From positions 1-64,000 of the forward strand of contig JALERU010000049.1 in the NCBI GenBank assembly GCA_022764045.1: a stretch of DNA of 64,000 nucleotides, written 5' to 3'. The notes under the pieces were generated by a model. That model was not told the origin of the DNA. It searched no databases and was given only the letters and a program-made list of their open reading frames with translations. Source of the stretch: Clostridiales bacterium (lineage in GTDB: Bacteria; Bacillota; Clostridia; Oscillospirales; Oscillospiraceae). The position numbers and the translations under genes are program-made. Positions 1-64,000 of the stretch are shown in pieces. Every line of letters begins with the position of its first letter. The stretch's first letter is position 1.

Positions 1-34
1 ACGAAAACTCGTTAAAAAACTTTCGTTTTTTATA

Positions 35-131
35 GCGCGAAGCGCGTCGAGTTTTGTATGAGACGGGGCGGTGCGAAGCACCGCCAGCACGCGTAGCGTG
101 CGTGTTTCAAATGAAAGAATTTCATTTGAAA
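35..131. repeat. Tandem array of small perfect hairpins
   Basis: Four consecutive inverted repeats with 3-nt loops lie within 100 bp: a 4-bp stem at 35-45 (loop GAA), an 8-bp stem at 67-85 (GAA), a 6-bp stem at 87-101 (GTA) and a 12-bp stem at 105-131 (GAA). All stems are perfect. The first three loops are closed by C-G, giving the C(GNA)G context known to make unusually stable mini-hairpins in single-stranded DNA. No coding frame explains them. They could be a REP-like repeat or part of the 3' region of a gene left of the window. Confidence 0.7.
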
Positions 132-177
132 TTAGTATCAGACTATGCAGAGAAGGTTCTCCCGGTGTAAGCCCAGC

Positions 178-208
178 AAAAAAGCACGGAGATTTTCCCG
201 TGCTTTTT
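178..208. terminator. Intrinsic terminator, probably bidirectional
   Basis: A 9-bp stem (aaagcacgg paired with ccgtgcttt, 8-nt loop) has an A-run before it and a T-run after it, so it can act on either strand. It separates the hairpin array from the small gene at 257. On the plus strand it would end a transcript entering from the left edge. Confidence 0.7.
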
Positions 209-256
209 ACGGCCAGGAAGGCCGGTTTCGCATAGAATAGCTTGAGGTGATGGACC

Positions 257-562
257 ATGAACGCCAGCGAGAAAACAGCGATCATCGCCCTGGTGGCCAA
301 TCTGCTGGCGGAGCATCTGGAGGAAGAGCAACTGGTGGCAGCGGCCTCCATCCTGACCCAGCTTGGCACCACCCTGGGCTTTTTGGCCGCCCAGCGGGCC
401 TTTGACACCACCGGCCGCACCGGCGTGGGGGTGGCTACTCCTTCGGAGCCGGCGCAGACGCCGTCTTTCCAGGCACCGACAGAAACACCACCATCCCAAG
501 GATCAGCGCCATCCCAAAGAAATCCTGGCTCACCAGCGGCGTCTTCAGCCACAGGCAGGTGA
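257..562 (+). CDS. Small conserved protein resembling DUF6774
   Basis: This 101-residue protein has an N-terminal half of about 54 residues that forms predicted helices and ends in LAAQRAF. From memory that pattern resembles the small DUF6774 proteins of Oscillospiraceae, which have no known function. The ATG at 257 is preceded by a good ribosome binding site (gaggtgat, 5-nt spacing) just after a terminator, which supports a real translation start. The C-terminal half is Pro/Ser/Gln-rich and low in complexity. It overlaps the 3' end of the convergent transporter gene by about 128 nt. Such proteins usually end near the AAQR motif, so the tail may be read-through into opposite-strand sequence after loss of the original stop codon. 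Confidence 0.5.
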   Translation: MNASEKTAIIALVANLLAEHLEEEQLVAAASILTQLGTTLGFLAAQRAFDTTGRTGVGVATPSEPAQTPSFQAPTETPPSQGSAPSQRNPGSPAASSATGR

Positions 563-1358
563 GGATCCCGGCAGTTACCAGCTCCGCGCAGGAGAGCAGG
601 GAGGTTTTCACAGGGCCAATGTCACTCACGCCCTGGAGATAGAGGGTGAACGCCATGGCGGTTCCCACCACACCGATGAGAAGCACGCCCAGCACCGTCT
701 CCCCATCCAGCGCCACAGGCTGAGCCCAAAACCGGGAGAGGAAAAAGAGGATGCCTCCGCCGCAAAGCATCCCCCAGCCTGTAATGACGGGGCTGCCGTA
801 TACGCCAATGAGCCGCTGGGGCAGGGTGCTGTAAACCACCACCATGGCCGCCCCCAAAAGCCCCCAGAACAAAGCCTGGGGCGAGAGGACCAGGGTGTGG
901 ATGTTCCCATGGGTGGCCAGGAAGAAGACCCCCAGCATCGCCAGGCCCAGGGCGGTGAGCTCCCACCGGGTAGGCAAACGGCGGGTGGTGAGGCATACAT
1001 AGAACAGGATCATCATTTGCCCCAGATAGTTCAGGGCTGTGCCGGTGGCTGAGTTGGAGTAGGCGATGCACTCCAAATAGGTAAACTGGCACGGGATTAG
1101 CCCCAGAACCGCAAACAGGAGCAGTCGCCGGGCGTCCTTGCCTGTTTTCCATACCCGCCCCACCTCTTTGGGCCGGCGGGCCGCCATAATCCCCAACAGG
1201 ATCACCCCGGCCACCAGCATTCGCACCGTGGTCACCCAGCTGGTTTCCAAGCCTTTCTGGGAAAAGAGGAACTGACCCATGGTGCCGGAAAATCCCCAGC
1301 ACACGCCGCCAAGGATGGCGCATAGGGTCCCCCGCACCACAATTTTTTTGTCGGTCAC
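435..1358 (-). CDS. EamA/DMT superfamily transporter
   Basis: This 307-residue integral membrane protein has about ten hydrophobic segments in two EamA-type halves, the usual drug/metabolite transporter layout and length. The first half opens with a GGVCWGFSG motif typical of the family. It starts at a GTG 17 nt after the stop of the acyl-CoA-synthetase-like gene, with a gggagg ribosome binding site, so it is the last gene of a three-gene operon. The substrate cannot be inferred; EamA proteins export amino acids, nucleosides and other small molecules. Its 3' end overlaps the convergent small gene at 257-562. Confidence 0.85.
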   Translation of the reverse strand: MTDKKIVVRGTLCAILGGVCWGFSGTMGQFLFSQKGLETSWVTTVRMLVAGVILLGIMAARRPKEVGRVWKTGKDARRLLLFAVLGLIPCQFTYLECIAYSNSATGTALNYLGQMMILFYVCLTTRRLPTRWELTALGLAMLGVFFLATHGNIHTLVLSPQALFWGLLGAAMVVVYSTLPQRLIGVYGSPVITGWGMLCGGGILFFLSRFWAQPVALDGETVLGVLLIGVVGTAMAFTLYLQGVSDIGPVKTSLLSCAELVTAGILTCLWLKTPLVSQDFFGMALILGMVVFLSVPGKTASAPAPKE

Positions 1359-1375
1359 GTTCCCGCCTCCCTTGT

Positions 1376-2983
1376 TTACTGCTGGGCTTCCTGTTCCAAG
1401 GCCCGGTAATCCAGCTTACCCCGGTCGGTGAGAGGGAGCGCGGGGCGGAAGTGATAGGCCGACGGAATCAGGTACATGTTCAGTTCTTTTTTCGCCAGGG
1501 CCCGCAGGTCCTCTTCCAGGCGTTTGGGTTCTGCCCCGGCAGCGGGCACAAGATAGGCCACGGGAAGGGTTTCCCCGCCGGGGCTTTGGCATCCCACCAC
1601 GGCGCAGGCCTCCACCTGGGGATTGCCCAGCAGGAACTCCTCGATCACGATGGGGAAAATCTTAAAGCCGTTGCGGGAGATCATCCGCTTTTTCCGTCCG
1701 GTGACCACCACCCTGCCGTCGGACGTGGTGTGGCCCAGGTCCTTGGTCCACACCCACAGCTTGCCATCCGGGCCGGGCCGAAGGACCTGGCTGTCCGCCT
1801 CCGGCATCCCATAATACCCGTTCATCACGGTATCGCTTTGGATAATGAGCTCTCCCTGGACCTCCGGCGGGCAAACTTCTCCTGTCTCTGGATGGACTGC
1901 CAGAATACGGCACCCGGGCAGAGGGCGACCCACATCCCCGATTTCCCCAGGGCCGTAGCTCACACAGACGATGCCAGAGGCTTCGGACATGCCGTACTCT
2001 TTCACCAGCCGGGCCGAGCACCCTCTCTGCGCCAGGAAGCAGTTGATGCGCCGCTCCAGCTCCGCCGACAGGGTGTCGCCGCCGCAGCGGGGCACCTTTA
2101 GGAAGGACAAGTCCGCCTGAGCCGCCCCTTTGTCCTGGAGCAAAAGCTGCCAATAGGCGGTGGTTCCGTTCACCTGCTCCGGGCGGTACTGCTGCAGCAG
2201 CTCCCCCAGCTGGTTTGGCTGGAACATGGGGCACAGGATGATAGACATCCCCAAACACAAAGGCACATGGATACATTGGCACAGGCCGAAGGCCGCAAAC
2301 ACCGGGAGCAAAACCAGGCTGGCCCCTCCCCTGCCATACTCTGTATCCGCCTGGGTGTATTGCTCCAGGGAGGCCCGGAAGGCCCGGCGGGAGAGCATCA
2401 CCCCTTTGGCTGGGCCGGTGGTCCCGCCGGTGTAGGTGATGGCCGCCGGCTCCTCCCATCGGGTGGTATCCGGCTGGGCGGGGACAGGGTCTTGGAGGAA
2501 TTCCTCCCAAGCCAAACAGTCCGGACCCCGGACGGCCTCCCAGCTTCCCACCCGCAGCTTTTTCCCCAGCTCCGGTGAGACATAGGGGGCCAGCGGCAGG
2601 GCCACATAGTGCTCCGCCGGCGCCTTGCCCCGGTTTTCATAGACCTTTCGGAAGGCCAGCTCCAGAGCCAGCACCACTTTGGACTGAGACTGGATCAAAT
2701 ACCCTTCCACCTCGGCGGGGCTCAGCTTCATATCCACCCAGTTGGCCACCGCGCCGATCCGGTCGATGGCGTAAAAGGCGGCAACTGCCTCCGGCGTATT
2801 CAGAGAGAGGATGGTGACCAGGTCTCCAGGACCCACACCTCTGGCCCGCAGGCCGGCCTCTGCCCGCAGGATCTCCTGAAAAAGAGCGCCAAAGGTCATG
2901 GCCCGGCTGCCGCAGCGGATGGCTACGGCCTCCTTCAGCTCCTCTTTTCCCCGCCACAGGTCTTGATAAATGGCCCCTCCCAT
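1376..2983 (-). CDS. AMP-binding acyl-CoA synthetase-like (ANL) enzyme
   Basis: This 535-residue adenylate-forming enzyme has the expected length and motif order. The P-loop-like TYTGGTTGPAKG lies near residue 185, the EYGMSE adenine-binding motif near 330, the TKDLGH hinge aspartate near 415 and the C-terminal catalytic lysine (DRGKLDY) near 523. It should activate a carboxylate as an acyl-adenylate and probably transfer it to CoA or a carrier protein. Its ATG overlaps the stop of the upstream SecB-like gene by one base (TAATG), which indicates coupling. The acid substrate is unknown. No carrier protein or thioesterase is nearby, so assignment to a biosynthetic route would be guesswork. Confidence 0.85.
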   Translation of the reverse strand: MGGAIYQDLWRGKEELKEAVAIRCGSRAMTFGALFQEILRAEAGLRARGVGPGDLVTILSLNTPEAVAAFYAIDRIGAVANWVDMKLSPAEVEGYLIQSQSKVVLALELAFRKVYENRGKAPAEHYVALPLAPYVSPELGKKLRVGSWEAVRGPDCLAWEEFLQDPVPAQPDTTRWEEPAAITYTGGTTGPAKGVMLSRRAFRASLEQYTQADTEYGRGGASLVLLPVFAAFGLCQCIHVPLCLGMSIILCPMFQPNQLGELLQQYRPEQVNGTTAYWQLLLQDKGAAQADLSFLKVPRCGGDTLSAELERRINCFLAQRGCSARLVKEYGMSEASGIVCVSYGPGEIGDVGRPLPGCRILAVHPETGEVCPPEVQGELIIQSDTVMNGYYGMPEADSQVLRPGPDGKLWVWTKDLGHTTSDGRVVVTGRKKRMISRNGFKIFPIVIEEFLLGNPQVEACAVVGCQSPGGETLPVAYLVPAAGAEPKRLEEDLRALAKKELNMYLIPSAYHFRPALPLTDRGKLDYRALEQEAQQ

Positions 2984-3435
2984 TACAGCAGCGTCAGCTT
3001 GGGGCCGCCATCCGGGTTCCGGTCCGGGCCGGGACCGCCCCCTTTGTTCACCGCCACGCTGTTGGGATCAATGGGAACCTTCCGCAGCATCAGGCCGGGA
3101 ATCCCGGACCCCGCCGCCAGATTAGAGCACTGGGACTGCATATAGGGAAAGAGTTGGTCATAGACCTCCCCATGGACCTGGCGCTTCACTTCGTCGGTGG
3201 TAGCGCCGGAGCAGTTGAAGATGCCAACCAGCTCCACGGTCATGGTGAACTTGCCTCCTGCGAATTCCTTGTCCCGGAGGGTCTGCTGGAGCTTGCCCAC
3301 GCAGCGGTTGCCGTCGGCCGCAAAACTTACATTCAGGGAAAAAGAGCTGTCCAGCTGGATCTGCCCGGACTTCTCCAGTTTATTGATCAGGTGGATCTCC
3401 TGTACCTTTTGGGTCACTAACGTTGCGTTTGCCAT
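2983..3435 (-). CDS. SecB-like protein-export chaperone family
   Basis: This 150-residue protein resembles the SecB-fold family of Firmicutes. It begins with a strand pattern (KVQEIHLINKLEKS), has alternating polar and hydrophobic strands, and carries the conserved stretch YDQLFPYMQS followed by GIPGLMLRKVPI. In SecB proteins that region forms the helix and strand that build the tetramer. The role would be holding unfolded clients for secretion or acting as a toxin-antitoxin chaperone. The Gly/Pro-rich C-terminal tail (GGGPGPDRNPDGG) is unusual. It is the first gene of the operon with the AMP-binding enzyme and transporter, and is divergent from spoVAD. Family assignment is from remembered sequence pattern only. 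Confidence 0.6.
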   Translation of the reverse strand: MANATLVTQKVQEIHLINKLEKSGQIQLDSSFSLNVSFAADGNRCVGKLQQTLRDKEFAGGKFTMTVELVGIFNCSGATTDEVKRQVHGEVYDQLFPYMQSQCSNLAAGSGIPGLMLRKVPIDPNSVAVNKGGGPGPDRNPDGGPKLTLL

Positions 3436-3471
3436 GAAATAAGATCCTTTCTTTTGATAGAATATGATTTT

Positions 3472-3477
3472 ATTATA
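3472..3477 (-). promoter_or_regulatory. Candidate -10 box for the secB-like operon
   Basis: A perfect TATAAT on the minus strand lies 37 bp before the ATG of the SecB-like gene. A convincing -35 hexamer at 17 bp spacing is not visible, so only the -10 is annotated. Confidence 0.4.
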
Positions 3478-3572
3478 GTACAGTCAGGGTAGGAAAGTCC
3501 AGGGATTTCTTTGCGCCAGTTCCCACCTGCCCCACAATCCTCCTGGAACAGTCCACGTTTTCTGCCTTCTTT

Positions 3573-3601
3573 GAATAATTCTGCCAGGGCCGCGCACAAT
3601 A
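3573..3601 (+). promoter_or_regulatory. Candidate forespore (sigma-G type) promoter of spoVAD
   Basis: GAATA, a 17-bp spacer and CACAATA match the general pattern of sigma-G promoters (GHATR, then CATNHTA) at one mismatch in the -10. The predicted start would be about 30 nt before the spoVAD ATG. spoVA operons are known sigma-G targets, which supports the call. Confidence 0.45.
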
Positions 3602-3639
3602 ACAAGGCAATTCCAGACAAGGGAGAGAACGCTTTGGAC

Positions 3640-4662
3640 ATGAAAAAAATCGGACGCCAGACCGTCCGCTTCCCTTCCCCGCCTGCCATCGTCGGCTTTG
3701 GCAGCGCCGTGGGCACCAAAGAGGGGCAAGGCCCTCTGGGCCAGTGCTTTGACTTTGTGGGGAAGGACGACAGCTTTGGCGAAAAGAGCTGGGAGAAGGC
3801 GGAGACCGCCATGCAAAAAAAGGCCCTGTCCTTCGCCCTGAAAAAAGCGGGGATTCAAACCGGACAGTTGGATTATATCCTGGCCGGAGACCTGCTGAAC
3901 CAGTGTATCGCCACGTCTTACTCCCTCCGGTCCCAGAATGTTCCCTTTTTCGGTCTTTACGGAGCCTGCTCCACCATGGCCGAGAGCCTTTCCCTGGGAG
4001 CCATGCTGGTGGACGGAGGCTTCGCCAACTATGTGGCGGCCTTGACCTCCTCCCACTTCTGCTCGGCAGAGCGGCAGTATCGGAATCCCTTGGAGTACGG
4101 CGGTCAAAAGCCCCCCACCGCCCAGTGGACCACCACAGGCTCCGGGGCGGTGATCCTGTCCAAAAAGGGCAAAGGGCCCTACATTACCCATGTGACCACC
4201 GGGAAAGTGGTAGACAAGGGGATCACCGACGCCAACAACATGGGAGCCGCCATGGCTCCGGCGGCCTACGCCACCCTGAAAGCCCACTTTGAGGAGACCG
4301 GACGGGAGCCCGCCTTTTACGACCTTATCGTCACCGGCGACCTGGGCAGTCTGGGAAAAGAGATCGTCATCGACTTCTTCCGCCGGGATGGCGTCGATCT
4401 CAGCGGGTGCTATCACGACTGCGGCGTCCTCCTTTTCGACCCCAAAACCCAGGACGTCCATGCCGGCGGCTCCGGGTGCGGGTGCAGCGCCGTGGTGCTG
4501 ACCGGGCATTTGCTGCGGGAATTCCAGCAGGGGAGGCTGAAAAACCTGCTCTTTTGCGGCACCGGGGCCCTCCACTCCCCCACCTCCACCATGCAGGGGG
4601 AGAGTGTGCCCGGAATCTGTCACGCCGTGGCCATTTCCACGGAGAAAGGAGGCACGCAATGA
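3640..4662 (+). CDS. spoVAD: Stage V sporulation protein AD
   Basis: This 340-residue SpoVAD has the thiolase-like fold. Diagnostic stretches are GACSTMAESL with the family cysteine near residue 108, SSHFCSAERQYRNP, and a Gly-rich C-terminal strand (GSGCGCSAV). SpoVAD binds dipicolinic acid and is part of the inner-membrane channel complex that loads it into the forespore and releases it at germination. I chose the ATG at 3640 (MKKIGRQTVRF) rather than the longer track ORF because it has a gggaga ribosome binding site and matches the family N-terminus. The stop overlaps the spoVAE start (ATGA). spoVAC, normally directly upstream, is absent; the neighbour is a divergent SecB-like gene. Confidence 0.95.
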   Translation: MKKIGRQTVRFPSPPAIVGFGSAVGTKEGQGPLGQCFDFVGKDDSFGEKSWEKAETAMQKKALSFALKKAGIQTGQLDYILAGDLLNQCIATSYSLRSQNVPFFGLYGACSTMAESLSLGAMLVDGGFANYVAALTSSHFCSAERQYRNPLEYGGQKPPTAQWTTTGSGAVILSKKGKGPYITHVTTGKVVDKGITDANNMGAAMAPAAYATLKAHFEETGREPAFYDLIVTGDLGSLGKEIVIDFFRRDGVDLSGCYHDCGVLLFDPKTQDVHAGGSGCGCSAVVLTGHLLREFQQGRLKNLLFCGTGALHSPTSTMQGESVPGICHAVAISTEKGGTQ

Positions 4663-5027
4663 GCGGCGCCGGAACCTATCTGGCCGCCTTTCTGTGCGGC
4701 GGTATCCTCTGCCTGATCGGGCAGCTTCTCATCGATAAAACCAAACTCACTCCCGCCAGAATCCTGGTCATTTACGTGGTGGCCGGGGTCATCCTGGGGG
4801 CCACCGGGCTCTACCGGCATCTCGTTGACCTCTGCGGGGCGGGCGCCACCGTTCCCCTCACTGGCTTTGGGTATAACCTGGCCAAAGGCGCCGCCACTGG
4901 GGTGGCGGAAAGTGGTTTCCTCGGCGCTCTAATGGGCGGGATCACCGCGACCGCCGGTGGGATCGCCGCCGCTGTGTTTTTCGGCTATTTGGTGGCCATG
5001 CTGTTCAAATCCAAACCAAAAAGCTAA
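4659..5027 (+). CDS. spoVAE: Stage V sporulation protein AE
   Basis: This 122-residue SpoVAE is a small membrane protein with about four hydrophobic segments and the conserved LCLIGQLLIDKT motif at residues 17-28. The Gly-rich second half (GFGYNLAKGA) is also typical. It belongs to the SpoVA channel for Ca-dipicolinate in the inner spore membrane. The ATG is within the spoVAD stop (4-nt overlap) and has a strong aaaggagg ribosome binding site, so the two proteins are translationally coupled. The track ORF 4407-5027 is an upstream extension through spoVAD in another frame and is not the real start. Confidence 0.93.
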   Translation: MSGAGTYLAAFLCGGILCLIGQLLIDKTKLTPARILVIYVVAGVILGATGLYRHLVDLCGAGATVPLTGFGYNLAKGAATGVAESGFLGALMGGITATAGGIAAAVFFGYLVAMLFKSKPKS

Positions 5028-5033
5028 TCCGCA

Positions 5034-5062
5034 TTGCCTTTTCTTCCTTCTGCTGATATAAT
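5034..5062 (+). promoter_or_regulatory. Sigma-A type promoter for the uracil-DNA glycosylase
   Basis: TTGCCT, a 17-bp spacer and a perfect TATAAT begin 7 nt after the spoVAE stop. The start point would be near 5069, giving a leader of about 55 nt that contains a hairpin. The glycosylase therefore has its own vegetative promoter, separate from the sporulation genes. Confidence 0.7.
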
Positions 5063-5075
5063 GTCCCTATCATGC

Positions 5076-5106
5076 AAAAAACTGCCCCAGCACTGTTGGG
5101 GCGGGC
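5076..5106. promoter_or_regulatory. GC-rich leader hairpin with flanking A-run
   Basis: gcccca and tggggc pair around a 7-nt loop in the leader of the glycosylase mRNA. Six A residues precede it, so on the minus strand it reads as a hairpin followed by a T-run, a terminator geometry. It may block antisense transcription or affect leader stability. No alternative pairing with the ribosome binding site is obvious. Confidence 0.4.
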
Positions 5107-5123
5107 AGGAGGAGGGACACACC

Positions 5124-5708
5124 ATGGTGAGCTGGGAAGAATTAGAGGCCAGGTGCCAGCACTGCCAAGCCTGCCCCCTGGCGGAGACCCGCACCAACAT
5201 GGTCTTCGGGGTGGGAAACCGACAAGCGGACATCCTCTTCATCGGAGAGGGCCCCGGGGAACAGGAGGATCTCCAGGGCGAACCCTTTGTGGGCCCGGCC
5301 GGCAAACTGCTGGACCTGATGCTGTCACTGATCGACCTGGAACGCTCCAAGGTCTATATCGCCAACATCGTGAAATGCCGTCCCCCCAGAAACCGGGACC
5401 CCTTAAACACCGAGCAGGACGCCTGCATCGGTTACCTGCGGGCCCAAACCGCCCTGCTGCGCCCCAAGATCATCGTCTGCCTGGGCCGGATCGCTGCCAC
5501 GCGGATCATCGACAAGGATTTCCGCATCACCCGCCAGCATGGCCAATGGTTTCAGCGGGCCGGGGTGCAAATGACAGCCATTTACCACCCCTCTGCCCTG
5601 CTCCGGGACCCTACAAAAAGGCCGGATACCTTTGTGGACCTCAAGGGAATCCAAGCCAAGGTGAGGGAGCTGTGCCCTGACAGCTTTACCCCCTTGGTAA
5701 GAGGATGA
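5124..5708 (+). CDS. Family 4 (4Fe-4S) uracil-DNA glycosylase
   Basis: This 194-residue enzyme matches the family 4 UDG pattern and length. It has a cysteine cluster near the N-terminus (CQHCQACPL), motif A GEGPGEQED near residue 43, a third cluster cysteine in NIVKCRPP, VCLG, and motif B HPSALLR near 158. It should excise uracil from DNA, with the iron-sulfur cluster holding loops in place. The ATG at 5124 has an aggagg ribosome binding site at good spacing, so the first 30 residues of the track ORF are leader. It stands alone between its promoter and a strong terminator. The N-terminal part also resembles phage-SPO1 DNA-polymerase-like annotations, an older name for the same family. Confidence 0.9.
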   Translation: MVSWEELEARCQHCQACPLAETRTNMVFGVGNRQADILFIGEGPGEQEDLQGEPFVGPAGKLLDLMLSLIDLERSKVYIANIVKCRPPRNRDPLNTEQDACIGYLRAQTALLRPKIIVCLGRIAATRIIDKDFRITRQHGQWFQRAGVQMTAIYHPSALLRDPTKRPDTFVDLKGIQAKVRELCPDSFTPLVRG

Positions 5709-5727
5709 CCCCCATTTCCCCGAAAAC

Positions 5728-5775
5728 AAATCCCTTCGTACCTGAACCACAACAGATACGAAGGGATTTTTTATT
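5728..5775. terminator. Bidirectional intrinsic terminator
   Basis: A perfect 13-bp stem (aaatcccttcgta with tacgaagggattt) is followed by a T-run on the plus strand. It lies between the glycosylase and the convergent dehydrogenase gene and probably serves both. Confidence 0.85.
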
Positions 5776-5813
5776 CTGTACAATCTGTAAAGTAAGATCG
5801 CTTTACGGTGGAA

Positions 5814-6770
5814 TCACAGCTTACAGACGTTCTCCGGATTTCCCGCCAGATACGCCTCGACATTCTGGAAAACAATCTCCGCCCGGCGAAGCATGCTCTC
5901 ATCGGTGGCAAAAGCCACATGAGGCGTGAGAACTGTGTTCTTAGCGTGAAGCAAAGGGTAGTCCTCGGGAATGGGGGGCTCCATGTCAAAAACATCAATG
6001 CCCGCGCCGGCGAGCTTGCTCTTGTTCAAGGCCTCAGCCAAAGCAGCGTTGTCCACGATGGCGCCCCGGGCCACATTGATGAGAAGGGCGGAGGGCTTCA
6101 TGGCCGCAATCCGCTCTTTTGAGATCAATCCCTTGGTCTCCTGATTGTTGGGCACGTGGATGGAAACGATATCGCTCCGGGCCATGAGCTCCTCCAGAGA
6201 GACATACGCCACCCCCATAGCCTCCACTTCAGGCCGCACAGTGCGGGAGTAAGCAATGACCTTTGCCCCAAAGGCCTGAAACAGCCGGGCGGTCATGGTG
6301 CCGATGGCCCCGGTGCCCACAATCCCCACGGTGCGGCCGCCGATCTCCCGGCCCCGCAGAGGACCGCCCACACCGCCGTTTCGGGTGGCGGTCTCACAGG
6401 CGGGCATCTTTCGCAGGCAGGCGATGGTTAGCCCAATGGCCAGCTCTGCCACGCACTGGGTGGAGTAGCCGGCAGCGTTGCAGATCATGATCCCCTTCTC
6501 CTTACAGGCGTCCAGGGCCACATGGTCGATGCCGGTAAAGGCCACGTCCAACATTTTCAGGTTAGAGGCGGCGGCCACCACCTGGGCCGGATAGGGGTTG
6601 TTGGCGATAATGGCAATGTCGCTGTCGCCGGTGCGGCGGATCAGCTCCACCGGATCGGTGGTTTTATCGCTGTATGCTGTAAAGGTATGTCCCTTGTCCT
6701 CCAGGCCAGCCTGATACCGGGCCAGCACCTCAGCGGGAATCCCCAGAGGCTCTAACAGGGTAATCTTCAT
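5814..6770 (-). CDS. D-isomer specific 2-hydroxyacid dehydrogenase
   Basis: This 318-residue NAD(P)-dependent enzyme carries the GTGAIG dinucleotide-binding loop near residue 151, the catalytic arginine in NVARGAIVD near 235, the glutamate in DMEPPIPEDYP near 264 and the catalytic histidine in TPHVAFAT near 284. It interconverts a 2-keto acid and a D-2-hydroxy acid. Overall it resembles phosphoglycerate or hydroxypyruvate reductases, but the substrate cannot be told. It follows ybaB by 22 nt with a gaggaggt ribosome binding site, so it is probably the last gene of the dnaX transcript. recR commonly occupies this place. Confidence 0.9.
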   Translation of the reverse strand: MKITLLEPLGIPAEVLARYQAGLEDKGHTFTAYSDKTTDPVELIRRTGDSDIAIIANNPYPAQVVAAASNLKMLDVAFTGIDHVALDACKEKGIMICNAAGYSTQCVAELAIGLTIACLRKMPACETATRNGGVGGPLRGREIGGRTVGIVGTGAIGTMTARLFQAFGAKVIAYSRTVRPEVEAMGVAYVSLEELMARSDIVSIHVPNNQETKGLISKERIAAMKPSALLINVARGAIVDNAALAEALNKSKLAGAGIDVFDMEPPIPEDYPLLHAKNTVLTPHVAFATDESMLRRAEIVFQNVEAYLAGNPENVCKL

Positions 6771-6792
6771 GGAAAGGACCTCCTCTTCCGGC

Positions 6793-7164
6793 TCAGAACG
6801 GCAGGTTCATTCCGCTGGTAATCTTCCCCATGCTGGTGCTCATGTCGTCCATGGCGGCCCGGACGGCCTCGTTGACTGCTGCAATGACCATGTCCTGGAG
6901 CATCTCCACGTCGTCGGGGTCCACTGCCTCGGGATCAATGGTCAGGGCCTTTAGGGTGTGCTTACCATCCACCGTGGCAGAGACCACGCCGCCGCCGGCG
7001 GTGGCAGTATACTCCTTCTCCTGGAGCTCCGCCTGAGTCTTTTCCATGTCGGCCTGCATCTTCTGGGCCTGCTTGATCATGTCCATATTCAGGCCGGGCA
7101 TCCCCATGCCCATCCCCTTGCCGCCCTTGCGGCCCATGGGGGGGCGTCCATATCCTTTTGCCAT
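6793..7164 (-). CDS. ybaB: YbaB/EbfC nucleoid-associated protein
   Basis: This 123-residue protein has the YbaB core: a helix (QAQKMQADMEKTQAELQEKEY), the strand pattern TATAGGGVVSATVDGKHTLKAL, and IDPEAVDPDDVEMLQDMVIAAVNEA. YbaB forms a dimeric tweezer that binds DNA. An N-terminal extension of about 25 residues is rich in Gly, Met and Lys (RKGGKGMGMGMPG). It lies 25 nt after dnaX with a gaaggagt ribosome binding site, the standard dnaX-ybaB order. Confidence 0.93.
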   Translation of the reverse strand: MAKGYGRPPMGRKGGKGMGMGMPGLNMDMIKQAQKMQADMEKTQAELQEKEYTATAGGGVVSATVDGKHTLKALTIDPEAVDPDDVEMLQDMVIAAVNEAVRAAMDDMSTSMGKITSGMNLPF

Positions 7165-7189
7165 ATCCGTTTACTCCTTCAAATCCAAT

Positions 7190-8962
7190 TTATTTTACCG
7201 TGAAATTTCCAAACTGCCGGCCCAAAGCCAGCAGGTCATTAAACTTGTCCTCCTCCGACTGAGGCTGGCCGGACGCCTGAGCGGGCGCCGGTTGGGCTGC
7301 AGGCTCGGGCTTTCCCACCTTAAAAACCACCCGGCGTTTTTGGCCGGTGTACGCCTCGGCGGCCCGCTCCAACATGGCGGGGGTGTCTCCCCGGCTCAGG
7401 AAACCCTGGGTCAACTCGGAGTCGGTCCAAATGGTCAGGGTCCGTTCCTCAAAAGTCCCGGTCACCGACTCGGGCTTGTGGAGGAAGGAATTGACCATGG
7501 GAGGGAGATCCCGCAGGGTAGACAGGAAAGCGGGCCACTCCACCGTCCCTTCGCCGGTCTTTTTGGGGGGAGGCACCGGTGCTGCCGGGCTGGGAGGGGG
7601 CGCGCTCACCGGCGCAGCCTGAGGGGCCGGAGGTTCCGGCGCAGGCGCTCTGTCCCAGGGAGGGGTCTCCTCCTCTTCGGCGAAAACGAAAGGCTCCTCA
7701 TCCTCCTCCGGCGGGGGTACGTCCTCCCAAGGAGGTGTGTCTTCCGCCGCAATGGGCTCCGGCGCCTTTTTCGGCGGCTCCTGCTCCGTAGGCGTTGCCG
7801 TCCGCTGCACCACAATGCCCTTGGCCACTTGTTCCTCCAGGCGGCTCAGGCGGGCGGACAGCCCCTCTGTACTATCCGACAAGCGGCGGTCGCACAGCCG
7901 GATCAGGCAGAGCTCCGCGTCCAGCCGACGGCTGCTGCTGCGATACAGGTCGGCCTGAGCCGCCTGCAAAACGGTCATCATCTGCACCAGCTCCGCAGCG
8001 GTGAACCCCTCGGTGAGCCGGCGGATCACGCGCTCCTCATAGCCCCCGGTGAGCAGGCCGTGGCCTCCCTCCGGGGCGGTTTTGCGGATGAGCAGATCGC
8101 GCACCAGGGAAGCAATCTCTCCCAGTAGGGCGCCCATGTCTTTTCCGTCCCGATAGAGGGTGTCCAGCTCTTCCAGGGCCCCGGCGGTGTCCTCTCGGGC
8201 CACGCAGTCCAGAATCTTCGCCGTCCGGCGGTTTCCCGCCAGGCCCAGCACATCCAAGACCACTTCTTCGCTCAGCTCCCCCTCCGCGCCGCCGCACTGG
8301 TCCAGCAGGGACAGGCCGTCCCGCAGTCCGCCGTCGGCCAGACGGGCCAGCAGCTCTGCCGCCGGGGGGGTTAGCGCAATGCCCTCCTGCCGAGCCACAT
8401 AGTCCAGCCGCCCAGCCAGGGCCCGGGGGGAAATCCGCTTAAAGGCAAACTGCTGGCACCGGGACTTGATGGTAGCGGGGACCTTGTGCAGTTCCGTGGT
8501 AGCCAAAATAAACATCAGGTGGGCCGGTGGCTCCTCCAAAATCTTCAGCAAAGCGTTAAAAGCCGCAGTGGAGAGCATATGGACCTCGTCCACAATATAA
8601 ACCCGTTTCCGCACCGCCGCCGGGGTATAGGCCGCCTCGTCCCGCAGGGCGCGGATCTGATCCACACCGTTGTTGGAGGCCGCGTCCAGCTCCAGCACAT
8701 CCAGGATGGAGCCGTTTTCAATGCCCAGGCAGGAAGGACAGCAGTTACAGGGGTTGCCGTCCACCGGGTTTTCGCAGTTGACTGCCCGGGCCAGGATTTT
8801 GGCGCAGGTGGTCTTGCCGGTGCCCCGGGTGCCCGTAAAGAGATAGGCGTGGGACAGCCGGCCCGTGGCCACCTGCCGCTTCAGTGTCTCAGTAATATGG
8901 GGCTGCCCTACCACCTCGTCAAAGGTGCGGGGCCGCCATTTCCGGTAAAGTGCCTGGTACAC
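7190..8962 (-). CDS. dnaX: DNA polymerase III gamma/tau subunit
   Basis: This 590-residue clamp-loader ATPase has Walker A GTRGTGKTT near residue 45, a four-cysteine zinc site (CENP...CNCCPSC) near 64-79, Walker B with DEVHML near 120, and the sensor-1 region ILATTELHK. A long Pro/Glu-rich linker follows, then a C-terminal tau-like domain. It loads the sliding clamp in the replisome. I use the GTG at 8962 (VYQALYRKWRPRTF) because agaggagg lies just before it and family proteins start there; the track start at 9145 extends into SRP RNA. The gene sits directly behind the SRP RNA terminator. No obvious slippery heptamer for a short gamma form was seen. Confidence 0.95.
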   Translation of the reverse strand: MYQALYRKWRPRTFDEVVGQPHITETLKRQVATGRLSHAYLFTGTRGTGKTTCAKILARAVNCENPVDGNPCNCCPSCLGIENGSILDVLELDAASNNGVDQIRALRDEAAYTPAAVRKRVYIVDEVHMLSTAAFNALLKILEEPPAHLMFILATTELHKVPATIKSRCQQFAFKRISPRALAGRLDYVARQEGIALTPPAAELLARLADGGLRDGLSLLDQCGGAEGELSEEVVLDVLGLAGNRRTAKILDCVAREDTAGALEELDTLYRDGKDMGALLGEIASLVRDLLIRKTAPEGGHGLLTGGYEERVIRRLTEGFTAAELVQMMTVLQAAQADLYRSSSRRLDAELCLIRLCDRRLSDSTEGLSARLSRLEEQVAKGIVVQRTATPTEQEPPKKAPEPIAAEDTPPWEDVPPPEEDEEPFVFAEEEETPPWDRAPAPEPPAPQAAPVSAPPPSPAAPVPPPKKTGEGTVEWPAFLSTLRDLPPMVNSFLHKPESVTGTFEERTLTIWTDSELTQGFLSRGDTPAMLERAAEAYTGQKRRVVFKVGKPEPAAQPAPAQASGQPQSEEDKFNDLLALGRQFGNFTVK

Positions 8963-8989
8963 CGGCCTTCCTCCTCTGTTTTGTGTCAT

Positions 8990-9024
8990 AAAAACAAATC
9001 TGCCTATGCTTCGGCATCCGGCAG
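8990..9024 (-). terminator. SRP RNA terminator in the dnaX leader
   Basis: On the minus strand CTGCC and GGCAG enclose an inner ATGC-CGAA-GCAT hairpin, followed by ATTTGTTTTT. It ends about 27 nt before the dnaX start. dnaX must use read-through of this terminator or a promoter inside the SRP RNA gene. Confidence 0.7.
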
Positions 9025-9310
9025 GACCGCACACCGGCCTTTGAAGGACCTCCCATCCCTGTCTCACCGGCAGCCAGCTCAAAACCGGCAAACCCGCGGC
9101 ACACGCGGCGTTCTGCTTAGTGCTGCTCGGTTCCCCGCCTGACACGGTTCACAGTGCTGCGTTGCGCAGGACCGATTTATCATCACCGCTTACCGGCAAC
9201 TAACGGAACAAGAGGCCTCCGGGGGTCCGGGATTCATCCCTGCTACAGCGGATTGCAGGTACAGGGCACCGCTATCTCCCCGACTAGTGCGGCCATGCCC
9301 GATGCCGATA
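9013..9310 (-). ncRNA. ffs: Signal recognition particle RNA, large Firmicutes type
   Basis: The minus strand at 9122-9143 contains GTCAGGCGGGGAACCGAGCAG, the conserved helix 8 with a GGAA tetraloop and asymmetric internal loop that binds Ffh. About 150 nt upstream is the Alu-domain signature: GTGCC CTGTACC, then GCAATCCGCT and AGCAGGG, which aligns well with the remembered B. subtilis scRNA. The 5' and 3' ends pair (GGCATCGGGCA with TGCCGGATGCC, one mismatch). A SRP RNA gene directly before dnaX is the usual Firmicutes order. Ends are approximate, within 20 nt. Confidence 0.93.
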
Positions 9311-9336
9311 CAGCATCCGGCAGACTGTTGGTACAT

Positions 9337-9365
9337 ATCATACAACATTTTCCCAAAAGAATCAA
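9337..9365 (-). promoter_or_regulatory. Promoter of the SRP RNA gene
   Basis: On the minus strand TTGATT, a 17-bp spacer and TATGAT give a near-consensus sigma-A promoter. The start would be near 9330, about 20 nt before the paired 5' end of the SRP RNA. Confidence 0.75.
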
Positions 9366-9406
9366 GCCGCTCCCGCAAAAATATTGCCTTCGGCCGCAAA
9401 AAAGTC

Positions 9407-9434
9407 TTTACTTTTTTCTATCTTCTGGTATACT
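9407..9434 (+). promoter_or_regulatory. Promoter of tRNA-Ala
   Basis: TTTACT, a 16-bp spacer and TATACT preceded by TGG (extended -10), with a second overlapping TATAAT, lie about 50 nt before the tRNA. It is divergent from the SRP RNA promoter 42 bp away. Confidence 0.65.
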
Positions 9435-9485
9435 ATAATCTTGTTCGGAGAAAGCGCAGACCTTTGCCGGGAAAACAACATACAT

Positions 9486-9561
9486 GGGCCTATAGCTCAG
9501 TTGGGAGAGCGTTCGGTTCGCATCCGAGAGGTCGAGGGTTCGAATCCCTTTAGGTCCACCA
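9486..9561 (+). tRNA. tRNA-Ala (anticodon CGC)
   Basis: The cloverleaf is complete: acceptor GGGCCTA with TAGGTCC, D arm GCTC/GAGC, anticodon stem TTCGG/CCGAG, T arm GAGGG/CCCTT and an encoded CCA end. The loop TTCGCAT gives anticodon CGC, reading GCG. The G3:U70 acceptor wobble that identifies alanine tRNAs is present. Confidence 0.95.
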
Positions 9562-9566
9562 CATAG

Positions 9567-9600
9567 AAAACCACCGCTGTTCACTGCGGTGGTTTTCCTT
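9567..9600 (+). terminator. Terminator of tRNA-Ala
   Basis: An 11-bp perfect stem (aaaaccaccgc with gcggtggtttt, 8-nt loop) followed by a T-rich stretch starts 5 nt after the tRNA. Confidence 0.85.
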
Positions 9601-9775
9601 TCTATTTTTTCCTTTCCAACATCAGCCCAGATACCATGTTGCTTAATGGGGTGAATTGCGCCGTTTGGATTGCCATACAGCGCAGCCTTCTTCCGCGCCC
9701 CCAGGCCCTGAATAATACTCTCCTTTCCCACCTTTCAAAAATGGGTGAAAACCGTTTTATTTGCATCCTTCCCCC
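9601..9775. other. Gene-free stretch before the phosphorelay
   Basis: I see no supported gene or structured RNA here. The only track ORF (9408-9731, minus) is mostly antisense to the tRNA. The whole gap from the tRNA to the next gene is about 450 bp and otherwise holds the tRNA terminator and the promoter at 9776. Confidence 0.6.
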
Positions 9776-9804
9776 TTGAAAAAAGACGATACATATATTA
9801 TACT
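9776..9804 (+). promoter_or_regulatory. Sigma-A promoter for the phosphorelay operon
   Basis: TTGAAA, a 17-bp spacer and TATACT, with a second TATAAT shifted 7 bp downstream, form a strong promoter. The leader to the coding region is about 170-200 nt. Confidence 0.7.
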
Positions 9805-10014
9805 GTATAATAATTCAATTATGCTGGCGCGCAGGCAGCGGGACGGAACAGGCAGCCTGCTTCTTTGTTTTTCCACCCTCCGCGCCTCCTGCTCCTTTGC
9901 CTCGATCTGTTCCCTTCCCAGGAGGTGTGGGGCTCTGGGACACGTTGAGAAAATAACTTTTACAGGAAGCTGTGATGGACCATTAACCTCAACCATACAC
10001 AAAAACAGAAAATC

Positions 10015-12069
10015 TTGATTGTAGACGATTCGGAAATGAACCGTTCTATTTTGGCGGATATGCTGGACAGTCAGTATGAGATTCTCGAGGCCGAAGACGG
10101 CGCCGCGGCCATCACCATGCTCCAAAAGCACGTGCTGGATATCTCCCTGGTGCTGCTAGATGTGGTGATGCCCAATGTGGACGGCTTTGAAGTGCTGACC
10201 GTGATGAACCAGAAGCACTGGATTGACGACATCCCTGTGATTATGATCTCCGCTGAAAGTGGCTCGACCCAGGTGGAGCGGGCCTATGAACTGGGCGTGA
10301 CGGATTTTATTCCCCGCCCCTTCGACACCCTGATCGTCCGCCGCCGGGTAAACAACACCATCCTGCTGCTGGCCAAGCAGAAAGAGCTCATCGGGATGCT
10401 GGCCGATCAGATCTATGAAAAAGAGCGCATGAGCAGCATCATGGTGGATATTCTGAGCCATGTTGTGGAGTTCCGAAACGGGGAAAGCGGGCAGCACATC
10501 ATCCATGTCCGCACTTTGACGGAGATTTTTCTGCGACAGTTGCAGCGAAAGACAGACCAGTACCGGTTCTCCCAGGCCGACGTGGCTCTCATCTGCACCG
10601 CCTCAGCCCTTCACGACATCGGCAAAATCGCCGTGAACGAAGATATCCTAAACAAGCCCGGCCGGCTGACGCCGGAAGAGTTTGAGCTGATGAAAACCCA
10701 CTCCCTGGTGGGCGCGGAGATGCTGGAAAACATCTCTACCTATGGAAACGAGCCCCTGGTGAAAACCGCCTACGAGATCTGCCGCTGGCACCACGAGCGT
10801 TATGACGGGCGGGGCTATCCCGACGGGCTGGTGGGCGACGACATCCCCATCTCCGCCCAGATTGTGGCCCTGGCAGACGTCTATGACGCGCTGACCAGCG
10901 ACCGCTGCTACAAAAAAGCTTTTTCCCATGAGACCGCGGTGCAAATGATCCTGGACGGTCAGTGCGGCGTTTTTAACCCCCTGCTGCTGGACTGTCTGCG
11001 GGACGTGGCCCCCACTCTGGCGGAGGAACTGGCCCGGGCCTCTACCCAGACCCGTCAGCCGGAACCGCGGCAGCTTTCCCAGGAGATCATCTATCACAAG
11101 GATCTGCTGGCCTCCGAGCGGTCCCTGCGGCTGCTGGATCACGAGCGGATGAAATATAATTTCTTTGCCGCCATGACGGAGGAAATCCAGTTTGAATACA
11201 CCGTAACGCCCAACATGCTCACCCTGTCTGGCTGGGGCGCGAAAAAGCTGGGTCTGGACGAGGTGATTATGGAGCCCCAGAAAGATGAAAAAGTTCTCCG
11301 GCTTATCGGGGCAGACACCTGGCGAAGCATTGCCAACGCCCTGCAGGTAACGTCACCGGAGCACCCGATGACCAACTATGAGTGTCTGCTCCACCTCGAT
11401 GGGCAGCCCCGCTGGCACCGGATCATCGCCCAGTCCATGTGGTCGGCCGAGGATTCCCCCAGCTATGTGGGCGCCATCGGCAAAATCGTGGATATCCATG
11501 ACTCCCGGGTGAAACTGGAGGACTTGGAAAAACGGGCCTCCCACGACATGCTGACAGGGCTTTTGAACCACTCCAGCGCCAAAGAGCTCATCCGAAACAA
11601 GATTAAAAGCAACCCAAAGGAAGCCTACCTTCTGGTGATTCTTGACCTGGACCAGTTCAAAGCCGCCAACGACAGCTTCGGGCACATCTTTGGGGATCAG
11701 GTCCTCATCCACGTGACAAAGCAGCTGCGTCAAAGCACCCGCCGGGATGATATCGTGGCCCGGGTGGGTGGCGATGAGTTTTTGATCTTCCTGGAATATA
11801 AAACAGACGCCACACAGGTGGTGGACCGTATTTTCGGCGCCATCACCGGGCATTACAAGGACTTCCCCCTCTCTGTCAGCATGGGGGTCGCCTGCACAAA
11901 TGAAGTGGGGGGTGAATACGAAAAGCTGTTTCACGCGGCGGATCAGGCGCTCTATTCCGCCAAACGGGCGGGACGCCGCCAGTACCGCTTTTATGACGAT
12001 TCCATGCGGGAGACACTGTCTGCCATTTCTCCCATTGACCGAGATGTAAAAGGAGGGAGCCCCAAATGA
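10015..12069 (+). CDS. Response regulator with HD-GYP, PAS-like and GGDEF domains
   Basis: This protein of about 684 residues has four domains. Residues 1-120 form a receiver with phospho-acceptor Asp in LLDVVMP. Residues 140-330 form an HD-GYP phosphodiesterase with HDIGK and HHERYDGRGYP. Residues 365-500 look like a PAS sensor. Residues 510-670 form a diguanylate cyclase with an intact GGDEF motif. It could both make and degrade cyclic di-GMP under phosphorylation control. The start is unclear: the track TTG clips the first receiver strand (KQKILIVDDSE is in frame upstream), and the best ribosome-binding-site/ATG pair (aggaag, ATG at 9975) is in another frame and stops after three codons. 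The stop overlaps the HPt gene by 4 nt. Confidence 0.88.
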   Translation: MIVDDSEMNRSILADMLDSQYEILEAEDGAAAITMLQKHVLDISLVLLDVVMPNVDGFEVLTVMNQKHWIDDIPVIMISAESGSTQVERAYELGVTDFIPRPFDTLIVRRRVNNTILLLAKQKELIGMLADQIYEKERMSSIMVDILSHVVEFRNGESGQHIIHVRTLTEIFLRQLQRKTDQYRFSQADVALICTASALHDIGKIAVNEDILNKPGRLTPEEFELMKTHSLVGAEMLENISTYGNEPLVKTAYEICRWHHERYDGRGYPDGLVGDDIPISAQIVALADVYDALTSDRCYKKAFSHETAVQMILDGQCGVFNPLLLDCLRDVAPTLAEELARASTQTRQPEPRQLSQEIIYHKDLLASERSLRLLDHERMKYNFFAAMTEEIQFEYTVTPNMLTLSGWGAKKLGLDEVIMEPQKDEKVLRLIGADTWRSIANALQVTSPEHPMTNYECLLHLDGQPRWHRIIAQSMWSAEDSPSYVGAIGKIVDIHDSRVKLEDLEKRASHDMLTGLLNHSSAKELIRNKIKSNPKEAYLLVILDLDQFKAANDSFGHIFGDQVLIHVTKQLRQSTRRDDIVARVGGDEFLIFLEYKTDATQVVDRIFGAITGHYKDFPLSVSMGVACTNEVGGEYEKLFHAADQALYSAKRAGRRQYRFYDDSMRETLSAISPIDRDVKGGSPK

Positions 12070-12428
12070 CTCTGCAAGATTGCTACGCCGCCCTGGGCGG
12101 CAACTACGCGGATGTATCCGCCCGTCTACACAGCGACCGTTTGGTGCAGAAATTTCTTCTGAAGTATTTAGACGACCCCAGCTTCCAACAGCTCTGCACC
12201 GCCATGGAGGAGAAGGATTATGAGTTGGCTTTTCGGGCCGCGCACACCATCAAGGGCGTGTGCCAGAACCTGAGCTTTACCCAGCTACTGGACTCCAGCA
12301 GCCAGCTCTCCGACGCCCTTCGCCATGGCTGGACCCCAGAAGCAGACCCGTTGCTGGAACGGGTGAAAGCCGATCAGATGACCGTAACAGCAGCAATTCA
12401 ATCCTTCCGCGAGGAGAGTGAAGGGTAA
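12066..12428 (+). CDS. Stand-alone histidine phosphotransfer (HPt) protein
   Basis: This 120-residue HPt protein has the phospho-accepting histidine in AAHTIKGVCQNL near residue 60, within a predicted four-helix bundle. It would carry phosphate between the receivers of the hybrid kinase encoded next and the receiver of the HD-GYP/GGDEF protein encoded before. The ATG overlaps the previous stop (ATGA) and the following gene starts 1 nt after its own stop, so the three proteins are probably made in fixed ratio. Confidence 0.9.
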   Translation: MTLQDCYAALGGNYADVSARLHSDRLVQKFLLKYLDDPSFQQLCTAMEEKDYELAFRAAHTIKGVCQNLSFTQLLDSSSQLSDALRHGWTPEADPLLERVKADQMTVTAAIQSFREESEG

Positions 12429-12429
12429 C

Positions 12430-14976
12430 ATGCAGAACAAAATCTACCGCTTTTTGGTCGGTAGCCTGGTGGTCATTTGTGCGGTCTGCGTAACCGTGTT
12501 CGGGGTGCTGGCTTCCTATCTGAACCGGGAAAATGAGCAGGCCATCAGCCAGATTGGCAACATTTACATGGCCAGCATGAACGATAGAATCTCCAAGCAT
12601 TTTGAAACCATGACCGATCACCGCCTGGAGCAGATGGAGACACTGACCAAGACCATCCCGCCCGCCTACCGCACCGGGAAAGAGTCTCTGGCCGAATGGC
12701 TGGAATACAACGGGCAGGCCAGAGGGTTTGACTCTGTGTCCTACTGCCACGCCGACGGAAGCCTTGAGATTATCTATGGGGAAGAGATCAGGCCCTATAG
12801 CTCCACGACCCTTCTCAACGCCATAGAAAACGGCCAGAACATCGTTGCCGTCGGCTATAACGGCGAGGGTGAGCAGGTGATTCTGGCCTGCGTGTCTGTC
12901 AGCGTTGACGTGCCGGGCATGGAGGACTGTATCGGCCTGGTGGGTGAGTTGCCTATCAGCGCAATCGCCGACTCGCTGTATCTGGAGGACGAGGATGCCC
13001 TGATCTATTCCTTTATCATCCGTAAGGATGGCAGCTTTGTGGTGCGCAACTCCGACGCAGTGCGGAGCAACTATTTTGACCGGGTCCGGGCCATCTATGA
13101 TGACCTGGACGGCCAAACCCCCGAGGAATACATTACGGAGCTTGAGGCCGCCATGCAGTCTGGAAGCGACTACTCCACCATGATCCAATTCAATGGTGAG
13201 CGCCGCCACATGTACTGCTCCAGCCTGCCGAACTCCGTCTGGTATTTGGTAACCCTCATGCCTTACGGCGCGCTGAACGAGTCGGTGGAAACCCTGGGAA
13301 CCCGGTCCCTTACTGCGGCCATGGGAAGCTGCGCAGTGATCCTTGTGATTCTGCTGTTTGTGTTCCTACGGTATTTCGCCATGAACCGCACCCAGATGAA
13401 GGAACTGGAGGAGGCCAGACAGATGGCCGAGGAAGCCAGCCGGTCCAAGAGTGAGTTCCTCTCTAACATGAGCCACGATATCCGCACACCCATGAACGCC
13501 ATTGTGGGCATGACGGCCATCGCTACAACCCACATCGACGATCCCCAGCAGGTACGCAACTGCCTGAAAAAGATCACCCTATCCAGCAAGCATCTTCTGG
13601 GGCTGATTAACGACGTGCTGGATATGTCCAAGATCGAAAGCGGAAAGATGGCCCTGAATGTGGAGCTGGTCTCCCTGCGGGAAGTCATGGACAGCATCGT
13701 CAACATCGTGCAGCCCCAGGTAAGGGCCAAACATCAGAAATTCAACATCTCTATTTACGACATCAGCTCGGAGAATGTACACTGCGACAGCGTGCGTCTG
13801 AACCAGATTTTGCTGAACCTGCTCTCCAATGCCATCAAATTCACCCCGGAGGGGGGTTCCATCCAGGTGGTTCTTCATGAGGAACGCTCTCCCAAGGGTG
13901 ATGGTTATGTCCGCATCCGCATCCAGGTGCAGGACACCGGCATTGGGATGTCGGAAGAGTTCCAAGCCCATATCTTTGAGTCCTTTACCCGGGAGGACAA
14001 CAAGCGGGTCCACAGGATCGAAGGAACGGGCCTGGGGATGGCCATCACCAAGTACATTGTGGACGCTATGGACGGCGAGATTACTTTGTCCAGCCGTCTC
14101 GGCGAAGGCAGTGAGTTCCAGGTTGTTTTGGACCTGGAGCGCGCCGAGGAACGGGCGGAGGATATGATCCTGCCCGACTGGAACATGCTGGTGGTAGACG
14201 ACGACCGCCAGCTGTGCGAGAGCACCGTGGACTCCTTAAAGTCCATCGGCATCCGGGCGGACTGGGTGCTGGACGGCGAGAGCGCCGTGCGCACCGTCAC
14301 CCAGCACCACAACCGCCACGCGGATTACCACGTGATTTTGCTGGACTGGAAGCTGCCTGACATGGACGGTATCCAAACCGCCCGGGCGCTGCGGGCCCAG
14401 TTGGGCGACGACGTGCCCATCCTGCTCATGTCCGCCTACGACTGGACCGAGATTGAGGAAGAGGCCCGGGCGGCCGGCATCAGCGGCTTTTTGATGAAAC
14501 CCCTTTTCCGGTCCACCCTGTATTATGGCCTGCTGCCCTATGCCAACGAGGAAGAAACCCAAAGCAAGAAGAAAGAGGACGACACGCCGTCATTCTGCAA
14601 CAAACGTCTCCTGGTGGCCGAGGACAACGAGCTCAACTGGGAGATCGCCTACGAGCTGCTTCAGGAGATTGGACTGAAGCTGGAATGGGCGGAAAACGGC
14701 CAGATCTGCGTGGATATGCTCCGGCGGTCCGAGCCGGGATACTACGACGGAATCCTCATGGACATTCGCATGCCCGTGATGAACGGCTATGAAGCCACCG
14801 ACGCCATCCGGGCCATGGACCGTCCGGATGCCTCCCTGCCCATCATCGCCATGACGGCGGACGCCTACTCCGAAGACATCAAGCGCTGCCTGGAGCATGG
14901 CATGAACGCCCATGTGGCCAAGCCCATTGACCTGAAAGAAGTCGTCCGGGTTCTCAAACGATATCTGGGTGACTGA
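12430..14976 (+). CDS. Membrane hybrid histidine kinase with two receiver domains
   Basis: This 848-residue sensor has a membrane segment at about 6-28, an extracellular sensor of about 270 residues (Cache-like by length and position), and a second segment near 300-320. HisKA follows with the phospho-histidine in MSHDIRTPMNA near 352, then HATPase with NLLSNAIKFTPEGG, DTGIGM and GTGLGMAITK. Two receivers end the protein (LLDWKLPDMDG and LMDIRMPVMNGYE). It should start a His-Asp-His-Asp relay through the HPt protein. I chose the ATG at 12430 over the overlapping GTG at 12418, whose ribosome binding site would be too close. The extracellular ligand is unknown. Confidence 0.92.
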   Translation: MQNKIYRFLVGSLVVICAVCVTVFGVLASYLNRENEQAISQIGNIYMASMNDRISKHFETMTDHRLEQMETLTKTIPPAYRTGKESLAEWLEYNGQARGFDSVSYCHADGSLEIIYGEEIRPYSSTTLLNAIENGQNIVAVGYNGEGEQVILACVSVSVDVPGMEDCIGLVGELPISAIADSLYLEDEDALIYSFIIRKDGSFVVRNSDAVRSNYFDRVRAIYDDLDGQTPEEYITELEAAMQSGSDYSTMIQFNGERRHMYCSSLPNSVWYLVTLMPYGALNESVETLGTRSLTAAMGSCAVILVILLFVFLRYFAMNRTQMKELEEARQMAEEASRSKSEFLSNMSHDIRTPMNAIVGMTAIATTHIDDPQQVRNCLKKITLSSKHLLGLINDVLDMSKIESGKMALNVELVSLREVMDSIVNIVQPQVRAKHQKFNISIYDISSENVHCDSVRLNQILLNLLSNAIKFTPEGGSIQVVLHEERSPKGDGYVRIRIQVQDTGIGMSEEFQAHIFESFTREDNKRVHRIEGTGLGMAITKYIVDAMDGEITLSSRLGEGSEFQVVLDLERAEERAEDMILPDWNMLVVDDDRQLCESTVDSLKSIGIRADWVLDGESAVRTVTQHHNRHADYHVILLDWKLPDMDGIQTARALRAQLGDDVPILLMSAYDWTEIEEEARAAGISGFLMKPLFRSTLYYGLLPYANEEETQSKKKEDDTPSFCNKRLLVAEDNELNWEIAYELLQEIGLKLEWAENGQICVDMLRRSEPGYYDGILMDIRMPVMNGYEATDAIRAMDRPDASLPIIAMTADAYSEDIKRCLEHGMNAHVAKPIDLKEVVRVLKRYLGD

Positions 14977-15000
14977 ACTCTTTTCCCATCCCTATGAACA

Positions 15001-15045
15001 GAAAGCCGCTCCCTTCGGAGGTTCCGAGGGGGGCGGCTTTCATGC
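15001..15045 (+). terminator. Terminator after the phosphorelay operon
   Basis: gaaagccgc pairs with gcggctttc and an inner tcgga/tccga hairpin stacks above it. The following T-run is weak, so efficiency is uncertain. Confidence 0.6.
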
Positions 15046-15074
15046 TATGACATCTTTTTTTGGCCGGTAAAATG

Positions 15075-15103
15075 GTATAATTCTCCCTCCGGATGGCAAA
15101 CTA
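15075..15103 (+). promoter_or_regulatory. Candidate forespore promoter of the coat-like genes
   Basis: GTATA, a 17-bp spacer and CAAACTA resemble the sigma-G pattern, with the same 17-bp spacing as the spoVAD candidate. The same bases include an extended -10 (TGGTATAAT) for sigma-A, so the two readings compete. Confidence 0.35.
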
Positions 15104-15150
15104 TATTCCGTCTTCCCTTGGGAGGATAAACTGACTAAGAGGTGATCGCC

Positions 15151-15324
15151 ATGACAACCAAAGAGCTGCTCTATATCGAAGATGCTCTGGGCCATGAGAA
15201 GTATTTCCAGAGCAAGTGCAAGGAAACCGCCAGCCAGCTTCAGGACCCGGAGCTGAAAAACTACGTGACCCAGATGGCCCAGAAGCATCAACAGATCTTC
15301 CAGAAATTCTACGGCCTGCTGTAA
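15151..15324 (+). CDS. Small spore coat-like protein
   Basis: This 57-residue helical protein (TTKELLYIEDALGHEKYFQSKCKE) resembles short CotF-associated proteins of Clostridia, in which an ED.L.HE.Y pattern is shared with the ferritin-like coat family. It precedes a CotF-like gene by 13 nt, so the two form an operon. The ATG at 15151 is preferred over ATC/ATG choices upstream because aagaggtgat lies 5-7 nt before it. The function is inferred from the neighbour. Confidence 0.6.
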   Translation: MTTKELLYIEDALGHEKYFQSKCKETASQLQDPELKNYVTQMAQKHQQIFQKFYGLL

Positions 15325-15337
15325 GGAGGAAATGAAA

Positions 15338-15583
15338 ATGGACGATAAAAACTTAATGGAAAATATCCTTTTGCTGGAGAAGGGTGTCTGCGACCTCTTC
15401 CTCCATGGCACCATCGAATCTCCCACCAGCAGCGTGCATCAGGCCTTCAACTCTGCCCTGGGCGAGTCCCTGACCATGCAGGACACCATCTATGACATGA
15501 TGGCCGACAAGGGCTGGTACCCCACGGAACAGGCCGAGCAGAAAAAGGTCAACTCCGTCAAGCAAAAATTCAGCGGTCAGTAA
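15338..15583 (+). CDS. CotF-family spore coat protein
   Basis: This 81-residue protein begins DDKNLMENILLLEKGVCDLFLHGTIES and contains SLTMQDTIYDMMADKGWYP, the spacing and residues typical of the CotF coat family. It should be a small component of the spore coat. Two ATGs are possible; the second, at 15338, has correct spacing (8 nt) from the strong aaggagg, whereas 15332 is too close. It ends before a long terminator hairpin. Confidence 0.8.
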   Translation: MDDKNLMENILLLEKGVCDLFLHGTIESPTSSVHQAFNSALGESLTMQDTIYDMMADKGWYPTEQAEQKKVNSVKQKFSGQ

Positions 15584-15623
15584 CCAAAAACGCAGGTTCC
15601 CCATGCACCTGCGTCTGGTAAGG

Positions 15624-15663
15624 AAACAGTAGACACTCACAAACGTGTGGGTGTCTACTGTTT
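15624..15663 (+). terminator. Terminator of the coat-like operon
   Basis: A perfect 13-bp stem (aaacagtagacac with gtgtctactgttt) ends in a T-run. A smaller hairpin (acgcaggt/acctgcgt) lies just before it. Confidence 0.8.
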
Positions 15664-15706
15664 TGCTGCGCCTGTGGGCGCGGGTAAGTCCCGTTGAATA
15701 AATGAC

Positions 15707-16081
15707 CTAAACCTCGAAACTCCTCCAGCTCCACCAAGCGCAAAAGAAAGGGTAAGATTCACAGAGCAGCCTGATCGCCTTGGCCGCCCCCGGCGGCTTC
15801 GCCTGGTTCCACCCCGTGTAGAGTTCCCAGTTCCGCCGGTAGCTCGGGTCCCATCTGTCGCTCACATAACGCCCAATGGAACGCAGGATACTCGCCGGCG
15901 CAACGCCATTTTCCTTGGCGACTTTTGCAACCAGGTGGTCATACCTTGGAGTGTCGTACGTCAGTTCCTTTGCAATCGCTTGCTTCAAAATTTGTGTCAT
16001 GTAGCGAATTCCCTTGCTATCGGGCCTGCCGAATCGGCTCACATAAAATTTGATGACAACCTCATCCTTCATGTTGGACAT
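15707..16081 (-). CDS. Spo0A C-terminal-like DNA-binding protein (tentative)
   Basis: This 124-residue protein has no receiver domain. The segment from FGRPDSKGIRYM through LVAKVAKENGVAPASILRSIGRYV resembles the helical DNA-binding domain of Spo0A (a GYxYLREAI-like start, then IAKK, xxSRVERAIR). If correct it would bind 0A-like boxes without phosphorylation control. The C-terminus is rich in aromatic residues (YPFFCAWWSWRSF) and odd for that family. The ATG at 16081 follows ggagg by 6 nt; the track start 24 nt earlier lacks a site. No partner gene lies beside it. Confidence 0.5.
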   Translation of the reverse strand: MSNMKDEVVIKFYVSRFGRPDSKGIRYMTQILKQAIAKELTYDTPRYDHLVAKVAKENGVAPASILRSIGRYVSDRWDPSYRRNWELYTGWNQAKPPGAAKAIRLLCESYPFFCAWWSWRSFEV

Positions 16082-16200
16082 AGATATCCTCCATTCACCT
16101 GTCACTTCGTGGTCCTCGGCAGAAAGTCGACCAAGTGCAATACCAGCGGCGGAGATTGTTGTTGAAGGACGGGATTCTTCTATCCACCGATCTTCCGGAT

Positions 16201-16428
16201 CGCCCCCTCATCAGTCAGCTCCGCTGACAGCTATGGTTTAAGGTGCTTCGCATTGGATTGAATCGAACTGTCCCCCGGACAGTTCGACCCCCGAGGGGAA
16301 GCCTACGTGCTATGCTACGTTGGCGTGATTGCTACGGTATTTTTCTACAATAAGCCATACAGGCTTTGCCAATCGCCTTCCCCTGGGGGGGAAGGTGGGC
16401 CGGCGGAACGCCGGGTCGGATGAGGGCG
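16201..16428. mobile_element. Candidate 228-bp MITE-like element
   Basis: CGCCCCCTCATC at the left end and GGATGAGGGCG at the right end are inverted copies with one insertion and one mismatch. Inside are gtcagc/gctgac with a TCC loop, a perfect 10-bp hairpin at 16264-16286, ccttcccc/ggggaagg, and cggcg-GAA-cgccg. The motif of a G/C-rich ccttcccc hairpin, a small hairpin and GGATGAGGG is one I recognise as an abundant intergenic repeat in gut Clostridia. It has no ORF. It lies in a 494-bp gene-free gap whose remainder shows nothing I can assign. Confidence 0.55.
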
Positions 16429-16575
16429 AGCCTGGAGGGTTCCACAGCGTGGGTAATAAGGTGGTAACGGTATCCCACTACCCTCCCCCGCCACTATGAA
16501 ATCGTCCCCCCATCAGGTGTCTCCGGCGCCAGCTCCCCCCACAGATACCGACAACAGGCGGAGGTGGAGGGTTTC

Positions 16576-16902
16576 TTAGGATTCCTCCTTGTTTTCACAA
16601 ACAGAAAGAAACGCCTCGGCGATTTGATTCAAGGCAACACGTTCTCGATGATTGAGAGATGACAACATGTTTGAATTTGAAATCTCCCCGGTCATGAAAT
16701 AAGAAATATCCATATTGAGTGTTTGGCAGATCCGCACAATATTTTCGGGACGAAGTGCTTTCTGCCCTTTTTCTGCAGAAATGATCGTCTTTACGGATAA
16801 TCCCGATAACTCAGCCAATTTCTCTTGGGTTAAACCAATTTTCTGACGCTGGTAGAGCAAACGCTTTCCCATTTCAACAAGGAAGTTGTCTTTTGTTCCC
16901 AT
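16576..16902 (-). CDS. XRE-family transcriptional regulator
   Basis: This 108-residue protein has an N-terminal Cro/C1-type helix-turn-helix at about 12-66 (LLYQRQKIGLTQEKLAELSGLSVKTI, then the recognition helix and ENIVRICQTLNM). A short helical tail probably dimerises. It should repress or activate transcription and may regulate itself through the repeats upstream of its start. The ATG at 16902 follows taggagtgg. Base composition is lower in GC than in its neighbours, consistent with acquisition. No target gene is adjacent on the same strand. Confidence 0.85.
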   Translation of the reverse strand: MGTKDNFLVEMGKRLLYQRQKIGLTQEKLAELSGLSVKTIISAEKGQKALRPENIVRICQTLNMDISYFMTGEISNSNMLSSLNHRERVALNQIAEAFLSVCENKEES

Positions 16903-16951
16903 TTTACCACTCCTACGAGGGAATCATATCGCATAATTGGCAAAAAAAGAA

Positions 16952-16984
16952 TCCCCCATGGTGGACAAATGTCCCCCATAATGG
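16952..16984. promoter_or_regulatory. Paired direct repeats upstream of the XRE gene
   Basis: TCCCCCATggTgg and TCCCCCATaaTgg match at 11 of 13 bases with a 20-bp period, about two helical turns. The palindrome GGACA-AA-TGTCC sits between them. The position about 50-80 bp before the regulator start fits an autoregulatory operator. Confidence 0.5.
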
Positions 16985-17071
16985 TATAAGCACATATTTT
17001 GAGTAAAGTTTTTGCTATCTATCAGCAGAATACAGTTACAAGGTGGGTAACAGCGCGCATCTCATAACACG

Positions 17072-17105
17072 AACCCCCCTCGCTCCCAAAGGAACGAGGG
17101 GGGTT
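17072..17105. terminator. GC-rich hairpin after purC
   Basis: A perfect 11-bp stem (aacccccctcg with cgaggggggtt) lies 17 nt beyond the purC stop. It lacks a clear T-run on either strand, so it may be a terminator or a stabilising 3' hairpin. Confidence 0.55.
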
Positions 17106-17121
17106 CATTGAACACAAAGGA

Positions 17122-17805
17122 TCAGATTTTTTCCAGGATCAGCTTGGCGCAGTCGATTTGGTTGGGGATGTTCCCTTTCTCGTCGCGGACTCTCCAGATG
17201 TCAGGAGTGATCTCATCCACTACATACATCTTGCCGTCGGCGTCGTAGCCCACCTCGATCTTGAAGTCGATGAGGGTCAGGTTCATGGCGGCCAGTTCCT
17301 TCTTCAGGACCTCGCCCACCTTGACCAGGATGCCCAGGGCCTCGTCATACTGGCCAGGGGCCAGCAGGCCCTTCATGATGCACAGGCGCTCGCTGATCAG
17401 AGGATCGCCCTGGTCGTCGTCCTTCAGGGTGACCTCGGTGTAGGGAGGATCGAAGACGATGCCCTCCTCCAGGCTGAACCGGCGGCACATGGAGCCGGCA
17501 GTGAAGTAACGCAGCACAAACTCCAGCTTGGGCACGGTGAGCTGACGGACCTGCATCAGGTTCTTGTCCACATCAGCGCCCAGGTAGTGGGTGGGGATGC
17601 CGTTCTTCTCCATGATCTCAAAGAAGTGCTTGGAGATCTGCAGGCCGATCTTGCCCTTGCCTTCCACGCTGCCGCCCACGGTGTTATAGCCGGGGTCAAA
17701 CATGCCGTTTTCGCCGGTGGCGGAATCCTTAAAGAACAGATTTACCACGCCGGACTCCTCATCCAGCATGACGGTTTTGGTTTTTCCATCGTACAAGGTT
17801 TTCAT
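17122..17805 (-). CDS. purC: SAICAR synthetase
   Basis: This 227-residue enzyme joins aspartate to CAIR in purine synthesis. The start LYDGKTKTV is the nucleotide-binding signature. RYFTAGSMCRRF and TLIDFKIEVGYDADGKMYVVDEITPDIWRV contain the family catalytic and metal-binding residues. Length is near the usual 230-240. The gene is monocistronic here, with its own promoter and a hairpin behind it; no other pur genes are adjacent, although guaA is 5 kb away. The ATG at 17805 has a gaggacgacc ribosome binding site. Confidence 0.93.
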   Translation of the reverse strand: MKTLYDGKTKTVMLDEESGVVNLFFKDSATGENGMFDPGYNTVGGSVEGKGKIGLQISKHFFEIMEKNGIPTHYLGADVDKNLMQVRQLTVPKLEFVLRYFTAGSMCRRFSLEEGIVFDPPYTEVTLKDDDQGDPLISERLCIMKGLLAPGQYDEALGILVKVGEVLKKELAAMNLTLIDFKIEVGYDADGKMYVVDEITPDIWRVRDEKGNIPNQIDCAKLILEKI

Positions 17806-17863
17806 ATTGGTCGTCCTCCCTCATAAAAATATCTCGGTGTCACATGACCATTTTAACTTTGTT

Positions 17864-17872
17864 ATTATAGCA
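17864..17872 (-). promoter_or_regulatory. Extended -10 promoter of purC
   Basis: TGCTATAAT on the minus strand is a consensus extended -10; the -35 is weak. The leader is about 50 nt and I see no purine riboswitch or PurR box in it. Confidence 0.55.
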
Positions 17873-17975
17873 CACTCTGACGAAAACGGAAGATTTGAGC
17901 GAAAATTTTTTCAAAGGATTTGCAGATTTTTTTAGGGGGTTAATGGGCTTCTTCCAATTTCCCACCTTGGCGCCC

Positions 17976-18311
17976 TTACAGCCGGTGGTCGTCTCCCCAC
18001 TGGCACATGGCGTCCAGAATGGGCATGAGAGTCTTTCCCCGTTGGGTCAGGCTATACTCCACCTTTGGGGGGATCTGGGGATACTCCCGGCGGTGGATGA
18101 GCTGGTCGGCCTCCAGCTCTTTCAGGGTGGCGCTGAGGGTTTTGTAAGAGATGCTGCCGATGTAACGTTTCATCTCATTGAAGCGAACCACCCCAAACTC
18201 CATCAGGGTATATAGAATGGTCATCTTGTATTTTCCGTTGATGAGGGACAGGGTGTAGCTAAAGCCTGTGGTTCCCAGGGATTCTTGGGTGATGCAGCGG
18301 TTTTCCATCAT
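17976..18311 (-). CDS. HxlR-family regulator
   Basis: This 111-residue winged-helix protein shows the HxlR pattern: a cysteine near the N-terminus (NRCI), LINGKYKMTILYTL, RFNEMKRYIGSISYKTLSATLKELE, then REYPQIPPKVEYSLTQRGKTLMPIL. HxlR proteins usually sense reactive electrophiles or redox state and control a divergent reductase. That is the arrangement here, with an FMN reductase-like gene on the other strand and an inverted repeat between them. The ATG at 18311 follows aaaggaaag. Confidence 0.92.
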   Translation of the reverse strand: MMENRCITQESLGTTGFSYTLSLINGKYKMTILYTLMEFGVVRFNEMKRYIGSISYKTLSATLKELEADQLIHRREYPQIPPKVEYSLTQRGKTLMPILDAMCQWGDDHRL

Positions 18312-18329
18312 ACACTTTCCTTTTGGTTA

Positions 18330-18352
18330 GTATCGCACTCAAAGGTGCGTAC
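18330..18352. promoter_or_regulatory. Candidate HxlR operator
   Basis: GTATCGCAC and GGTGCGTAC form an imperfect inverted repeat around tcaaa between the divergent genes. It lies directly before the candidate -35 of the reductase, as expected for a regulator site. Confidence 0.5.
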
Positions 18353-18381
18353 TTGCTTTTTCTTCCATAATTGCTTACAGT
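18353..18381 (+). promoter_or_regulatory. Candidate promoter of the flavodoxin-like gene
   Basis: TTGCTT, a 17-bp spacer and TACAGT begin right after the inverted repeat, giving a leader of about 45 nt. Confidence 0.45.
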
Positions 18382-18434
18382 ATAGCTCAGGAAAGCGATT
18401 TCGTCAATCGCTGAAAGCGCAAGGAGGCACAAGT

Positions 18435-18983
18435 ATGTCCAAAAATATCATCATTCTCAACGGAAGTCCCCGCAAGAAAGGAAACACCGCCGCCCTGATT
18501 CAGGCCTTTACCCAGGGGGCGGAGCACGCGGGCCATCGGGTGACCATGTTCCCCCTGGACGCCATGGAGATCCACGGCTGTAAAGGCTGCTTTGGGGGCG
18601 GAAAGGACCCGGCGCACCCCTGCGTGCAGCGGGACGACATGGAGAAAATCTACCCGGCCTACCGGGACGCCGACCTGGTTGTCCTGGCCTCTCCCCTGTA
18701 TTACTGGAACTTCAGCGGCCAGCTCCGCACCGCCTTTGACCGGCTCTTCGCCGTAGCCGAATGTGAGCCGGGCTATGTCAACCCCAAAAAAGAGGCCGTT
18801 CTGCTAATGGCCGCCGAGGGCTATGACTTCGGCGACTGTCTGCGCTATTATGACCACCTGCTCCAGCACCTGGGCTGGACCGACCGGGGAAAGATTCTGG
18901 CCGGAGGAAACATGGAAGTGGGCGACATCGACGGCAAGGCCGAGCTGGAGCAGGCCTGGCGGTTGGGGGCCAGCCTGGTCTGA
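18435..18983 (+). CDS. NADPH-dependent FMN reductase / flavodoxin-fold protein
   Basis: This 182-residue protein starts with SKNIIILNGSPRKKGNTAALI, the phosphate-binding loop of the flavodoxin-like reductases. CKGCFGG near residue 49 and ASPLYYWNFSGQL near 83 are typical of the iron-sulfur-flavoprotein-like subgroup. It probably reduces quinones, nitro compounds or other electrophiles using FMN. The start at 18435 follows aaggagg; the longer track ORF runs through the promoter. Regulation by the divergent HxlR gene is likely. Confidence 0.88.
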   Translation: MSKNIIILNGSPRKKGNTAALIQAFTQGAEHAGHRVTMFPLDAMEIHGCKGCFGGGKDPAHPCVQRDDMEKIYPAYRDADLVVLASPLYYWNFSGQLRTAFDRLFAVAECEPGYVNPKKEAVLLMAAEGYDFGDCLRYYDHLLQHLGWTDRGKILAGGNMEVGDIDGKAELEQAWRLGASLV

Positions 18984-19025
18984 GTCCCTGTCCCCCGTTT
19001 CCCCCTGGGTTTGTCCCCTCCCCTC

Positions 19026-19053
19026 TTGTTTTTCCGTGGATTTCGGCTATAAT
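19026..19053 (+). promoter_or_regulatory. Promoter of rarA
   Basis: TTGTTT, a 16-bp spacer and a perfect TATAAT lie 38 bp before the rarA ATG. Confidence 0.65.
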
Positions 19054-19090
19054 CATAGGTACCGTATTTTGACGAAACCAGGAGGCGGCT

Positions 19091-20425
19091 ATGGAACAGC
19101 GGACATTATTTGAGCGGGAAGACACCCAGCCCCTGGCCGCCCGGCTGCGGCCGCAAACTTTGGAGGAATATGTGGGCCAGACCCATCTGCTGGGGGAAGG
19201 CAAGGTCCTGCGGCGGCTGATCGAGAGCGACCGGATCTCCTCCATGATCTTCTGGGGCCCCCCGGGGGTGGGAAAAACCACCCTGGCCCGGATCATCGCC
19301 AACTCCACCAAGTCGGAATTTATCGACTTTTCCGCCGTGACCAGCGGCATCAAAGAGATCCGGGCCGTGATGCAGCAGGCCGAGAGCAACCGGCGGTTTG
19401 GGGAACGGACCATCGTCTTTGTGGACGAGATTCACCGGTTCAACAAAGCCCAGCAGGACGCCTTCCTTCCCTTTGTGGAGAAGGGCAGCATCATCCTCAT
19501 CGGGGCCACCACGGAGAACCCCTCCTTTGAGGTCAACGGGGCCCTGCTGTCCCGGTGCAAGGTTTTTGTGCTCCAGGGGCTGCAAACAGAGGACTTGGTC
19601 CAGCTCCTTCGGCGGGCCCTCACCGATCCCCGGGGCTTTGGAGAGCAGCAGGTGGTCATCCAGCCGGAGATGCTGGAGGCCATCGCCCGCTTTGCCAACG
19701 GAGACGCCCGGTCCGCCCTCTCCACCCTGGAGATGGTGGTCCTCAACGGAGAGGTCTCCGGCCAGACCACCACCGTGACCCAGGAGACCTTGGAGCAGTG
19801 CACAGCAAAAAAATCTCTGCTCTATGACAAAAAGGGGGAGGAACACTATAACCTCATCTCCGCCCTGCACAAATCCATGCGGAACTCCGACCCCGACGCC
19901 GCCGTCTACTGGCTGGCCCGGATGCTGGAGGCCGGAGAGGACCCCCTCTACATCGCCCGCCGGGTGACCCGGTTCGCCAGCGAGGACGTTGGACTGGCCG
20001 ATCCCCGGGCGCTGGAAATCGCCGTGGCAGCCTATCAGGCCTGCCATTTCATTGGCATGCCGGAGTGCTCCGTCCATTTGACCCAGGCAGTGGTTTACCT
20101 CTCCCTGGTCCCCAAATCCAACGCCCTTTACAAAGCCTATGAGGGGGCGAAAAGGGACGCCTTGACCCAGCTCTCCGAGCCGGTCCCCCTGGTGATCCGC
20201 AACGGCGTCACCAAGCTCATGAAGGAGCTGGACTATGGCAAGGGCTATCAATACGCCCACGACGCCAAGGACAAGCTCACCGACATGCAGTGCCTGCCCG
20301 ACAGCCTGCTGGGCCGGGAATACTACCGCCCCACGGACCAGGGCCAGGAGGGAAAATTCAAGACCCGCCTGGAGCAGATCAAAGCCTGGAAGGCCCGGCA
20401 GGAAGCCCACAAGCCGGAGGAGTGA
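19091..20425 (+). CDS. rarA: Replication-associated recombination protein A
   Basis: This 444-residue AAA+ ATPase has Walker A GPPGVGKTTLA near residue 57 and Walker B IVFVDEIHRF near 112. The sensor region GATTENPSFEVNGALLSRCKV is nearly invariant in the RarA/MgsA/WRNIP1 family, and the C-terminal tetramerisation region follows (QYAHDAKD). It acts at stalled replication forks with SSB. Length matches the family. The ATG at 19091 follows aggagg. The gene is not linked to other repair genes here. Confidence 0.95.
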   Translation: MEQRTLFEREDTQPLAARLRPQTLEEYVGQTHLLGEGKVLRRLIESDRISSMIFWGPPGVGKTTLARIIANSTKSEFIDFSAVTSGIKEIRAVMQQAESNRRFGERTIVFVDEIHRFNKAQQDAFLPFVEKGSIILIGATTENPSFEVNGALLSRCKVFVLQGLQTEDLVQLLRRALTDPRGFGEQQVVIQPEMLEAIARFANGDARSALSTLEMVVLNGEVSGQTTTVTQETLEQCTAKKSLLYDKKGEEHYNLISALHKSMRNSDPDAAVYWLARMLEAGEDPLYIARRVTRFASEDVGLADPRALEIAVAAYQACHFIGMPECSVHLTQAVVYLSLVPKSNALYKAYEGAKRDALTQLSEPVPLVIRNGVTKLMKELDYGKGYQYAHDAKDKLTDMQCLPDSLLGREYYRPTDQGQEGKFKTRLEQIKAWKARQEAHKPEE

Positions 20426-20486
20426 CAGGCACAACATTGAGGTCTGGGGGAAATATCCCTCATTTTGATACACGGAGCGATCCCTT

Positions 20487-21245
20487 ATGGAACTGACCAT
20501 TGTACCCTTTCTCATCGTCTGCCCCCTGGTTTTTCTGGCTGGCTTAGTGGACGCCATGGTAGGGGGCGGGGGGCTGATTTCCCTGCCGGCTTATCTCATT
20601 GCGGGCCTGCCCGTCCACTTTGCCATTGGCACCAATAAGCTCAGCTCGGGTATGGGGACCACCCTGGCCACCATCCGGTTTGCCCGCAGCGGGTATATCA
20701 ACTGGAAACTGGGGGCCTTTTGCGCGGTGTGCGCCTTGGTGGGCTCCACCGCCGGCGCCAAGCTGGCCCTGCTCATTGCCGACGAAGTGTTTAAGATCAT
20801 CATGCTGGTGATTCTTCCCTTGACGGCCCTGTACATCCTCCGGGGGCGGGCCCTGGACACAGACCGGCCCCCCTATGGCCCATGGAAAACCACCGCCATC
20901 GCCATGGCCACTGCCCTGGTGATCGGGCTCTACGATGGGTTTTACGGCCCGGGCACCGGTACCTTTCTCATCCTGCTGCTGACGGGACTGGCCCATCTGG
21001 AGCTCCACGCGGCCAACGGCATCGCCAAGGTCATCAACCTGACCACCAACCTCTCCGCTCTGGTTGTTTTCCTCTGGAACGGAAAGGTCCTTCTCCCCCT
21101 GGGCCTGGCCGCCGGGTGCTTCAGCCTTTTGGGCAATTACCTGGGCACCCGCTTCTTCGACAAGAGCGGCGCCAAGGCCGTGAAGCCTTTGATGATTCTG
21201 GTGCTGGCAATCTTCTTTGTAAAAATTCTCTCAGAACTGCTATAA
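20487..21245 (+). CDS. TSUP (TauE/SafE) family permease
   Basis: This 252-residue membrane protein has about eight hydrophobic segments and the paired TSUP motifs, LAGLVDAMVGGGGLISLPAYL near residue 18 and a second copy at YDGFYGPGTGTFLILLL near 150. Members export sulfite, sulfonates or other organic anions. It follows rarA by 61 nt and ends before a strong terminator, so it may be co-transcribed with rarA. The substrate cannot be told from sequence. Confidence 0.88.
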   Translation: MELTIVPFLIVCPLVFLAGLVDAMVGGGGLISLPAYLIAGLPVHFAIGTNKLSSGMGTTLATIRFARSGYINWKLGAFCAVCALVGSTAGAKLALLIADEVFKIIMLVILPLTALYILRGRALDTDRPPYGPWKTTAIAMATALVIGLYDGFYGPGTGTFLILLLTGLAHLELHAANGIAKVINLTTNLSALVVFLWNGKVLLPLGLAAGCFSLLGNYLGTRFFDKSGAKAVKPLMILVLAIFFVKILSELL

Positions 21246-21294
21246 AATCGTTGGCCCCGTAGCAGCTTTCCGCCACGGGGCCAACGATTGTTTT
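21246..21294. terminator. Strong bidirectional terminator
   Basis: A perfect 15-bp stem (aatcgttggccccgt with acggggccaacgatt) is followed by gtttt. It lies between the convergent TSUP and DUF4363 genes. Confidence 0.88.
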
Positions 21295-21297
21295 CAC

Positions 21298-21678
21298 TTA
21301 AAACAGATTTCCCGGTGAGATCTCTTCCAGATCCCGGATAACCTCCAGCTTGCCGATGATCCGCACGCTGGTGGCGGTGTACTCCCCCACATCATGGTCG
21401 GTGAGAAAGCCCGCCACCTCCCGCAGGAGCACGGTGATTTCGTCAATGTCCTCGTGGGTCTGGACGTAGCGAAGGTAGTTCACGTCTTTCTGCCACCGGT
21501 CCTGGACCCCTTTGGTCAGTTCTGTGGCTCGGTCCCAATCCTCATCCTGGGCCGCTTCAGCAGCTTGGGAGAGGTCCTCGATCATGGTTTCCGTGACCTG
21601 GCGCACGTGAGAGGTGTTCCAGGCCAGCAGAAGCACCATGGCGGCAAGGATGGTCACGGCAATCCAGAGCTGCCTCAT
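21298..21678 (-). CDS. DUF4363 family membrane-anchored protein
   Basis: This 126-residue protein has one N-terminal hydrophobic segment (WIAVTILAAMVLLLAW), which places the rest outside the membrane. The rest is a predicted helical bundle rich in acidic residues and tryptophan (DEDWDRATELTKGVQDRW). The pattern fits DUF4363, commonly found beside DUF421 genes in spore-forming Clostridia, including here. Its ATG overlaps the DUF421 stop by 4 nt. No biochemical role is known. Confidence 0.75.
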   Translation of the reverse strand: MRQLWIAVTILAAMVLLLAWNTSHVRQVTETMIEDLSQAAEAAQDEDWDRATELTKGVQDRWQKDVNYLRYVQTHEDIDEITVLLREVAGFLTDHDVGEYTATSVRIIGKLEVIRDLEEISPGNLF

Positions 21679-22355
21679 GTCCCCTCCCCCTTTTTCACGA
21701 AATAGACGTTCTCCGCCTCATCCACCGTCATGAGAAAAACCTCACTCAGGTCTTGGATGTTCCGGATGGAAAGCTGCTCTTTCAGCCATTCTTGAGAAAG
21801 CCGTCTGGCCTTCAGGTTGTGGGCCAGCAGCCGTCCGTCGCTGACCACGATGATCGGCAAACCGCTCTCTTTCAGCTTCAGGCCCATGTCTCTGGCGGTG
21901 ACCGGCTGGTCTTCTGCATAGGGCAGCACAGAGATCCGCCCGTTGGTCTCCAGCACTGCGTATTTTACCTTAGACAGATCGGTGATCCCCGCCATGCGCA
22001 GCTCCTCCATGAGCTCATCCACGGTAAAACGGTTCTTCTCCATCTCTTTAGAGAGAACCTTGCCGTTCTGGATCACCACGCTGGGGCGGCTGCACAAAAG
22101 AGCGCGAAAGCGAATGCTCTTCACCGTCAACACGGAGAGAATGGCCGACAGACACAGCAGGGTCAGAATAGGAATCACACCCATAATCAAGGGGATTCTA
22201 AAATCCTGCATGGGCACCGCGGCCAGGTCCGCGATGATCAGGGAGAGCACCAGCTCCGAGGGCTCCAGTTCCCCAATTTGCCGCTTTCCCATGAGGCGGA
22301 TGCCGATGATGATGAGCAGATACAGAATGATGGTTCGGATGACAGCGATGATCAT
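21675..22355 (-). CDS. DUF421 (YetF-type) membrane protein
   Basis: This 226-residue protein has three N-terminal membrane segments, with MGKRQIGELEPSELVLSLIIADLA between the first two. Two cytoplasmic copies of a small alpha/beta domain follow (residues 85-150 and 150-220). This is the DUF421/YetF layout; related B. subtilis proteins are spore-membrane proteins linked to germination. It forms a two-gene operon with the DUF4363 gene. Confidence 0.85.
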   Translation of the reverse strand: MIIAVIRTIILYLLIIIGIRLMGKRQIGELEPSELVLSLIIADLAAVPMQDFRIPLIMGVIPILTLLCLSAILSVLTVKSIRFRALLCSRPSVVIQNGKVLSKEMEKNRFTVDELMEELRMAGITDLSKVKYAVLETNGRISVLPYAEDQPVTARDMGLKLKESGLPIIVVSDGRLLAHNLKARRLSQEWLKEQLSIRNIQDLSEVFLMTVDEAENVYFVKKGEGT

Positions 22356-22462
22356 AGCCTCACCCCTCCCTTTGGCAAATGCTTGGACATAGCATCTCCC
22401 TGGAAGGGCAAATTATGTGTGTTCATTTTTCAAAAAAGAGTAAAAAGTGGCGTGAAGAGGGC

Positions 22463-22491
22463 TTGTAATTCCTACCTGCGCGCAGTAAAAT
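22463..22491 (+). promoter_or_regulatory. Promoter of guaA
   Basis: TTGTAA, a 17-bp spacer and TAAAAT lie 40 bp before the guaA GTG. No guanine riboswitch fits in the short leader. Confidence 0.65.
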
Positions 22492-22531
22492 AAAACATCA
22501 TATTTTTGTAACAGAGAAAGGGTGGTCTCCC

Positions 22532-24073
22532 GTGAACCATGAATTTGTGCTTGTCCTGGATTTTGGCGGACAATATAATCAGCTCATTGCCCGCCGGGTT
22601 CGGGAGTGCGGCGTTTACTGCGAGGTGAAGCCATATTCCACGCCCCTGCCAGAGCTGAAAGCCATGAACCCCATCGGCATCATCTTTACCGGTGGCCCAA
22701 ACAGTGTCTACCTGGAGACCTCGCCCCACGTAGATCCTGAGATCTTTACCTGGGGGGTTCCCATTCTGGGGATTTGCTACGGCTGCCAGCTCATGGCCCA
22801 CAGCCTGGGTGGCCTGGTCTCCCCCGCCCAGGAGGACACCGCCCGGGAATACGGCAAGACCGCCACCCACTATGATACCTCCTGCCGTCTTTTCCGGGGA
22901 CTGCCGGAAGAGGGCATCTCCTGGATGAGCCATGGAGACTACATGGCAAAGGTCCCCGAGGGCTTTTCCCTAGTGGGCCACACGGAGATGTGCCCCAACG
23001 CCGCTATCGCCGACGAGGCCCGGGGCTTCTACGGCGTTCAGTATCACCCCGAGGTCAACCACACCGAAAACGGCGTGAAGATGATCCGCAACTTCCTTTA
23101 CGAGGTCTGCCATGCCAAGGGAGACTGGACCATGGAGGATTACTGCCGCACCGCCATTGCTTCCATCCGGGAAAAGGTGGGAGACGGCAAGGTGCTGCTG
23201 GCCCTGTCCGGCGGCGTGGACTCCTCTGTGGCCGCCGCCCTGCTGGCGGAGGCCGTGGGGAGTCAGCTCACCTGCGTCTTTGTGGACCACGGCCTCATGC
23301 GGCTGAACGAGGGTGACGAGGTGGACGCCGCCTTTTCCAAGTGGGATATTCAGTTCATCCGGGTGGATGCCGAGACCCGCTTCCTGGTGAAGCTGGCCGG
23401 GGTGGACGAGCCCGAGCGCAAACGGAAAATCATCGGTGAGGAGTTCATCCGGGTGTTTGAGGAGGAATCCCAAAAGATCGGCACCGTGGATTTCCTGGCC
23501 CAGGGCACCATCTATCCTGACGTCATTGAGTCCGGCTCCAGCGAGGCCGCCGTCATCAAGAGCCACCACAACGTGGGCGGCCTGCCCGATTTTGTGGATT
23601 TCAAAGAGATCATCGAGCCCCTGCGGATGCTCTTTAAGGACGAGGTCCGCCAGTTGGGCCGCCAGCTGGGTCTTCCGGAGTACCTGGTCAGCCGCCAGCC
23701 CTTCCCCGGCCCGGGTCTGGCCATCCGCATCATCGGCGACATCACCAAGGAGAAGGCCGACACCCTGCGCCAGGCGGATTTCATCTTCCGGGACGAGATC
23801 GCCAAGGCCGGTGAGGACAAAAAACTGAACCAATACTTCGCCGTCCTCACCAACACCCGCTCCGTGGGCGTCATGGGGGACGACCGCACCTATGACTACA
23901 CCCTGGCCCTCCGCGCCGTCACTACCGCCGACTTTATGACCGCCGACTGGGCCCGCATCCCCTATGATGTGCTGGACCGGATCAGCGTCCGCATCGTCAA
24001 TGAGGTGCCGGGGATCAACCGGATCGTGTATGACATCACGAGTAAGCCCCCTGCCACGATTGAGTGGGAGTGA
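22532..24073 (+). CDS. guaA: GMP synthase (glutamine-hydrolysing)
   Basis: This 513-residue enzyme converts XMP to GMP. The glutaminase domain has its nucleophile in GICYGCQLM near residue 83 and the histidine of [14 protein letters not shown] near 172. The ATP pyrophosphatase domain has SGGVDSS near 228, and the C-terminal dimer domain ends in TIEWE. The start is a GTG after aagggtgg. The last codons GAG TGG GAG are a frequent integration site for mobile elements, and the same 11 bp recur 649 bp downstream. Confidence 0.97.
24061..24071 (+). repeat. att-like direct repeat, left copy, in the guaA 3' end
   Basis: TGAGTGGGAGT covers the last codons of guaA. An identical copy is at 24710-24720. 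The 3' end of guaA is an established attachment site for genomic islands in several bacterial groups. Confidence 0.65.
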
Positions 24074-24078
24074 GATTA

Positions 24079-24117
24079 CCCCCCAGGTGCTTGAAACAAG
24101 CACCTGGGGGGATTTTT
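24079..24117 (+). terminator. Terminator after guaA
   Basis: A perfect 14-bp stem (ccccccaggtgctt with aagcacctgggggg, GAAAC loop) is followed by attttt, 5 nt after the guaA stop. Confidence 0.9.
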
Positions 24118-24208
24118 CAAAGAGCGCCCTCCTGACGTATGTCTGTCAGCAGGTGGTTTTGCCGTTATCATGAAAGCGACAAATTCAAAGTTATATAGGA
24201 GGTCTAAT

Positions 24209-24622
24209 ATGCTTGATACAATACCTAACGAAGAAGAAATGACAGCTTTAGTTGGAAAATCTCTATATGATGTATGGAAGAAGTTATGTGCTTTCATTGA
24301 TGAACAATATGACATGGATTGTTTGTGGAATAACGGCGGTAAAGCATGGAAATATGAATATAAATATCGTCGGGGCGGTAAAACACTGTGCACGTTATAT
24401 GCAAGAGAAAACTGTGTGGGTTTTATGATTATCTTAGGGAAAGACGAACGGTTAAAATTTGAAGCAGATAGGGAAAATTACGCAAAAGAAGTTCAAGAAA
24501 TATATGACGAAGCTCAAACTTACCATGATGGGAAATGGATCATGTTTGAGCCAGTGGATACTTCTTTGTTTCATGATTTCATTCGACTGTTGAGAATCAA
24601 AAGAAAGCCAAACAGAAAGTAA
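24209..24622 (+). CDS. DUF3788 family protein
   Basis: This 137-residue soluble protein resembles DUF3788, with a WNNGGKAWKYEYKYRRGGKTLCTLY core and a GFMIILGKDERLKFE strand. No function is established for the family. The ATG at 24209 follows taggaggt; the track start 39 nt earlier lacks a site. The gene is visibly AT-rich compared with the GC-rich genes on both sides, and it is the only gene inside the guaA-end insertion, both signs of transfer. The C-terminus is basic (RIKRKPNRK). Confidence 0.7.
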   Translation: MLDTIPNEEEMTALVGKSLYDVWKKLCAFIDEQYDMDCLWNNGGKAWKYEYKYRRGGKTLCTLYARENCVGFMIILGKDERLKFEADRENYAKEVQEIYDEAQTYHDGKWIMFEPVDTSLFHDFIRLLRIKRKPNRK

Positions 24623-24709
24623 AGTTACTATTGAATCATACAATATCTGGTTTATTTGGCTGATTTATTGCATCTTATTGGTATAAGCCATTTCTAACTT
24701 CCAGTTTGC

Positions 24710-24720
24710 TGAGTGGGAGT
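24710..24720 (+). repeat. att-like direct repeat, right copy
   Basis: The sequence is identical to the 11 bp at the guaA end. It is followed by AA, so the copy reads through to a TAA stop in the guaA frame. Confidence 0.65.
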
Positions 24721-24725
24721 AAATC

Positions 24726-24769
24726 GCAACGCCCCAAAAGTCTTTCTGCCTTGGTTTTTGGGGCGTTGC
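24726..24769 (+). terminator. Hairpin, probable ancestral guaA terminator
   Basis: gcaacgccccaaaa pairs perfectly with ttttggggcgttgc over 14 bp. The T-run after it is poor. Its position after the second att-like copy suggests it once ended the guaA transcript. Confidence 0.6.
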
Positions 24770-24935
24770 TCTCATCTGGAATCATTGCCACTATACTTAT
24801 TGGAGCCTTTTTATATTCCTTACAGACATGTTTGACATGGAGTAACAGCTTGCGTCCATCCGAAGTCCGCCGAACCAGGATCTGGTTTCCAAGTCTACAA
24901 AGAGAACTGCTCTAAAAAATTGTGCAAAATCGCTT

Positions 24936-24964
24936 TTGCATTTTGGAAACCAAGGTGATATATT
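24936..24964 (+). promoter_or_regulatory. Promoter of the MATE-kinase gene with operator-like palindrome
   Basis: TTGCAT, a 17-bp spacer and TATATT predict a start near 24971, 148 nt before the coding ATG. The spacer contains TTGG-AAA-CCAA, and the -35 overlaps a TGCAAAA-TCGC-TTTTGCA hairpin. A distant copy of GGTTTCCAA lies near 24885. These may be binding sites for a regulator. Confidence 0.6.
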
Positions 24965-24993
24965 GTCTTAGAACTAAATATGGGTGATAAACG

Positions 24994-25091
24994 ACACATG
25001 TTGCGCAATGCGCGTAAATCTGATTACGGTACAACAGCGGTTTCATGTGTTCGTGTTTTTACAGCACATGGCTCCCCATGTGCTGTTTTTT
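24994..25091 (+). promoter_or_regulatory. Transcription attenuator in the MATE-kinase leader
   Basis: Four complementary segments are in order: 1 acacatg (24994-25000), 2 catgtgt (25044-25050), 3 acagcacatgg (25061-25071) and 4 ccatgtgctgt (25076-25086). Segments 3 and 4 form a perfect 11-bp stem with a CTCC loop and six T residues, a full intrinsic terminator. Segment 2 can pair with 1 (7 bp) or with 3 (6 bp), the alternative that would prevent termination. Open frames run through the leader from ATG at 24980 and from ATG at 25008. This is the geometry of ribosome-mediated attenuation used by antibiotic-inducible genes. Confidence 0.7.
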
Positions 25092-25118
25092 GTTGCCCAT
25101 CAACAAGGAGGAGACAAC

Positions 25119-27083
25119 ATGCAAGAAAGCAACTATTTGGGAACAGAACGTCCGGGAAAATTGTTAAGGCAATTTGCGATCCCATGTATTTTTTCCCTGA
25201 TCATCTCATGCCTTTATAACATCGTTGACCAGATCTTTGTCGGAAACGGCGTCGGTTATTTGGGAAACGCCGCAACGGGCGTAATCTTCCCCATTACCGT
25301 CATCGGCTGGGGCGCGTCTCTGCTCTTCGGTGACGGCGCCGCCGCTTCGCTGAGCGTGTCTCTGGGTCGAAATGAGACCAAGAATATCCACCGAAGCGTC
25401 GGTAACAGCGTGCTGGGCTCTTTCCTTTCCGGCGTTGTCATCATTGTTATCTGCTATTTGTTTGGCGACTCCCTGCTGTTGTTGATTGGCGCCACTGACG
25501 CCAACTTAGCACTTGCCCATGACTACGGCTTTATCATCTACGCCATGATGCCCCTGGCCCTGGTCCAGAACACCCTGGCCTCCATCATCCGGGCAGACGG
25601 CAGTCCCCGCTACGCCATGGGTGCGATGCTAGTGGGCGCTGTTTTGAATATTATCGGCGATCCCGTGGCCATCTTTGTCTTGGATCTGGGCATCAAGGGC
25701 GCCGCTTACGCTACCATCATCGGGCAGTTTGTCAGCTTCCTGATCTGCGTTGCCTATTTGAGAAAGAGCAAATCTTTCCGCCTCTCTCTGGCCAGCTTCT
25801 GGCCGGACTTCACCCAGCTCAAGCGGGTCATGGCTCTGGGTACTTCCAGCTTTTTGACCCAGCTCTCCATTGTCATCATCACCGTGATTAACAACATTCT
25901 TCTGGTGAGCTATGGCGCTCAGTCCGTCTACGGCGAGGACATTCCCCTGGCAGCCTTCGTGGTCATTATGAAGCTCTTCCAGATTGTGCTGAACATTGCC
26001 ATCGGCATCGCCGCCGGCGCCCAGCCCATTGTGGGGTATAACTACGGCGCGGGGAACTATGACCGGGTCAAGACGCTGTTAAAGCTCATCCTCAAATGGA
26101 CAGCCATCGTCTGTGTGATCTGTACCGTCTTCTTTGAGGCCATTCCCTTGGTGTTTATCCGCATGTTCGGAGCCGATGGGGAACTGTACACCCAGTTTGC
26201 CGTCCAGTGCCTGCGGATCTACCTTGCCCTCATTCTCTTTACTTGCCTCCAGAAGGTGTGCGCCATCTTCCTGCAGTCCATTGGCCACGCCAAAACGGCG
26301 GCTCCCCTGTCTGTGCTGCGGGACCTTTTCCTTATCATCTTCTCCCTGATCCTGCCCAGGAAGGTAGGGGTCACCGGCATTTTCTGGGCGGCTCCCACAG
26401 CGGATCTCATCGCCATCGGCATCACTGCCGCCGTCATGGTTCGGCTGTGGAAGCAGTTGGGAACCCAAGAGACCCCCTCCGGCGAGGCCGACGCTCCGAT
26501 TCTCCAACCCTCCAAGCCCGGCATCATTCTCACCATTTCCCGGGAGCACGGCTCCGCCGGCAAACGCATTGGCCAAATGGTGGCGGAAAAAATGGGGGTT
26601 CCCTGCTATTACAAGGAAATGATTGCCCTGGCCGCAAAAGAAAGCGGCCTGTCGAAAGGCTTTATTTCCAGCATCGACTCCGACGAAAATGCCGTCATGA
26701 AGGAGCTGTATTTAAGCACAAACGTCATCCAGCAGGCCATCACCGCCCAAGACCAAGCCATCAAGCAGATTGCGTCCATGGGCGCCTGCGTCATCATCGG
26801 TCGGGCCGCAGATTATGTACTCCGAAACCACAAAAACGTGGTTCGCGTATTTATTTACGCGCCGGAGGAATACCGGATCAACAAGGTGATGGAGATGTAC
26901 GGCGACACAAGAGAGGAAGGCAAACGGAGCATCGCCCGTTCTGACTCTGCCCGGTCCGCTTACTACAAGAGCATCTCCGGTCGGGCATGGGGTGACCCCC
27001 ACGAGTATGATCTCTGTGTCAACAGCTCCATTGGGATCGACGCCACGGCAAACTTGATCTGCGATTACTTCAATGGCATGTAA
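25119..27083 (+). CDS. MATE efflux transporter fused to a cytidylate-kinase-like domain
   Basis: This 654-residue protein has two parts. Residues 1-450 form a MATE-family antiporter with about twelve membrane segments, starting LLRQFAIPCIFSLIISCLYNIVDQIFVG and containing GAQPIVGYNYGAGN. Residues 465-654 form a cytosolic P-loop kinase-like domain: ISREHGSAGKRIGQMVAEKMG, ACVIIGRAADYVL, VFIYAP and an arginine-rich lid, as in cytidylate-kinase-like proteins. The transporter should use Na+ or H+ to export cationic or drug-like compounds; the kinase domain may phosphorylate a small molecule or sense a nucleotide. The ATG at 25119 follows aaggaggag. The reading frame stays open back to 24984, so a 37-45 residue extension is formally possible. 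Confidence 0.88.
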   Translation: MQESNYLGTERPGKLLRQFAIPCIFSLIISCLYNIVDQIFVGNGVGYLGNAATGVIFPITVIGWGASLLFGDGAAASLSVSLGRNETKNIHRSVGNSVLGSFLSGVVIIVICYLFGDSLLLLIGATDANLALAHDYGFIIYAMMPLALVQNTLASIIRADGSPRYAMGAMLVGAVLNIIGDPVAIFVLDLGIKGAAYATIIGQFVSFLICVAYLRKSKSFRLSLASFWPDFTQLKRVMALGTSSFLTQLSIVIITVINNILLVSYGAQSVYGEDIPLAAFVVIMKLFQIVLNIAIGIAAGAQPIVGYNYGAGNYDRVKTLLKLILKWTAIVCVICTVFFEAIPLVFIRMFGADGELYTQFAVQCLRIYLALILFTCLQKVCAIFLQSIGHAKTAAPLSVLRDLFLIIFSLILPRKVGVTGIFWAAPTADLIAIGITAAVMVRLWKQLGTQETPSGEADAPILQPSKPGIILTISREHGSAGKRIGQMVAEKMGVPCYYKEMIALAAKESGLSKGFISSIDSDENAVMKELYLSTNVIQQAITAQDQAIKQIASMGACVIIGRAADYVLRNHKNVVRVFIYAPEEYRINKVMEMYGDTREEGKRSIARSDSARSAYYKSISGRAWGDPHEYDLCVNSSIGIDATANLICDYFNGM

Positions 27084-27148
27084 TTTTACCACTAGGCCAT
27101 CCTTTGCATCCGGCGCGACACATCCCCTTTCCCCGTAATTTGCCCAGC

Positions 27149-27208
27149 AAAAGCCCCCTCCCTGCGGTTTCGAGACGTTGTCTCGCCTGTCCGCGGGGAG
27201 GGGGCTTT
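27149..27208. terminator. Large hairpin terminator between MATE-kinase and the surface protein
   Basis: aaagccccctccctgcgg pairs with ccgcggggagggggcttt (one mismatch), enclosing an inner cgagac-GTT-gtctcg hairpin. It lies between convergent genes and probably serves both. Confidence 0.8.
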
Positions 27209-27234
27209 GTTCATGGGTTACGCCTGCAAATTCG

Positions 27235-30200
27235 TTACTTTTTCCAGGTCTCTGCCGTGTAGTCCTTGTTGATGGTGAAATCGTGCTCGGTGGTCGCCTC
27301 TGCGATCTGATACCAGGCCCAGTGGGCGTTGGTCACATCCGGGAAGACACGGCCCTCTCCCCGGTCGATGGCGTCATTGTCGCACAAGCGTCCCAGCATG
27401 CGGTTGGTCATGGTGGCGGCCTGGGCCCGGGTGATCAGGTCATCCGGCCCGAAGAGGTTGCCGCCATAGCCGCTCACCCAGCCGTAGGAGGCCACCACGT
27501 TGATGTACTGGTAAGCCCAATGGCTCTCCGGCACGTCCACAAAGGTGGTCTTGGCTGCCGTAGTCTTCTTGCCAAAGCGGGTGGCGATGGCAGAGAACTC
27601 CGCCCGGGTGATGGCCCGCTCCGGTTCATAGCGGTCGCTGCCCACGCCGTTGATCATGCCCATGGAGGCCAGGGTGTTCACCGCCTGGGCATACCAGGCG
27701 TTCTCGGGCACATCCTCAAACTGGACGGTGATGGGAACATCCTTCTTCAGCAGCAGGTTGTAGAACATCTGGGCTACCTCCGCCCGGGTAATGCTCCGCT
27801 CCGGCCCGAAGGTGCCGTTGGGATACCCAAAGAGGAAGGGGTCATGATCCTTGGTGTTCAGGATGGACGAGACCCCGGTGTCGTCGGGGGTCACCGGCTT
27901 GGGGTCCGGGTCGGGAGTGGGGGTCGGCTTCGAGCTGGAGATTTTGGTGAAGGTCACCATCACATAGGTGTCTTTGGTGATTTTCGTGATGGTATAGCTG
28001 TTTGTGCTGTCCAGCGTCACCTCTGCGCCGTTCACCGTGACCTTATCCAGTTGGTAGCCACTGTTTACGGTGACTGTGACCGTGAAATCGCTGCCATGGG
28101 CCACTGTTGCGGAAGGAGTAATGCTGCCGCCGGTACCCGCCTGGGTATAGACTTGACAGGTCTTAGTGGCAAACACGGCGTACAAGGTAGTGTCTTTGGT
28201 GATCGTGATGTTCGGATCTTGGATTGTGGTCGTACTATCTTTATTCTCTGACCAGCCACAGAACACATAGCCGTCCTTCAAATCATAGGGCTGGAGTGCC
28301 TTGATGTTCACAGTGCTGCTGGGCTTGAAGAACATTTCACTGGGCAGAGTGGCGATCTGATCTCTGGTGCTGGAGCCGGCAACTGTGAAATCGAAGTTCA
28401 TCTTGTAGAAAACGCTCATTGCCTCCGGGGTTGCCCACACGGCGAAGAGCTTGACGTCCTCACTGCCCATCAGGAAGGTGCCGTCCTTACCATACAGGAT
28501 CTTCACTTGGCTGAGGTCTGTTAGGGTATCCTTATACTCTACCGTACTCCAGCCGGCGAACTGTGCGCCCTCTTTGGTCAGGTCTTTGCCCTCCAACACC
28601 TTAACGGTTTTGCCGGGGCTGTAGGTATTGTTATCTACTGGCGCCGTTCCCGTGCCGCCGTTGAGATCGTAGGTCACAGTGTGGGCCACATTCGCCGTCC
28701 ACATGGCGTACAAGGTGGTGTCGCCAGTGATCGTGAAGGTCGCGCCGGGCTGGTAGAGTGTTCCCTTCCCGTCCGCCTGGGTGTTCCAACCGTTGAAGGT
28801 ATAGTCCTCGCGGGTCAGGCCGTTTTTGACGGTGACAGTGGCGTCCTTTTGGTACGCTGTATTGTCCGTGGGAACAGTAACACCTTCTGCGCCGTTTGCT
28901 TTATAGGTCACAGTGAAGGTTTTGTTTGCCGTCCACTGGGCCATAAAGGTTACATTGGCATCACCAACCGTATAGGTTTTAGTACCATTCTTGCCATAGA
29001 CTGTATCCTCCCCGTCGATTTTCCAACCGTCGAAGGTGTAGCCCTCGCGGGTGGGTTCGTCGGTAACGATAGTGTGCGTCGCATCCTTTCCAAGGAGGAA
29101 AGCGGTCGATGCGATCTTACTATCCTCGCCGCCGTTGGCCCGGTAGGACAACAGGCGGTGGGTAAGGAGCAGTTCATTCTTGACCCACAGCGGGGATAGA
29201 TCCACGTTGTCTGTCAGGGTTAAACTCTCTCCCGGCTGATACAGATGACCCAGGTCGCCGTCACCGATGTCCTCTGCGGTGTTAAAGATTTTTTCTTTCT
29301 CACCAGGCGTCCAGCCCAGGAAGGTGTAGCCCTCTTTCGTTAAGCCCTCAGAGCTTCTCAGTTCCACCGGATTACCGCGCTCCACAGGCTCGCTTTCTTC
29401 TGTCGTACTATCCGACAGATGGTACGTCACCTTAACCTTTCCGATCTCTGTCCACACAGCGGTGAGGGTGGTATCGCCAGTGATCGTGAAGGTCTGGCCG
29501 GGTTGGTATGTCGTGTCGTTCAACTTCCAGCCGGCAAAAGTGTAACCATCGCGGGTCGGGCCCTTTAGAACGGTGACAGTGGTATCAGGTAGGTATTGGC
29601 CGTTGTCCGTAGGTCCATCCTGGCCGCCATTGGCCTCATAGGTCACAGTATACCTGGCTTCCTCATAGTCCGGCTTGCCGTTGCCATTCTCATCCTTCGC
29701 CCACAGGGCGTAGAGGGTGGTGTACTTCGTTACGCCATCAGGTTTTTTTACCTCGTATTCACTGCCAGGCAAATGATTCACTTTCGGGGGTGTCGTCAGT
29801 AACTTCTCCGGATTTTCCGTCCACCCCAGGAACACTGCACCATTGCGTGTTGGAGCATCATTTTGTGCACCTGCCAGTATGACCTTGTCACCGACCTTAC
29901 ACTCCTGCGCGGCGGGCGCGCCAACACCGCCGTTGGCGTCGTAGATCAGCAGGATATTGCCCTCCAGGAAGTCGGGGACTTCATTGTTGTCGCTGTCCGC
30001 GCCCCACACAGGGTACAGGTTGAAGGCCCCGTTGCTGGGGTTGCCCACATAGAAGCTGGCGCCTGTGGCATACACGCTGCCCAGCTTCACATAGTCGCTG
30101 AGGTTGTCTACGGCGTATTTAACGGTGTCTTCGCCTTGCCCATTTTGGGCCTGCGCCGTGGGGGTCCAGCCCATGAAGACATACTCCACATTGTCTTTCT

Positions 30201-33200
30201 TATACGTCAGGCTCCCCTCGTCTTTTGCCGTAGCCATCGCGCCGATGAGATAGGTCTGATCGTCCGTGGGAGGGGTACCCGTAGCAATACCCTTGTCATA
30301 GACCACCTTCACCGTGCTTTGCACCACGTCTGCCCGGCCGTCTCCGTCGGTGTCGTAGCCCCAGATGGCGTAGAGGGTGGTGAGCGTTTTCTCCGGCCTC
30401 AGGGTCTGGCCGGCATAGATCATCGCGGGCAGGTTGTCGCCCTTTTTGTAGATCTTCCCGTTGTCGTTCTCCTGGGACCAGCCCACGAAGAGGACGGGAT
30501 ACTCTTTGTCACCCACTGTGCTCTTATCGTGGGTCATGCCGCTGCCCGAAGCCACGCTGAAGGTTCCCTGGCTGTGGGCATCCGCAGGCAGACTCTCGGC
30601 ATTGCCGCCGTTGGCGTCGTACTTCAGGGTGTACTGCATGGGGCCGATTTGGAACGTTTTTGTTGTGGTCCCGGTGTAGTTGCCCATGCCGGTGATGGTA
30701 ACTTTGGCCGTGGCCCCGGGCTGGACGTTGTCGGTAACGCTAATGGTGTAGTCTTTGCCGAGTTCCAGCGTTTTCTCGCCGTCCTCGATAGTCAGCTTGG
30801 GTACCACAGCGTTGCCGGTGTAAGGTTGCTCTGGAATAGCGGAAACCATACTGTTTTCGATTGTCTTTGGTGTGACCACTACTGTGGTAGAACCAAAAGC
30901 AGCAGTCGGCGTATCTCCAACTGTATCGCTATACTCAGCCTGGATTACGTAAGTACCCGCATCACCAGTTTTGAACGAAGCTATATCATCCGTTTTTGTT
31001 ACCTCGATAGTTTGGCTACTTCCCGCCGTTGGATAACAAATTACAGTGTAGCTTGCAGCAGAAGTCACATCCTTCTCACCAAACATTGCTGTCAGCGTTG
31101 CGGTTCCTCCGTCTGGGTTGTAGACCCCACCGCCATTCGCAGTCAGTGCAAGGTAGCTTCCCTCCTTTACCACCATGAAGGGCAGTTTGATGCTTTTGCT
31201 ATAGTTGGTTCCCTTAGCAGTTACTATAGCATAATAGCTGCCTACCGAATCTTGTGTAATTGCTGTATTGGGTCCGACTTCGGTTCCGTCCTGCTTATAA
31301 TATTTCACAGTAAAATGTGTATTCGGATCAAGCTTCTCAGACCCTTTCTCCTTCCAGTAAGTCACCTCCGGCACAGGCCAGGTTGCTCCATCCTTTGCCT
31401 CTACATAGGCAATGGTAGCAACAATGCGCTCTGCGGCGGTTTGATTCCCGGTGCCAATCGCTTTCTTCTGGATCGTCAACACCGGGTTATCCTTTAGCTC
31501 ACTATTCTTCAAATGAATCGTATAGTTTGGCCCAGCCGAAAGGGTGCTGCCTTCATCCAGGTTCAGCGCATAAGTACCTGCGTTCTCGCCAGCAACTCTG
31601 CCCGGTTTCCCGGTGACATTGATTCCTTGAAGTGGTTTATACTCACTGGGATCGTCTACTCCACCTTCTTCTGTAGACTTTTCGTACACCTCATAGCTAT
31701 ACTCCGGGTCATTCTCACCATAGACCTTTACGGTGTTCCCCACCGCCACATAGATGTCCTTGGGCTCGATCTCAAACTTCACCGCCCGGCTGCCGGTGTA
31801 GTTGCCGGCGCCCACGAGCACTGCCGTGGCCGTACCCGCGTTGGTGTTGTCGATATAGGTCAGGTTGTAGTCGGTCCCGTAGGTCAGCTCTGCGTGCGGC
31901 GTAAGCCCACCGGTGCTCAGTCCAGCGTAGGTAACATCATTTAGGCCGCCGCTAAAGGTAATCGCTTTGCCAGTGTAGGTCTTCCCCGCAATAGGATCGA
32001 CCTTCACATCGGTAGTACCACCGTCGGTATTCCCTTCCGCCAAATCCTTGGCCTTCACCGTAAAGGTCGCCTCACCAAACGCCCCCGCATAGTTCCCCGT
32101 GCCGTTGACGTGGATGGTGTAGGTACCCGCGTTGATAAACTCTGTGGAAGCGCTGGCAAATGTCTCGCTCTCCGTCACCGTTTTCCCGGTGGTGTCGGTG
32201 TAACTGTAGGTCATGGAGTAGTTGTTGCTGTTGAGGGCCGCGCCGCCCTCGGTCTTTACGGTAACCTTGGGCCGGTAGGCGTCGGCCTTATAGGTGACCT
32301 GATTGTCGGGGATCTCCACCTGCAACGTCTTGCCGGCGGTCACCACGGAGAAGGTCTGCTCCAGCTGGTTGGTGTAGTTCCCCATGCCGGTGATGACCAC
32401 CTTATACTCTCCCACCGCAATGGGCGCAGCGGAGAGCTGCGACCAGTTGGGGGTCTCCGTTGTCCCGTTGTTCCGATAGTAGGTCAGCGTGTAGTCCCTG
32501 CTCTCATGGAGGGTCTGGGTGCCCAGAGAGGCCAGTGGCGCTTGGAAGGTCAGGCTCTCCAGCGGGGTCACGGGGTAGCCGGTGTACTCCACCTGGTTTT
32601 TGCAGGTTACCTTAATCCCATCGGCGGGCTGTTCCGGCTTGGGGTCGTCATCCTCCACCTCGCACAGGCTCTTGGGATGGATGGAAAACATGGTGTCGCT
32701 GGACACGGTAAGGATGTAGTTCGGCCCTGCGGTGAAGGTGTTCAGGGAGTAATAGTAGTTGCCCACGTCCTCGCCTTCCGCGCGGTAGAGGGTGCCAGTG
32801 GGATAGTTCTCCGGTTTCTCTTCATCATAGAGGAAGAACCCAGACTCGCCAATTTCCCCGGCCGCGCCGTCCCGTTCATTTTCGCCCACCAGGGTGCTTA
32901 GGTTTGTTTCATAGGTAAACGTGGGGATGTCGTCGCCGTAAATCTTGCTGTTGTCCTTCACCGTAACCGTCACCGGCCGGGGGGTGACGCGCATAAAGAA
33001 GTAGCCAAACTTGTTCGGGTCTTTCTCCTGGGTCATCTTCACCACATAGCCGCCCATGTCCAGGATCTTGTATTTTGCGGGGACTAGGGTACTATCATCT
33101 CCGTCGCTGGTTTTGTAATAATCCTCCAAGCTGGCGATCTTCACCTCGTAGTTGTCAAAGCTGGGCTCCAACCGGTTTGCCTCTCTCTTCACTTCCTCAA

Positions 33201-36200
33201 TGTTCAGGTCCTGGAAGTTCAGATACCCAAACAGGTCGGTGGCCTGGTAGACGTACTCGTTGTTGCTGTCCTCAATCTTCAGATCACCATTCGGGAGAGT
33301 CACCGTTTTGACCTCAACCGTTTTTGTGCCCGTGTAGTTGCCTTGTCCGTTGAATGTAATCTGATCCGGGTTGTTCTCACTTCCCGGCTTCCCGTCTTCC
33401 GTAAGGAATATTTGCTCATAATCCCCGCCGGGAGAGAGCATCATGCCGTTGTAGGTGAGCACCGCTCTGGGCCGGGTGATACCCAGGTTATAGGTGGAGA
33501 CGTCGATTACCACCTTGGGGTGATCCACAATCTCCTCCACGTCCTTGTTATCAAGGCTTTTGGGATGCACGGTAAAAGGAATCGAATCCGTACCGCTATA
33601 GTTCCCCTTACCGGCCACAACAATTCTATAGGTGTCCGCATTGAGGATCAGGTTGGTGGCTACAAGTTCTGGCTCCGTCGTAGTGCTGCCGGTGGCAGGT
33701 TTGACTTCTCGGTATATCGACACCGTATAATCCCGGCCCTCCACCAGGATTTTGCCGCCGCTTCCTTTAACGGTCAGCTTGGGGTCAATCCGCTTGCCGG
33801 TGTAGATGGCTCCGTTCTCAGGCTCAACCTTTACAATGTCAATCTCATTCTGCCCAATCCTGATGGCGCCAATGGCCACATACTTGCCGGTACCATCGGT
33901 GGCCACCAACACGTGGCGGCCTGCATCCCGGGCCGGATCGTCAGGCAGGCCCACCTGGAGGGTGTACTGGGCGGCGTTCAGGCGCTCCGGTGTACTATCA
34001 CCGCTTTCCGATTTTTTCACCACCCGGAGGCTGTTGCCCGTGCTTCCTTCAAAGGTTTCGTCGTACATCTTCACGTCGCCGTCTACATAGATGTTCCCGT
34101 TGTAGGGCACGTTCAGAGGATCGGTTCCCCATTCCGCGTCTTCACCGTTCTTCGTCTGAATCGCCATGGTCAGCGGCTTTTCGGTGATGAGCAACGCCTG
34201 GTGGCCGGTGGCGGTGGCGCTGTAGTTGGGATCGGCCGCAAGGTCGATTCCCAGCGCAGTTGTCGCATTGGTAGAATTTTTTCCATCATAGGGATGAATC
34301 TCGATGGTATACAGCCCCTCGGCGCAGGGCAGGCCGTTGTCACCCACCTTAGCGTTGCTGTCGGCGGGGACGAAGGTGTAGGTTACGTTGTTCGTGCCCA
34401 GCTTGTTGCCGTAGATGTCGGTGATTTTCAAGCCATCGTCAGCTTTCTCGCCCTTGATCAGCTTCAGAATCGCAGCCTTGACCGCATCGGAGTCCGTCTC
34501 CACATTCTGAATGACCACATTGTTGGTCATCTCCGGGTTCAGCCGCCCGGTGTAGGGGGTGATTGTAAAGAGCTGCCCCTTCCAGCCGGAGACGCCGGTG
34601 TAGTTGACGCTCTGGCCCTCAATGGCGGCCACTTCCACCGAGTAGGTCCCCACACCCTGGCCGTCGATCTTTTGGACGGAGGGCTTTTTACCATCAAGCT
34701 CCACGCCGTACCACGAACCGGTGGCGGTGTAGTAGGTTTCATCGGCGTAGTAGTAGGTGGTGCCGCCGATTTCCCCGGCCTTGTTTCCTTCCGTCCCTTG
34801 CGTCGTCAGCTTCCGGTAATACACCTGCAAATCGTCGCCGCTGGTGAGGTTCAGGTTGGTGTGGTTATCCCGCACCCGCACGGTGCCCCCGCGGGAGGTG
34901 TTGCCGCCCTCCTGGCCCTTCGGGCCGATGTAAGAGGCGGTGTCCGGCGTCACGGAGGTGATGACCACCGACTCATCGCTGACCTTTTTCCGATGGATGG
35001 TCAGCTCGCTCAGGCCGCTGATGGAAGAGGCGCTGTTGTCGGCGCGATATTTGTCGTTGACCTTCCAGTAGTCGGCGTAGGAGGCCGCGTACTCATCGCC
35101 GCCGGTGAAGGAGCTGGTGAGGTAATAGATGTGATCATCGCTCGCCGGGAAGACCGGGTTGGCGTCGGTGCCGGTGTAGCGGTACAGCTTCGCCTCACCG
35201 TTGAACTGCACCCGGGCGGTGAGGACGCGGTTCTTCACGCCGTCCACCACCTGGGCCATGGTCACCGTGACCACGCCGTTGGCGTTGTTCACCGGGTTGC
35301 CGTAGGCGTCCTTCAAAACGGTGTCGATGGCCAGGGGGTGCGTTTTGTTGTCGTAGCCGTAGGCGCGCTCGTAGATGTAGTAGATGGGGTAGTAGGTGTC
35401 TTTCTCCATATCCTGTTTATTATTAGTTCCATCCGTCGGCTTCTCCGTGCGAATATTTTCATCCGTGGCATTGCCGTCTTTACTGTGCTCGGTGCACACC
35501 AGCCGGGGGATGACGTCCTTGACGCGGGGATAGAGGTAGCCGTCGGTGCCGATGAACCAGTTGGGGGCGTCGTCGCCGTCATTAGTATAGTTGCTCTTGT
35601 CCGTTGTCACCGAGTCTGCCAGCGCAAAGTGGCTGCGCAGGTTGTGGCCGGTGGTGCTGGCCGCCCGTTCAACATCGCCTTGAATCACCCGGCGTTCTGT
35701 GTATTTATTCTCGCTGACCAGACTACCCAGGTCCGTATAGATGGTGGCGGCGAGGTCGTCGCCCTCTGCGGAGGCATCGTACTCCGGCCAGGCCTTGTGC
35801 TCCAGGGCAGTGATGCAAGCGTTCCCATCTGCCAGCAGCACCTTCCCGGCGTGGCTGTCTTTGTCCATCTCCAGCGTGCCGCCGTTGGTTGCTGTAGTAG
35901 CGTTCACTGTCACGGCGTAGTTGCCATTTACATTCAGGGTGGCCTCGTTCAGGGTCAGTTTGCCGGAATTGCTTACCACAAACTGGCTGGTGGGATCTGC
36001 TCCGGCTGCTGCGGCGGCCACGCCGCCGGTTACGGTGCCGTTTTTCAGGGTCAGGTGGTAGTTGCTCAGGGTCTGCTGGGGCATGCCCTGGAGGTCCAGG
36101 GTGAAGTTGTTCAGGTCGAAGATGACGTTGGCGTTATCTGGCAGCCGAGCAAAACCCATGGTTACGCCAGTATTGCCGTAGTAGTGGACCGTGTTGTTCT

Positions 36201-39200
36201 CACCTGCCGTCAGCGGGGTGATGGTGCAGGTGTCCCAATCCTTCTTTGCATACTCGCCCGTTTCGGCATTCATCACATTCGCCATGCGGATGAAGGCGTG
36301 GTCCATGGTGTCGTAGTATTCGGTGAGGACAGGGTCGGTTTTGTTCTCGCCGTCCTTCGCTGTCATCTTCAGCTCCACCGCCGGAGGCGCAAATTTTGCT
36401 ACGATGAGGATGTTGTCCGTGCCGCCGGTGTAGGTTAATACATCAGTTGTTGTATCATAACCCAGCTTGCCGGTCAGATCATTTTCTGTAACGCCATCAC
36501 GATATTTCCAGCCAGTCGGAATACCGGTGGTCGGATATTCCAAGTTTCCATTCAGCGTGATTTTCTCAAAGGTCGCATCCGCCATGGGCTTATAGATGAA
36601 CTGGCCGAAGACCCGTTCACCCTTTTCCTGATCCGGGTTACTGTTGACGGCGGAACGGTCGGACTTATAGATGGTCAGGGATTTCAAAATGCCCTTCTGG
36701 TGGCCCTTGTCGTCGGTTACCGGGTTGAGATTCAGGCTCATCTTCATGCCGGTGGAGAAGTAGGACTGCTGCCCGTCGCTGGAGCTGGTCAGGCCATCCG
36801 CGCTCAGCTTCACGCTGCCGATCTCGGACTTCACCGGGTTGCCGTCTTCAACCGCCCCGTCCAGCTCATTTAGCGTGACAGCCAGGTAGTTGTTGGTGGT
36901 AAAGTCGGCCACCAGGGTTAGGTTTTTGCTCTCGTTATAGGTTGAACCAGCGGTTAGGCTTCCGCTATTCGGAGCTAACGTCACATTGCCGTTGTCCACC
37001 TCCGCCATCAGCCAGCGGCCCAGGCTCTTGCCGGGTTCAATCTGCAGAACGCCGGTTTTTCCGTCTTCGTCCTTTAATTGGTTGGCCGTGTCCCAGCCCA
37101 AAATGGTGTAGTTCTGCCCCGGCACCACCATGTCTGTTACGTGGTGGGAACCCAGTTCGTCAGCTTCCTTCAACCGGTCATAGTAGGTGATGGTGTAGTA
37201 GTTCAGCTCGATGATGTTGGTTTCCCCTTGCGCACTGGAAAGCGCCATGGGAAACCCCCGGTAATGGGCCGTCTTTTCATTGTCCTGCGTCAGTAGGATA
37301 GCATACTGATCCTTGCTTGCCATCTGGATGATGTTGGTACCCAGCGCAGTCTCCCGGGAGTTGATGGTCAGCTTGTTCTCGGGGGTCTGGTTGGTTCCCT
37401 TGTAGGCAGCGGTCAGCTCAACCACATGCCCCTGCTCCAAATACAGCCGGTCGTTGCCGCTGGCGTAGGCGCCCTGGTCCAGAAGCAGGGTGCCACGGTT
37501 GTAGACGCCGCCGCCGAAGCCGTTGATGGTGTCGTTGTCGCCAGAGGTCAAGTGGTTGTTGTTGATCCGGGCGTTTTTCAGGGTCAGCTTGCCGAAGGAG
37601 CCGGCCACATCTGTGCCCAAGTCCTCGTCTTTTGGATCAATTACCCCTGTTTTCTGGTCGGTATCGGTTGTCGTCGTCTTTACGCAGTCAATGTACGCGC
37701 CGCCGCCGTAGGTGGCGGTGTTGTCCTGCAGATCGGCGCTTTCCAGGGTCACCTCGGAGTAGGCCCCCGCGTAGATGCCGCCGCCATAGACGGCGGTGTT
37801 CCCGGCCACGTCGCTGGAAATGGTGACGGTAACCTTTTTATCTGCTGCGCCCATGGCAGCCAGGCCACCGCCGATGGTTGCCTTGTTGCCGGTCAGGGTG
37901 AGCTGGTTTCCGATCTCCAGGGCGTTGTTCGTATTCACGTTGCCGCTGGTGAAGATACCGCCGCCCATGCCTTTCAGGATGGTCCCGGCGGTGAGCTCCC
38001 CGGCGGTGTTGTTGGTGATGGCCGTCGGGCCGGTGAAGGTCACTTTGCCGCCATACTGGGCCAGGCCGCCGCCGTTTGCCTGGGACCAGTTTTTGGTGAT
38101 GGTCACGCCGCCCAGCTTGGCTTTGACGTCTTTAGCCAGATACAGACCGCCGCCGCAGCCGGGGTTGTCACAACCGGTACTTGTAGGTTCACTTTCACTA
38201 TATCCGCTGATGGTCAGGTCATAGGCTTTGTTCTTCGTGGCCGCGCCGTTTCCTTGCACGGCCGCGTTGCCGGAGATGGTGCCGCCGGTGAGGTTCAGCT
38301 CACCGCCCAGACCGGCAACCGCGCCCCATTCGCCCCGGTTGCCGGAGATGGTGCCGCCGGTCATTTTGAATGTACCACTTTCAACATTCACCGCGCCCGC
38401 GCCGTAGTAGTATTTGGGCTGGCCGTGGTAGAGGGGGTCTTTCCCCTCCTCTATGGCTTTCATTTGTTTTGTCTTATCGTAGCGGGGCATAGCGCCGGTG
38501 TTGTCGGTCAGGGCGCCGCCCTTCATGTTGAAGATGCCCTTGTTATACACTGCGCCCGCCAGGGGGCTGACGCCCTTGGAAATGGTGGCCCCGTCCATCA
38601 TGGTGAAGGTACCCTGGTTATACACCGTGCCGGGGGTCGTGGTAGATTTGTTGGTGTGCTTGGTCAGGGTCACGCCGCTGTGGATGGTGGCGGAGGCGTC
38701 CTTCTCCACCTTCAGCATGGGGCCGTCCACAGGGTAGGAATAGTTGCCGTCGAAGACCAGGGAGCCGTAGCCCATGCCCAGTTGGGTCTCCTGGCCGAAG
38801 TGCAGGGTGCTGCCGTTCTTGACCACGATGGCAGCGGAGGTGTCGGTTGCTGGTTCTGTTCCCGTTTCCTTGTTCAGCTCCAGCGCGCTGGACAGGGTGA
38901 TGGTGTAGTCGTTACGGACGTTGTAGTTATAGGATGTTTTATAATATGTTTCTCCGTTACTCTCTACCTTGTTACTGTCATCCCCACTCTCCACCAGGAA
39001 ATCGCCGCTCATCACATAGTAGCCGTGCTCGTCCTTGTGCTGCTGGTCAAAGTAGCAGGTGCCGCCGGACATACTGGACGCCACGCCCGCCGAGCTGGTG
39101 CTCTCGGCCAGCAGAGTGATTTCCTTTGCTCCGTTCTTGCCCAGCACAGCGGAGTCCATCATGGTGGCGTTGTAGAAGATGTACAGGGTGTCGCCGTCCT

Positions 39201-41547
39201 TCGCGTCGGTGAAGGCATCGTCCAGGTTGTCGTAGATGCGGTAGTAGGTTTTGGTTACATTCTCGCTTCCTACTGTCTCCTCAACCTCCACCGGCGTGCC
39301 GTTGCGGATCCAGTATTGCTTGGTCTCTTTGTACTCCTGGAGGGTCAGGTAGCCGCTGACGTTGTCCTCTGCTCCCGGTTGCGTGGCTTTCAGATACCAC
39401 TGGGTGCTGTCCAGGCCAAATTTGTTTTCCTGGATGTCGAGGGTTTTGTCCTCGTCTTTGGAGAACTCTACGATCTTTCGGCCTTCGCTGGCATGATCAT
39501 ATTGTGTACTTCCTCCCGTAGTTTTCCAGAAGTCCTCTGAAAACTCAAAGATGCCCACGGTGCCAATATAGGCTTTGTCCAGTTCTCCGCTTACCAGAAC
39601 AGGGATTTGATCGTTCATCACGTTTTCAAAATATACCGTGTTCTGGGTGTCAATTCGCGCTCCTCCCGACATGGTCAGCAGGTGGTGTTTACTTTGAACA
39701 GTCCCCTCATTTTTGCCTACTTTGTTTACAATATACATACCGCCGCCCTTTTTATAAGCGGTGTTGCCGGTCATCACAAAGTTACCTGACAGAGTCGCTT
39801 CCGTATTCGCTTTGTCGGGTGCTTTCTCCTCGTTTCCATCTGCGTAAATGGCTGTGCCGCCGCCGTTGACCGCTTTGTTCTGCTGGATAGTGCCTCCGGA
39901 CAGCTTCAGATGCGCGCCCTTTGTATAGGCACCTGATCCGGCGCAGATACCGCCGCCATAGCCGCCGTAATTTGTTTGATTCGTGGTAACCATTGCCTCG
40001 TTGTAGGCAATGGTGCCGCCGAACATAGATACCGAAGCAGCGGACAATCCATCGCTATTCTCATTTGTTTCTCCATAGCTTGCCGCAATACCGACACCGC
40101 CACCATAGCCTGCGGTGTTGCTGCTGATCTCACCGCCGTGGATGTTGATCTTTCCGTTCCAGGCCACCACACCGCCGCCATAGCCGCCGGCGAAATTGTG
40201 ATGAATTTTTCCGCTATACAAGTCCAAAACGGAACCGCAGCGCACCATGATGCCGCCGCCGTCTCCTGCTCCGTTTCCATCATTTTTGAGCCCTGCGTGG
40301 TTATCAGAAACCTCTCCGCCATACATCGTCATAGACGCATAATCTAAGGCCACACCGCCGCCATCCGCAGCGCCTATATAACCATATGCAGCATTGTTTT
40401 CGATGCATCCGCCATACATTACAGCTTCAGCTTTGTTTTTATTAGCTAGTTTATTTATATCATTATTATCATCATAATCATATGTCCAACTTACTTTACT
40501 GTTGCCAATGTAAACTGCACCCATGCCACGGTCAGTATTAGTGCTAGCATCAGCTTTTGTCGCACACTTCGTAACCATACCGCCGTACATATTCAGCTTG
40601 GAACCAGCTTCGCTATAAATGGCGCTGCCAAAATTTCCTTGTTTATCGTTGTTTTGCAGCGTTACGCCATTCCAGAGATTCAGTGTGCCGGTGCTCTTGA
40701 TGAGGGATGCGGTTGCTCCGACGCCCGTGTTGGAAAAAATGAAATGTTTATTGTTATCATCATAAAAAACAATGGTATTTTCATTAAAAGAGGACTTGCT
40801 CGGAGTATACTCACTTCCTTTTTGCCACACCGCGCCGCCGTCGATGACCAGATTACCACCGGACTGGGTTACTTCATAATTCCCCTTCTGCAGGGCTTCC
40901 TCGTCTTTTGTGCTGATTGTGCCGTCGCCCAAGATAAGCTGGCCGGGGTTGGTCACATTGAACAGAACGCCATCCGCATATTTGCTGTCCCGTTTCAGGG
41001 TAATGGTCTTGTCTTTTTCCACAGAGATATGAATGGTACGGCTAATCTCAATCGTTTTATCCCAAGTCCATGTCTCTTTACCATCATCTTGATCCGTGGT
41101 CAGCACAATATCCGTCACGTTGTTGTTTCCAACAGCTGCCGCAAGACCTGTAAAGCTCTTTACCTTAACAGCAGAATCCACCTCAGCCTGTCTCGTCTTC
41201 CCCTGGGGCTGGGCGGACGCAGGCTCCGCCGGGGTGCTCTCCTCCGTTTGGGCGGGGGCTGCTCCCGCCGCTTCCTCCTGGGCGGGAACGGTCCCTTCAT
41301 CCGTCTCCGGTGCAGGGGTTTCGCCGCTCTCTTCCTGGGTCTCCTCAGGGGCCGCCGGGTCCGCCGCAACAGGCCAATCCGCCGCCAAGCTTGCCTGACA
41401 ACCCTTATGGGCCGCAATCGCGCCGGAAGCTTCTCCCCCTGTGCTGGCCCCCGTGTCTGTATCCCCGCCCGTGGCCCAGGCCGTTGACGGCAGCAGGGAC
41501 GAAACCATACACGCCGCAAGCAACAAGGAAACAAAACGTCTTTTCAT
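27235..41547 (-). CDS. Giant secreted SLH-domain surface protein
   Basis: This 4,770-residue protein is encoded by one intact 14.3 kb frame. Residues 1-30 are a signal peptide (KRRFVSLLLAACMVSSLLPSTAWA), followed by a Pro/Glu/Thr-rich linker. Residues 150-720 and 950-1480 repeat GGTI..N.A..GGG units typical of right-handed beta-helices. Residues about 2300-3620 hold many Ig-like and MBG-like modules (YTGKAI, YGDDIPTFTY, GNYTG). Residues about 3640-4450 are InlB/Flg_new-type repeats (YDANGG...FxGW), 4460-4540 a divergent InlB-like domain, and 4570-4720 three SLH repeats (FGPERSITRAE). It should be non-covalently held on cell-wall polymer and act in adhesion or glycan binding. The start at 41547 follows aaggaggg. 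Confidence 0.93.
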   Translation of the reverse strand: MKRRFVSLLLAACMVSSLLPSTAWATGGDTDTGASTGGEASGAIAAHKGCQASLAADWPVAADPAAPEETQEESGETPAPETDEGTVPAQEEAAGAAPAQTEESTPAEPASAQPQGKTRQAEVDSAVKVKSFTGLAAAVGNNNVTDIVLTTDQDDGKETWTWDKTIEISRTIHISVEKDKTITLKRDSKYADGVLFNVTNPGQLILGDGTISTKDEEALQKGNYEVTQSGGNLVIDGGAVWQKGSEYTPSKSSFNENTIVFYDDNNKHFIFSNTGVGATASLIKSTGTLNLWNGVTLQNNDKQGNFGSAIYSEAGSKLNMYGGMVTKCATKADASTNTDRGMGAVYIGNSKVSWTYDYDDNNDINKLANKNKAEAVMYGGCIENNAAYGYIGAADGGGVALDYASMTMYGGEVSDNHAGLKNDGNGAGDGGGIMVRCGSVLDLYSGKIHHNFAGGYGGGVVAWNGKINIHGGEISSNTAGYGGGVGIAASYGETNENSDGLSAASVSMFGGTIAYNEAMVTTNQTNYGGYGGGICAGSGAYTKGAHLKLSGGTIQQNKAVNGGGTAIYADGNEEKAPDKANTEATLSGNFVMTGNTAYKKGGGMYIVNKVGKNEGTVQSKHHLLTMSGGARIDTQNTVYFENVMNDQIPVLVSGELDKAYIGTVGIFEFSEDFWKTTGGSTQYDHASEGRKIVEFSKDEDKTLDIQENKFGLDSTQWYLKATQPGAEDNVSGYLTLQEYKETKQYWIRNGTPVEVEETVGSENVTKTYYRIYDNLDDAFTDAKDGDTLYIFYNATMMDSAVLGKNGAKEITLLAESTSSAGVASSMSGGTCYFDQQHKDEHGYYVMSGDFLVESGDDSNKVESNGETYYKTSYNYNVRNDYTITLSSALELNKETGTEPATDTSAAIVVKNGSTLHFGQETQLGMGYGSLVFDGNYSYPVDGPMLKVEKDASATIHSGVTLTKHTNKSTTTPGTVYNQGTFTMMDGATISKGVSPLAGAVYNKGIFNMKGGALTDNTGAMPRYDKTKQMKAIEEGKDPLYHGQPKYYYGAGAVNVESGTFKMTGGTISGNRGEWGAVAGLGGELNLTGGTISGNAAVQGNGAATKNKAYDLTISGYSESEPTSTGCDNPGCGGGLYLAKDVKAKLGGVTITKNWSQANGGGLAQYGGKVTFTGPTAITNNTAGELTAGTILKGMGGGIFTSGNVNTNNALEIGNQLTLTGNKATIGGGLAAMGAADKKVTVTISSDVAGNTAVYGGGIYAGAYSEVTLESADLQDNTATYGGGAYIDCVKTTTTDTDQKTGVIDPKDEDLGTDVAGSFGKLTLKNARINNNHLTSGDNDTINGFGGGVYNRGTLLLDQGAYASGNDRLYLEQGHVVELTAAYKGTNQTPENKLTINSRETALGTNIIQMASKDQYAILLTQDNEKTAHYRGFPMALSSAQGETNIIELNYYTITYYDRLKEADELGSHHVTDMVVPGQNYTILGWDTANQLKDEDGKTGVLQIEPGKSLGRWLMAEVDNGNVTLAPNSGSLTAGSTYNESKNLTLVADFTTNNYLAVTLNELDGAVEDGNPVKSEIGSVKLSADGLTSSSDGQQSYFSTGMKMSLNLNPVTDDKGHQKGILKSLTIYKSDRSAVNSNPDQEKGERVFGQFIYKPMADATFEKITLNGNLEYPTTGIPTGWKYRDGVTENDLTGKLGYDTTTDVLTYTGGTDNILIVAKFAPPAVELKMTAKDGENKTDPVLTEYYDTMDHAFIRMANVMNAETGEYAKKDWDTCTITPLTAGENNTVHYYGNTGVTMGFARLPDNANVIFDLNNFTLDLQGMPQQTLSNYHLTLKNGTVTGGVAAAAAGADPTSQFVVSNSGKLTLNEATLNVNGNYAVTVNATTATNGGTLEMDKDSHAGKVLLADGNACITALEHKAWPEYDASAEGDDLAATIYTDLGSLVSENKYTERRVIQGDVERAASTTGHNLRSHFALADSVTTDKSNYTNDGDDAPNWFIGTDGYLYPRVKDVIPRLVCTEHSKDGNATDENIRTEKPTDGTNNKQDMEKDTYYPIYYIYERAYGYDNKTHPLAIDTVLKDAYGNPVNNANGVVTVTMAQVVDGVKNRVLTARVQFNGEAKLYRYTGTDANPVFPASDDHIYYLTSSFTGGDEYAASYADYWKVNDKYRADNSASSISGLSELTIHRKKVSDESVVITSVTPDTASYIGPKGQEGGNTSRGGTVRVRDNHTNLNLTSGDDLQVYYRKLTTQGTEGNKAGEIGGTTYYYADETYYTATGSWYGVELDGKKPSVQKIDGQGVGTYSVEVAAIEGQSVNYTGVSGWKGQLFTITPYTGRLNPEMTNNVVIQNVETDSDAVKAAILKLIKGEKADDGLKITDIYGNKLGTNNVTYTFVPADSNAKVGDNGLPCAEGLYTIEIHPYDGKNSTNATTALGIDLAADPNYSATATGHQALLITEKPLTMAIQTKNGEDAEWGTDPLNVPYNGNIYVDGDVKMYDETFEGSTGNSLRVVKKSESGDSTPERLNAAQYTLQVGLPDDPARDAGRHVLVATDGTGKYVAIGAIRIGQNEIDIVKVEPENGAIYTGKRIDPKLTVKGSGGKILVEGRDYTVSIYREVKPATGSTTTEPELVATNLILNADTYRIVVAGKGNYSGTDSIPFTVHPKSLDNKDVEEIVDHPKVVIDVSTYNLGITRPRAVLTYNGMMLSPGGDYEQIFLTEDGKPGSENNPDQITFNGQGNYTGTKTVEVKTVTLPNGDLKIEDSNNEYVYQATDLFGYLNFQDLNIEEVKREANRLEPSFDNYEVKIASLEDYYKTSDGDDSTLVPAKYKILDMGGYVVKMTQEKDPNKFGYFFMRVTPRPVTVTVKDNSKIYGDDIPTFTYETNLSTLVGENERDGAAGEIGESGFFLYDEEKPENYPTGTLYRAEGEDVGNYYYSLNTFTAGPNYILTVSSDTMFSIHPKSLCEVEDDDPKPEQPADGIKVTCKNQVEYTGYPVTPLESLTFQAPLASLGTQTLHESRDYTLTYYRNNGTTETPNWSQLSAAPIAVGEYKVVITGMGNYTNQLEQTFSVVTAGKTLQVEIPDNQVTYKADAYRPKVTVKTEGGAALNSNNYSMTYSYTDTTGKTVTESETFASASTEFINAGTYTIHVNGTGNYAGAFGEATFTVKAKDLAEGNTDGGTTDVKVDPIAGKTYTGKAITFSGGLNDVTYAGLSTGGLTPHAELTYGTDYNLTYIDNTNAGTATAVLVGAGNYTGSRAVKFEIEPKDIYVAVGNTVKVYGENDPEYSYEVYEKSTEEGGVDDPSEYKPLQGINVTGKPGRVAGENAGTYALNLDEGSTLSAGPNYTIHLKNSELKDNPVLTIQKKAIGTGNQTAAERIVATIAYVEAKDGATWPVPEVTYWKEKGSEKLDPNTHFTVKYYKQDGTEVGPNTAITQDSVGSYYAIVTAKGTNYSKSIKLPFMVVKEGSYLALTANGGGVYNPDGGTATLTAMFGEKDVTSAASYTVICYPTAGSSQTIEVTKTDDIASFKTGDAGTYVIQAEYSDTVGDTPTAAFGSTTVVVTPKTIENSMVSAIPEQPYTGNAVVPKLTIEDGEKTLELGKDYTISVTDNVQPGATAKVTITGMGNYTGTTTKTFQIGPMQYTLKYDANGGNAESLPADAHSQGTFSVASGSGMTHDKSTVGDKEYPVLFVGWSQENDNGKIYKKGDNLPAMIYAGQTLRPEKTLTTLYAIWGYDTDGDGRADVVQSTVKVVYDKGIATGTPPTDDQTYLIGAMATAKDEGSLTYKKDNVEYVFMGWTPTAQAQNGQGEDTVKYAVDNLSDYVKLGSVYATGASFYVGNPSNGAFNLYPVWGADSDNNEVPDFLEGNILLIYDANGGVGAPAAQECKVGDKVILAGAQNDAPTRNGAVFLGWTENPEKLLTTPPKVNHLPGSEYEVKKPDGVTKYTTLYALWAKDENGNGKPDYEEARYTVTYEANGGQDGPTDNGQYLPDTTVTVLKGPTRDGYTFAGWKLNDTTYQPGQTFTITGDTTLTAVWTEIGKVKVTYHLSDSTTEESEPVERGNPVELRSSEGLTKEGYTFLGWTPGEKEKIFNTAEDIGDGDLGHLYQPGESLTLTDNVDLSPLWVKNELLLTHRLLSYRANGGEDSKIASTAFLLGKDATHTIVTDEPTREGYTFDGWKIDGEDTVYGKNGTKTYTVGDANVTFMAQWTANKTFTVTYKANGAEGVTVPTDNTAYQKDATVTVKNGLTREDYTFNGWNTQADGKGTLYQPGATFTITGDTTLYAMWTANVAHTVTYDLNGGTGTAPVDNNTYSPGKTVKVLEGKDLTKEGAQFAGWSTVEYKDTLTDLSQVKILYGKDGTFLMGSEDVKLFAVWATPEAMSVFYKMNFDFTVAGSSTRDQIATLPSEMFFKPSSTVNIKALQPYDLKDGYVFCGWSENKDSTTTIQDPNITITKDTTLYAVFATKTCQVYTQAGTGGSITPSATVAHGSDFTVTVTVNSGYQLDKVTVNGAEVTLDSTNSYTITKITKDTYVMVTFTKISSSKPTPTPDPDPKPVTPDDTGVSSILNTKDHDPFLFGYPNGTFGPERSITRAEVAQMFYNLLLKKDVPITVQFEDVPENAWYAQAVNTLASMGMINGVGSDRYEPERAITRAEFSAIATRFGKKTTAAKTTFVDVPESHWAYQYINVVASYGWVSGYGGNLFGPDDLITRAQAATMTNRMLGRLCDNDAIDRGEGRVFPDVTNAHWAWYQIAEATTEHDFTINKDYTAETWKK

Positions 41548-41620
41548 AAAATAGCCCTCCTTCAAATCGTCGATCAGATGCAAAATACTCTCTTTCTATT
41601 CCGGCGCGTTAGGAACACAA

Positions 41621-41661
41621 ATTCTGTCCCAGAATGGGACAGAATAAAGGGGTACCCCTTT
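41621..41661. repeat. Adjacent perfect palindromes in the surface-protein leader
   Basis: attctgtccca-GAA-tgggacagaat (11-bp stem) is followed directly by AAAGGGGTACCCCTTT, a 16-bp perfect palindrome. Both lie in the predicted 185-nt leader of the giant gene. They could bind a dimeric regulator as DNA or fold in the mRNA. The leader and upstream DNA contain no gene. Confidence 0.75.
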
Positions 41662-41738
41662 ATCGCGCGCAACATCCCCATGTGCCGTTGTTTCCGGCCC
41701 ATGGGCAGATCTCACCACTGATATATTGTTGATGCTTT

Positions 41739-41767
41739 AGTATATCATTCTCACACTTCCATTGCAA
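41739..41767 (-). promoter_or_regulatory. Promoter of the giant surface-protein gene
   Basis: On the minus strand TTGCAA, a 17-bp spacer and TATACT predict a start near 41731, about 185 nt before the ATG. Confidence 0.7.
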
Positions 41768-42005
41768 GAAAATTGTCTTTTTCGCTGTTTTTTCACCTAG
41801 TACCACCGAAAATTTAGTGTGGATTCCCTATCATTCCGCCCAAAGGCGGCCCATTGGCACACTCTCACACAGTACTTTATCATTTTATTCCTTATTGGGA
41901 AAGATGCAAGGGTTTGTGAAAATTTTGTGTGTTTTTGTGCAACTTGTGACGGAGGGCGGGGGTCATGTTGTTTCCCGCCTGGCCTCACACATTCCCGAAA
42001 ACGCC
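41768..42005. other. Gene-free stretch between cbiL and the surface protein
   Basis: This AT-richer intergenic DNA contains no convincing gene or RNA. The track ORFs here are short extensions of frames antisense to cbiL. Confidence 0.6.
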
Positions 42006-42045
42006 AAAAGGCCGGGAGAACGGTTTGTCCTCCCGACCCTTTTCT
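42006..42045 (-). terminator. Terminator of cbiL
   Basis: On the minus strand GGTCGGGAG pairs with CTCCCGGCC (one wobble) and is followed by TTTT, 10 nt after the cbiL stop. Confidence 0.8.
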
Positions 42046-42047
42046 TC

Positions 42048-42734
42048 TTATGGCTTTTCCCTGGAAATGATCAGCGAAAAGTATCCCGCGTCGTCGGGGA
42101 TCTCTTCCACGCTGTGGTAGAGCCGTTCTGTCTCCATGCCGCAGTTCTCCACGGCCTTCCCCTGGCGCCCCCTCCGGCGGAGAAGGTCCTTTACCTCCCC
42201 CATGCGGCTGGCCGATTTCATCAGTACATAGGTCCCCGGTTCCTCCAAGGAAGGCTGGGCCTGATGGGCCGCCGGGATCACATGGAGGGGCTCGTCCCAC
42301 GCCGCCAGGGGCAGGCCCAGCCGGGCCGCCGCCGCGCAGAAAGAGGGGATGCCGCTGACCAGCTCCACCGGATAGCCGTCCGCCTCCAGGATTTTCTGGA
42401 GGTAGGAAAAGGTGCAATAGATCGTAGGGTCTCCCAGGGTCAGGTAAACCACGTTTTTCCCCTGGTCCAAATAGGCCTCTAAGATCTTGGCTCCGGCCTG
42501 GTGGGCCCGGGCCATGGCTGCCCGGTCCTTGACCATGGGCGTATCCATGGGGACCAGGGTTTTCTCCGCCAGCTCCGGGACGTTTTTCCGCGCAATCTGA
42601 TAGGCCACCGACTCTTCCGGCTCCCGACTGGGCACCGCGATGATCTCGTTCTCCCGAATCAGGCGGATGGCTTTCAGCGTCATCAGCTCAGGGTCCCCCG
42701 GGCCCACCCCAACACCATAGGCAATTCCCCCCAT
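42048..42734 (-). CDS. cbiL: (Cobalt-)precorrin-2 C20-methyltransferase
   Basis: This 228-residue SAM-dependent tetrapyrrole methylase starts with YGVGVGPGDPELMTLKAI. VVYLTLGDPTIYCTFSYLQ near residue 97 and VSGIPSFCAAAARLGLPLA near 130 are the SAM-binding and CbiL-type signatures. It methylates C20 of cobalt-factor II / precorrin-2, the methyl group later lost in ring contraction. It is the only corrin-ring gene outside the main cluster, 1.9 kb beyond cbiC and separated by queT, aroK and a small gene. The ATG at 42734 follows aaaggggaga; the longer track ORF runs through its promoter. Confidence 0.93.
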   Translation of the reverse strand: MGGIAYGVGVGPGDPELMTLKAIRLIRENEIIAVPSREPEESVAYQIARKNVPELAEKTLVPMDTPMVKDRAAMARAHQAGAKILEAYLDQGKNVVYLTLGDPTIYCTFSYLQKILEADGYPVELVSGIPSFCAAAARLGLPLAAWDEPLHVIPAAHQAQPSLEEPGTYVLMKSASRMGEVKDLLRRRGRQGKAVENCGMETERLYHSVEEIPDDAGYFSLIISREKP

Positions 42735-42785
42735 GGCCGCTCTCCCCTTTCCGTGTTCCTGCCCTTGGGCAGGTTTGCTCCCTTG

Positions 42786-42814
42786 ATTATATTGGGTCTC
42801 TTCCAAAAAGGCAA
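42786..42814 (-). promoter_or_regulatory. Promoter of cbiL
   Basis: On the minus strand TTGCCT, a 17-bp spacer and TATAAT give a strong sigma-A promoter about 45 nt before the start region. cbiL can therefore be transcribed apart from the main operon. Confidence 0.7.
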
Positions 42815-42860
42815 GAGGCGGAATATGACAGAAAATTCCTACCGGCACCGTCGCCATGCG

Positions 42861-42883
42861 CAAATCCTTTATATTAGGATTTG
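42861..42883. promoter_or_regulatory. 8-bp inverted repeat upstream of cbiL
   Basis: caaatcct and aggatttg flank a 7-bp AT spacer between the divergent cbiL and queT promoters. The size and place fit an operator, but no regulator is known. Confidence 0.4.
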
Positions 42884-42937
42884 AAGGCATGGGGCTCTGG
42901 TTTTGGAAAAATTCCTCTGGTAAATTGTCTCCTGTTA

Positions 42938-42946
42938 TGGTATGAT
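42938..42946 (+). promoter_or_regulatory. Extended -10 promoter of queT
   Basis: TGGTATGAT is a good extended -10. The start would be near 42953, directly before the structured leader. Confidence 0.55.
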
Positions 42947-42952
42947 GTTTGC

Positions 42953-43058
42953 GACTGGTTTCCACACCCCGGTCCAACCGGCGAGGACAGGCTGCTTGCC
43001 CCTCGCCGCTGTGCGGTTCGCGCGCCGTACTCTAAATACGAAAATGGAGGCAACGACT
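42953..43058 (+). promoter_or_regulatory. Structured leader of queT, candidate preQ1 (class III-like) riboswitch
   Basis: The 109-nt leader contains ccggt/accgg, a 7-bp stem ggcgagg/cctcgcc with a large loop, and further G/C-rich complementarity (gcgg...ccgc) before the aatggagg ribosome binding site. queT genes in this bacterial group are known to follow preQ1-sensing riboswitches. I cannot confirm the ligand-binding core by eye, so the class is inferred from context and structure. Confidence 0.45.
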
Positions 43059-43061
43059 TTT

Positions 43062-43598
43062 ATGCGCTCAAAAACTCATCTGCTGGCCCTGAACGGGGTC
43101 ATTGCTGCGGCTTACGCCGCCCTGACCTTGGTGGCATCCGCCATGAACCTGGCCTACGGGCCGGTGCAGTTTCGGTTTTCCGAAGCTCTCACCGTGCTCC
43201 CCTTCCTTTTCCCCGGCACCTGGCCGGGTCTTTTTGTGGGCTGCCTGGTGGCGAACCTGCTGAGCCCTTACGGCCCCTTGGATATCGTCATCGGCTCCTT
43301 GGCTACCTTTTTGGCCGCTCTGCTCACCCAGAAGACCAACCATCCCTGGCTGGCTCCCCTGCCCCCCGTGCTGTGCAACATGGTGCTGGTGGGCGGCATG
43401 CTGGCCTGGTACGAGGTGGGCTTCTCCGCCCAGTTCCTCCCCCTCTTTGCCGTCAACGCCCTGTGGGTTGGCATTGGCGAGGCTGTGGTGTGCTATGTGC
43501 TGGGGATTCTGCTCATTCGGGCGGTTCCCAAGGTCTCTTACCTCCGCCAGTTTGTTCCAGAGGCGCGCCGGGGGCTTCGGCCGTCTCGTGTGGCGTGA
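43062..43598 (+). CDS. queT: QueT-family queuosine precursor transporter
   Basis: This 178-residue membrane protein has about five or six segments and the QueT pattern: LALNGVIAAAYAALTLV, then GPVQFRFSEALTVLPFLFPG, GLFVGCLVANLLSPYG and DIVIGSLATFLAALLT. It acts as the substrate-binding S component of an ECF transporter for preQ1 or preQ0. The start at 43062 (MRSKTHLL) follows tggagg; upstream codons are leader. It is monocistronic, with a strong terminator. Confidence 0.9.
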   Translation: MRSKTHLLALNGVIAAAYAALTLVASAMNLAYGPVQFRFSEALTVLPFLFPGTWPGLFVGCLVANLLSPYGPLDIVIGSLATFLAALLTQKTNHPWLAPLPPVLCNMVLVGGMLAWYEVGFSAQFLPLFAVNALWVGIGEAVVCYVLGILLIRAVPKVSYLRQFVPEARRGLRPSRVA

Positions 43599-43614
43599 GC
43601 ATTCCATCCCAATC

Positions 43615-43654
43615 AAAAAGCAGGTCCCCTTGCGCGAGGGGGACCTGCTTTTTT
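43615..43654. terminator. Bidirectional terminator between queT and aroK
   Basis: aaaaagcaggtcccc pairs with the matching arm ggggacctgctttttt around ttgcgcga. The A-run and T-run allow use on both strands, and the last bases are the aroK stop region. Confidence 0.88.
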
Positions 43655-44163
43655 CACCGCTGTTTTTGCTTTTCCAGGGCCCGGAGGACCCGGGCCAGGG
43701 TGTGCTCAATGTCCTGGCCGCCGCAGTCCACTGTGATATGGGCGTATGTTTCATAAAGAGGAACCCGCTCATCATAGAGCATCCGCAGGGTCTGGCCGGG
43801 GCGGAGGACCACCCCCCGGTTTTTCAGGTTCCCCAGCCGCCGGGACAGGGCCCGGTAGCCCAGCTTCAAATAGACCACGGTGCCTAGCTGGCGTAGATGG
43901 GCCATCCCCTGGGGCTCATACACGACGCTGCCGCCGGTGGCAATGACGGAGTGTTCCGCCGCAAGCCCGGCGCAGACCTCACCCTCGATGGCAAGAAAGC
44001 CGTCGATGCCGTGCCGGGCGATGAGCTCCCGCAGCAGGGCACCCTCCCGGTTTTGGATCACAAGGTCGGTGTCCAGAAAGGTCATCCCCAGGCTTTTGGC
44101 CAGCAGGACCCCCAAGGTGCTCTTTCCCACCCCGGGCATGCCGATGAGGATCACATTGTTCAT
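43654..44163 (-). CDS. aroK: Shikimate kinase
   Basis: This 169-residue kinase has P-loop GMPGVGKST at residues 8-16, DTDLVIQ at 32-38 with the shikimate-binding Asp, the GGSVVY loop near 78, and the arginine-rich lid (NRGVVLRPGQTL) near 116. It phosphorylates shikimate in the chorismate pathway. Length is standard. It is a single gene here, away from other aro genes. The start at 44163 follows ggggaga; the track ORF begins 69 nt upstream in the leader. Confidence 0.93.
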   Translation of the reverse strand: MNNVILIGMPGVGKSTLGVLLAKSLGMTFLDTDLVIQNREGALLRELIARHGIDGFLAIEGEVCAGLAAEHSVIATGGSVVYEPQGMAHLRQLGTVVYLKLGYRALSRRLGNLKNRGVVLRPGQTLRMLYDERVPLYETYAHITVDCGGQDIEHTLARVLRALEKQKQR

Positions 44164-44243
44164 GGTGGTCTCCCCTTTTCCAGTTTTTGCTCCCACACCT
44201 TCAGTTGATTGCATCTGCAAACAGATTAGCACAGGTTAACTAT

Positions 44244-44252
44244 AGTATACCA
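44244..44252 (-). promoter_or_regulatory. Extended -10 promoter of aroK
   Basis: TGGTATACT on the minus strand, about 80 nt before the aroK start. The -35 is poor. Confidence 0.45.
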
Positions 44253-44261
44253 CCAGAACCC

Positions 44262-44543
44262 TTAAAAAGGAAGAGGGAAAATTCCCGTGGCCAGCAGCCA
44301 CACCGCCGAGGCAATTCCCCCGCCCACCAGGGCCGAGGCCGCCAGCACCCATCGCCGCCGCCATCTTGCCCGGGGGGAGGTCCGGGTCAGATAGGCGTCG
44401 GCCACCTCCTGGGCCCGTTTCAAAACCTGCTCCTCCGGCGCCCCCTGGGGGACCTCTTCCCGCAGAAGAAAAATCGCCTGCTCAAACCACTTTTTATCCG
44501 GTGACTTCACCACCACCACCCGGCGGGATACCCCTTTCACCAT
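44262..44543 (-). CDS. Small conserved membrane protein of unknown function
   Basis: This 93-residue protein starts VKGVSRRVVVVKSPDKKWFEQAIFLLREEV, followed by an acidic helix (QVLKRAQEVADAYL), a basic stretch (RARWRRRW) and one C-terminal membrane segment (VLAASALVGGGIASAVWLLATGIF). It would face the cytoplasm with a tail anchor. I recall similar short proteins in other Oscillospiraceae, but no function. The ATG at 44543 follows aaaggag. It stands between aroK and the cobalamin operon, all on the minus strand. Confidence 0.65.
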   Translation of the reverse strand: MVKGVSRRVVVVKSPDKKWFEQAIFLLREEVPQGAPEEQVLKRAQEVADAYLTRTSPRARWRRRWVLAASALVGGGIASAVWLLATGIFPLPF

Positions 44544-44641
44544 GGATACCACTCCTTTCCGTTTCTTCCAGTATGGACGGCAGGGCCGGGTTTTATACGG
44601 ATCAGAAAACTGCCCTCTGCTTTTTTCTGGAGGGTGCTCGT

Positions 44642-45313
44642 TTATTGCCAGCCCCGTTTTGTGGGGTCCAGCATGTCGGCAGCCTGATAGATGAGGGCGT
44701 TACAAATGGCGGCGGCCACGTTGCTGCCACCCTTGCGACCCATGGCCAGGATGGCGGGAACCCGGAGGCGGCGGCAGAGAGCCAGCATCTGCTCCTTGGC
44801 TTCCGCCACGTTCACAAAGCCCACAGGCACGCCGATGACCAGAGCCGGGCGGAGGCCCCTTTCCATCTGCCGGGCGATCTCAAACAGGGCGGTGGGGGCG
44901 TTCCCCACAGCCAGAATGGCCCCCGGATGCTCCCGGGCAGCCCGGACCATGGCGGCCACGGCACGGGTGGTGCCCTGCTCTTTGGCCTGTTGGGCCACCG
45001 ACGGGTCGGCCATAAAACAGACCGCCTGGGCGCCCAGCTTTTCCAGCCCCGGTTTGCTGATCCCTGACCGGGCCATGTTGGTGTCGGTGACAATGGGGGT
45101 CCCCCGGCTGAGGGCCTCCGCCCCCAGGCGGACGGCGTCCTCCGTGAAGATTAAGTTCTCCGCGTAATCAAAATCCGCTGTGGTGTGGATCACCCGCTTC
45201 ACCACAGGGGCCTGCTCCGGCTGAAGCTGAATGCCCCGTTGGGTGAGCTCTTGGGTGATGATAGCCATACTGGTGCGCTCAATATCAGCGGGCTTGCTGT
45301 GGATCTGCGTCAT
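44642..45313 (-). CDS. cbiC: Cobalt-precorrin-8 methylmutase
   Basis: This 223-residue enzyme moves the C11 methyl group to C12 to form cobyrinate. VIHTTADFDYAENL near residue 41 carries the catalytic histidine, and VTDTNMARSGI, AVGNAPTALFE and VIGVPVGFVNVAEAKE are family signatures. It is the last gene of the operon. Its start lies 29 nt inside the end of cbiP, the longest overlap in the cluster. The ATG follows gagagggga. Confidence 0.95.
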   Translation of the reverse strand: MTQIHSKPADIERTSMAIITQELTQRGIQLQPEQAPVVKRVIHTTADFDYAENLIFTEDAVRLGAEALSRGTPIVTDTNMARSGISKPGLEKLGAQAVCFMADPSVAQQAKEQGTTRAVAAMVRAAREHPGAILAVGNAPTALFEIARQMERGLRPALVIGVPVGFVNVAEAKEQMLALCRRLRVPAILAMGRKGGSNVAAAICNALIYQAADMLDPTKRGWQ

Positions 45314-46799
45314 GTTCCCCTCTCCTTTTCTGGCTCCGTTCCATGGCGGTGTAGATGGCGGGCAGGTCCAGGCTTTGGCGAACGATCTCCGCCAGCCGGT
45401 CCAACTGCCGCTCCTGGTGGTCGCGATGGCTCTCTGCGCCAACCGCCGTCCCTTCCATCCCCTTCCGGGCCAAGAGCCATTGGGCCAGGCGGTCGGTCAA
45501 CTCCCCGGCGTCGAAAAGGCCGTGGAGATAGGTGCCAAAAACTTCTCCTTGGACCGCCCCGTCGGGCTGTCCCTGGGACAGACGGCAGAAGGGTTCTCCC
45601 GCCACCTCCGTGCGGCCCATGTGGATCTCATAACCCTCCAGCCTTGCCCCAGAAAAGGGGACAGCCTCCACCACCCCCTCCACCCGGGTTCGGGTCTTTT
45701 TGGGGGTGAACACCGTCCGGCAGGGCAGCAGACCCAGGCCCGCAAGGGTGCCCCGGCGCTCCACCCCCTGGGGATCGTCCAGGGTCTGGCCCAACATCTG
45801 ATAGCCGCCGCAGATCCCCAGCACCGGGGTGCCCGAGGCAGCCAGATGCTTGACGGCCGTCTCTAACCCGTTCTGCCGCAGCCACAACAAATCCTCCATG
45901 GTGTTTTTCGTGCCGGGAAGGATGACCAGGTCCGGTCTTCCCAGCTCCCTCGCCTGACGCACATAGCGAACCCCCAACGCCTCATGGTGTTCCAGGGGGC
46001 TGAAATCCGTGAAATTGGAGAGCCGGGGCAGCCGGATCACCGCGATGTCCACCGGCTTATGGCAGGCAGTCTGCTCCAGGCAGGGGGCCAGGGAGTCCTC
46101 GTCGTCGATGTCCACCTGGGCGTAAGGCACCACACCCAGCACCGGGACGTGGGTTTTTTCCTCCAGCATCGCCAAGCCGGGCTCCAGAAGGGTCACATCC
46201 CCCCGGAATTTGTTGATCACGCACCCCACCACCCTGGCCCGCTCCTGGGGCTCCAGCAGGGCCAGGGTGCCGTAAAGCTGGGCGAAGACCCCGCCCCGGT
46301 CGATGTCCCCCACCAGCAGGACGGGGGCGTCCACCAGCTTGGCCAGGCCCATGTTGACGATGTCGTCCTCCTTCAAGTTGATCTCCGCCGGGCTGCCGGC
46401 GCCTTCGATGACGATGATGTCGTTTTCCCGGCAAAGGCTGTGATAGGCCGCCATAATCTCCGGGATCAGACTTTTTTTCTGCTTAAAATAGTCCGCCGCC
46501 CGGTAATCCCCCCGGACCTGGCCATGGACAATGAGTTGGCTGCCCACATCGCTGGAGGGCTTGAGGAGGATGGGGTTCATCCGCACGTCAGGCTCCCGGC
46601 CAGCGGCCAAGGCCTGGACAACTTGGGCCCGGCCCATCTCCAAGCCCTCCCGGGTGATGTAGCTGTTGAGGGCCATGTTTTGGCTCTTAAAGGGGGCCAC
46701 CCGGTGGCCGTCCTGGTGAAAGATTCGGCACAGGGCCGCCGTCAACAGGCTCTTGCCCACCCCGGACATGGTCCCCTGGACCATGATACACTTCGTCAT
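45285..46799 (-). CDS. cbiP: Cobyric acid synthase
   Basis: This 504-residue glutamine-dependent amidotransferase amidates four carboxylates of adenosyl-cobyrinate diamide. The N-terminal dethiobiotin-synthetase-like domain has P-loop VQGTMSGVGKS, NMALNSY and NKFRGD. The C-terminal glutaminase domain has GTKNTMEDL, the nucleophile in GICGGYQMLG near residue 332 and GYEIHMGRT. Length is standard. The ATG overlaps the cobD stop by 4 nt, and the 3' end overlaps cbiC by 29 nt. Confidence 0.95.
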   Translation of the reverse strand: MTKCIMVQGTMSGVGKSLLTAALCRIFHQDGHRVAPFKSQNMALNSYITREGLEMGRAQVVQALAAGREPDVRMNPILLKPSSDVGSQLIVHGQVRGDYRAADYFKQKKSLIPEIMAAYHSLCRENDIIVIEGAGSPAEINLKEDDIVNMGLAKLVDAPVLLVGDIDRGGVFAQLYGTLALLEPQERARVVGCVINKFRGDVTLLEPGLAMLEEKTHVPVLGVVPYAQVDIDDEDSLAPCLEQTACHKPVDIAVIRLPRLSNFTDFSPLEHHEALGVRYVRQARELGRPDLVILPGTKNTMEDLLWLRQNGLETAVKHLAASGTPVLGICGGYQMLGQTLDDPQGVERRGTLAGLGLLPCRTVFTPKKTRTRVEGVVEAVPFSGARLEGYEIHMGRTEVAGEPFCRLSQGQPDGAVQGEVFGTYLHGLFDAGELTDRLAQWLLARKGMEGTAVGAESHRDHQERQLDRLAEIVRQSLDLPAIYTAMERSQKRRGEHDADPQQAR

Positions 46800-47848
46800 G
46801 GAATACACCTCCTCATGGCTTGCATCAGCCGGCGGTTTTCCTCCTCTCCCCGGACAGCGATCCGATACCAGCCGGGGCCCAGACCGGAATAGTTGGCACA
46901 GCTGCGGATCAGAACCCCTTGGGCCTCCAGCTTTTGCGCCAGATGGACGTCCTGGGCAAAGAAGAGAATATAGTTGGCTTGGCCCGGCACCACATGGCAG
47001 CCCAGATTCTTTAAGGCTTCCTGCAAAAAGGCCCGTTGGGTTTGGATGAGACCACGCAGCCGCTGTCCATATTCCCTTTCCCCCAGGGCCGCCATCCCCG
47101 CCGCCTGGGCCAGGTTGGACACCGGCCAGGGCTGCCCGGCCTGGGCCATGGCTTCCAGCAGGGGGAAATCCTGACACAGGCAATAGCCCAGGCGGACCCC
47201 CGCCAGGCCGTAAAATTTGGTGAAGGCCCGCAAAATCAGCAGCCGGTGCCGGGCGAGAACCGGAACTAGGGAATGGCTTCGGTCTGTCAAAAATTCCTCA
47301 AAACATTCGTCCACCACCAGCAACACGCCGCAAGTGTCGCACTTTGCCAAAATCTTCTCCAATAGCTCTCGGTCAGTGATCTGCCCGGCGGGGTTGCTGG
47401 GTTCGCAGAGGAAGAGCACATCCAGCGCCGGTGTGATCCAGGGCAGGATGCCCTCGGTCACCTGAAAGGACTCCTCTTTTGAAAGGGGATACTCTGTCAC
47501 CCGGCAGCCCACCCGGGACAGGGCCGCCGCGTATTCCGAAAAGGTCGGGGCGGTCACCAGAGCCCGCCCGGGCCGGAGGGCCAGCGCCAAGCGGTCAATG
47601 AGGTCGGAGGCCCCGTTGCCGCAGAGGATTTGCCCTGGGGCGACACCGTGATACGCCCCCAGGCTCTCCCGGAGCCGGCGGCACTGGGGGTCGGGATATC
47701 GGGAGACCTGATCCATGGCCCGGACCAGGGCCGCCTTTACTCCCGCCGGCGGGCCCAACGGGCTGACGTTGGCGGAAAAATCCAGGGGCTGGCTGTGGTA
47801 TTTTTGTTCATAGCCGGCCCAGTCGCCGCCGTGGGTTCTGTTCATCAT
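46796..47848 (-). CDS. cobD: Threonine-phosphate decarboxylase
   Basis: This 350-residue PLP enzyme of the histidinol-phosphate aminotransferase fold makes (R)-1-amino-2-propanol phosphate from threonine phosphate. Signatures are HGGD near the N-terminus, DFSANVSPLGPP, GNGASDLI, CEPSNPAGQ, and the PLP lysine in RAFTKFYGLAGVRLGY near residue 214. It begins MM with ATG at 47848, overlapping the cbiB stop by 4 nt. The cobD symbol follows Salmonella usage. HisC-like function is less likely given the operon. Confidence 0.92.
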   Translation of the reverse strand: MMNRTHGGDWAGYEQKYHSQPLDFSANVSPLGPPAGVKAALVRAMDQVSRYPDPQCRRLRESLGAYHGVAPGQILCGNGASDLIDRLALALRPGRALVTAPTFSEYAAALSRVGCRVTEYPLSKEESFQVTEGILPWITPALDVLFLCEPSNPAGQITDRELLEKILAKCDTCGVLLVVDECFEEFLTDRSHSLVPVLARHRLLILRAFTKFYGLAGVRLGYCLCQDFPLLEAMAQAGQPWPVSNLAQAAGMAALGEREYGQRLRGLIQTQRAFLQEALKNLGCHVVPGQANYILFFAQDVHLAQKLEAQGVLIRSCANYSGLGPGWYRIAVRGEEENRRLMQAMRRCIP

Positions 47849-48819
47849 AGCATCCTCCCCAGGAAACAGAGGCCCAGCCGCAGGGCCCCCAGCAAAAGCA
47901 GGCTTACTGTGCCCCCCAAATAGAGCAAGCGGTTGGCCCGCAAAATGTCCTCCGGCTGGATGGGCCGCGTGGGATCGCCGATGGTGGGCTTCTCATCGCG
48001 CTGGCCGAAGTACCAGGCCGGCCCCGCCAGTTGGACCCCCAGGGCCCCGGCCATGGCGGCCTCGGTCTGGGCCGAGTTGGGGCTGGCGTGGTTACGCCGG
48101 TCCCGCCGCCAAATTCTCCAGGCCCCCTTGGGGTCTTCCCCCGCCAGCCAGGCAGCCGCCACCAGCAGCAGGGCGGACAGGCGGGCGGGAATCCAGTTGG
48201 CCACATCGTCCAGCCGGGCTGCCCAGCGGCCAAAATACAGGTATGTTTCATTGCGGTAGCCCACCATGCTGTCCATGGTGTTGATGGCCTTATAGCACAG
48301 GGCCAGGGGCGCGCCCCCCAGCAAGAGGAAGCACAGGGGGGCCACCACCCCGTCGGAAAAATTTTCCGCCACGGTCTCTACCGCCGCTTTGGTGACCCCC
48401 TCCCGGTCTAGACGTTCCGTATCCCGGCCCACGATCCGGCTCACCGCCCGGCGGGCCTCCTGGAGGGTGGAGGTGGTAAGGGCCCAGTACACCCGGCGGC
48501 TCTCCTGGCCCAGCCCCCGCAGGGCCAAAGCCTGCCAGCCCCAAAGAACCGCCAAAAGAAACCGGAAGCCGGGATGGACCTTTCCCAGCGCCCACAGGGC
48601 CAGGCCGCTGATCACCAGGGTACCCACCGGCAGGAGGATCGCCAGAACAGCCCCTGCGGCCAGCTCTCCCCCACCGGTTTTGGGGAAAACCCGCCGCAAA
48701 AGCCTTTCCAGCCCGGTGATGGCCTTTCCCATCCAGACCACCGGGTGGGGCATCCAGGCGGGGTCGCCCAGCAGGAGATCCAAAAGAAAACTGAGAACCG
48801 CTGCCGCCAAGATCTCCAT
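47845..48819 (-). CDS. cbiB: Adenosylcobinamide-phosphate synthase
   Basis: This 324-residue membrane protein has several hydrophobic segments and starts with the family pattern LLDLLLGDPAWMPHPVVWMG. SRIVGRDTERLDREGVTKAAVETVAENFSDGVVAPL and YKAINTMDSMVGYRNE are diagnostic. It joins the aminopropanol arm to cobyric acid. Product of cobD, encoded next, is its substrate. The ATG at 48819 lies 1 nt beyond the cobC stop, so its ribosome binding site (gggagg) is inside cobC. Confidence 0.95.
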   Translation of the reverse strand: MEILAAAVLSFLLDLLLGDPAWMPHPVVWMGKAITGLERLLRRVFPKTGGGELAAGAVLAILLPVGTLVISGLALWALGKVHPGFRFLLAVLWGWQALALRGLGQESRRVYWALTTSTLQEARRAVSRIVGRDTERLDREGVTKAAVETVAENFSDGVVAPLCFLLLGGAPLALCYKAINTMDSMVGYRNETYLYFGRWAARLDDVANWIPARLSALLLVAAAWLAGEDPKGAWRIWRRDRRNHASPNSAQTEAAMAGALGVQLAGPAWYFGQRDEKPTIGDPTRPIQPEDILRANRLLYLGGTVSLLLLGALRLGLCFLGRML

Positions 48820-48820
48820 G

Positions 48821-49414
48821 CTATTTCCTCCCTGTGTAGTCGTTCTCCCCCAGCAAGGTGAGGGTTCGGTGGGACTGCCAAAGGCCGGCGTCCAGCACAT
48901 AGCTCCGGCCGCAGGCCAAGCTCCAGTCAAAATAGGACCGGGCCGGACGGGCAAAGGCGGCCATAGCCGCCATCTGGGTGCCCCCGTGGGCCACGATGGT
49001 CAGGCTCCCCTCTCCACGGGCCAGGGCCTCATCCACTAGACCGGCAAAGGCCCGGCAGACCCGCTGGGAAAAGGTCTCTATGCTTTCGCCTCCGGGGCAG
49101 GTCCCTTGGCACATCCCATCCACCCAGGCTCGGTAATCGAGGTCGTTCTCCATGTCCTGGGCACTGCGGCCCTCGAAGGCACCGAAGTTCATTTCGCCCA
49201 AGTCGGGTACCACCACCAGACGGGCCTTGGGAAAGAGAATTTCCGCCGTCTGACGGGTCCGTTTTAAGGCGGTAATATAGACTGCTTGCGGGGTGCTTTC
49301 AGCAGGGCGCAACGCTTCCTTTCCCTTCTGGGACAAAGGCACGTCGCTGATCCCCTGATACCGGCCGGTCTCTTGCCACAGGGTCTTCCCGTGGCGGATG
49401 AGCTCCACGGTCAT
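48821..49414 (-). CDS. cobC: Alpha-ribazole phosphatase (histidine phosphatase family)
   Basis: This 197-residue phosphatase begins VELIRHGKT, the phosphohistidine motif, followed by ALKRTRQTAEIL, LGEMNFGAFEGRS and a second histidine in IVAHGGTQ. It removes phosphate from alpha-ribazole phosphate or the cobalamin phosphate in loop assembly. Assignment to cobC rather than another phosphoglycerate-mutase-like enzyme rests on the gene cluster. The ATG at 49414 overlaps the preceding stop by 4 nt. Confidence 0.88.
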   Translation of the reverse strand: MTVELIRHGKTLWQETGRYQGISDVPLSQKGKEALRPAESTPQAVYITALKRTRQTAEILFPKARLVVVPDLGEMNFGAFEGRSAQDMENDLDYRAWVDGMCQGTCPGGESIETFSQRVCRAFAGLVDEALARGEGSLTIVAHGGTQMAAMAAFARPARSYFDWSLACGRSYVLDAGLWQSHRTLTLLGENDYTGRK

Positions 49415-49749
49415 GGCTGCTCCCCCTTGAGGACCTGGGGCAGGCCGCAGCACACCCGCACCACCACCTCCGCCCGCTGGGCCAGCAGGCAGGCCAGACG
49501 GCCGGCGGCCTCCCGGCTTTGGCGCTGGTGGGCCGAGACGGGCACCACCCCGCCGCCCACCTCCGTGGCGATCACCACCTCGTGGTGGGCCAGGGTTTGG
49601 GCCAAGACCTCCAGGTCTTCTGCTTGTCCGGCGGCCAAGTCCTGGACATCCCAAACCGCCCGCTGGGCCAGTTCTTCCTCTGTCCAACCCAAAGCGGTGC
49701 GAATATACTCTCGTTTCCCCGCAAACAGCGGGCCGGTTACAAAAATCAT
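49411..49749 (-). CDS. Short CobU-like P-loop protein
   Basis: This 112-residue protein begins IFVTGPLFAGKREYI, a P-loop in the place of the CobU motif, and ends with VVIATEVGGGVVPVS...RVCCGLPQVLKG, like the C-terminal part of CobU. The central region with the guanylylated histidine (RI..H) is missing, so it is about 60 residues shorter than CobU. It may be a subunit partner of the full-length CobU two genes upstream or a separate kinase. It overlaps both cobS and cobC by 4 nt and so is expressed with them. Confidence 0.7.
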   Translation of the reverse strand: MIFVTGPLFAGKREYIRTALGWTEEELAQRAVWDVQDLAAGQAEDLEVLAQTLAHHEVVIATEVGGGVVPVSAHQRQSREAAGRLACLLAQRAEVVVRVCCGLPQVLKGEQP

Positions 49750-50516
49750 AGCATTGCCTCCATCCAGGTCACAATCCACAGGCCCGTCAGCATCCAGAGC
49801 TCCGCCCGCTGCAAAAACCAGCCGGCCAGATCCCCGGACAGGCCGCCGAACTCCTTCACAGACCGACGGTGATAATCTAAAAACACCATCAAAGCCAGCG
49901 CCGCCATCGCAGCCCCTGCCCAGCCGCAGAAACACAGCCCCACCGCCAGCCCAAGGGAGGCCGCCGCCAGCACCCGGGCAACCACGGTTTTGTCCGCCGC
50001 CGTGGCGAAAGTGTAGGCGAGGCCCGAACCCTTTGACAGGGGGAAGGTAGCCACCGCCAGGCCAGACAGGGTGCGGCTGAGACAAAAGCTCAGCCAGACC
50101 GCCGGGCCGGGGTAGTCAATCAGCGTGGCCCACAGGGTAAACGCCAGGATGAAATATCCACACAGGCGGATGACCCCAAAGGCCCCGATGTGGGGGTCCT
50201 TCATAATCTCCTGCTTTTTCTCCGGGGGTGCATGGCTGGCCAGGGCATCGGAGGCGTCGCAGTATCCGTCCAAATGGATACCCCCTGTGACGGCCACCGG
50301 CAGCAGGCACAGCCCCGCGCCCCGCAGCAGTGCCGGCAGGCTGAGCCACTGGCAAACCAGCACCCAGAGCCAGCACAGGCCGCCCACCGCCACCCCCACC
50401 AGGGGGAAGGCGCACATGGCGTAGCGCATGTTTTTCTCCGTCCAGGGAAATTGGGGCACGGGAATGGCGGAGAACATGGAGAAGGCCACCGCGATGGTTT
50501 CCAAAATGGTTCTCAT
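49746..50516 (-). CDS. cobS: Adenosylcobinamide-GDP ribazoletransferase
   Basis: This 256-residue membrane enzyme attaches alpha-ribazole to adenosylcobinamide-GDP, the last major step of loop assembly. The signatures are FSAIPVP, TGGIHLDGYCDASDALAS near residue 78 with the acidic metal-binding residues, and KDPHIGAFGVI near 106. Six or so hydrophobic segments follow. The start at 50516 overlaps the cobU stop by 4 nt. The longer track ORF is an extension through cobU in another frame. Confidence 0.95.
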   Translation of the reverse strand: MRTILETIAVAFSMFSAIPVPQFPWTEKNMRYAMCAFPLVGVAVGGLCWLWVLVCQWLSLPALLRGAGLCLLPVAVTGGIHLDGYCDASDALASHAPPEKKQEIMKDPHIGAFGVIRLCGYFILAFTLWATLIDYPGPAVWLSFCLSRTLSGLAVATFPLSKGSGLAYTFATAADKTVVARVLAAASLGLAVGLCFCGWAGAAMAALALMVFLDYHRRSVKEFGGLSGDLAGWFLQRAELWMLTGLWIVTWMEAML

Positions 50517-51025
50517 CCTCCGCCCCCCTTCAGCACGTTGGGCAGGCCGCAGACCAGCTCCACCACCTTGTCGGCCCGCCGGGCCAGATGGCGGTTGACC
50601 CGGGCCAGCTCTTTTAGGTAAAACAGGGTGTCTCCCTCGTAGGCGGCTCCGCCGGAAAAGACCTCGTTGGTCACCACCGTCAGGTGGTCGCACTGGGTCA
50701 GCAGATGCTCGACCCCCTGGATGGCCCGGTCCGCGCCCGCGCCCTGGGGGTGATAGAGTTCGTTTGCCACCAGGTTCCCCATGCACTCCAGCAGCACGTT
50801 TCCTCCCGGCTCCAGGGTCACGCCGGGGAGATTCCGGTAGCACTCCAGGGTGTGAAACTGCCGGTGGGCCCGGGCGGCCTGGTGGCGGGAAATCCGGGCC
50901 CGGCACTCCCCGTCCCAGGGCTCCATGGTGGCGATGTACAGCCGCCGGCCCGGCAGGGTGAGCACGTGACCCTCCGCGTATTCACTTTTTCCGCTGGCAG
51001 CGCCGCCGATGACAAGGGTGAACAT
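50513..51025 (-). CDS. cobU: Adenosylcobinamide kinase / guanylyltransferase
   Basis: This 170-residue enzyme has P-loop IGGAASGKSEYAE at residues 6-18, YIATMEPWDGE, and RISRHQAAR near 45 with the guanylylated histidine. LECMGNLVANE is the second nucleotide region. It phosphorylates adenosylcobinamide and transfers GMP to it. The C-terminal part is divergent: canonical NEVGxGIVP is NEVFSGGAAYEG, while the short paralogue keeps EVGGGVVP. The ATG at 51025 has aaaggagaag and lies 15 nt after cobT. Confidence 0.92.
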   Translation of the reverse strand: MFTLVIGGAASGKSEYAEGHVLTLPGRRLYIATMEPWDGECRARISRHQAARAHRQFHTLECYRNLPGVTLEPGGNVLLECMGNLVANELYHPQGAGADRAIQGVEHLLTQCDHLTVVTNEVFSGGAAYEGDTLFYLKELARVNRHLARRADKVVELVCGLPNVLKGGGG

Positions 51026-51040
51026 GCCTGATCTTCTCCT

Positions 51041-52096
51041 TTACTGAGGCGTATAGGCCTCGATTCCCAAGGCCGCAAAGGTGTGGCCGCTTTGATAGAC
51101 CGACAGGGCCAAATCCAGCAGGGGCAGGGCGGCCACCGCGCCGCTGCCCTCCCCCAAACGCATCCCGGCGGAGATCATCCCTTGCAGGCCCAAAGCCTCC
51201 AGCACGCAGCCGGCTCCCGGCTCCGCCGACAGGTGGGCGGCCAGCAGGGCGTCCGCCACCCTGGGACACAGGCGAACCGCGCACAGGGCCGCCACGTCGG
51301 CAATGAGGCCGTCCAGGAGCACAGGGAGACGGGAATAGGCGCCACCCAGGCACAGGCCGCACAGACCCGCCAGGTCCAGGCCGCCTACCTTTTGCAGCAC
51401 GTCAATGGGGTCAGCGGGATCAGGGGCATTGATTGCAATGGCCTGGCGGATGGCCTGGGTCTTTCTCACCAAGCCCGCGTCGGAGAGGCCCGCTCCCCGC
51501 CCCACCAATTCTTCTGGCTCTCTTCCCAGCAAAACGCTGGCCACGGCACAGGAGGTGGTGGTGTTGCCAATCCCCATCTCCCCCATGAGAAGAATGGAGG
51601 CCCCTTTCCCCTGGGCCTCCCGGGCCAGGGAAATGCCTGTCTCCATAGCCTGAATACATTCCGCCCGGGTCATGGCCGGGCCCTGGGAGATATCCGCCGT
51701 GCCGTTGCGCACTCGCCGGGAGAGCACACCGGGCGCGCCCGGAAAATCCCGCACCCCCAGGTCCACGGGCACCACCTGGCAGCCCGCCTGGGCCGCCATA
51801 AAGTTCACGGTGCTGGTGCCCTGGCCCAGGGAGGTGGTCACCGCCCGGGTCACCGACTCGTCAGACTGGGTGACCCCCTGAGCGATTACCCCGTTGTCCG
51901 CGCACAGCACGAAAAGCACCCGCTGGTCCAGGCGGACTGCCGCATCGCCGGTGAGGGCACCGATTTTGGTCACTGCTTCCTCCAATCCACCCAGGCTGCC
52001 CAGGGGCTTTGCCAGGCTGTCCCAATGGCGGAGGACCGCTTCCCTGGCCTGGGGATCGGCCCCGGGAATCCCCCTCAGCGTTTCTTCCAATGTCAT
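51041..52096 (-). CDS. cobT: Nicotinate-nucleotide-DMB phosphoribosyltransferase
   Basis: This 351-residue enzyme makes alpha-ribazole phosphate from nicotinate mononucleotide and a lower-ligand base. Signatures are SLAKPLGSLGGLE, CADNGVIAQGVTQSD, MGIGNTTTSCAV and the C-terminal catalytic region with GLGGMI-like GLQGMISAGMRLGEGSGA. The base may not be dimethylbenzimidazole in an anaerobe; no bza or bluB gene is in the window. The ATG overlaps the cbiA stop by 4 nt. Confidence 0.95.
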   Translation of the reverse strand: MTLEETLRGIPGADPQAREAVLRHWDSLAKPLGSLGGLEEAVTKIGALTGDAAVRLDQRVLFVLCADNGVIAQGVTQSDESVTRAVTTSLGQGTSTVNFMAAQAGCQVVPVDLGVRDFPGAPGVLSRRVRNGTADISQGPAMTRAECIQAMETGISLAREAQGKGASILLMGEMGIGNTTTSCAVASVLLGREPEELVGRGAGLSDAGLVRKTQAIRQAIAINAPDPADPIDVLQKVGGLDLAGLCGLCLGGAYSRLPVLLDGLIADVAALCAVRLCPRVADALLAAHLSAEPGAGCVLEALGLQGMISAGMRLGEGSGAVAALPLLDLALSVYQSGHTFAALGIEAYTPQ

Positions 52097-53436
52097 ACCG
52101 ATTTCCTTTCTCGATACCGGGCTGCGGCCGCCGCGAACCGGTCTGCCAGGGGGTACGCCCCGCCGAAATGAAGATGGGGAAAGGCCCCATAGAAAGTAGG
52201 CGTGGCCAGCCCGCACCGCCACTGGCGGCCCGAGAGCTTCCGGGCCGGCAAATCCGCGCCGTTTTCTGTGGTGTCCCAGTAGTGAAACTCATGGGCGGGG
52301 ATGTGCTCTCCCGCCCGGAAGAGAAGGCTGTCCTCCTCCGGGCAGAGGCTGAGATAGCCAAACCGCCGCAGCTGGCCCGTGGGATAGCCCAGGCCAGGCA
52401 GCAGGCCCACCATGGGCCAGTTCTCTCCCTCCTGGGTTTGGAGCTGGGCCTGGAGATACAGAAAGCCGCCGCACTCGGCCACGGTGGGCATCCCCTTTTG
52501 AACGGCTTCCCGGATGGCATCTCGCATCGTCTTATTTTCCGAGAGCTTTCTTGCATAGAGCTCCGGATAACCGCCCCCCAGATAAAGGCCGTCCACCGGA
52601 GGCAGCGCAGCATCCCCCAAGGGGCTGAAAAAGCACAGCTCCGCGCCGGACTGCCGGAGGGTATCAAAATTGTCTTCGTAATAAAAGCAAAAGGCCTCGT
52701 CCCAGGCCACGCCGATGGTGCAGCGGCAACTGGATGGCTTGCTTCCCGTCCCTTGCGGCTTAGGGGCTTCCGCCGCCAGGGATAAAAGGAGGTCCAGGTC
52801 CACCGTCTTTTCCAGCCGGGCCGCGATCTTGGCAAAGCGCCCGTTCAGATCCGTGATTTCCCCGGCGGTCAGCAGGCCCAGGTGGCGGCTTTCCAGACGG
52901 GCCTCCTCCATGGGCGGCAGATAGCCCAAAACCGGCAGGCCGGTTTCCTCCTCTAAAATGGGCCGAAGATGGGCGTAGAGGGAGGGCTTGCAGGCGGTGA
53001 GAACCATTCCGCGGATCTGGCTATCCGGGCGGAAATCCAGCATCCCCTTCACCTGGGCGGCCAGGGTCAGGCTGCTGCCGCCGGGGCGAAGGGCCAGGAT
53101 CACCGGCAGACCCAACCTCTGGGCCACCTGCCAGGCGCTGGCCTGGTGGGTACCGTTTACCCCGTCGTAAAAGCCCATGGCCCCTTCCACCAGGGCGACA
53201 TCCTTGGTTTGCTTTCCCAGGGTAGCCAGCAGGCCCTGCTCCCCTTGGAGAAACAGGTCCAAATTCCGGCTGGGGACCCCCAGCACCTTTCGGTGAAACA
53301 TGGGGTCAATGTAATCCGGCCCGCATTTGAAGCCCTCGACCCCAATTCCTCGTGCCTTGAGGGCTGCCAGCAGGCCGCAGGTGAGCACAGTCTTTCCGCT
53401 GCCGCTGGACATGGCGGCGATCATCAGCCGCTTCAT
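52093..53436 (-). CDS. cbiA: Cobyrinate a,c-diamide synthase
   Basis: This 447-residue glutamine-dependent amidotransferase begins KRLMIAAMSSGSGKT with the P-loop, continues FKCGPDYIDPMFH and EGAMGFYDG, and has a glutaminase domain with YLGGGYPEL and the nucleophile in AECGGFLYL near residue 323. It amidates the a and c side chains of cobyrinate. The ATG at 53436 overlaps the cbiET stop (ATGA); the track start three codons earlier has no site. Confidence 0.95.
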   Translation of the reverse strand: MKRLMIAAMSSGSGKTVLTCGLLAALKARGIGVEGFKCGPDYIDPMFHRKVLGVPSRNLDLFLQGEQGLLATLGKQTKDVALVEGAMGFYDGVNGTHQASAWQVAQRLGLPVILALRPGGSSLTLAAQVKGMLDFRPDSQIRGMVLTACKPSLYAHLRPILEEETGLPVLGYLPPMEEARLESRHLGLLTAGEITDLNGRFAKIAARLEKTVDLDLLLSLAAEAPKPQGTGSKPSSCRCTIGVAWDEAFCFYYEDNFDTLRQSGAELCFFSPLGDAALPPVDGLYLGGGYPELYARKLSENKTMRDAIREAVQKGMPTVAECGGFLYLQAQLQTQEGENWPMVGLLPGLGYPTGQLRRFGYLSLCPEEDSLLFRAGEHIPAHEFHYWDTTENGADLPARKLSGRQWRCGLATPTFYGAFPHLHFGGAYPLADRFAAAAARYRERKSV

Positions 53437-54623
53437 GGCTTCCACCCCAAGATCAAAAAGACGGGGTTTTGGGCCAGGAGGAGGTGGAGTTCCCCCACTT
53501 CCTGGGTCCGGCTCACGGAGAGCTGGGTGATCTCCACCTGGTAACCCAGCTTAGACAACCCCTGGGCCGCCTCATGCAGAGTCTCCAGGGCGATGGCGGA
53601 GACGCAAACCCGAGCCTGGGGGGCCGTCTGGGCAACGCTCTCTAAAATCCCCCCCATTTGCCGGCCGCTTCCCCCCACGAAAACCACGTCGGGGGCGGGC
53701 AGACCGGTCAGGGCTTCCGGGGCGGTTCCTTCAATCAGGCGGAGGTTCCAGGCGGCAAATTTCCTCCGGTTTTCCCGGATCAGGTCACAGGCCTCCGGCT
53801 TTCGCTCCACCGCCCAAACCCCTTGGCTGTTCAGGGCCAGCTCCACGCTGACGCTGCCGGTGCCGGCGCCGATATCCCAGCAGATCTCCTCCGGCTTGGG
53901 GGCCAGCTTCGCCAGGATGGCGGCCCGGACCTCCTGCTTGGTCATGGGGACTTTGCCCCGGGAAAATTCCTCATCCGGGATGCCCGGAAGGCTCCGCCGG
54001 GGCCGGGGCGGTGCCGCCGCCAGCATCACACTGAGGGGGGCGAAAACCTCCCCGGCCAGTTCCCGGGCCGTTCCCCGAAGGATTCGTTCCTGGGGATAGG
54101 CGAGGTTTTCTCCCACCGCCACCGGCAATTCCCCCAGCCCCGCCGCCGTCAGCCGGCGGCACAGTTCGGCGGGGGTTATGGCGCCACCGGTGAGGAAAAA
54201 AACCTCCTGCCCCCGGCAGACCTCGGCCACCGGGTCTACCTCCACCCCGTGGGCCGAGCAGAGCCGCCAGTCCTGCCAGGTAGCGTGGAGCTTGGCGGCG
54301 AAGTATTGCAGGCTGGAAACGCCGGGGATCACCTCCACCGCCATTTGTGCCTCTTCCAACAGAGGGATCAGCTTTTTGGCCCCGGAGTAAAACCCCGTGT
54401 CGCCGCTGAGCACCACGCAGGCATCCTCCCACGGGCCTTCCTTCAGGAGGTCCCGGATAGCCTCCGGCCTAATTTCCGCAAACCGCCGGGCTCTGGCCTC
54501 CGGCAGGGATTCCAGCAGGCGCTTGGCCCCCAGAATGGCCTCCGCCTGGGCCAGGGCTTCCCTGGCGTGGGTTGTTATGGTGCCCGCGTCCCCACAGCCC
54601 AGGCCGATGAGGGTCACTTTCAT
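53433..54623 (-). CDS. cbiET: CbiE-CbiT fusion, precorrin-6B/7 C5,15-methyltransferase
   Basis: This 396-residue protein joins two enzymes. Residues 1-200 are CbiE, a tetrapyrrole methylase (VTLIGLGCGDAGTIT, VVLSGDTGFYSG, VIPGVSSLQYFAAKLH). Residues 210-396 are CbiT, a Rossmann-fold methylase and decarboxylase (WDIGAGTGSVSVE near 248, VFVGGSGRQMGGIL). Together they methylate C5 and C15 and decarboxylate the acetate on C12. The fused form equals CobL of the aerobic pathway. It overlaps cbiJ and cbiA by 4 nt each. Confidence 0.95.
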   Translation of the reverse strand: MKVTLIGLGCGDAGTITTHAREALAQAEAILGAKRLLESLPEARARRFAEIRPEAIRDLLKEGPWEDACVVLSGDTGFYSGAKKLIPLLEEAQMAVEVIPGVSSLQYFAAKLHATWQDWRLCSAHGVEVDPVAEVCRGQEVFFLTGGAITPAELCRRLTAAGLGELPVAVGENLAYPQERILRGTARELAGEVFAPLSVMLAAAPPRPRRSLPGIPDEEFSRGKVPMTKQEVRAAILAKLAPKPEEICWDIGAGTGSVSVELALNSQGVWAVERKPEACDLIRENRRKFAAWNLRLIEGTAPEALTGLPAPDVVFVGGSGRQMGGILESVAQTAPQARVCVSAIALETLHEAAQGLSKLGYQVEITQLSVSRTQEVGELHLLLAQNPVFLILGWKP

Positions 54624-55357
54624 GGCATCTCCCCCTTTCCAAATTCTTCTAACAGCTCCTCCAAGGTGCTCCCGTCCTCCGGCGGGCGGGAGATCAGGAC
54701 CAGGGTCACCCCCAGGGCCTGGGCGGCCCGCTTCTTTTCCTCATAGCCCCCGGCCCGGCCGCCGTCCTTGGTCACCAGCCAGCGGATGTGATATTGCTCC
54801 AGCATGGCCTCGTTCATTTTCTGGGTGAAGGGCCCTTGGAGGGCCAGGATGTTCCGGTGGGGCAGACCCAGGGCCTCGCAGGCCGACAGGCCCTGGTGGG
54901 TGGGTAAAATCCGGGGGAACAGCCGGCTGGGCTCCAGGCCGGAAAAGGCTCCCAGCTCCTTAGACCCGGTGGTGAGGAGGATATTTCCCGGCTGCTCCCC
55001 CAGAAAGGCCGCCGCCTGGGCGCAGCTTGCCACCTGGACGCAGCCTTCCCCGCTGCTCTCCGGGCGGAGGAGCCGCCGCAGGGGCAGGCCGAGGTCCCCG
55101 CACGCTCCCTGCAGATTTTTTGTCACCTCCACCGCATAGGGATGGGTGGCGTCGATACACAGGTCATAGCCCCGAAGGAGGGGGGCCATCCCCGCCCGGT
55201 CCAGGCGGCCAACCAGGACCTCCCCGTGGGGAAAGGGCCCCAGGGCCTCCGCGCCAAGGCGGGTTGCCACGCTGACGGTGACCGAATGGCCCGCCCGGGC
55301 CATTTCCCGGGCCAGCAAGCGGCCCTCTGTGGTGCCGCCAAAGAGAATGATTTTCAT
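54620..55357 (-). CDS. cbiJ: Cobalt-precorrin-6A reductase
   Basis: This 245-residue reductase starts IILFGGTTEGRLLAREMA, a nucleotide-binding motif, followed by DATHPYAVEVTKNL near residue 69, ILLTTGSKEL near 126, PTHQGLSACEA and TKDGGRAGGYEEKKRAA near 197. These are the CbiJ/CobK signatures. It reduces the macrocycle of precorrin-6A. Both ends overlap neighbours by 4 nt. Confidence 0.95.
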   Translation of the reverse strand: MKIILFGGTTEGRLLAREMARAGHSVTVSVATRLGAEALGPFPHGEVLVGRLDRAGMAPLLRGYDLCIDATHPYAVEVTKNLQGACGDLGLPLRRLLRPESSGEGCVQVASCAQAAAFLGEQPGNILLTTGSKELGAFSGLEPSRLFPRILPTHQGLSACEALGLPHRNILALQGPFTQKMNEAMLEQYHIRWLVTKDGGRAGGYEEKKRAAQALGVTLVLISRPPEDGSTLEELLEEFGKGEMP

Positions 55358-56088
55358 CGCTTGTTTTCATACCCCCTGGGGGTGACCATCCGGCCGTCGA
55401 TCCGCCGGGTGGTGCTGGCCCCGATGAACACGGTGGTGAACATGTCCACCTCGGTCTCCTTCAGCTCCGCCAGAGTGAGCAGACGGTGTCGCTGGCCCTG
55501 GCGGCCGATGTTCTGCACCAGGCCGCAGACGGTTTCCGGGCTTTTGGTCTCCAACAGAATCTCACAGGCCCGGCAAAGGTGGCCTGCACGCTTTTTGGAG
55601 CCCGGGTTATACAGGGCGATGGAGAAATCCCCCCCAGCCGCGCAGCGCAGCCGGGTTTCAATCTGCTCCCAGGGGGTCAGCAGATCGGAGAGGGAGATGA
55701 CGCAAAAATCGTGCATCAGAGGCGCCCCCAGCACCGCCGCCCCGGAGAGGGCCGCCGTGACGCCGGGCACCACTTGGATTTCGATCCCCTCCATCCCCTT
55801 TGCCAGCTGCAGGATGGGGCCGGCCATGCCATAGACCCCGGCGTCGCCGCTGCACAGCATGGCGACGGTTTTGCCCTTTTGGGCGGTCTCCAGAGCCCAA
55901 CGGCAGCGGTCCAGTTCCTGGGTCATGGGGGTGGTATAGGTCTCCTTCTCCGGGAACTCCTCCGCCACCAGGGCCACATAGCCGGTGTAGCCGCACAGGA
56001 CGTCGGCCTCCGCCAGGGCTTCGTAAGCCTGGCGGGTCATCTGCTCCCTACCGCCGGGGCCCAGGCCCACCAGATAGATTTTTTTCAT
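55354..56088 (-). CDS. cbiH: Cobalt-precorrin-3 C17-methyltransferase
   Basis: This 244-residue methylase starts KKIYLVGLGPGGREQMTRQAYEALAEADVLCGYTGYV, the CbiH/CobJ pattern. MLCSGDAGVYGMA near residue 75, VVPGVTAALSGAAVLGAPLMHDF and IALYNPGSKKRAGHL are diagnostic. In the anaerobic route it methylates C17 and drives ring contraction. No C-terminal ferredoxin or CbiG fusion is present. The ATG at 56088 overlaps the cbiG stop. Confidence 0.95.
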   Translation of the reverse strand: MKKIYLVGLGPGGREQMTRQAYEALAEADVLCGYTGYVALVAEEFPEKETYTTPMTQELDRCRWALETAQKGKTVAMLCSGDAGVYGMAGPILQLAKGMEGIEIQVVPGVTAALSGAAVLGAPLMHDFCVISLSDLLTPWEQIETRLRCAAGGDFSIALYNPGSKKRAGHLCRACEILLETKSPETVCGLVQNIGRQGQRHRLLTLAELKETEVDMFTTVFIGASTTRRIDGRMVTPRGYENKR

Positions 56089-57083
56089 TCCTGCCACCGC
56101 CAATCTGGATGGAAGGGCATCTGGGCCACCGCCAGGGTGACGCCATTCCCCTTCTCTTTTTTCTGGATGAGTTCGCCGCCCCGGCTGCCCAGAACCGCGC
56201 TGCGCTCACAAACATTATCCACCCCGGTCACTTGAACCACGAAATTTGAGGGGGTAAACGTCCCCGGAACCTGGGCCAAAGCCTCCGGGGAATAGGTCTC
56301 AAAGGGAAGCCCATTGGCCCGGCAAAATGCCAGCAAGCCGCCTTCTTCCCCTTTTAAGTCAATGGAACAGACCTTGCAAAAAGCCTGGCGGGATAGGCCC
56401 CGTTGGGCCAGCAGCCGGGAAAAGGCCGCTTCTATCGTCTCCACCGCTGTCCCCTTCCGGCAGCCCACTCCCAGCACCAGGATTTTAGGCACCAGGTGGA
56501 GGGCCTCCTCCCCTTGGGGAGAAAGTGTCACTGCAACGTGGCAGTCCTCCGCCCGCTTTGTGAAAATGACCCCTTCAGGAACTTCTCCCCCAATGGGCCA
56601 GGGACAGTGCACGCGGACAGACCGCCCCGACAGCAGCCGGGCGGAAACCAGCTTGATCCGCTCCGGCTCCAGTACATGACAGTTTTGGACCTTCGCCCAG
56701 GTATCCACCGCAAAGAGGCCCCGTCCGTCGGTGGCCGTGGTGATGACGGGGATGCCTCCTGTCACCTGGGCCAACCTGCGGGCCAGGGCGTTGGCGCCCC
56801 CCAAATGGCCGCTGAGGATGGGGATGACAAACCTTCCCCCCTCGTCCACCACCACCACAGCGGGGTCGGTGGTCTTGTGCCGGAGATAGGGGGCGATGGC
56901 CCGGACGGCGATCCCCGCCGCCCCGACAAAAACCAGTCCCTCCCGATGGGCAAACGCCTCCCTGGTCCATTGGTCCAGAGGGGCTTTCGCCCCGCAGCGG
57001 GTGACTTCCCCACCCAAAGTCTGCGCCAGCCTTTGGGCCAGTTGGTATCCCCGCTCTGAAAAGGCCAGAAATCCCAGGTTCAT
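56085..57083 (-). CDS. cbiG: Cobalt-precorrin-5A hydrolase
   Basis: This 332-residue enzyme opens the ring lactone and releases acetaldehyde. The N-terminal part has FVGAAGIAVRAIAPYL and VVVDEGGRFVIPILSGHLGGAN near residue 78; the C-terminal part has LGVGCRKGTAVETIEAAF near 204, KVCSIDLKGEEGGLL and SPEALAQVPG. This is the three-domain CbiG at full length. It overlaps cbiF and cbiH by 4 nt. Confidence 0.95.
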   Translation of the reverse strand: MNLGFLAFSERGYQLAQRLAQTLGGEVTRCGAKAPLDQWTREAFAHREGLVFVGAAGIAVRAIAPYLRHKTTDPAVVVVDEGGRFVIPILSGHLGGANALARRLAQVTGGIPVITTATDGRGLFAVDTWAKVQNCHVLEPERIKLVSARLLSGRSVRVHCPWPIGGEVPEGVIFTKRAEDCHVAVTLSPQGEEALHLVPKILVLGVGCRKGTAVETIEAAFSRLLAQRGLSRQAFCKVCSIDLKGEEGGLLAFCRANGLPFETYSPEALAQVPGTFTPSNFVVQVTGVDNVCERSAVLGSRGGELIQKKEKGNGVTLAVAQMPFHPDWRWQE

Positions 57084-57835
57084 TCCGTGGCCCTCCGAAA
57101 CTCTGTGGAGAAATCCGGGGCATACAGTCGGCTGCGTGCATACTCCCCCGCCAGGAAATCCCCCACCAGCACCAGGGCGGTTTTGGTGATGTTATGATCC
57201 CGCCCGGTCTGGGCCAGCTTGCCCAGGGGACAGCGGACCACCTTCTCCTCCGGCCAGGTGGCCTTATAGACCAGAGCCGCGGGAGTCTGGGCGGTATACG
57301 CCCCTTGGAGAAGGGCTTCCTGCAATCCCTCTAACAGGGAGGCGGAGAGGAAGATCACCATAGTAGACCCATGGGCCGCCAGTGAGGCGATGTTCTCCCT
57401 CTCTGGCACTGGGGTCCGCCCCGCCATACGGGTGATAATCACCGTCTGGCTGACTCCCGGCAGGGTGTATTCTCCCCCCACCGCCGCCGCGGCCCCGCAA
57501 AAGCTGGAGACCCCCGGCGTGAGGGTGTAGGAGATCCCCCGTTCCTCCAGGGCGTCCATCTGTTCCTGAATGGCCCCGTAGAGACAGGGGTCCCCCGTGT
57601 GCAGGCGCACGGTGTTCTTGTGCTCCTGTTCCGCCTGTTCCATCACAGAAAGCACCTGCTCCAGGGTCATCTCCGCGCTGTTGTACACCTTGCATTGAGA
57701 GGTACACAGACCCAGCAACACCGGATTGACCAAGCTGCCGGCATAGATCACCACGTCCGCCTGTTTCAGCAGTTCCGCTCCCCGGAGGGTAATCAAATCG
57801 GGTGCTCCTGGCCCCGCTCCCACAAAATGTACCAC
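57080..57835 (-). CDS. cbiF: Cobalt-precorrin-4 C11-methyltransferase
   Basis: This 251-residue methylase has VHFVGAGPGAPDLITLRGAELLKQADVVIYAGSLV at its start, VRLHTGDPCLYGAIQEQMD near residue 77 and LTPGVSSFCGAAAAVGGEYTLP near 105, all CbiF/CobM signatures. I use the GTG at 57835 because aaaggag lies 7 nt before it and homologues begin there; the track ORF adds 31 codons. It starts 37 nt after cbiD, the widest gap inside the ring-synthesis block. Confidence 0.94.
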   Translation of the reverse strand: MVHFVGAGPGAPDLITLRGAELLKQADVVIYAGSLVNPVLLGLCTSQCKVYNSAEMTLEQVLSVMEQAEQEHKNTVRLHTGDPCLYGAIQEQMDALEERGISYTLTPGVSSFCGAAAAVGGEYTLPGVSQTVIITRMAGRTPVPERENIASLAAHGSTMVIFLSASLLEGLQEALLQGAYTAQTPAALVYKATWPEEKVVRCPLGKLAQTGRDHNITKTALVLVGDFLAGEYARSRLYAPDFSTEFRRATE

Positions 57836-57872
57836 AGTTCCACTCCTTTCAATCCTTCCCCCCCCAAGGGGC

Positions 57873-59006
57873 TCACTTCCACGCTTCCATAATTTCCGCC
57901 ACACCTTTGCTTCGACCCAGCTGGCCAAACTCGTTGGAAAAGAGGATCACGCCCACCTGATAGGCCCCGGCCACCCGGCGCTTCACATGGCCCTCAATGG
58001 CCTCCATCAGCCGGTTCATCACAGGCTCCCGCAGGCCGTTCTCTTCCAAAAGGGTGATACAGGCATCGGTGGTGGCGCTGTCCAGCAAGGCCTGGCAGAG
58101 GGCCTGCCCCGCCCCGCAGAGAGCCGCGTAGGTGCAGAACAACTCCGTGCGGCAGTCGGCATAGCGGCTGTGGGTGTTCATAATTCCCCCAGCCAGCTTT
58201 ACCAGCTTTCCCACGTGGCCCACCAGCAGCAGGCGTTCAAATCCCTCCGCCCCGGCGGCGTCCAGGCCGTCGCCGATGAAGTTGGAGCATTTGACCACCG
58301 GAATCCTGCTTCCGTCAAACCCCAGGTCCGCCAAAAAGGCCTGCCCGTAATTGCCGGGGGTCAAAATCACCTGACGGCAGCCCCGGGCGGCCACCTGCCG
58401 CAGCTCCAGGACCATGGTGTCGATCATGGCCTGCATGCTCATGGGCTCCACAATGCCGGAGGTCCCCAGGATGGAGATCCCTCCCACAATGCCCAACTGG
58501 GGGTTGAAGGTCTTTTGGGCGATGGCCTCTCCCCCGGGCACGGAGACCGTCACCAGCAGTCCCCCCTCATAGCCCGCCCACCGGGCTACAGAGGTCACCG
58601 CCTCCCGGATCATCTGCCGGGGCACCCGGTTGATGGCGGCCTCGCCCACAGGCTGGTCCAGGCCGGGCTTAGTGACCCGCCCCACACCGGGCCCACCCTG
58701 AATGGCAAGGCCCGAGACATCGGTCTGCCGGACCTCCGCCAGGATCAGCGCGCCCGTAGTCTGGTCCACATCGTCTCCGCCATCTTTCCGCACGCCGCAG
58801 CGGGCCCACCGCTGGCCGCTTTCCCGGGCCTCCAGGGGGACCTCCACCGTCAGGCCCTTGGGGGTGCGCAAGGTGACCGTCTCCGGCCAAGCGCCGGTGA
58901 GGAGTTTCCGGGCCGCCCCCATAGCCGCCAAGGCCGCGCAGGTGCCGGTGGTGAAGCCGCAGCGGAGCTTTTTTCCATTGGTGTAAATATAGTGCTCAAA
59001 GGCCAT
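57873..59006 (-). CDS. cbiD: Cobalt-precorrin-5B C1-methyltransferase
   Basis: This 377-residue enzyme methylates C1 and is specific to the anaerobic pathway, which fixes the pathway type. Signatures are RCGFTTGTCAALAAMGAA near residue 15, DGGDDVDQTTGA, GGISILGTSGIVEPMS near 175 and VGHVGKLVKLAGGIMNTHSRYAD near 263. Its start overlaps the end of the ABC ATPase gene by 11 nt, tying uptake and synthesis genes into one transcript. Confidence 0.95.
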   Translation of the reverse strand: MAFEHYIYTNGKKLRCGFTTGTCAALAAMGAARKLLTGAWPETVTLRTPKGLTVEVPLEARESGQRWARCGVRKDGGDDVDQTTGALILAEVRQTDVSGLAIQGGPGVGRVTKPGLDQPVGEAAINRVPRQMIREAVTSVARWAGYEGGLLVTVSVPGGEAIAQKTFNPQLGIVGGISILGTSGIVEPMSMQAMIDTMVLELRQVAARGCRQVILTPGNYGQAFLADLGFDGSRIPVVKCSNFIGDGLDAAGAEGFERLLLVGHVGKLVKLAGGIMNTHSRYADCRTELFCTYAALCGAGQALCQALLDSATTDACITLLEENGLREPVMNRLMEAIEGHVKRRVAGAYQVGVILFSNEFGQLGRSKGVAEIMEAWK

Positions 59007-60120
59007 GGCCGCCCTCTCCTTCCCACCGCACCGGCTTTCCCTGGGCCTGGGCTTCTTGTAACAAGCGGCGGTTCCCTTCGTTCATGGGGCCGAACACGGG
59101 ACAGGTACAGATGACCTCCCGGCAGTCCGCCAGCACCTTCAGGGCCTGCAAAACCCGCTCCTGGCCGATGGGTGCGAAGGCCTCCTCCGCGATCACCTCC
59201 ACCGCCAGGGCCCGTGCCACGGGATAGTCCAGATCGTTTTGATGCAGAACCCCGGCGGCAAAGGCGATCCCCTCCCGCTGAAGGCGGCGGTAGGTGGCAA
59301 TGCCGCTGCCGGCGCCCCCCACCACGAAGACCTCCGGCTTGCCTGCCACCTTTGCCAGCTCCAGGCTGCCGAAGGCGGGCTCATAGCTTCCCTGGGTCAC
59401 ATCGTAAAGTTGGGGAATGTAGTCCGCCGTAAAGATCTCCTCCGGCGGGCCGTATCGCTCAATGGTGTTGTTGTGCACGCACACCACGATGTCGGAAATC
59501 CGTTGGGCCAGATCCAGCTCGTGCAGGGAGAGGACCACCGCGATCTTCCGCTGGCGGACCAGGTCCTTGAGAATCCCCAGCAGCTCCAGCTTGTATCGGA
59601 TATCCAAGAAGGAGGTAGGCTCGTCCAGCACCAAAATCTCCGGTTCCTGGCACAGGGCCCGGGCCAGGAGGACCCGCTGGCGCTGGCCGTCGCTGATGGC
59701 GGTAAAGTCCTGGTCTGCCAGGTCCGAGCCATGGACCAGGGCCAGGGCCTCGTCCACCTTTTCCCAGTCCGCCGCCGTGAGCAGGCCCAGCTTGCCGGTG
59801 TAGGGATACCGCCCTGCCGCCGCCACATCCCGGCAGGTCATCAGCTCCGGCTGGCTGCGGTCGGTCATGAGCACCGAAAGCTTTTGGGCCACTTCCTGGG
59901 GTGGCATGCCCTCCATGGGCTCCCCCGCCAGACAGACCACCCCGGCCAGCAGCCGGAGCTGCCGGATGATGCTTTTGAGGATCGTGGACTTCCCCGAGCC
60001 GTTGGGGCCGATGAGGGTCATAATCTCCCCCCGCCCCAGGCGCAGGTCAATGTGCTCAATGAGGGGCTTGCCGCGGTAGCCCACGGCCATGTCCTCGGTC
60101 CGGAGGTAATACTCGTTCAT
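58996..60120 (-). CDS. BtuD/FecE-type ABC ATPase with C-terminal extension
   Basis: This 374-residue ATPase has Walker A GPNGSGKST near residue 38, the signature region SDGQRQRVLLARAL near 142 and Walker B ILVLDEPTSFLD near 162, followed by LSLHELDLA. It energises a FecCD-type importer for corrinoid or iron chelate. After about residue 255 comes an extra domain of roughly 115 residues starting EVFVVGGAGSGIATYRRL, with ICTCPVFGPMNEGNRRLL near the end; typical BtuD/FecE stop near 255. The extension looks like a small nucleotide- or ligand-binding alpha/beta domain. The start at 60120 follows gggggag, 14 nt after the permease stop. Confidence 0.88.
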   Translation of the reverse strand: MNEYYLRTEDMAVGYRGKPLIEHIDLRLGRGEIMTLIGPNGSGKSTILKSIIRQLRLLAGVVCLAGEPMEGMPPQEVAQKLSVLMTDRSQPELMTCRDVAAAGRYPYTGKLGLLTAADWEKVDEALALVHGSDLADQDFTAISDGQRQRVLLARALCQEPEILVLDEPTSFLDIRYKLELLGILKDLVRQRKIAVVLSLHELDLAQRISDIVVCVHNNTIERYGPPEEIFTADYIPQLYDVTQGSYEPAFGSLELAKVAGKPEVFVVGGAGSGIATYRRLQREGIAFAAGVLHQNDLDYPVARALAVEVIAEEAFAPIGQERVLQALKVLADCREVICTCPVFGPMNEGNRRLLQEAQAQGKPVRWEGEGGHGL

Positions 60121-60134
60121 TGCCATCTCCCCCT

Positions 60135-61151
60135 TCACGCCTGTTTGCTCTGGCGGCGTACCATCATGTAGATCACAATGGGCGCGCCGAAAATCGCCGT
60201 CACCGAGCTGATACTCAACTCCTCCGGGGAAAAGGCCCTTCGGGCGATGAGATCACAGAAGAGGCAGAACACTGCGCCCCCCAGAAAGCACCCGGGAATG
60301 ACCAAAATGGGTTTGGCCGAGCGCAGCAGGCTGCGCACCAGATGGGGCACCGCGATCCCCACAAAGGAGATGGGCCCGGCAAAGGCCGTCACGCAGGCCG
60401 ACAGGACGCTGGAGAGGAGGATCAGCTCCACCCGAAACCGTCGGATGGAGACCCCCACGCTTTGGGCGTAACCCTCCCCCAGTTGATAGGCCCCCATGGG
60501 CTTGGAGAGGAAAAAGGCCCAAGCCACCGCCAGGCCCACTGTCACCGCCATCACCCGGATATTGCTCCAGGTGATGCCGGAAAAGCTTCCCAGGGACCAG
60601 TTGTGGAGGTTTACAATGTTGGAGTCCTCGGCAAAGGTCACCACGAAATCGGTCAGGGCCGAGCAGATGTAACCGATCATAATACCACAGATCACCAGCA
60701 TAGACATCTTCCGCACCTTTTGGGACACCAGCAGCACAAATCCCATAGAGAGCATGGCCCCCACAAAGGCCGCGCCGATCATCACCAGGGAGTTGGAGGT
60801 GAGGCCCCGCTCCAGCAGAAAGATCATGGTCAGGGCCACCACCAGCTTGGCCCCGGAAGAGATTCCTAAAACGAAGGGCCCGGCGATGGGGTTGGCGAAG
60901 AAGGTCTGGAGCAAAAAGCCGGAAATGGACAGGGCGCCCCCCAGCAGGATGGCCGCCAAAATTCGGGGCAGCCGGATGTCCCAGACGATCCGGCTGGCGG
61001 TCTGATCCCCGCCCCGGCCCAGGAGGATCTCCATCACTTCCGGTACTGTCAACTGAAAGCTGCCCTCGTTGACATTCAAAAACACCAGCACCACCAGCAG
61101 CACCGCTAGCAGCAAAAAGGACAGATAATATCGTTTGGTTTCCCGCTTCAT
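60135..61151 (-). CDS. FecCD/BtuC-type ABC permease
   Basis: This 338-residue permease has about ten membrane segments and the FecCD signatures: RLPRILAAILLGGALSISGFLLQTFFANPIAGPFVLGISSGA near residue 58 and FAGPISFVGIAVPHLVRSLL near 255. It works with the lipoprotein and ATPase encoded on either side. Gene context points to corrinoid, cobinamide or tetrapyrrole import rather than siderophore import. The ATG at 61151 follows cctggagg, 32 nt after the binding-protein gene. Confidence 0.92.
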   Translation of the reverse strand: MKRETKRYYLSFLLLAVLLVVLVFLNVNEGSFQLTVPEVMEILLGRGGDQTASRIVWDIRLPRILAAILLGGALSISGFLLQTFFANPIAGPFVLGISSGAKLVVALTMIFLLERGLTSNSLVMIGAAFVGAMLSMGFVLLVSQKVRKMSMLVICGIMIGYICSALTDFVVTFAEDSNIVNLHNWSLGSFSGITWSNIRVMAVTVGLAVAWAFFLSKPMGAYQLGEGYAQSVGVSIRRFRVELILLSSVLSACVTAFAGPISFVGIAVPHLVRSLLRSAKPILVIPGCFLGGAVFCLFCDLIARRAFSPEELSISSVTAIFGAPIVIYMMVRRQSKQA

Positions 61152-61183
61152 GGGCTCCAGCCTCCAGGTTCATTCAGCAGACA

Positions 61184-62338
61184 TTATTGTAAGGGATGCA
61201 GATAGGTCAGACTTTCCGCCGGTGGCCTCTCCTGGGTCAGGACGGTGTGGAGATCCACAATGAAATCCCCCAGGCCCAAGCTCTCCTGGAAGAGATTTTT
61301 CCCGGTGCACCAGGCCCTTCCCTCTTTCACGGCCTTAAAATCCGCCAGCAGATGGCTTTTTTCCAACAGCTGGTCCAGGGTGTGCAGTTCTCCGTCGATG
61401 GCGCTGTTATAGATCAGCACATCGGCGTCCTTGGCGCCGGCGTAAAAGGTCTCCAGGTCCATGTTCATGGTGGACAGGGCGCTGCCCTCCTCGGTTAGGT
61501 TCTGGAACACATAGGCCCCCCCGGCCAGGTCGATGGCCTTGGCCACATAGTCCCCCGACTTGCGGATATTGGCCGCGCCGTTGGAGGTGATGTAGAAAAA
61601 AGCCACTGTCTTACCGGTGTTTTCCTGCTGCAGGATGCCCTGAAGCTGCTCCAGCTGGCCGCTGAAATAAGCCTCCGCCTGATCCTCCAGGCCCAAGAGC
61701 AGCCCGTACAGCTTGATCCACTCCATCCGGCCCAAGGGATGGCTTTCATAGCTGGAACGCTCCACCAGCACAGGAATGTCAAATCCCTCCAGCTGCTCTT
61801 TCACCTCTGGGTTGTGATAGATCATGGTGGATTCAACCGCCAGGTCGCAGCCCTGGGAGAGGATCTGCTCATAGTCCGGCGCGTTGTACTTTCCGGCATA
61901 GGTCATTTCCCCGGTGTCCATGGCTTCCCGGGCCTCCGGGATATACCATCCGTCGGACTTGAGGGCGGAGAGAGTGACCCGGTCAATGGCTCCCAGCTCC
62001 CGGAACAGGTCCATGGCGGAGGTGGCCGCCAGATAGATGTGCTCCAAAGGCTGGTGGATCACCGTGATCTCCGATGGGGTTCCCTGGGGGACTTCCCTGC
62101 CCTGGGGCACCAGAAGATAGATCTCCCCATCCTGGATGGAGAGCTTCGTATACCCCTCCTGGCTGGAAGCGGCGGAAAATTGGGTGGCGTACTCCAGCTC
62201 CAACGGCCGGTCAAAGGACAGGCTTTCCCAGTCCGTCCTCTCCCCCTGGCTCCCCGTCGGCCCGGCTTCACAGCCGCATAGGAGCAAGGCCAGCAGCCCA
62301 AACAGGACTGCTGGCAGGCACCAACCCTTCCGGCTCAC
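61184..62338 (-). CDS. BtuF-like ABC substrate-binding lipoprotein
   Basis: This 384-residue protein has a lipoprotein signal (FGLLALLLCGC, lipobox cysteine near residue 23) and the two-lobed fold of metal-chelate binding proteins. AATSAMDLFRELGAIDRVTLSAL and YEQILSQGCDLAVESTMIYHNPEVKEQLE match the FepB/BtuF pattern. It captures the ligand outside the membrane. It starts at a GTG inside the stop of the preceding lipoprotein gene (GTGA). Confidence 0.88.
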   Translation of the reverse strand: MSRKGWCLPAVLFGLLALLLCGCEAGPTGSQGERTDWESLSFDRPLELEYATQFSAASSQEGYTKLSIQDGEIYLLVPQGREVPQGTPSEITVIHQPLEHIYLAATSAMDLFRELGAIDRVTLSALKSDGWYIPEAREAMDTGEMTYAGKYNAPDYEQILSQGCDLAVESTMIYHNPEVKEQLEGFDIPVLVERSSYESHPLGRMEWIKLYGLLLGLEDQAEAYFSGQLEQLQGILQQENTGKTVAFFYITSNGAANIRKSGDYVAKAIDLAGGAYVFQNLTEEGSALSTMNMDLETFYAGAKDADVLIYNSAIDGELHTLDQLLEKSHLLADFKAVKEGRAWCTGKNLFQESLGLGDFIVDLHTVLTQERPPAESLTYLHPLQ

Positions 62339-63207
62339 GAGGCGGGCTCCACTGTGGAGGAGTCAAAGCACAGGGTGTATTCGATCTCATGGGGTGTGCT
62401 CATGGCCGTGGTGTCGGCCAGGACGGGCAGCGCCCAGTCAAACCCCGTCACGGGGATTTCAAAGGTGGAATTTCCCTCCACGGCAACGGGGTCATATCGC
62501 ACGTCGTCCACCTTCATGTAGTCATAGTTGGAGCTGCTCCAGATAATGGTCGCCGTGGCCTGGCCGTCTTTTACGGTGAGCTTTGTGGGGGAAGTCACAC
62601 TGGCCTTGCCAGAGCCCCCCTCCAGCTTGACCTCCACCTGATAGACGCCGTCCTGCAGGCCCAGGTCGGCCACCGTGGTAACAGTGCCCTCGGCAAAGGC
62701 CTCCTGGGGCAGGGAGTCAGCCCGGAAAACCAGGGTGCGGTCATACCACATCTCCTTCTTCTTGCTGTAGGCGGCGCAGTCCAGCTTTTGGTTCAGAGCC
62801 GCCACGGGCACAGTGAAGGTGTGTTCTCCGGTTTCGGTTTCTTCAAAAGGAATCCACGCCGTCTCATCGGCCACGGCAGCCTCTTCGCCGGTGCCCATGA
62901 ACAGCTTCAGATAGCCGGTGCCTCCCATAGTCATGGTTGCCGTCATCTTCCCCTCTGCCACGGTGAGCTGGCAGGCGGTGATGTTGAACATGGAAGAGCT
63001 GGAATCCACGGTAATCTCATAGGTTCCGTCCTTCAGGGCGGCGGCTTCCACGGGCTCCATGCCCTCCTCCCCCACTTCCTGGGGCTCGACCATGTCCTCC
63101 TGGCCCGCCACCTTCTCCGGGGCCTCTTTGTCGTTGTCCTCTGTCCCACAAGCGGCCAGAGACAGGCTCATGACCAAAGCCAGCATCAATAATAAAATTC
63201 TTTTCAT
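62335..63207 (-). CDS. Two-repeat lipoprotein of the cobalamin operon
   Basis: This 290-residue lipoprotein has signal and lipobox LSLAACG, an acidic linker, then two related beta-rich repeats of about 110 residues. Repeat 1 starts LKDGTYEITV near residue 58 and repeat 2 LQDGVYQVEV near 178; both continue to an LTV..G..TAT strand. The layout resembles NEAT-type tetrapyrrole-binding modules, but no NEAT heme motif (SxxxxY...YxxxY) is certain. Between the chelatase and the BtuF-like gene, it may hand a corrinoid or porphyrin to the importer. Function is not established. Confidence 0.6.
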   Translation of the reverse strand: MKRILLLMLALVMSLSLAACGTEDNDKEAPEKVAGQEDMVEPQEVGEEGMEPVEAAALKDGTYEITVDSSSSMFNITACQLTVAEGKMTATMTMGGTGYLKLFMGTGEEAAVADETAWIPFEETETGEHTFTVPVAALNQKLDCAAYSKKKEMWYDRTLVFRADSLPQEAFAEGTVTTVADLGLQDGVYQVEVKLEGGSGKASVTSPTKLTVKDGQATATIIWSSSNYDYMKVDDVRYDPVAVEGNSTFEIPVTGFDWALPVLADTTAMSTPHEIEYTLCFDSSTVEPAS

Positions 63208-63225
63208 CGTGATCCTCCATTGTTT

Positions 63226-63271
63226 GAACCAACAGCAGCCCGAAAAAGCCCCTTCCGGCTGCTGTTGGTTC
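63226..63271. promoter_or_regulatory. Perfect 15-bp hairpin between cbiK and the lipoprotein gene
   Basis: gaaccaacagcagcc pairs with ggctgctgttggttc over 15 bp with a 16-nt loop. There is no T-run on the minus strand, so it is more likely an mRNA processing or stability element that sets different levels of cbiK and downstream genes than a full terminator. Confidence 0.6.
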
Positions 63272-63282
63272 TGTCTATTGTT

Positions 63283-64000
63283 TTACTGCAAAGTATCCAT
63301 GGCAGCCTGTGCGTGCTCCACAAAGATCTGCTGGATGGCTTCCAGCTCGCCCAGGCCCTTCAGGACGCATTCCACCTGGTAGCCGGCCTTCTCAAAGGTG
63401 CTCTTCCAGGAGTCCTCTTCCTCGCCGGCCATGTCGTTGTTGGCATGGTCGCCGGCCACGATCATCAGGGGCATGAGCACCACGCGCTCATACTCGCCCT
63501 TCTGCACGGCGGCCAGCACGTCGTCCAGTGAGGGGGTCGCCTCCACGGTGCCCACGTAGTAGTTGGCATAGCCGGCCTCGGTGAGGGTGGTCTGCATCTT
63601 GGCATAGACCGCGTTGGAGTCGGCCTCGGTGCCGTGGCCCATGAAGCAGATGGCGGTCTTGCCATCGTCATACTCCTTGGTGGCCTCGGTGATGGCGGTC
63701 ATGACGGCCTGGAAGTCCTCGTCAGAGGTCAGAAGGGGCTGGCCGACGGCCACCTTTTCAAAGGCGTCGGAATACTGGGCCAGTTCATTCACCAGATCGG
63801 TGTATTCCAGGCCATTCATCAGATGGGTGGGCTGCACCACCAGGGTCTTGACCCCGTTGGCTACGGCACGGTCCAGGGCCTGGCCCACGTTGTCGATGGT
63901 CACACCGTCACGGTCCTTCACATGGTCGATGATGATCTGGCTGGTGAAGCCCCGGCGGACAGCGTAGCCGGGGAAAGCCTTCTCCAGGGCGCCTTCAATG
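63283..64000 (-). CDS. cbiK: Anaerobic sirohydrochlorin cobaltochelatase (partial)
   Basis: The frame is open to the right edge, so the 5' end lies outside; 239 residues are visible, beginning [32 protein letters not shown] holds the first metal-binding histidine, [11 protein letters not shown] the second, and [24 protein letters not shown] is the CbiK signature loop. It inserts cobalt into sirohydrochlorin or factor II, the entry step of the anaerobic pathway. Whether an export signal is present, as in some CbiK proteins, cannot be seen. The track start at 63921 is internal. Confidence 0.93.
   Translation of the reverse strand, partial: [238 protein letters not shown]

Follow-up and report, generated by a model that had tools for sequence, protein, structure and literature searches.

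The MATE-kinase gene in the DNA analysed here, a 64,000-nucleotide stretch from a Clostridiales bacterium (the window), is preceded by a leader whose segments can pair in alternative ways, and the question is how this leader acts on the gene and in response to what. Comparison with related leaders suggests that it is probably a copy of a cis-regulatory RNA that is embedded in a terminator and has not been catalogued; the likeliest type is a riboswitch that senses a small molecule and turns on export genes. The gene and its start signals are:

24935-24964, plus strand: possible promoter, TTTGCA-18-TATATT with TG before the -10, a weak candidate since the count of such sites in the region is no higher than in shuffles
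25107-25113, plus strand: Shine-Dalgarno sequence GGAGGAG, by direct reading
25119-27083, plus strand: MATE transporter fused to a cytidylate-kinase-like domain (PF01554 + PF13189), 654 aa

Upstream of the leader lies a DUF3788 gene of low G+C (PF12663; 24209-24622), closed by its own terminator-like hairpin at about 24726-24769. Directly convergent with the MATE-kinase gene is a 4782-codon open frame (27235-41583, minus strand), which reads as a repetitive surface protein.

Between promoter candidate and gene, the following segments were identified:

24994-25001, plus strand: segment 1, the 5' strand of helix P1, ACACAUGU, assigned from P1 pairing and double-change counts
25043-25050, plus strand: segment 2, the 3' strand of P1, UCAUGUGU, assigned from the P1 alignment
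25056-25060, plus strand: first U-run, short; part of terminator 1 in relatives, degenerate in the window
25061-25071, plus strand: segment 3, the 5' arm of terminator 2, ACAGCACAUGG, a partial repeat of segment 1
25076-25091, plus strand: segment 4, CCAUGUGCUGU (25076-25086), which with its U-run completes intrinsic terminator 2

Segment 1 pairs with segment 2 through ACACAUG (24994-25000) and CAUGUGU (25044-25050), segment 2 with segment 3 over 8 bp (25044-25051 with 25063-25070), and segment 3 with segment 4 over 11 bp (25061-25071 with 25076-25086), with folding energies of -19.6, -9.7, and -17.4 kcal/mol, respectively. A 7-nt four-segment chain ending in a U-run was obtained in 5 of 4000 dinucleotide shuffles of 24971-25100, and the fold of region 24900-25120 gave z = -3.8. 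The four complementary segments proposed at 24994-25091 by an earlier, sequence-only reading are thus borne out by duplexes, energies, and shuffles. Its range is accurate, and the element reaches beyond it, with conserved bases from 24990 and an outer helix (P0) outside. The terminator that it placed ahead of the ribosome binding site was also found, the 11 bp being followed by UUUUU and then by the Shine-Dalgarno sequence.

BLAST of 201 genomes of the same family detected the leader in 13 others; identity was 73-91% and lay mostly within 24990-25032. The same core was observed ahead of most close MATE-kinase homologues in public genomes. A covariance model of the motif, R1, had the window in its seed, so that the window's score of 75.3 bits is given by construction; L132-L166, for example, lie outside the seed. 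R1 matched 39 of 401 genomes in the family, 30 of 391 in the class, and 8 of 399 in the phylum, generally with one copy per genome. Among 95 loci analysed, from Clostridia and related classes, the gene directly downstream was recognised in 92: MATE or MATE-kinase in 47, DUF2798-like membrane proteins in 40, and LmrB/EmrB-like MFS transporters in 5; the other 3 were unclear. Two representatives of the DUF2798-like proteins, for which we know of no function, scored just below and well above the Pfam family cut-off, respectively. The presence of three unrelated transporter-like families under one RNA argues for a shared small-molecule signal. A phage origin was considered and rejected, as two pattern matches in viral_contigs were attributed to chance, one lying in an open coding frame and the other being without motif context. 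The DUF2798-like protein had no relative in viral contigs, and a search for plasmid carriage gave no match.

The motif is laid out as AACGAC, P1, the P2 hairpin, GUAAAUCUGAUYACGG, P1', and a U-run. In full, the consensus is (A/G)ACGAC, P1 of the ACACAUGU type, 1 nt, P2, GUAAAUCUGAUYACGG, a variable segment D, P1', and usually the U-run. In the window, its further parts are:

24980-24989, plus strand: 5' strand of P0, AUGGGUGAUA, pairing with 25091-25100
24990-24995, plus strand: conserved AACGAC at the base of P1, exact in 67 of 85 distinct loci, most others differing only at the first base
25003-25013, plus strand: P2 hairpin, GCGC-AAU-GCGC, supported by covariation
25014-25029, plus strand: conserved core GUAAAUCUGAUUACGG, presumed ligand-binding nucleotides; GTAAATCTGATYACGG in 65 of 85 distinct loci
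25030-25042, plus strand: segment D, in relatives base-paired to the 5' arm and loop of P2 (P2'); about 3 bp only in the window
25091-25100, plus strand: 3' strand of P0, UGUUGCCCAU, pairing with 24980-24989

Over 85 distinct rows, P1 was paired in 619 of 680 cells (shuffled mean 594, maximum 604) with 30 double changes (shuffled mean 6.5), and P2 in 330 of 340 cells (shuffled mean 282, maximum 292) with 61 double changes (shuffled mean 16, maximum 28); the covariation count on the 33-sequence seed alignment agrees with this result. The loops of P2 measure 3 to 22 nt, mostly 3-5. In shuffle tests, which ignore the relatedness of the loci and so give optimistic p-values, the P2' pairs between the P2 5' arm plus loop and D were more stable than partner-shuffled ones (p = 0/5000 in the MATE and DUF2798 groups each), and P0 gave p = 0.028 (MATE) and <0.0005 (DUF2798) for own versus swapped strands. 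Pairing of the core with D, the negative control, was without significance (p = 0.66 and 0.18 in the two gene groups). P2' is weak in the window copy. Because it uses P2 nucleotides, P2 and P2' are mutually exclusive; P1 and P2' together make an extended terminator stem whose loop contains the conserved core. P0 in the window has 10 bp and -11.3 kcal/mol; it joins the bases before AACGAC to those just past the last U-run and could form only in read-through RNA.

Because terminators occur often and two matching copies may be accidental, we also weighed whether this is simply a constitutive or vestigial terminator whose complementarity is due to chance. Given the 5 in 4000 shuffles and the conservation and covariation across many bacterial families, such an origin has a negligible probability for the window, and for the motif as a whole it is refuted by conservation and covariation. 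The motif is a structured 5'-leader RNA with invariant nucleotides in divergent taxa, which is the general mark of riboswitches; no known aptamer fold was recognised in it.

The same four segments with 1:2, 2:3, and 3:4 pairings are found in trp/erm-type amino-acid or antibiotic attenuators, and the sequence-only reading had assumed the same ribosome-mediated logic, with stalling in the leader. A frame, MGDKRHMLRNARKSDYG..., is open in the window, but the ATG at 24980 has no fitting Shine-Dalgarno sequence, and ATG and reading frame are not kept in relatives. Of 85 distinct homologues, 41 have no ATG-started frame that stays open through the leader core, and the rest use two different frames because the length of the P2 loop varies. 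The ATG in ACAUGU is changed to give ACAAGU, ACACGU, ACACGC, or ACAGGU, with the partner strand P1' changing to match, and the third positions of the codons AAA-TCT-GAT are frozen, unlike those of coding sequence. The frozen positions and pair-matched changes indicate that the RNA is conserved and not a peptide. Since the changes follow base pairing and not codons, and the motif differs from trp/erm-type attenuators in having no conserved leader peptide, a stalling ribosome is a very improbable regulator here.

Two layouts of the expression platform, which overlaps the conserved structure as in riboswitches, were observed in the relatives. In DUF2798 leaders, a U-run directly follows P1 in 38 of 40, and this is the only terminator found there. 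A second terminator was present in 30 of 45 MATE leaders; 13 of these 30 are without a U-run after P1, which indicates that the two layouts substitute for each other. P1 formation is the OFF state in both. The 5' arm contains CACA(T/C)G in 17 of the 30 second terminators, compared with 0 of 75 other terminator-like hairpins of the same loci, and CATG/CACG types match between segments 1 and 3 (17/4/0/5; Fisher p = 0.002, with related loci treated as independent). Across loci, the 2:3 duplex has -10.2 kcal/mol versus -5.6 with segment 3 shuffled. With segment 1 repeated in the second terminator, any withholding of segment 1 leaves segment 2 able to open terminator 2. In partition functions of window transcripts ending at 25070-25080, holding segment 1 raised 2:3 pairing from 0.04-0.64 to 0.93-0.99. 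This pairing, with the repeat of segment 1 in second terminators, upholds two parts of the sequence-only reading, attenuation through hairpins that exclude each other and the opening of the terminator by a freed segment 2, while the ribosome stalling assigned to free it is not supported. In the partition function of the full leader, an equilibrium value, holding segment 1 lowered terminator 2 from 0.97 to 0.63; with so much of it remaining, switching would have to be kinetic.

Comparison across the loci establishes the motif, helices P1, P2, and P2', the repeat of segment 1 in segment 3, and the gene associations, and from these a mechanism can be proposed. Without ligand, segment 1 would pair with segment 2 as P1, a stem that is longer by P2' in most relatives and that would itself act as the terminator in many leaders. 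In MATE leaders, including that of the window, P1 would also leave segment 3 free to form the strong terminator 3:4, and transcription would end short of the gene. When ligand is bound, the aptamer, which is transcribed early and comprises AACGAC, the P2 hairpin, and GUAAAUCUGAUYACGG, would keep P2 and withhold segment 1, and the freed segment 2 would pair with the emerging segment 3, block terminator 2, and let RNA polymerase into the MATE-kinase gene. We infer ligand binding, the small-molecule nature of the sensor, and the ON sign, the last because a compound usually induces its own exporter. On balance, we favour an undescribed riboswitch class of Clostridia with a terminator-embedded aptamer, which would control MATE-kinase, DUF2798-like, and LmrB/EmrB-like MFS genes through two interchangeable platforms, one terminator or two coupled, and may sense a toxic compound that is removed by these proteins and perhaps stems from the gut.

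The main rival is a trans-acting RNA-binding protein. A regulator encoded elsewhere could bind AACGAC, P2, and the core and prevent P1, as BglG/LicT-type, ANTAR, and LoaP regulators do on their targets. A hairpin within a terminator, flanked by strongly conserved primary sequence, would suit a protein site equally well, and a core-binding protein would leave the same footprint as an aptamer. However, no regulator gene lies beside the window copy, and there is generally one site per genome, ahead of three unrelated gene families. ANTAR sites consist of two hairpins with fixed hexaloops, whereas the motif has a single hairpin, whose loops measure 3 to 22 nt. Antitermination by a protein is considered unlikely.

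Somewhat less probable still is a riboswitch of the opposite sign, in which the ligand stabilises P1 and favours termination ahead of the exporter gene. The conserved core is enclosed by P1, as in many classical aptamers, and since P1 formation is OFF in both layouts, a P1 belonging to the ligand-bound fold would reverse the sign. Against this, exporter genes are usually induced by their substrate, and such induction is expected of the genes found here; P2 is incompatible with the P1-extending P2'; and the architecture resembles those of the guanidine-IV and HMP-PP ON switches (PMC7736828, PMC6478431).

The HMP-PP (thiS motif) riboswitch is an ON switch with its aptamer embedded in an intrinsic terminator (PMC6478431). 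Its aptamer nucleotides lie inside the terminator, and terminator and ligand-bound fold exclude each other (PMC6478431), as they would in the ON switch proposed here. It differs in that no thiamin gene was found among the 95 motif loci and that leaders of the present motif commonly have a second terminator, driven by 2:3 pairing. No Rfam match of any kind, and so none to the thiS-motif consensus, appeared at the window, a result that bears on HMP-PP only if Rfam 15 includes that family.

Guanidine-IV (GGAM-1 / mepA) has a 5' hairpin and a separate terminator hairpin joined by a pseudoknot, with mostly sugE targets (PMC7736828, PMC11611296). As in the present motif, conserved nucleotides lie in the terminator loop, MATE genes belong to the targets, and the logic is one of antitermination (PMC7736828, PMC11611296). 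In its orphan variant Gd4v, the loop consensus of guanidine-IV is retained, and >50% of copies precede a PRK07324 transaminase (PMC9788692). Both were rejected as identities of the motif, as hairpin order, loop consensus, and gene set all differ. The only conserved hairpin here, P2, is nested in the terminator stem, and none lies 5' of AACGAC. ACG is conserved twice in the motif, in contrast to guanidine-IV, which has no conserved ACG, and the loop pattern G-N3-GU-N4-G (L. lactis G62, G66, U67, and G72) is absent from GUAAAUCUGAUYACGG. Downstream, sugE was found in 0 of 95 motif loci, and the PRK07324 transaminase was absent among the recognised genes of 92. The window's own genome carries a guanidine-IV-like leader of sugE, L203 (G000:C49:35718-35821), with two hairpins and a loop, GGCCGUAGAAG, fitting G-N3-GU-N4-G; R1 gives it 8.4 bits, compared with 75.3 for the window as a seed member.

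Rfam 15 covariance models, T-box included, gave nothing relevant at the window at gathering and relaxed thresholds. They flagged guanidine-I leaders but not the guanidine-IV-like sugE leader of the window's genome. Rfam may therefore be incomplete here, and the lack of a match says little about novelty. No description of the motif was found in the literature, supplementary motif lists such as the 3161 gut candidate RNAs of PMC8040213 being outside that scope. The novelty of the motif is thus likely rather than proven.

If the motif is a riboswitch, it would be a new class, with three transporter families, unrelated to each other, to guide the search for its ligand, and DUF2798-like proteins and MATE-kinase fusions would be assigned a substrate or stress in common. 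One- and two-terminator platforms on the same aptamer would offer a natural comparison, and the motif suggests a concrete way to test how efflux genes are induced in gut Clostridia.

Divergent MATE(-kinase) genes (L038, L045-L069, and L169-L171) carry a different conserved leader about 60-180 bases before the MATE start, with no Rfam match. Its 5' part, GUC-G..CAGC, precedes a terminator, GCGUANAAU-loop-AUUCUACGC-Un, and a GAC at the loop end can pair with the 5' GUC. A model of this second leader type, R2, gave three strong matches only, all before MATE genes. In L038, L054, L062, L064, L067, L169, and L170, the element GUAGUUUUYAGGYAGCUUUUCUCUGAUAAAGACUCC lies between this terminator and the Shine-Dalgarno sequence, and the spirochaete relatives L039 and L041 have a similar one. 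The leader of L037 (Treponema), AACGAGCGGUGGAGUUCACGUAAGUCC...ACCGCUUGUUCUUUUUUU, about 100-130 bases before the MATE start and unmatched by R1, shares the layout of the motif, with AACGA, a stem, a nested hairpin, and a U-run.
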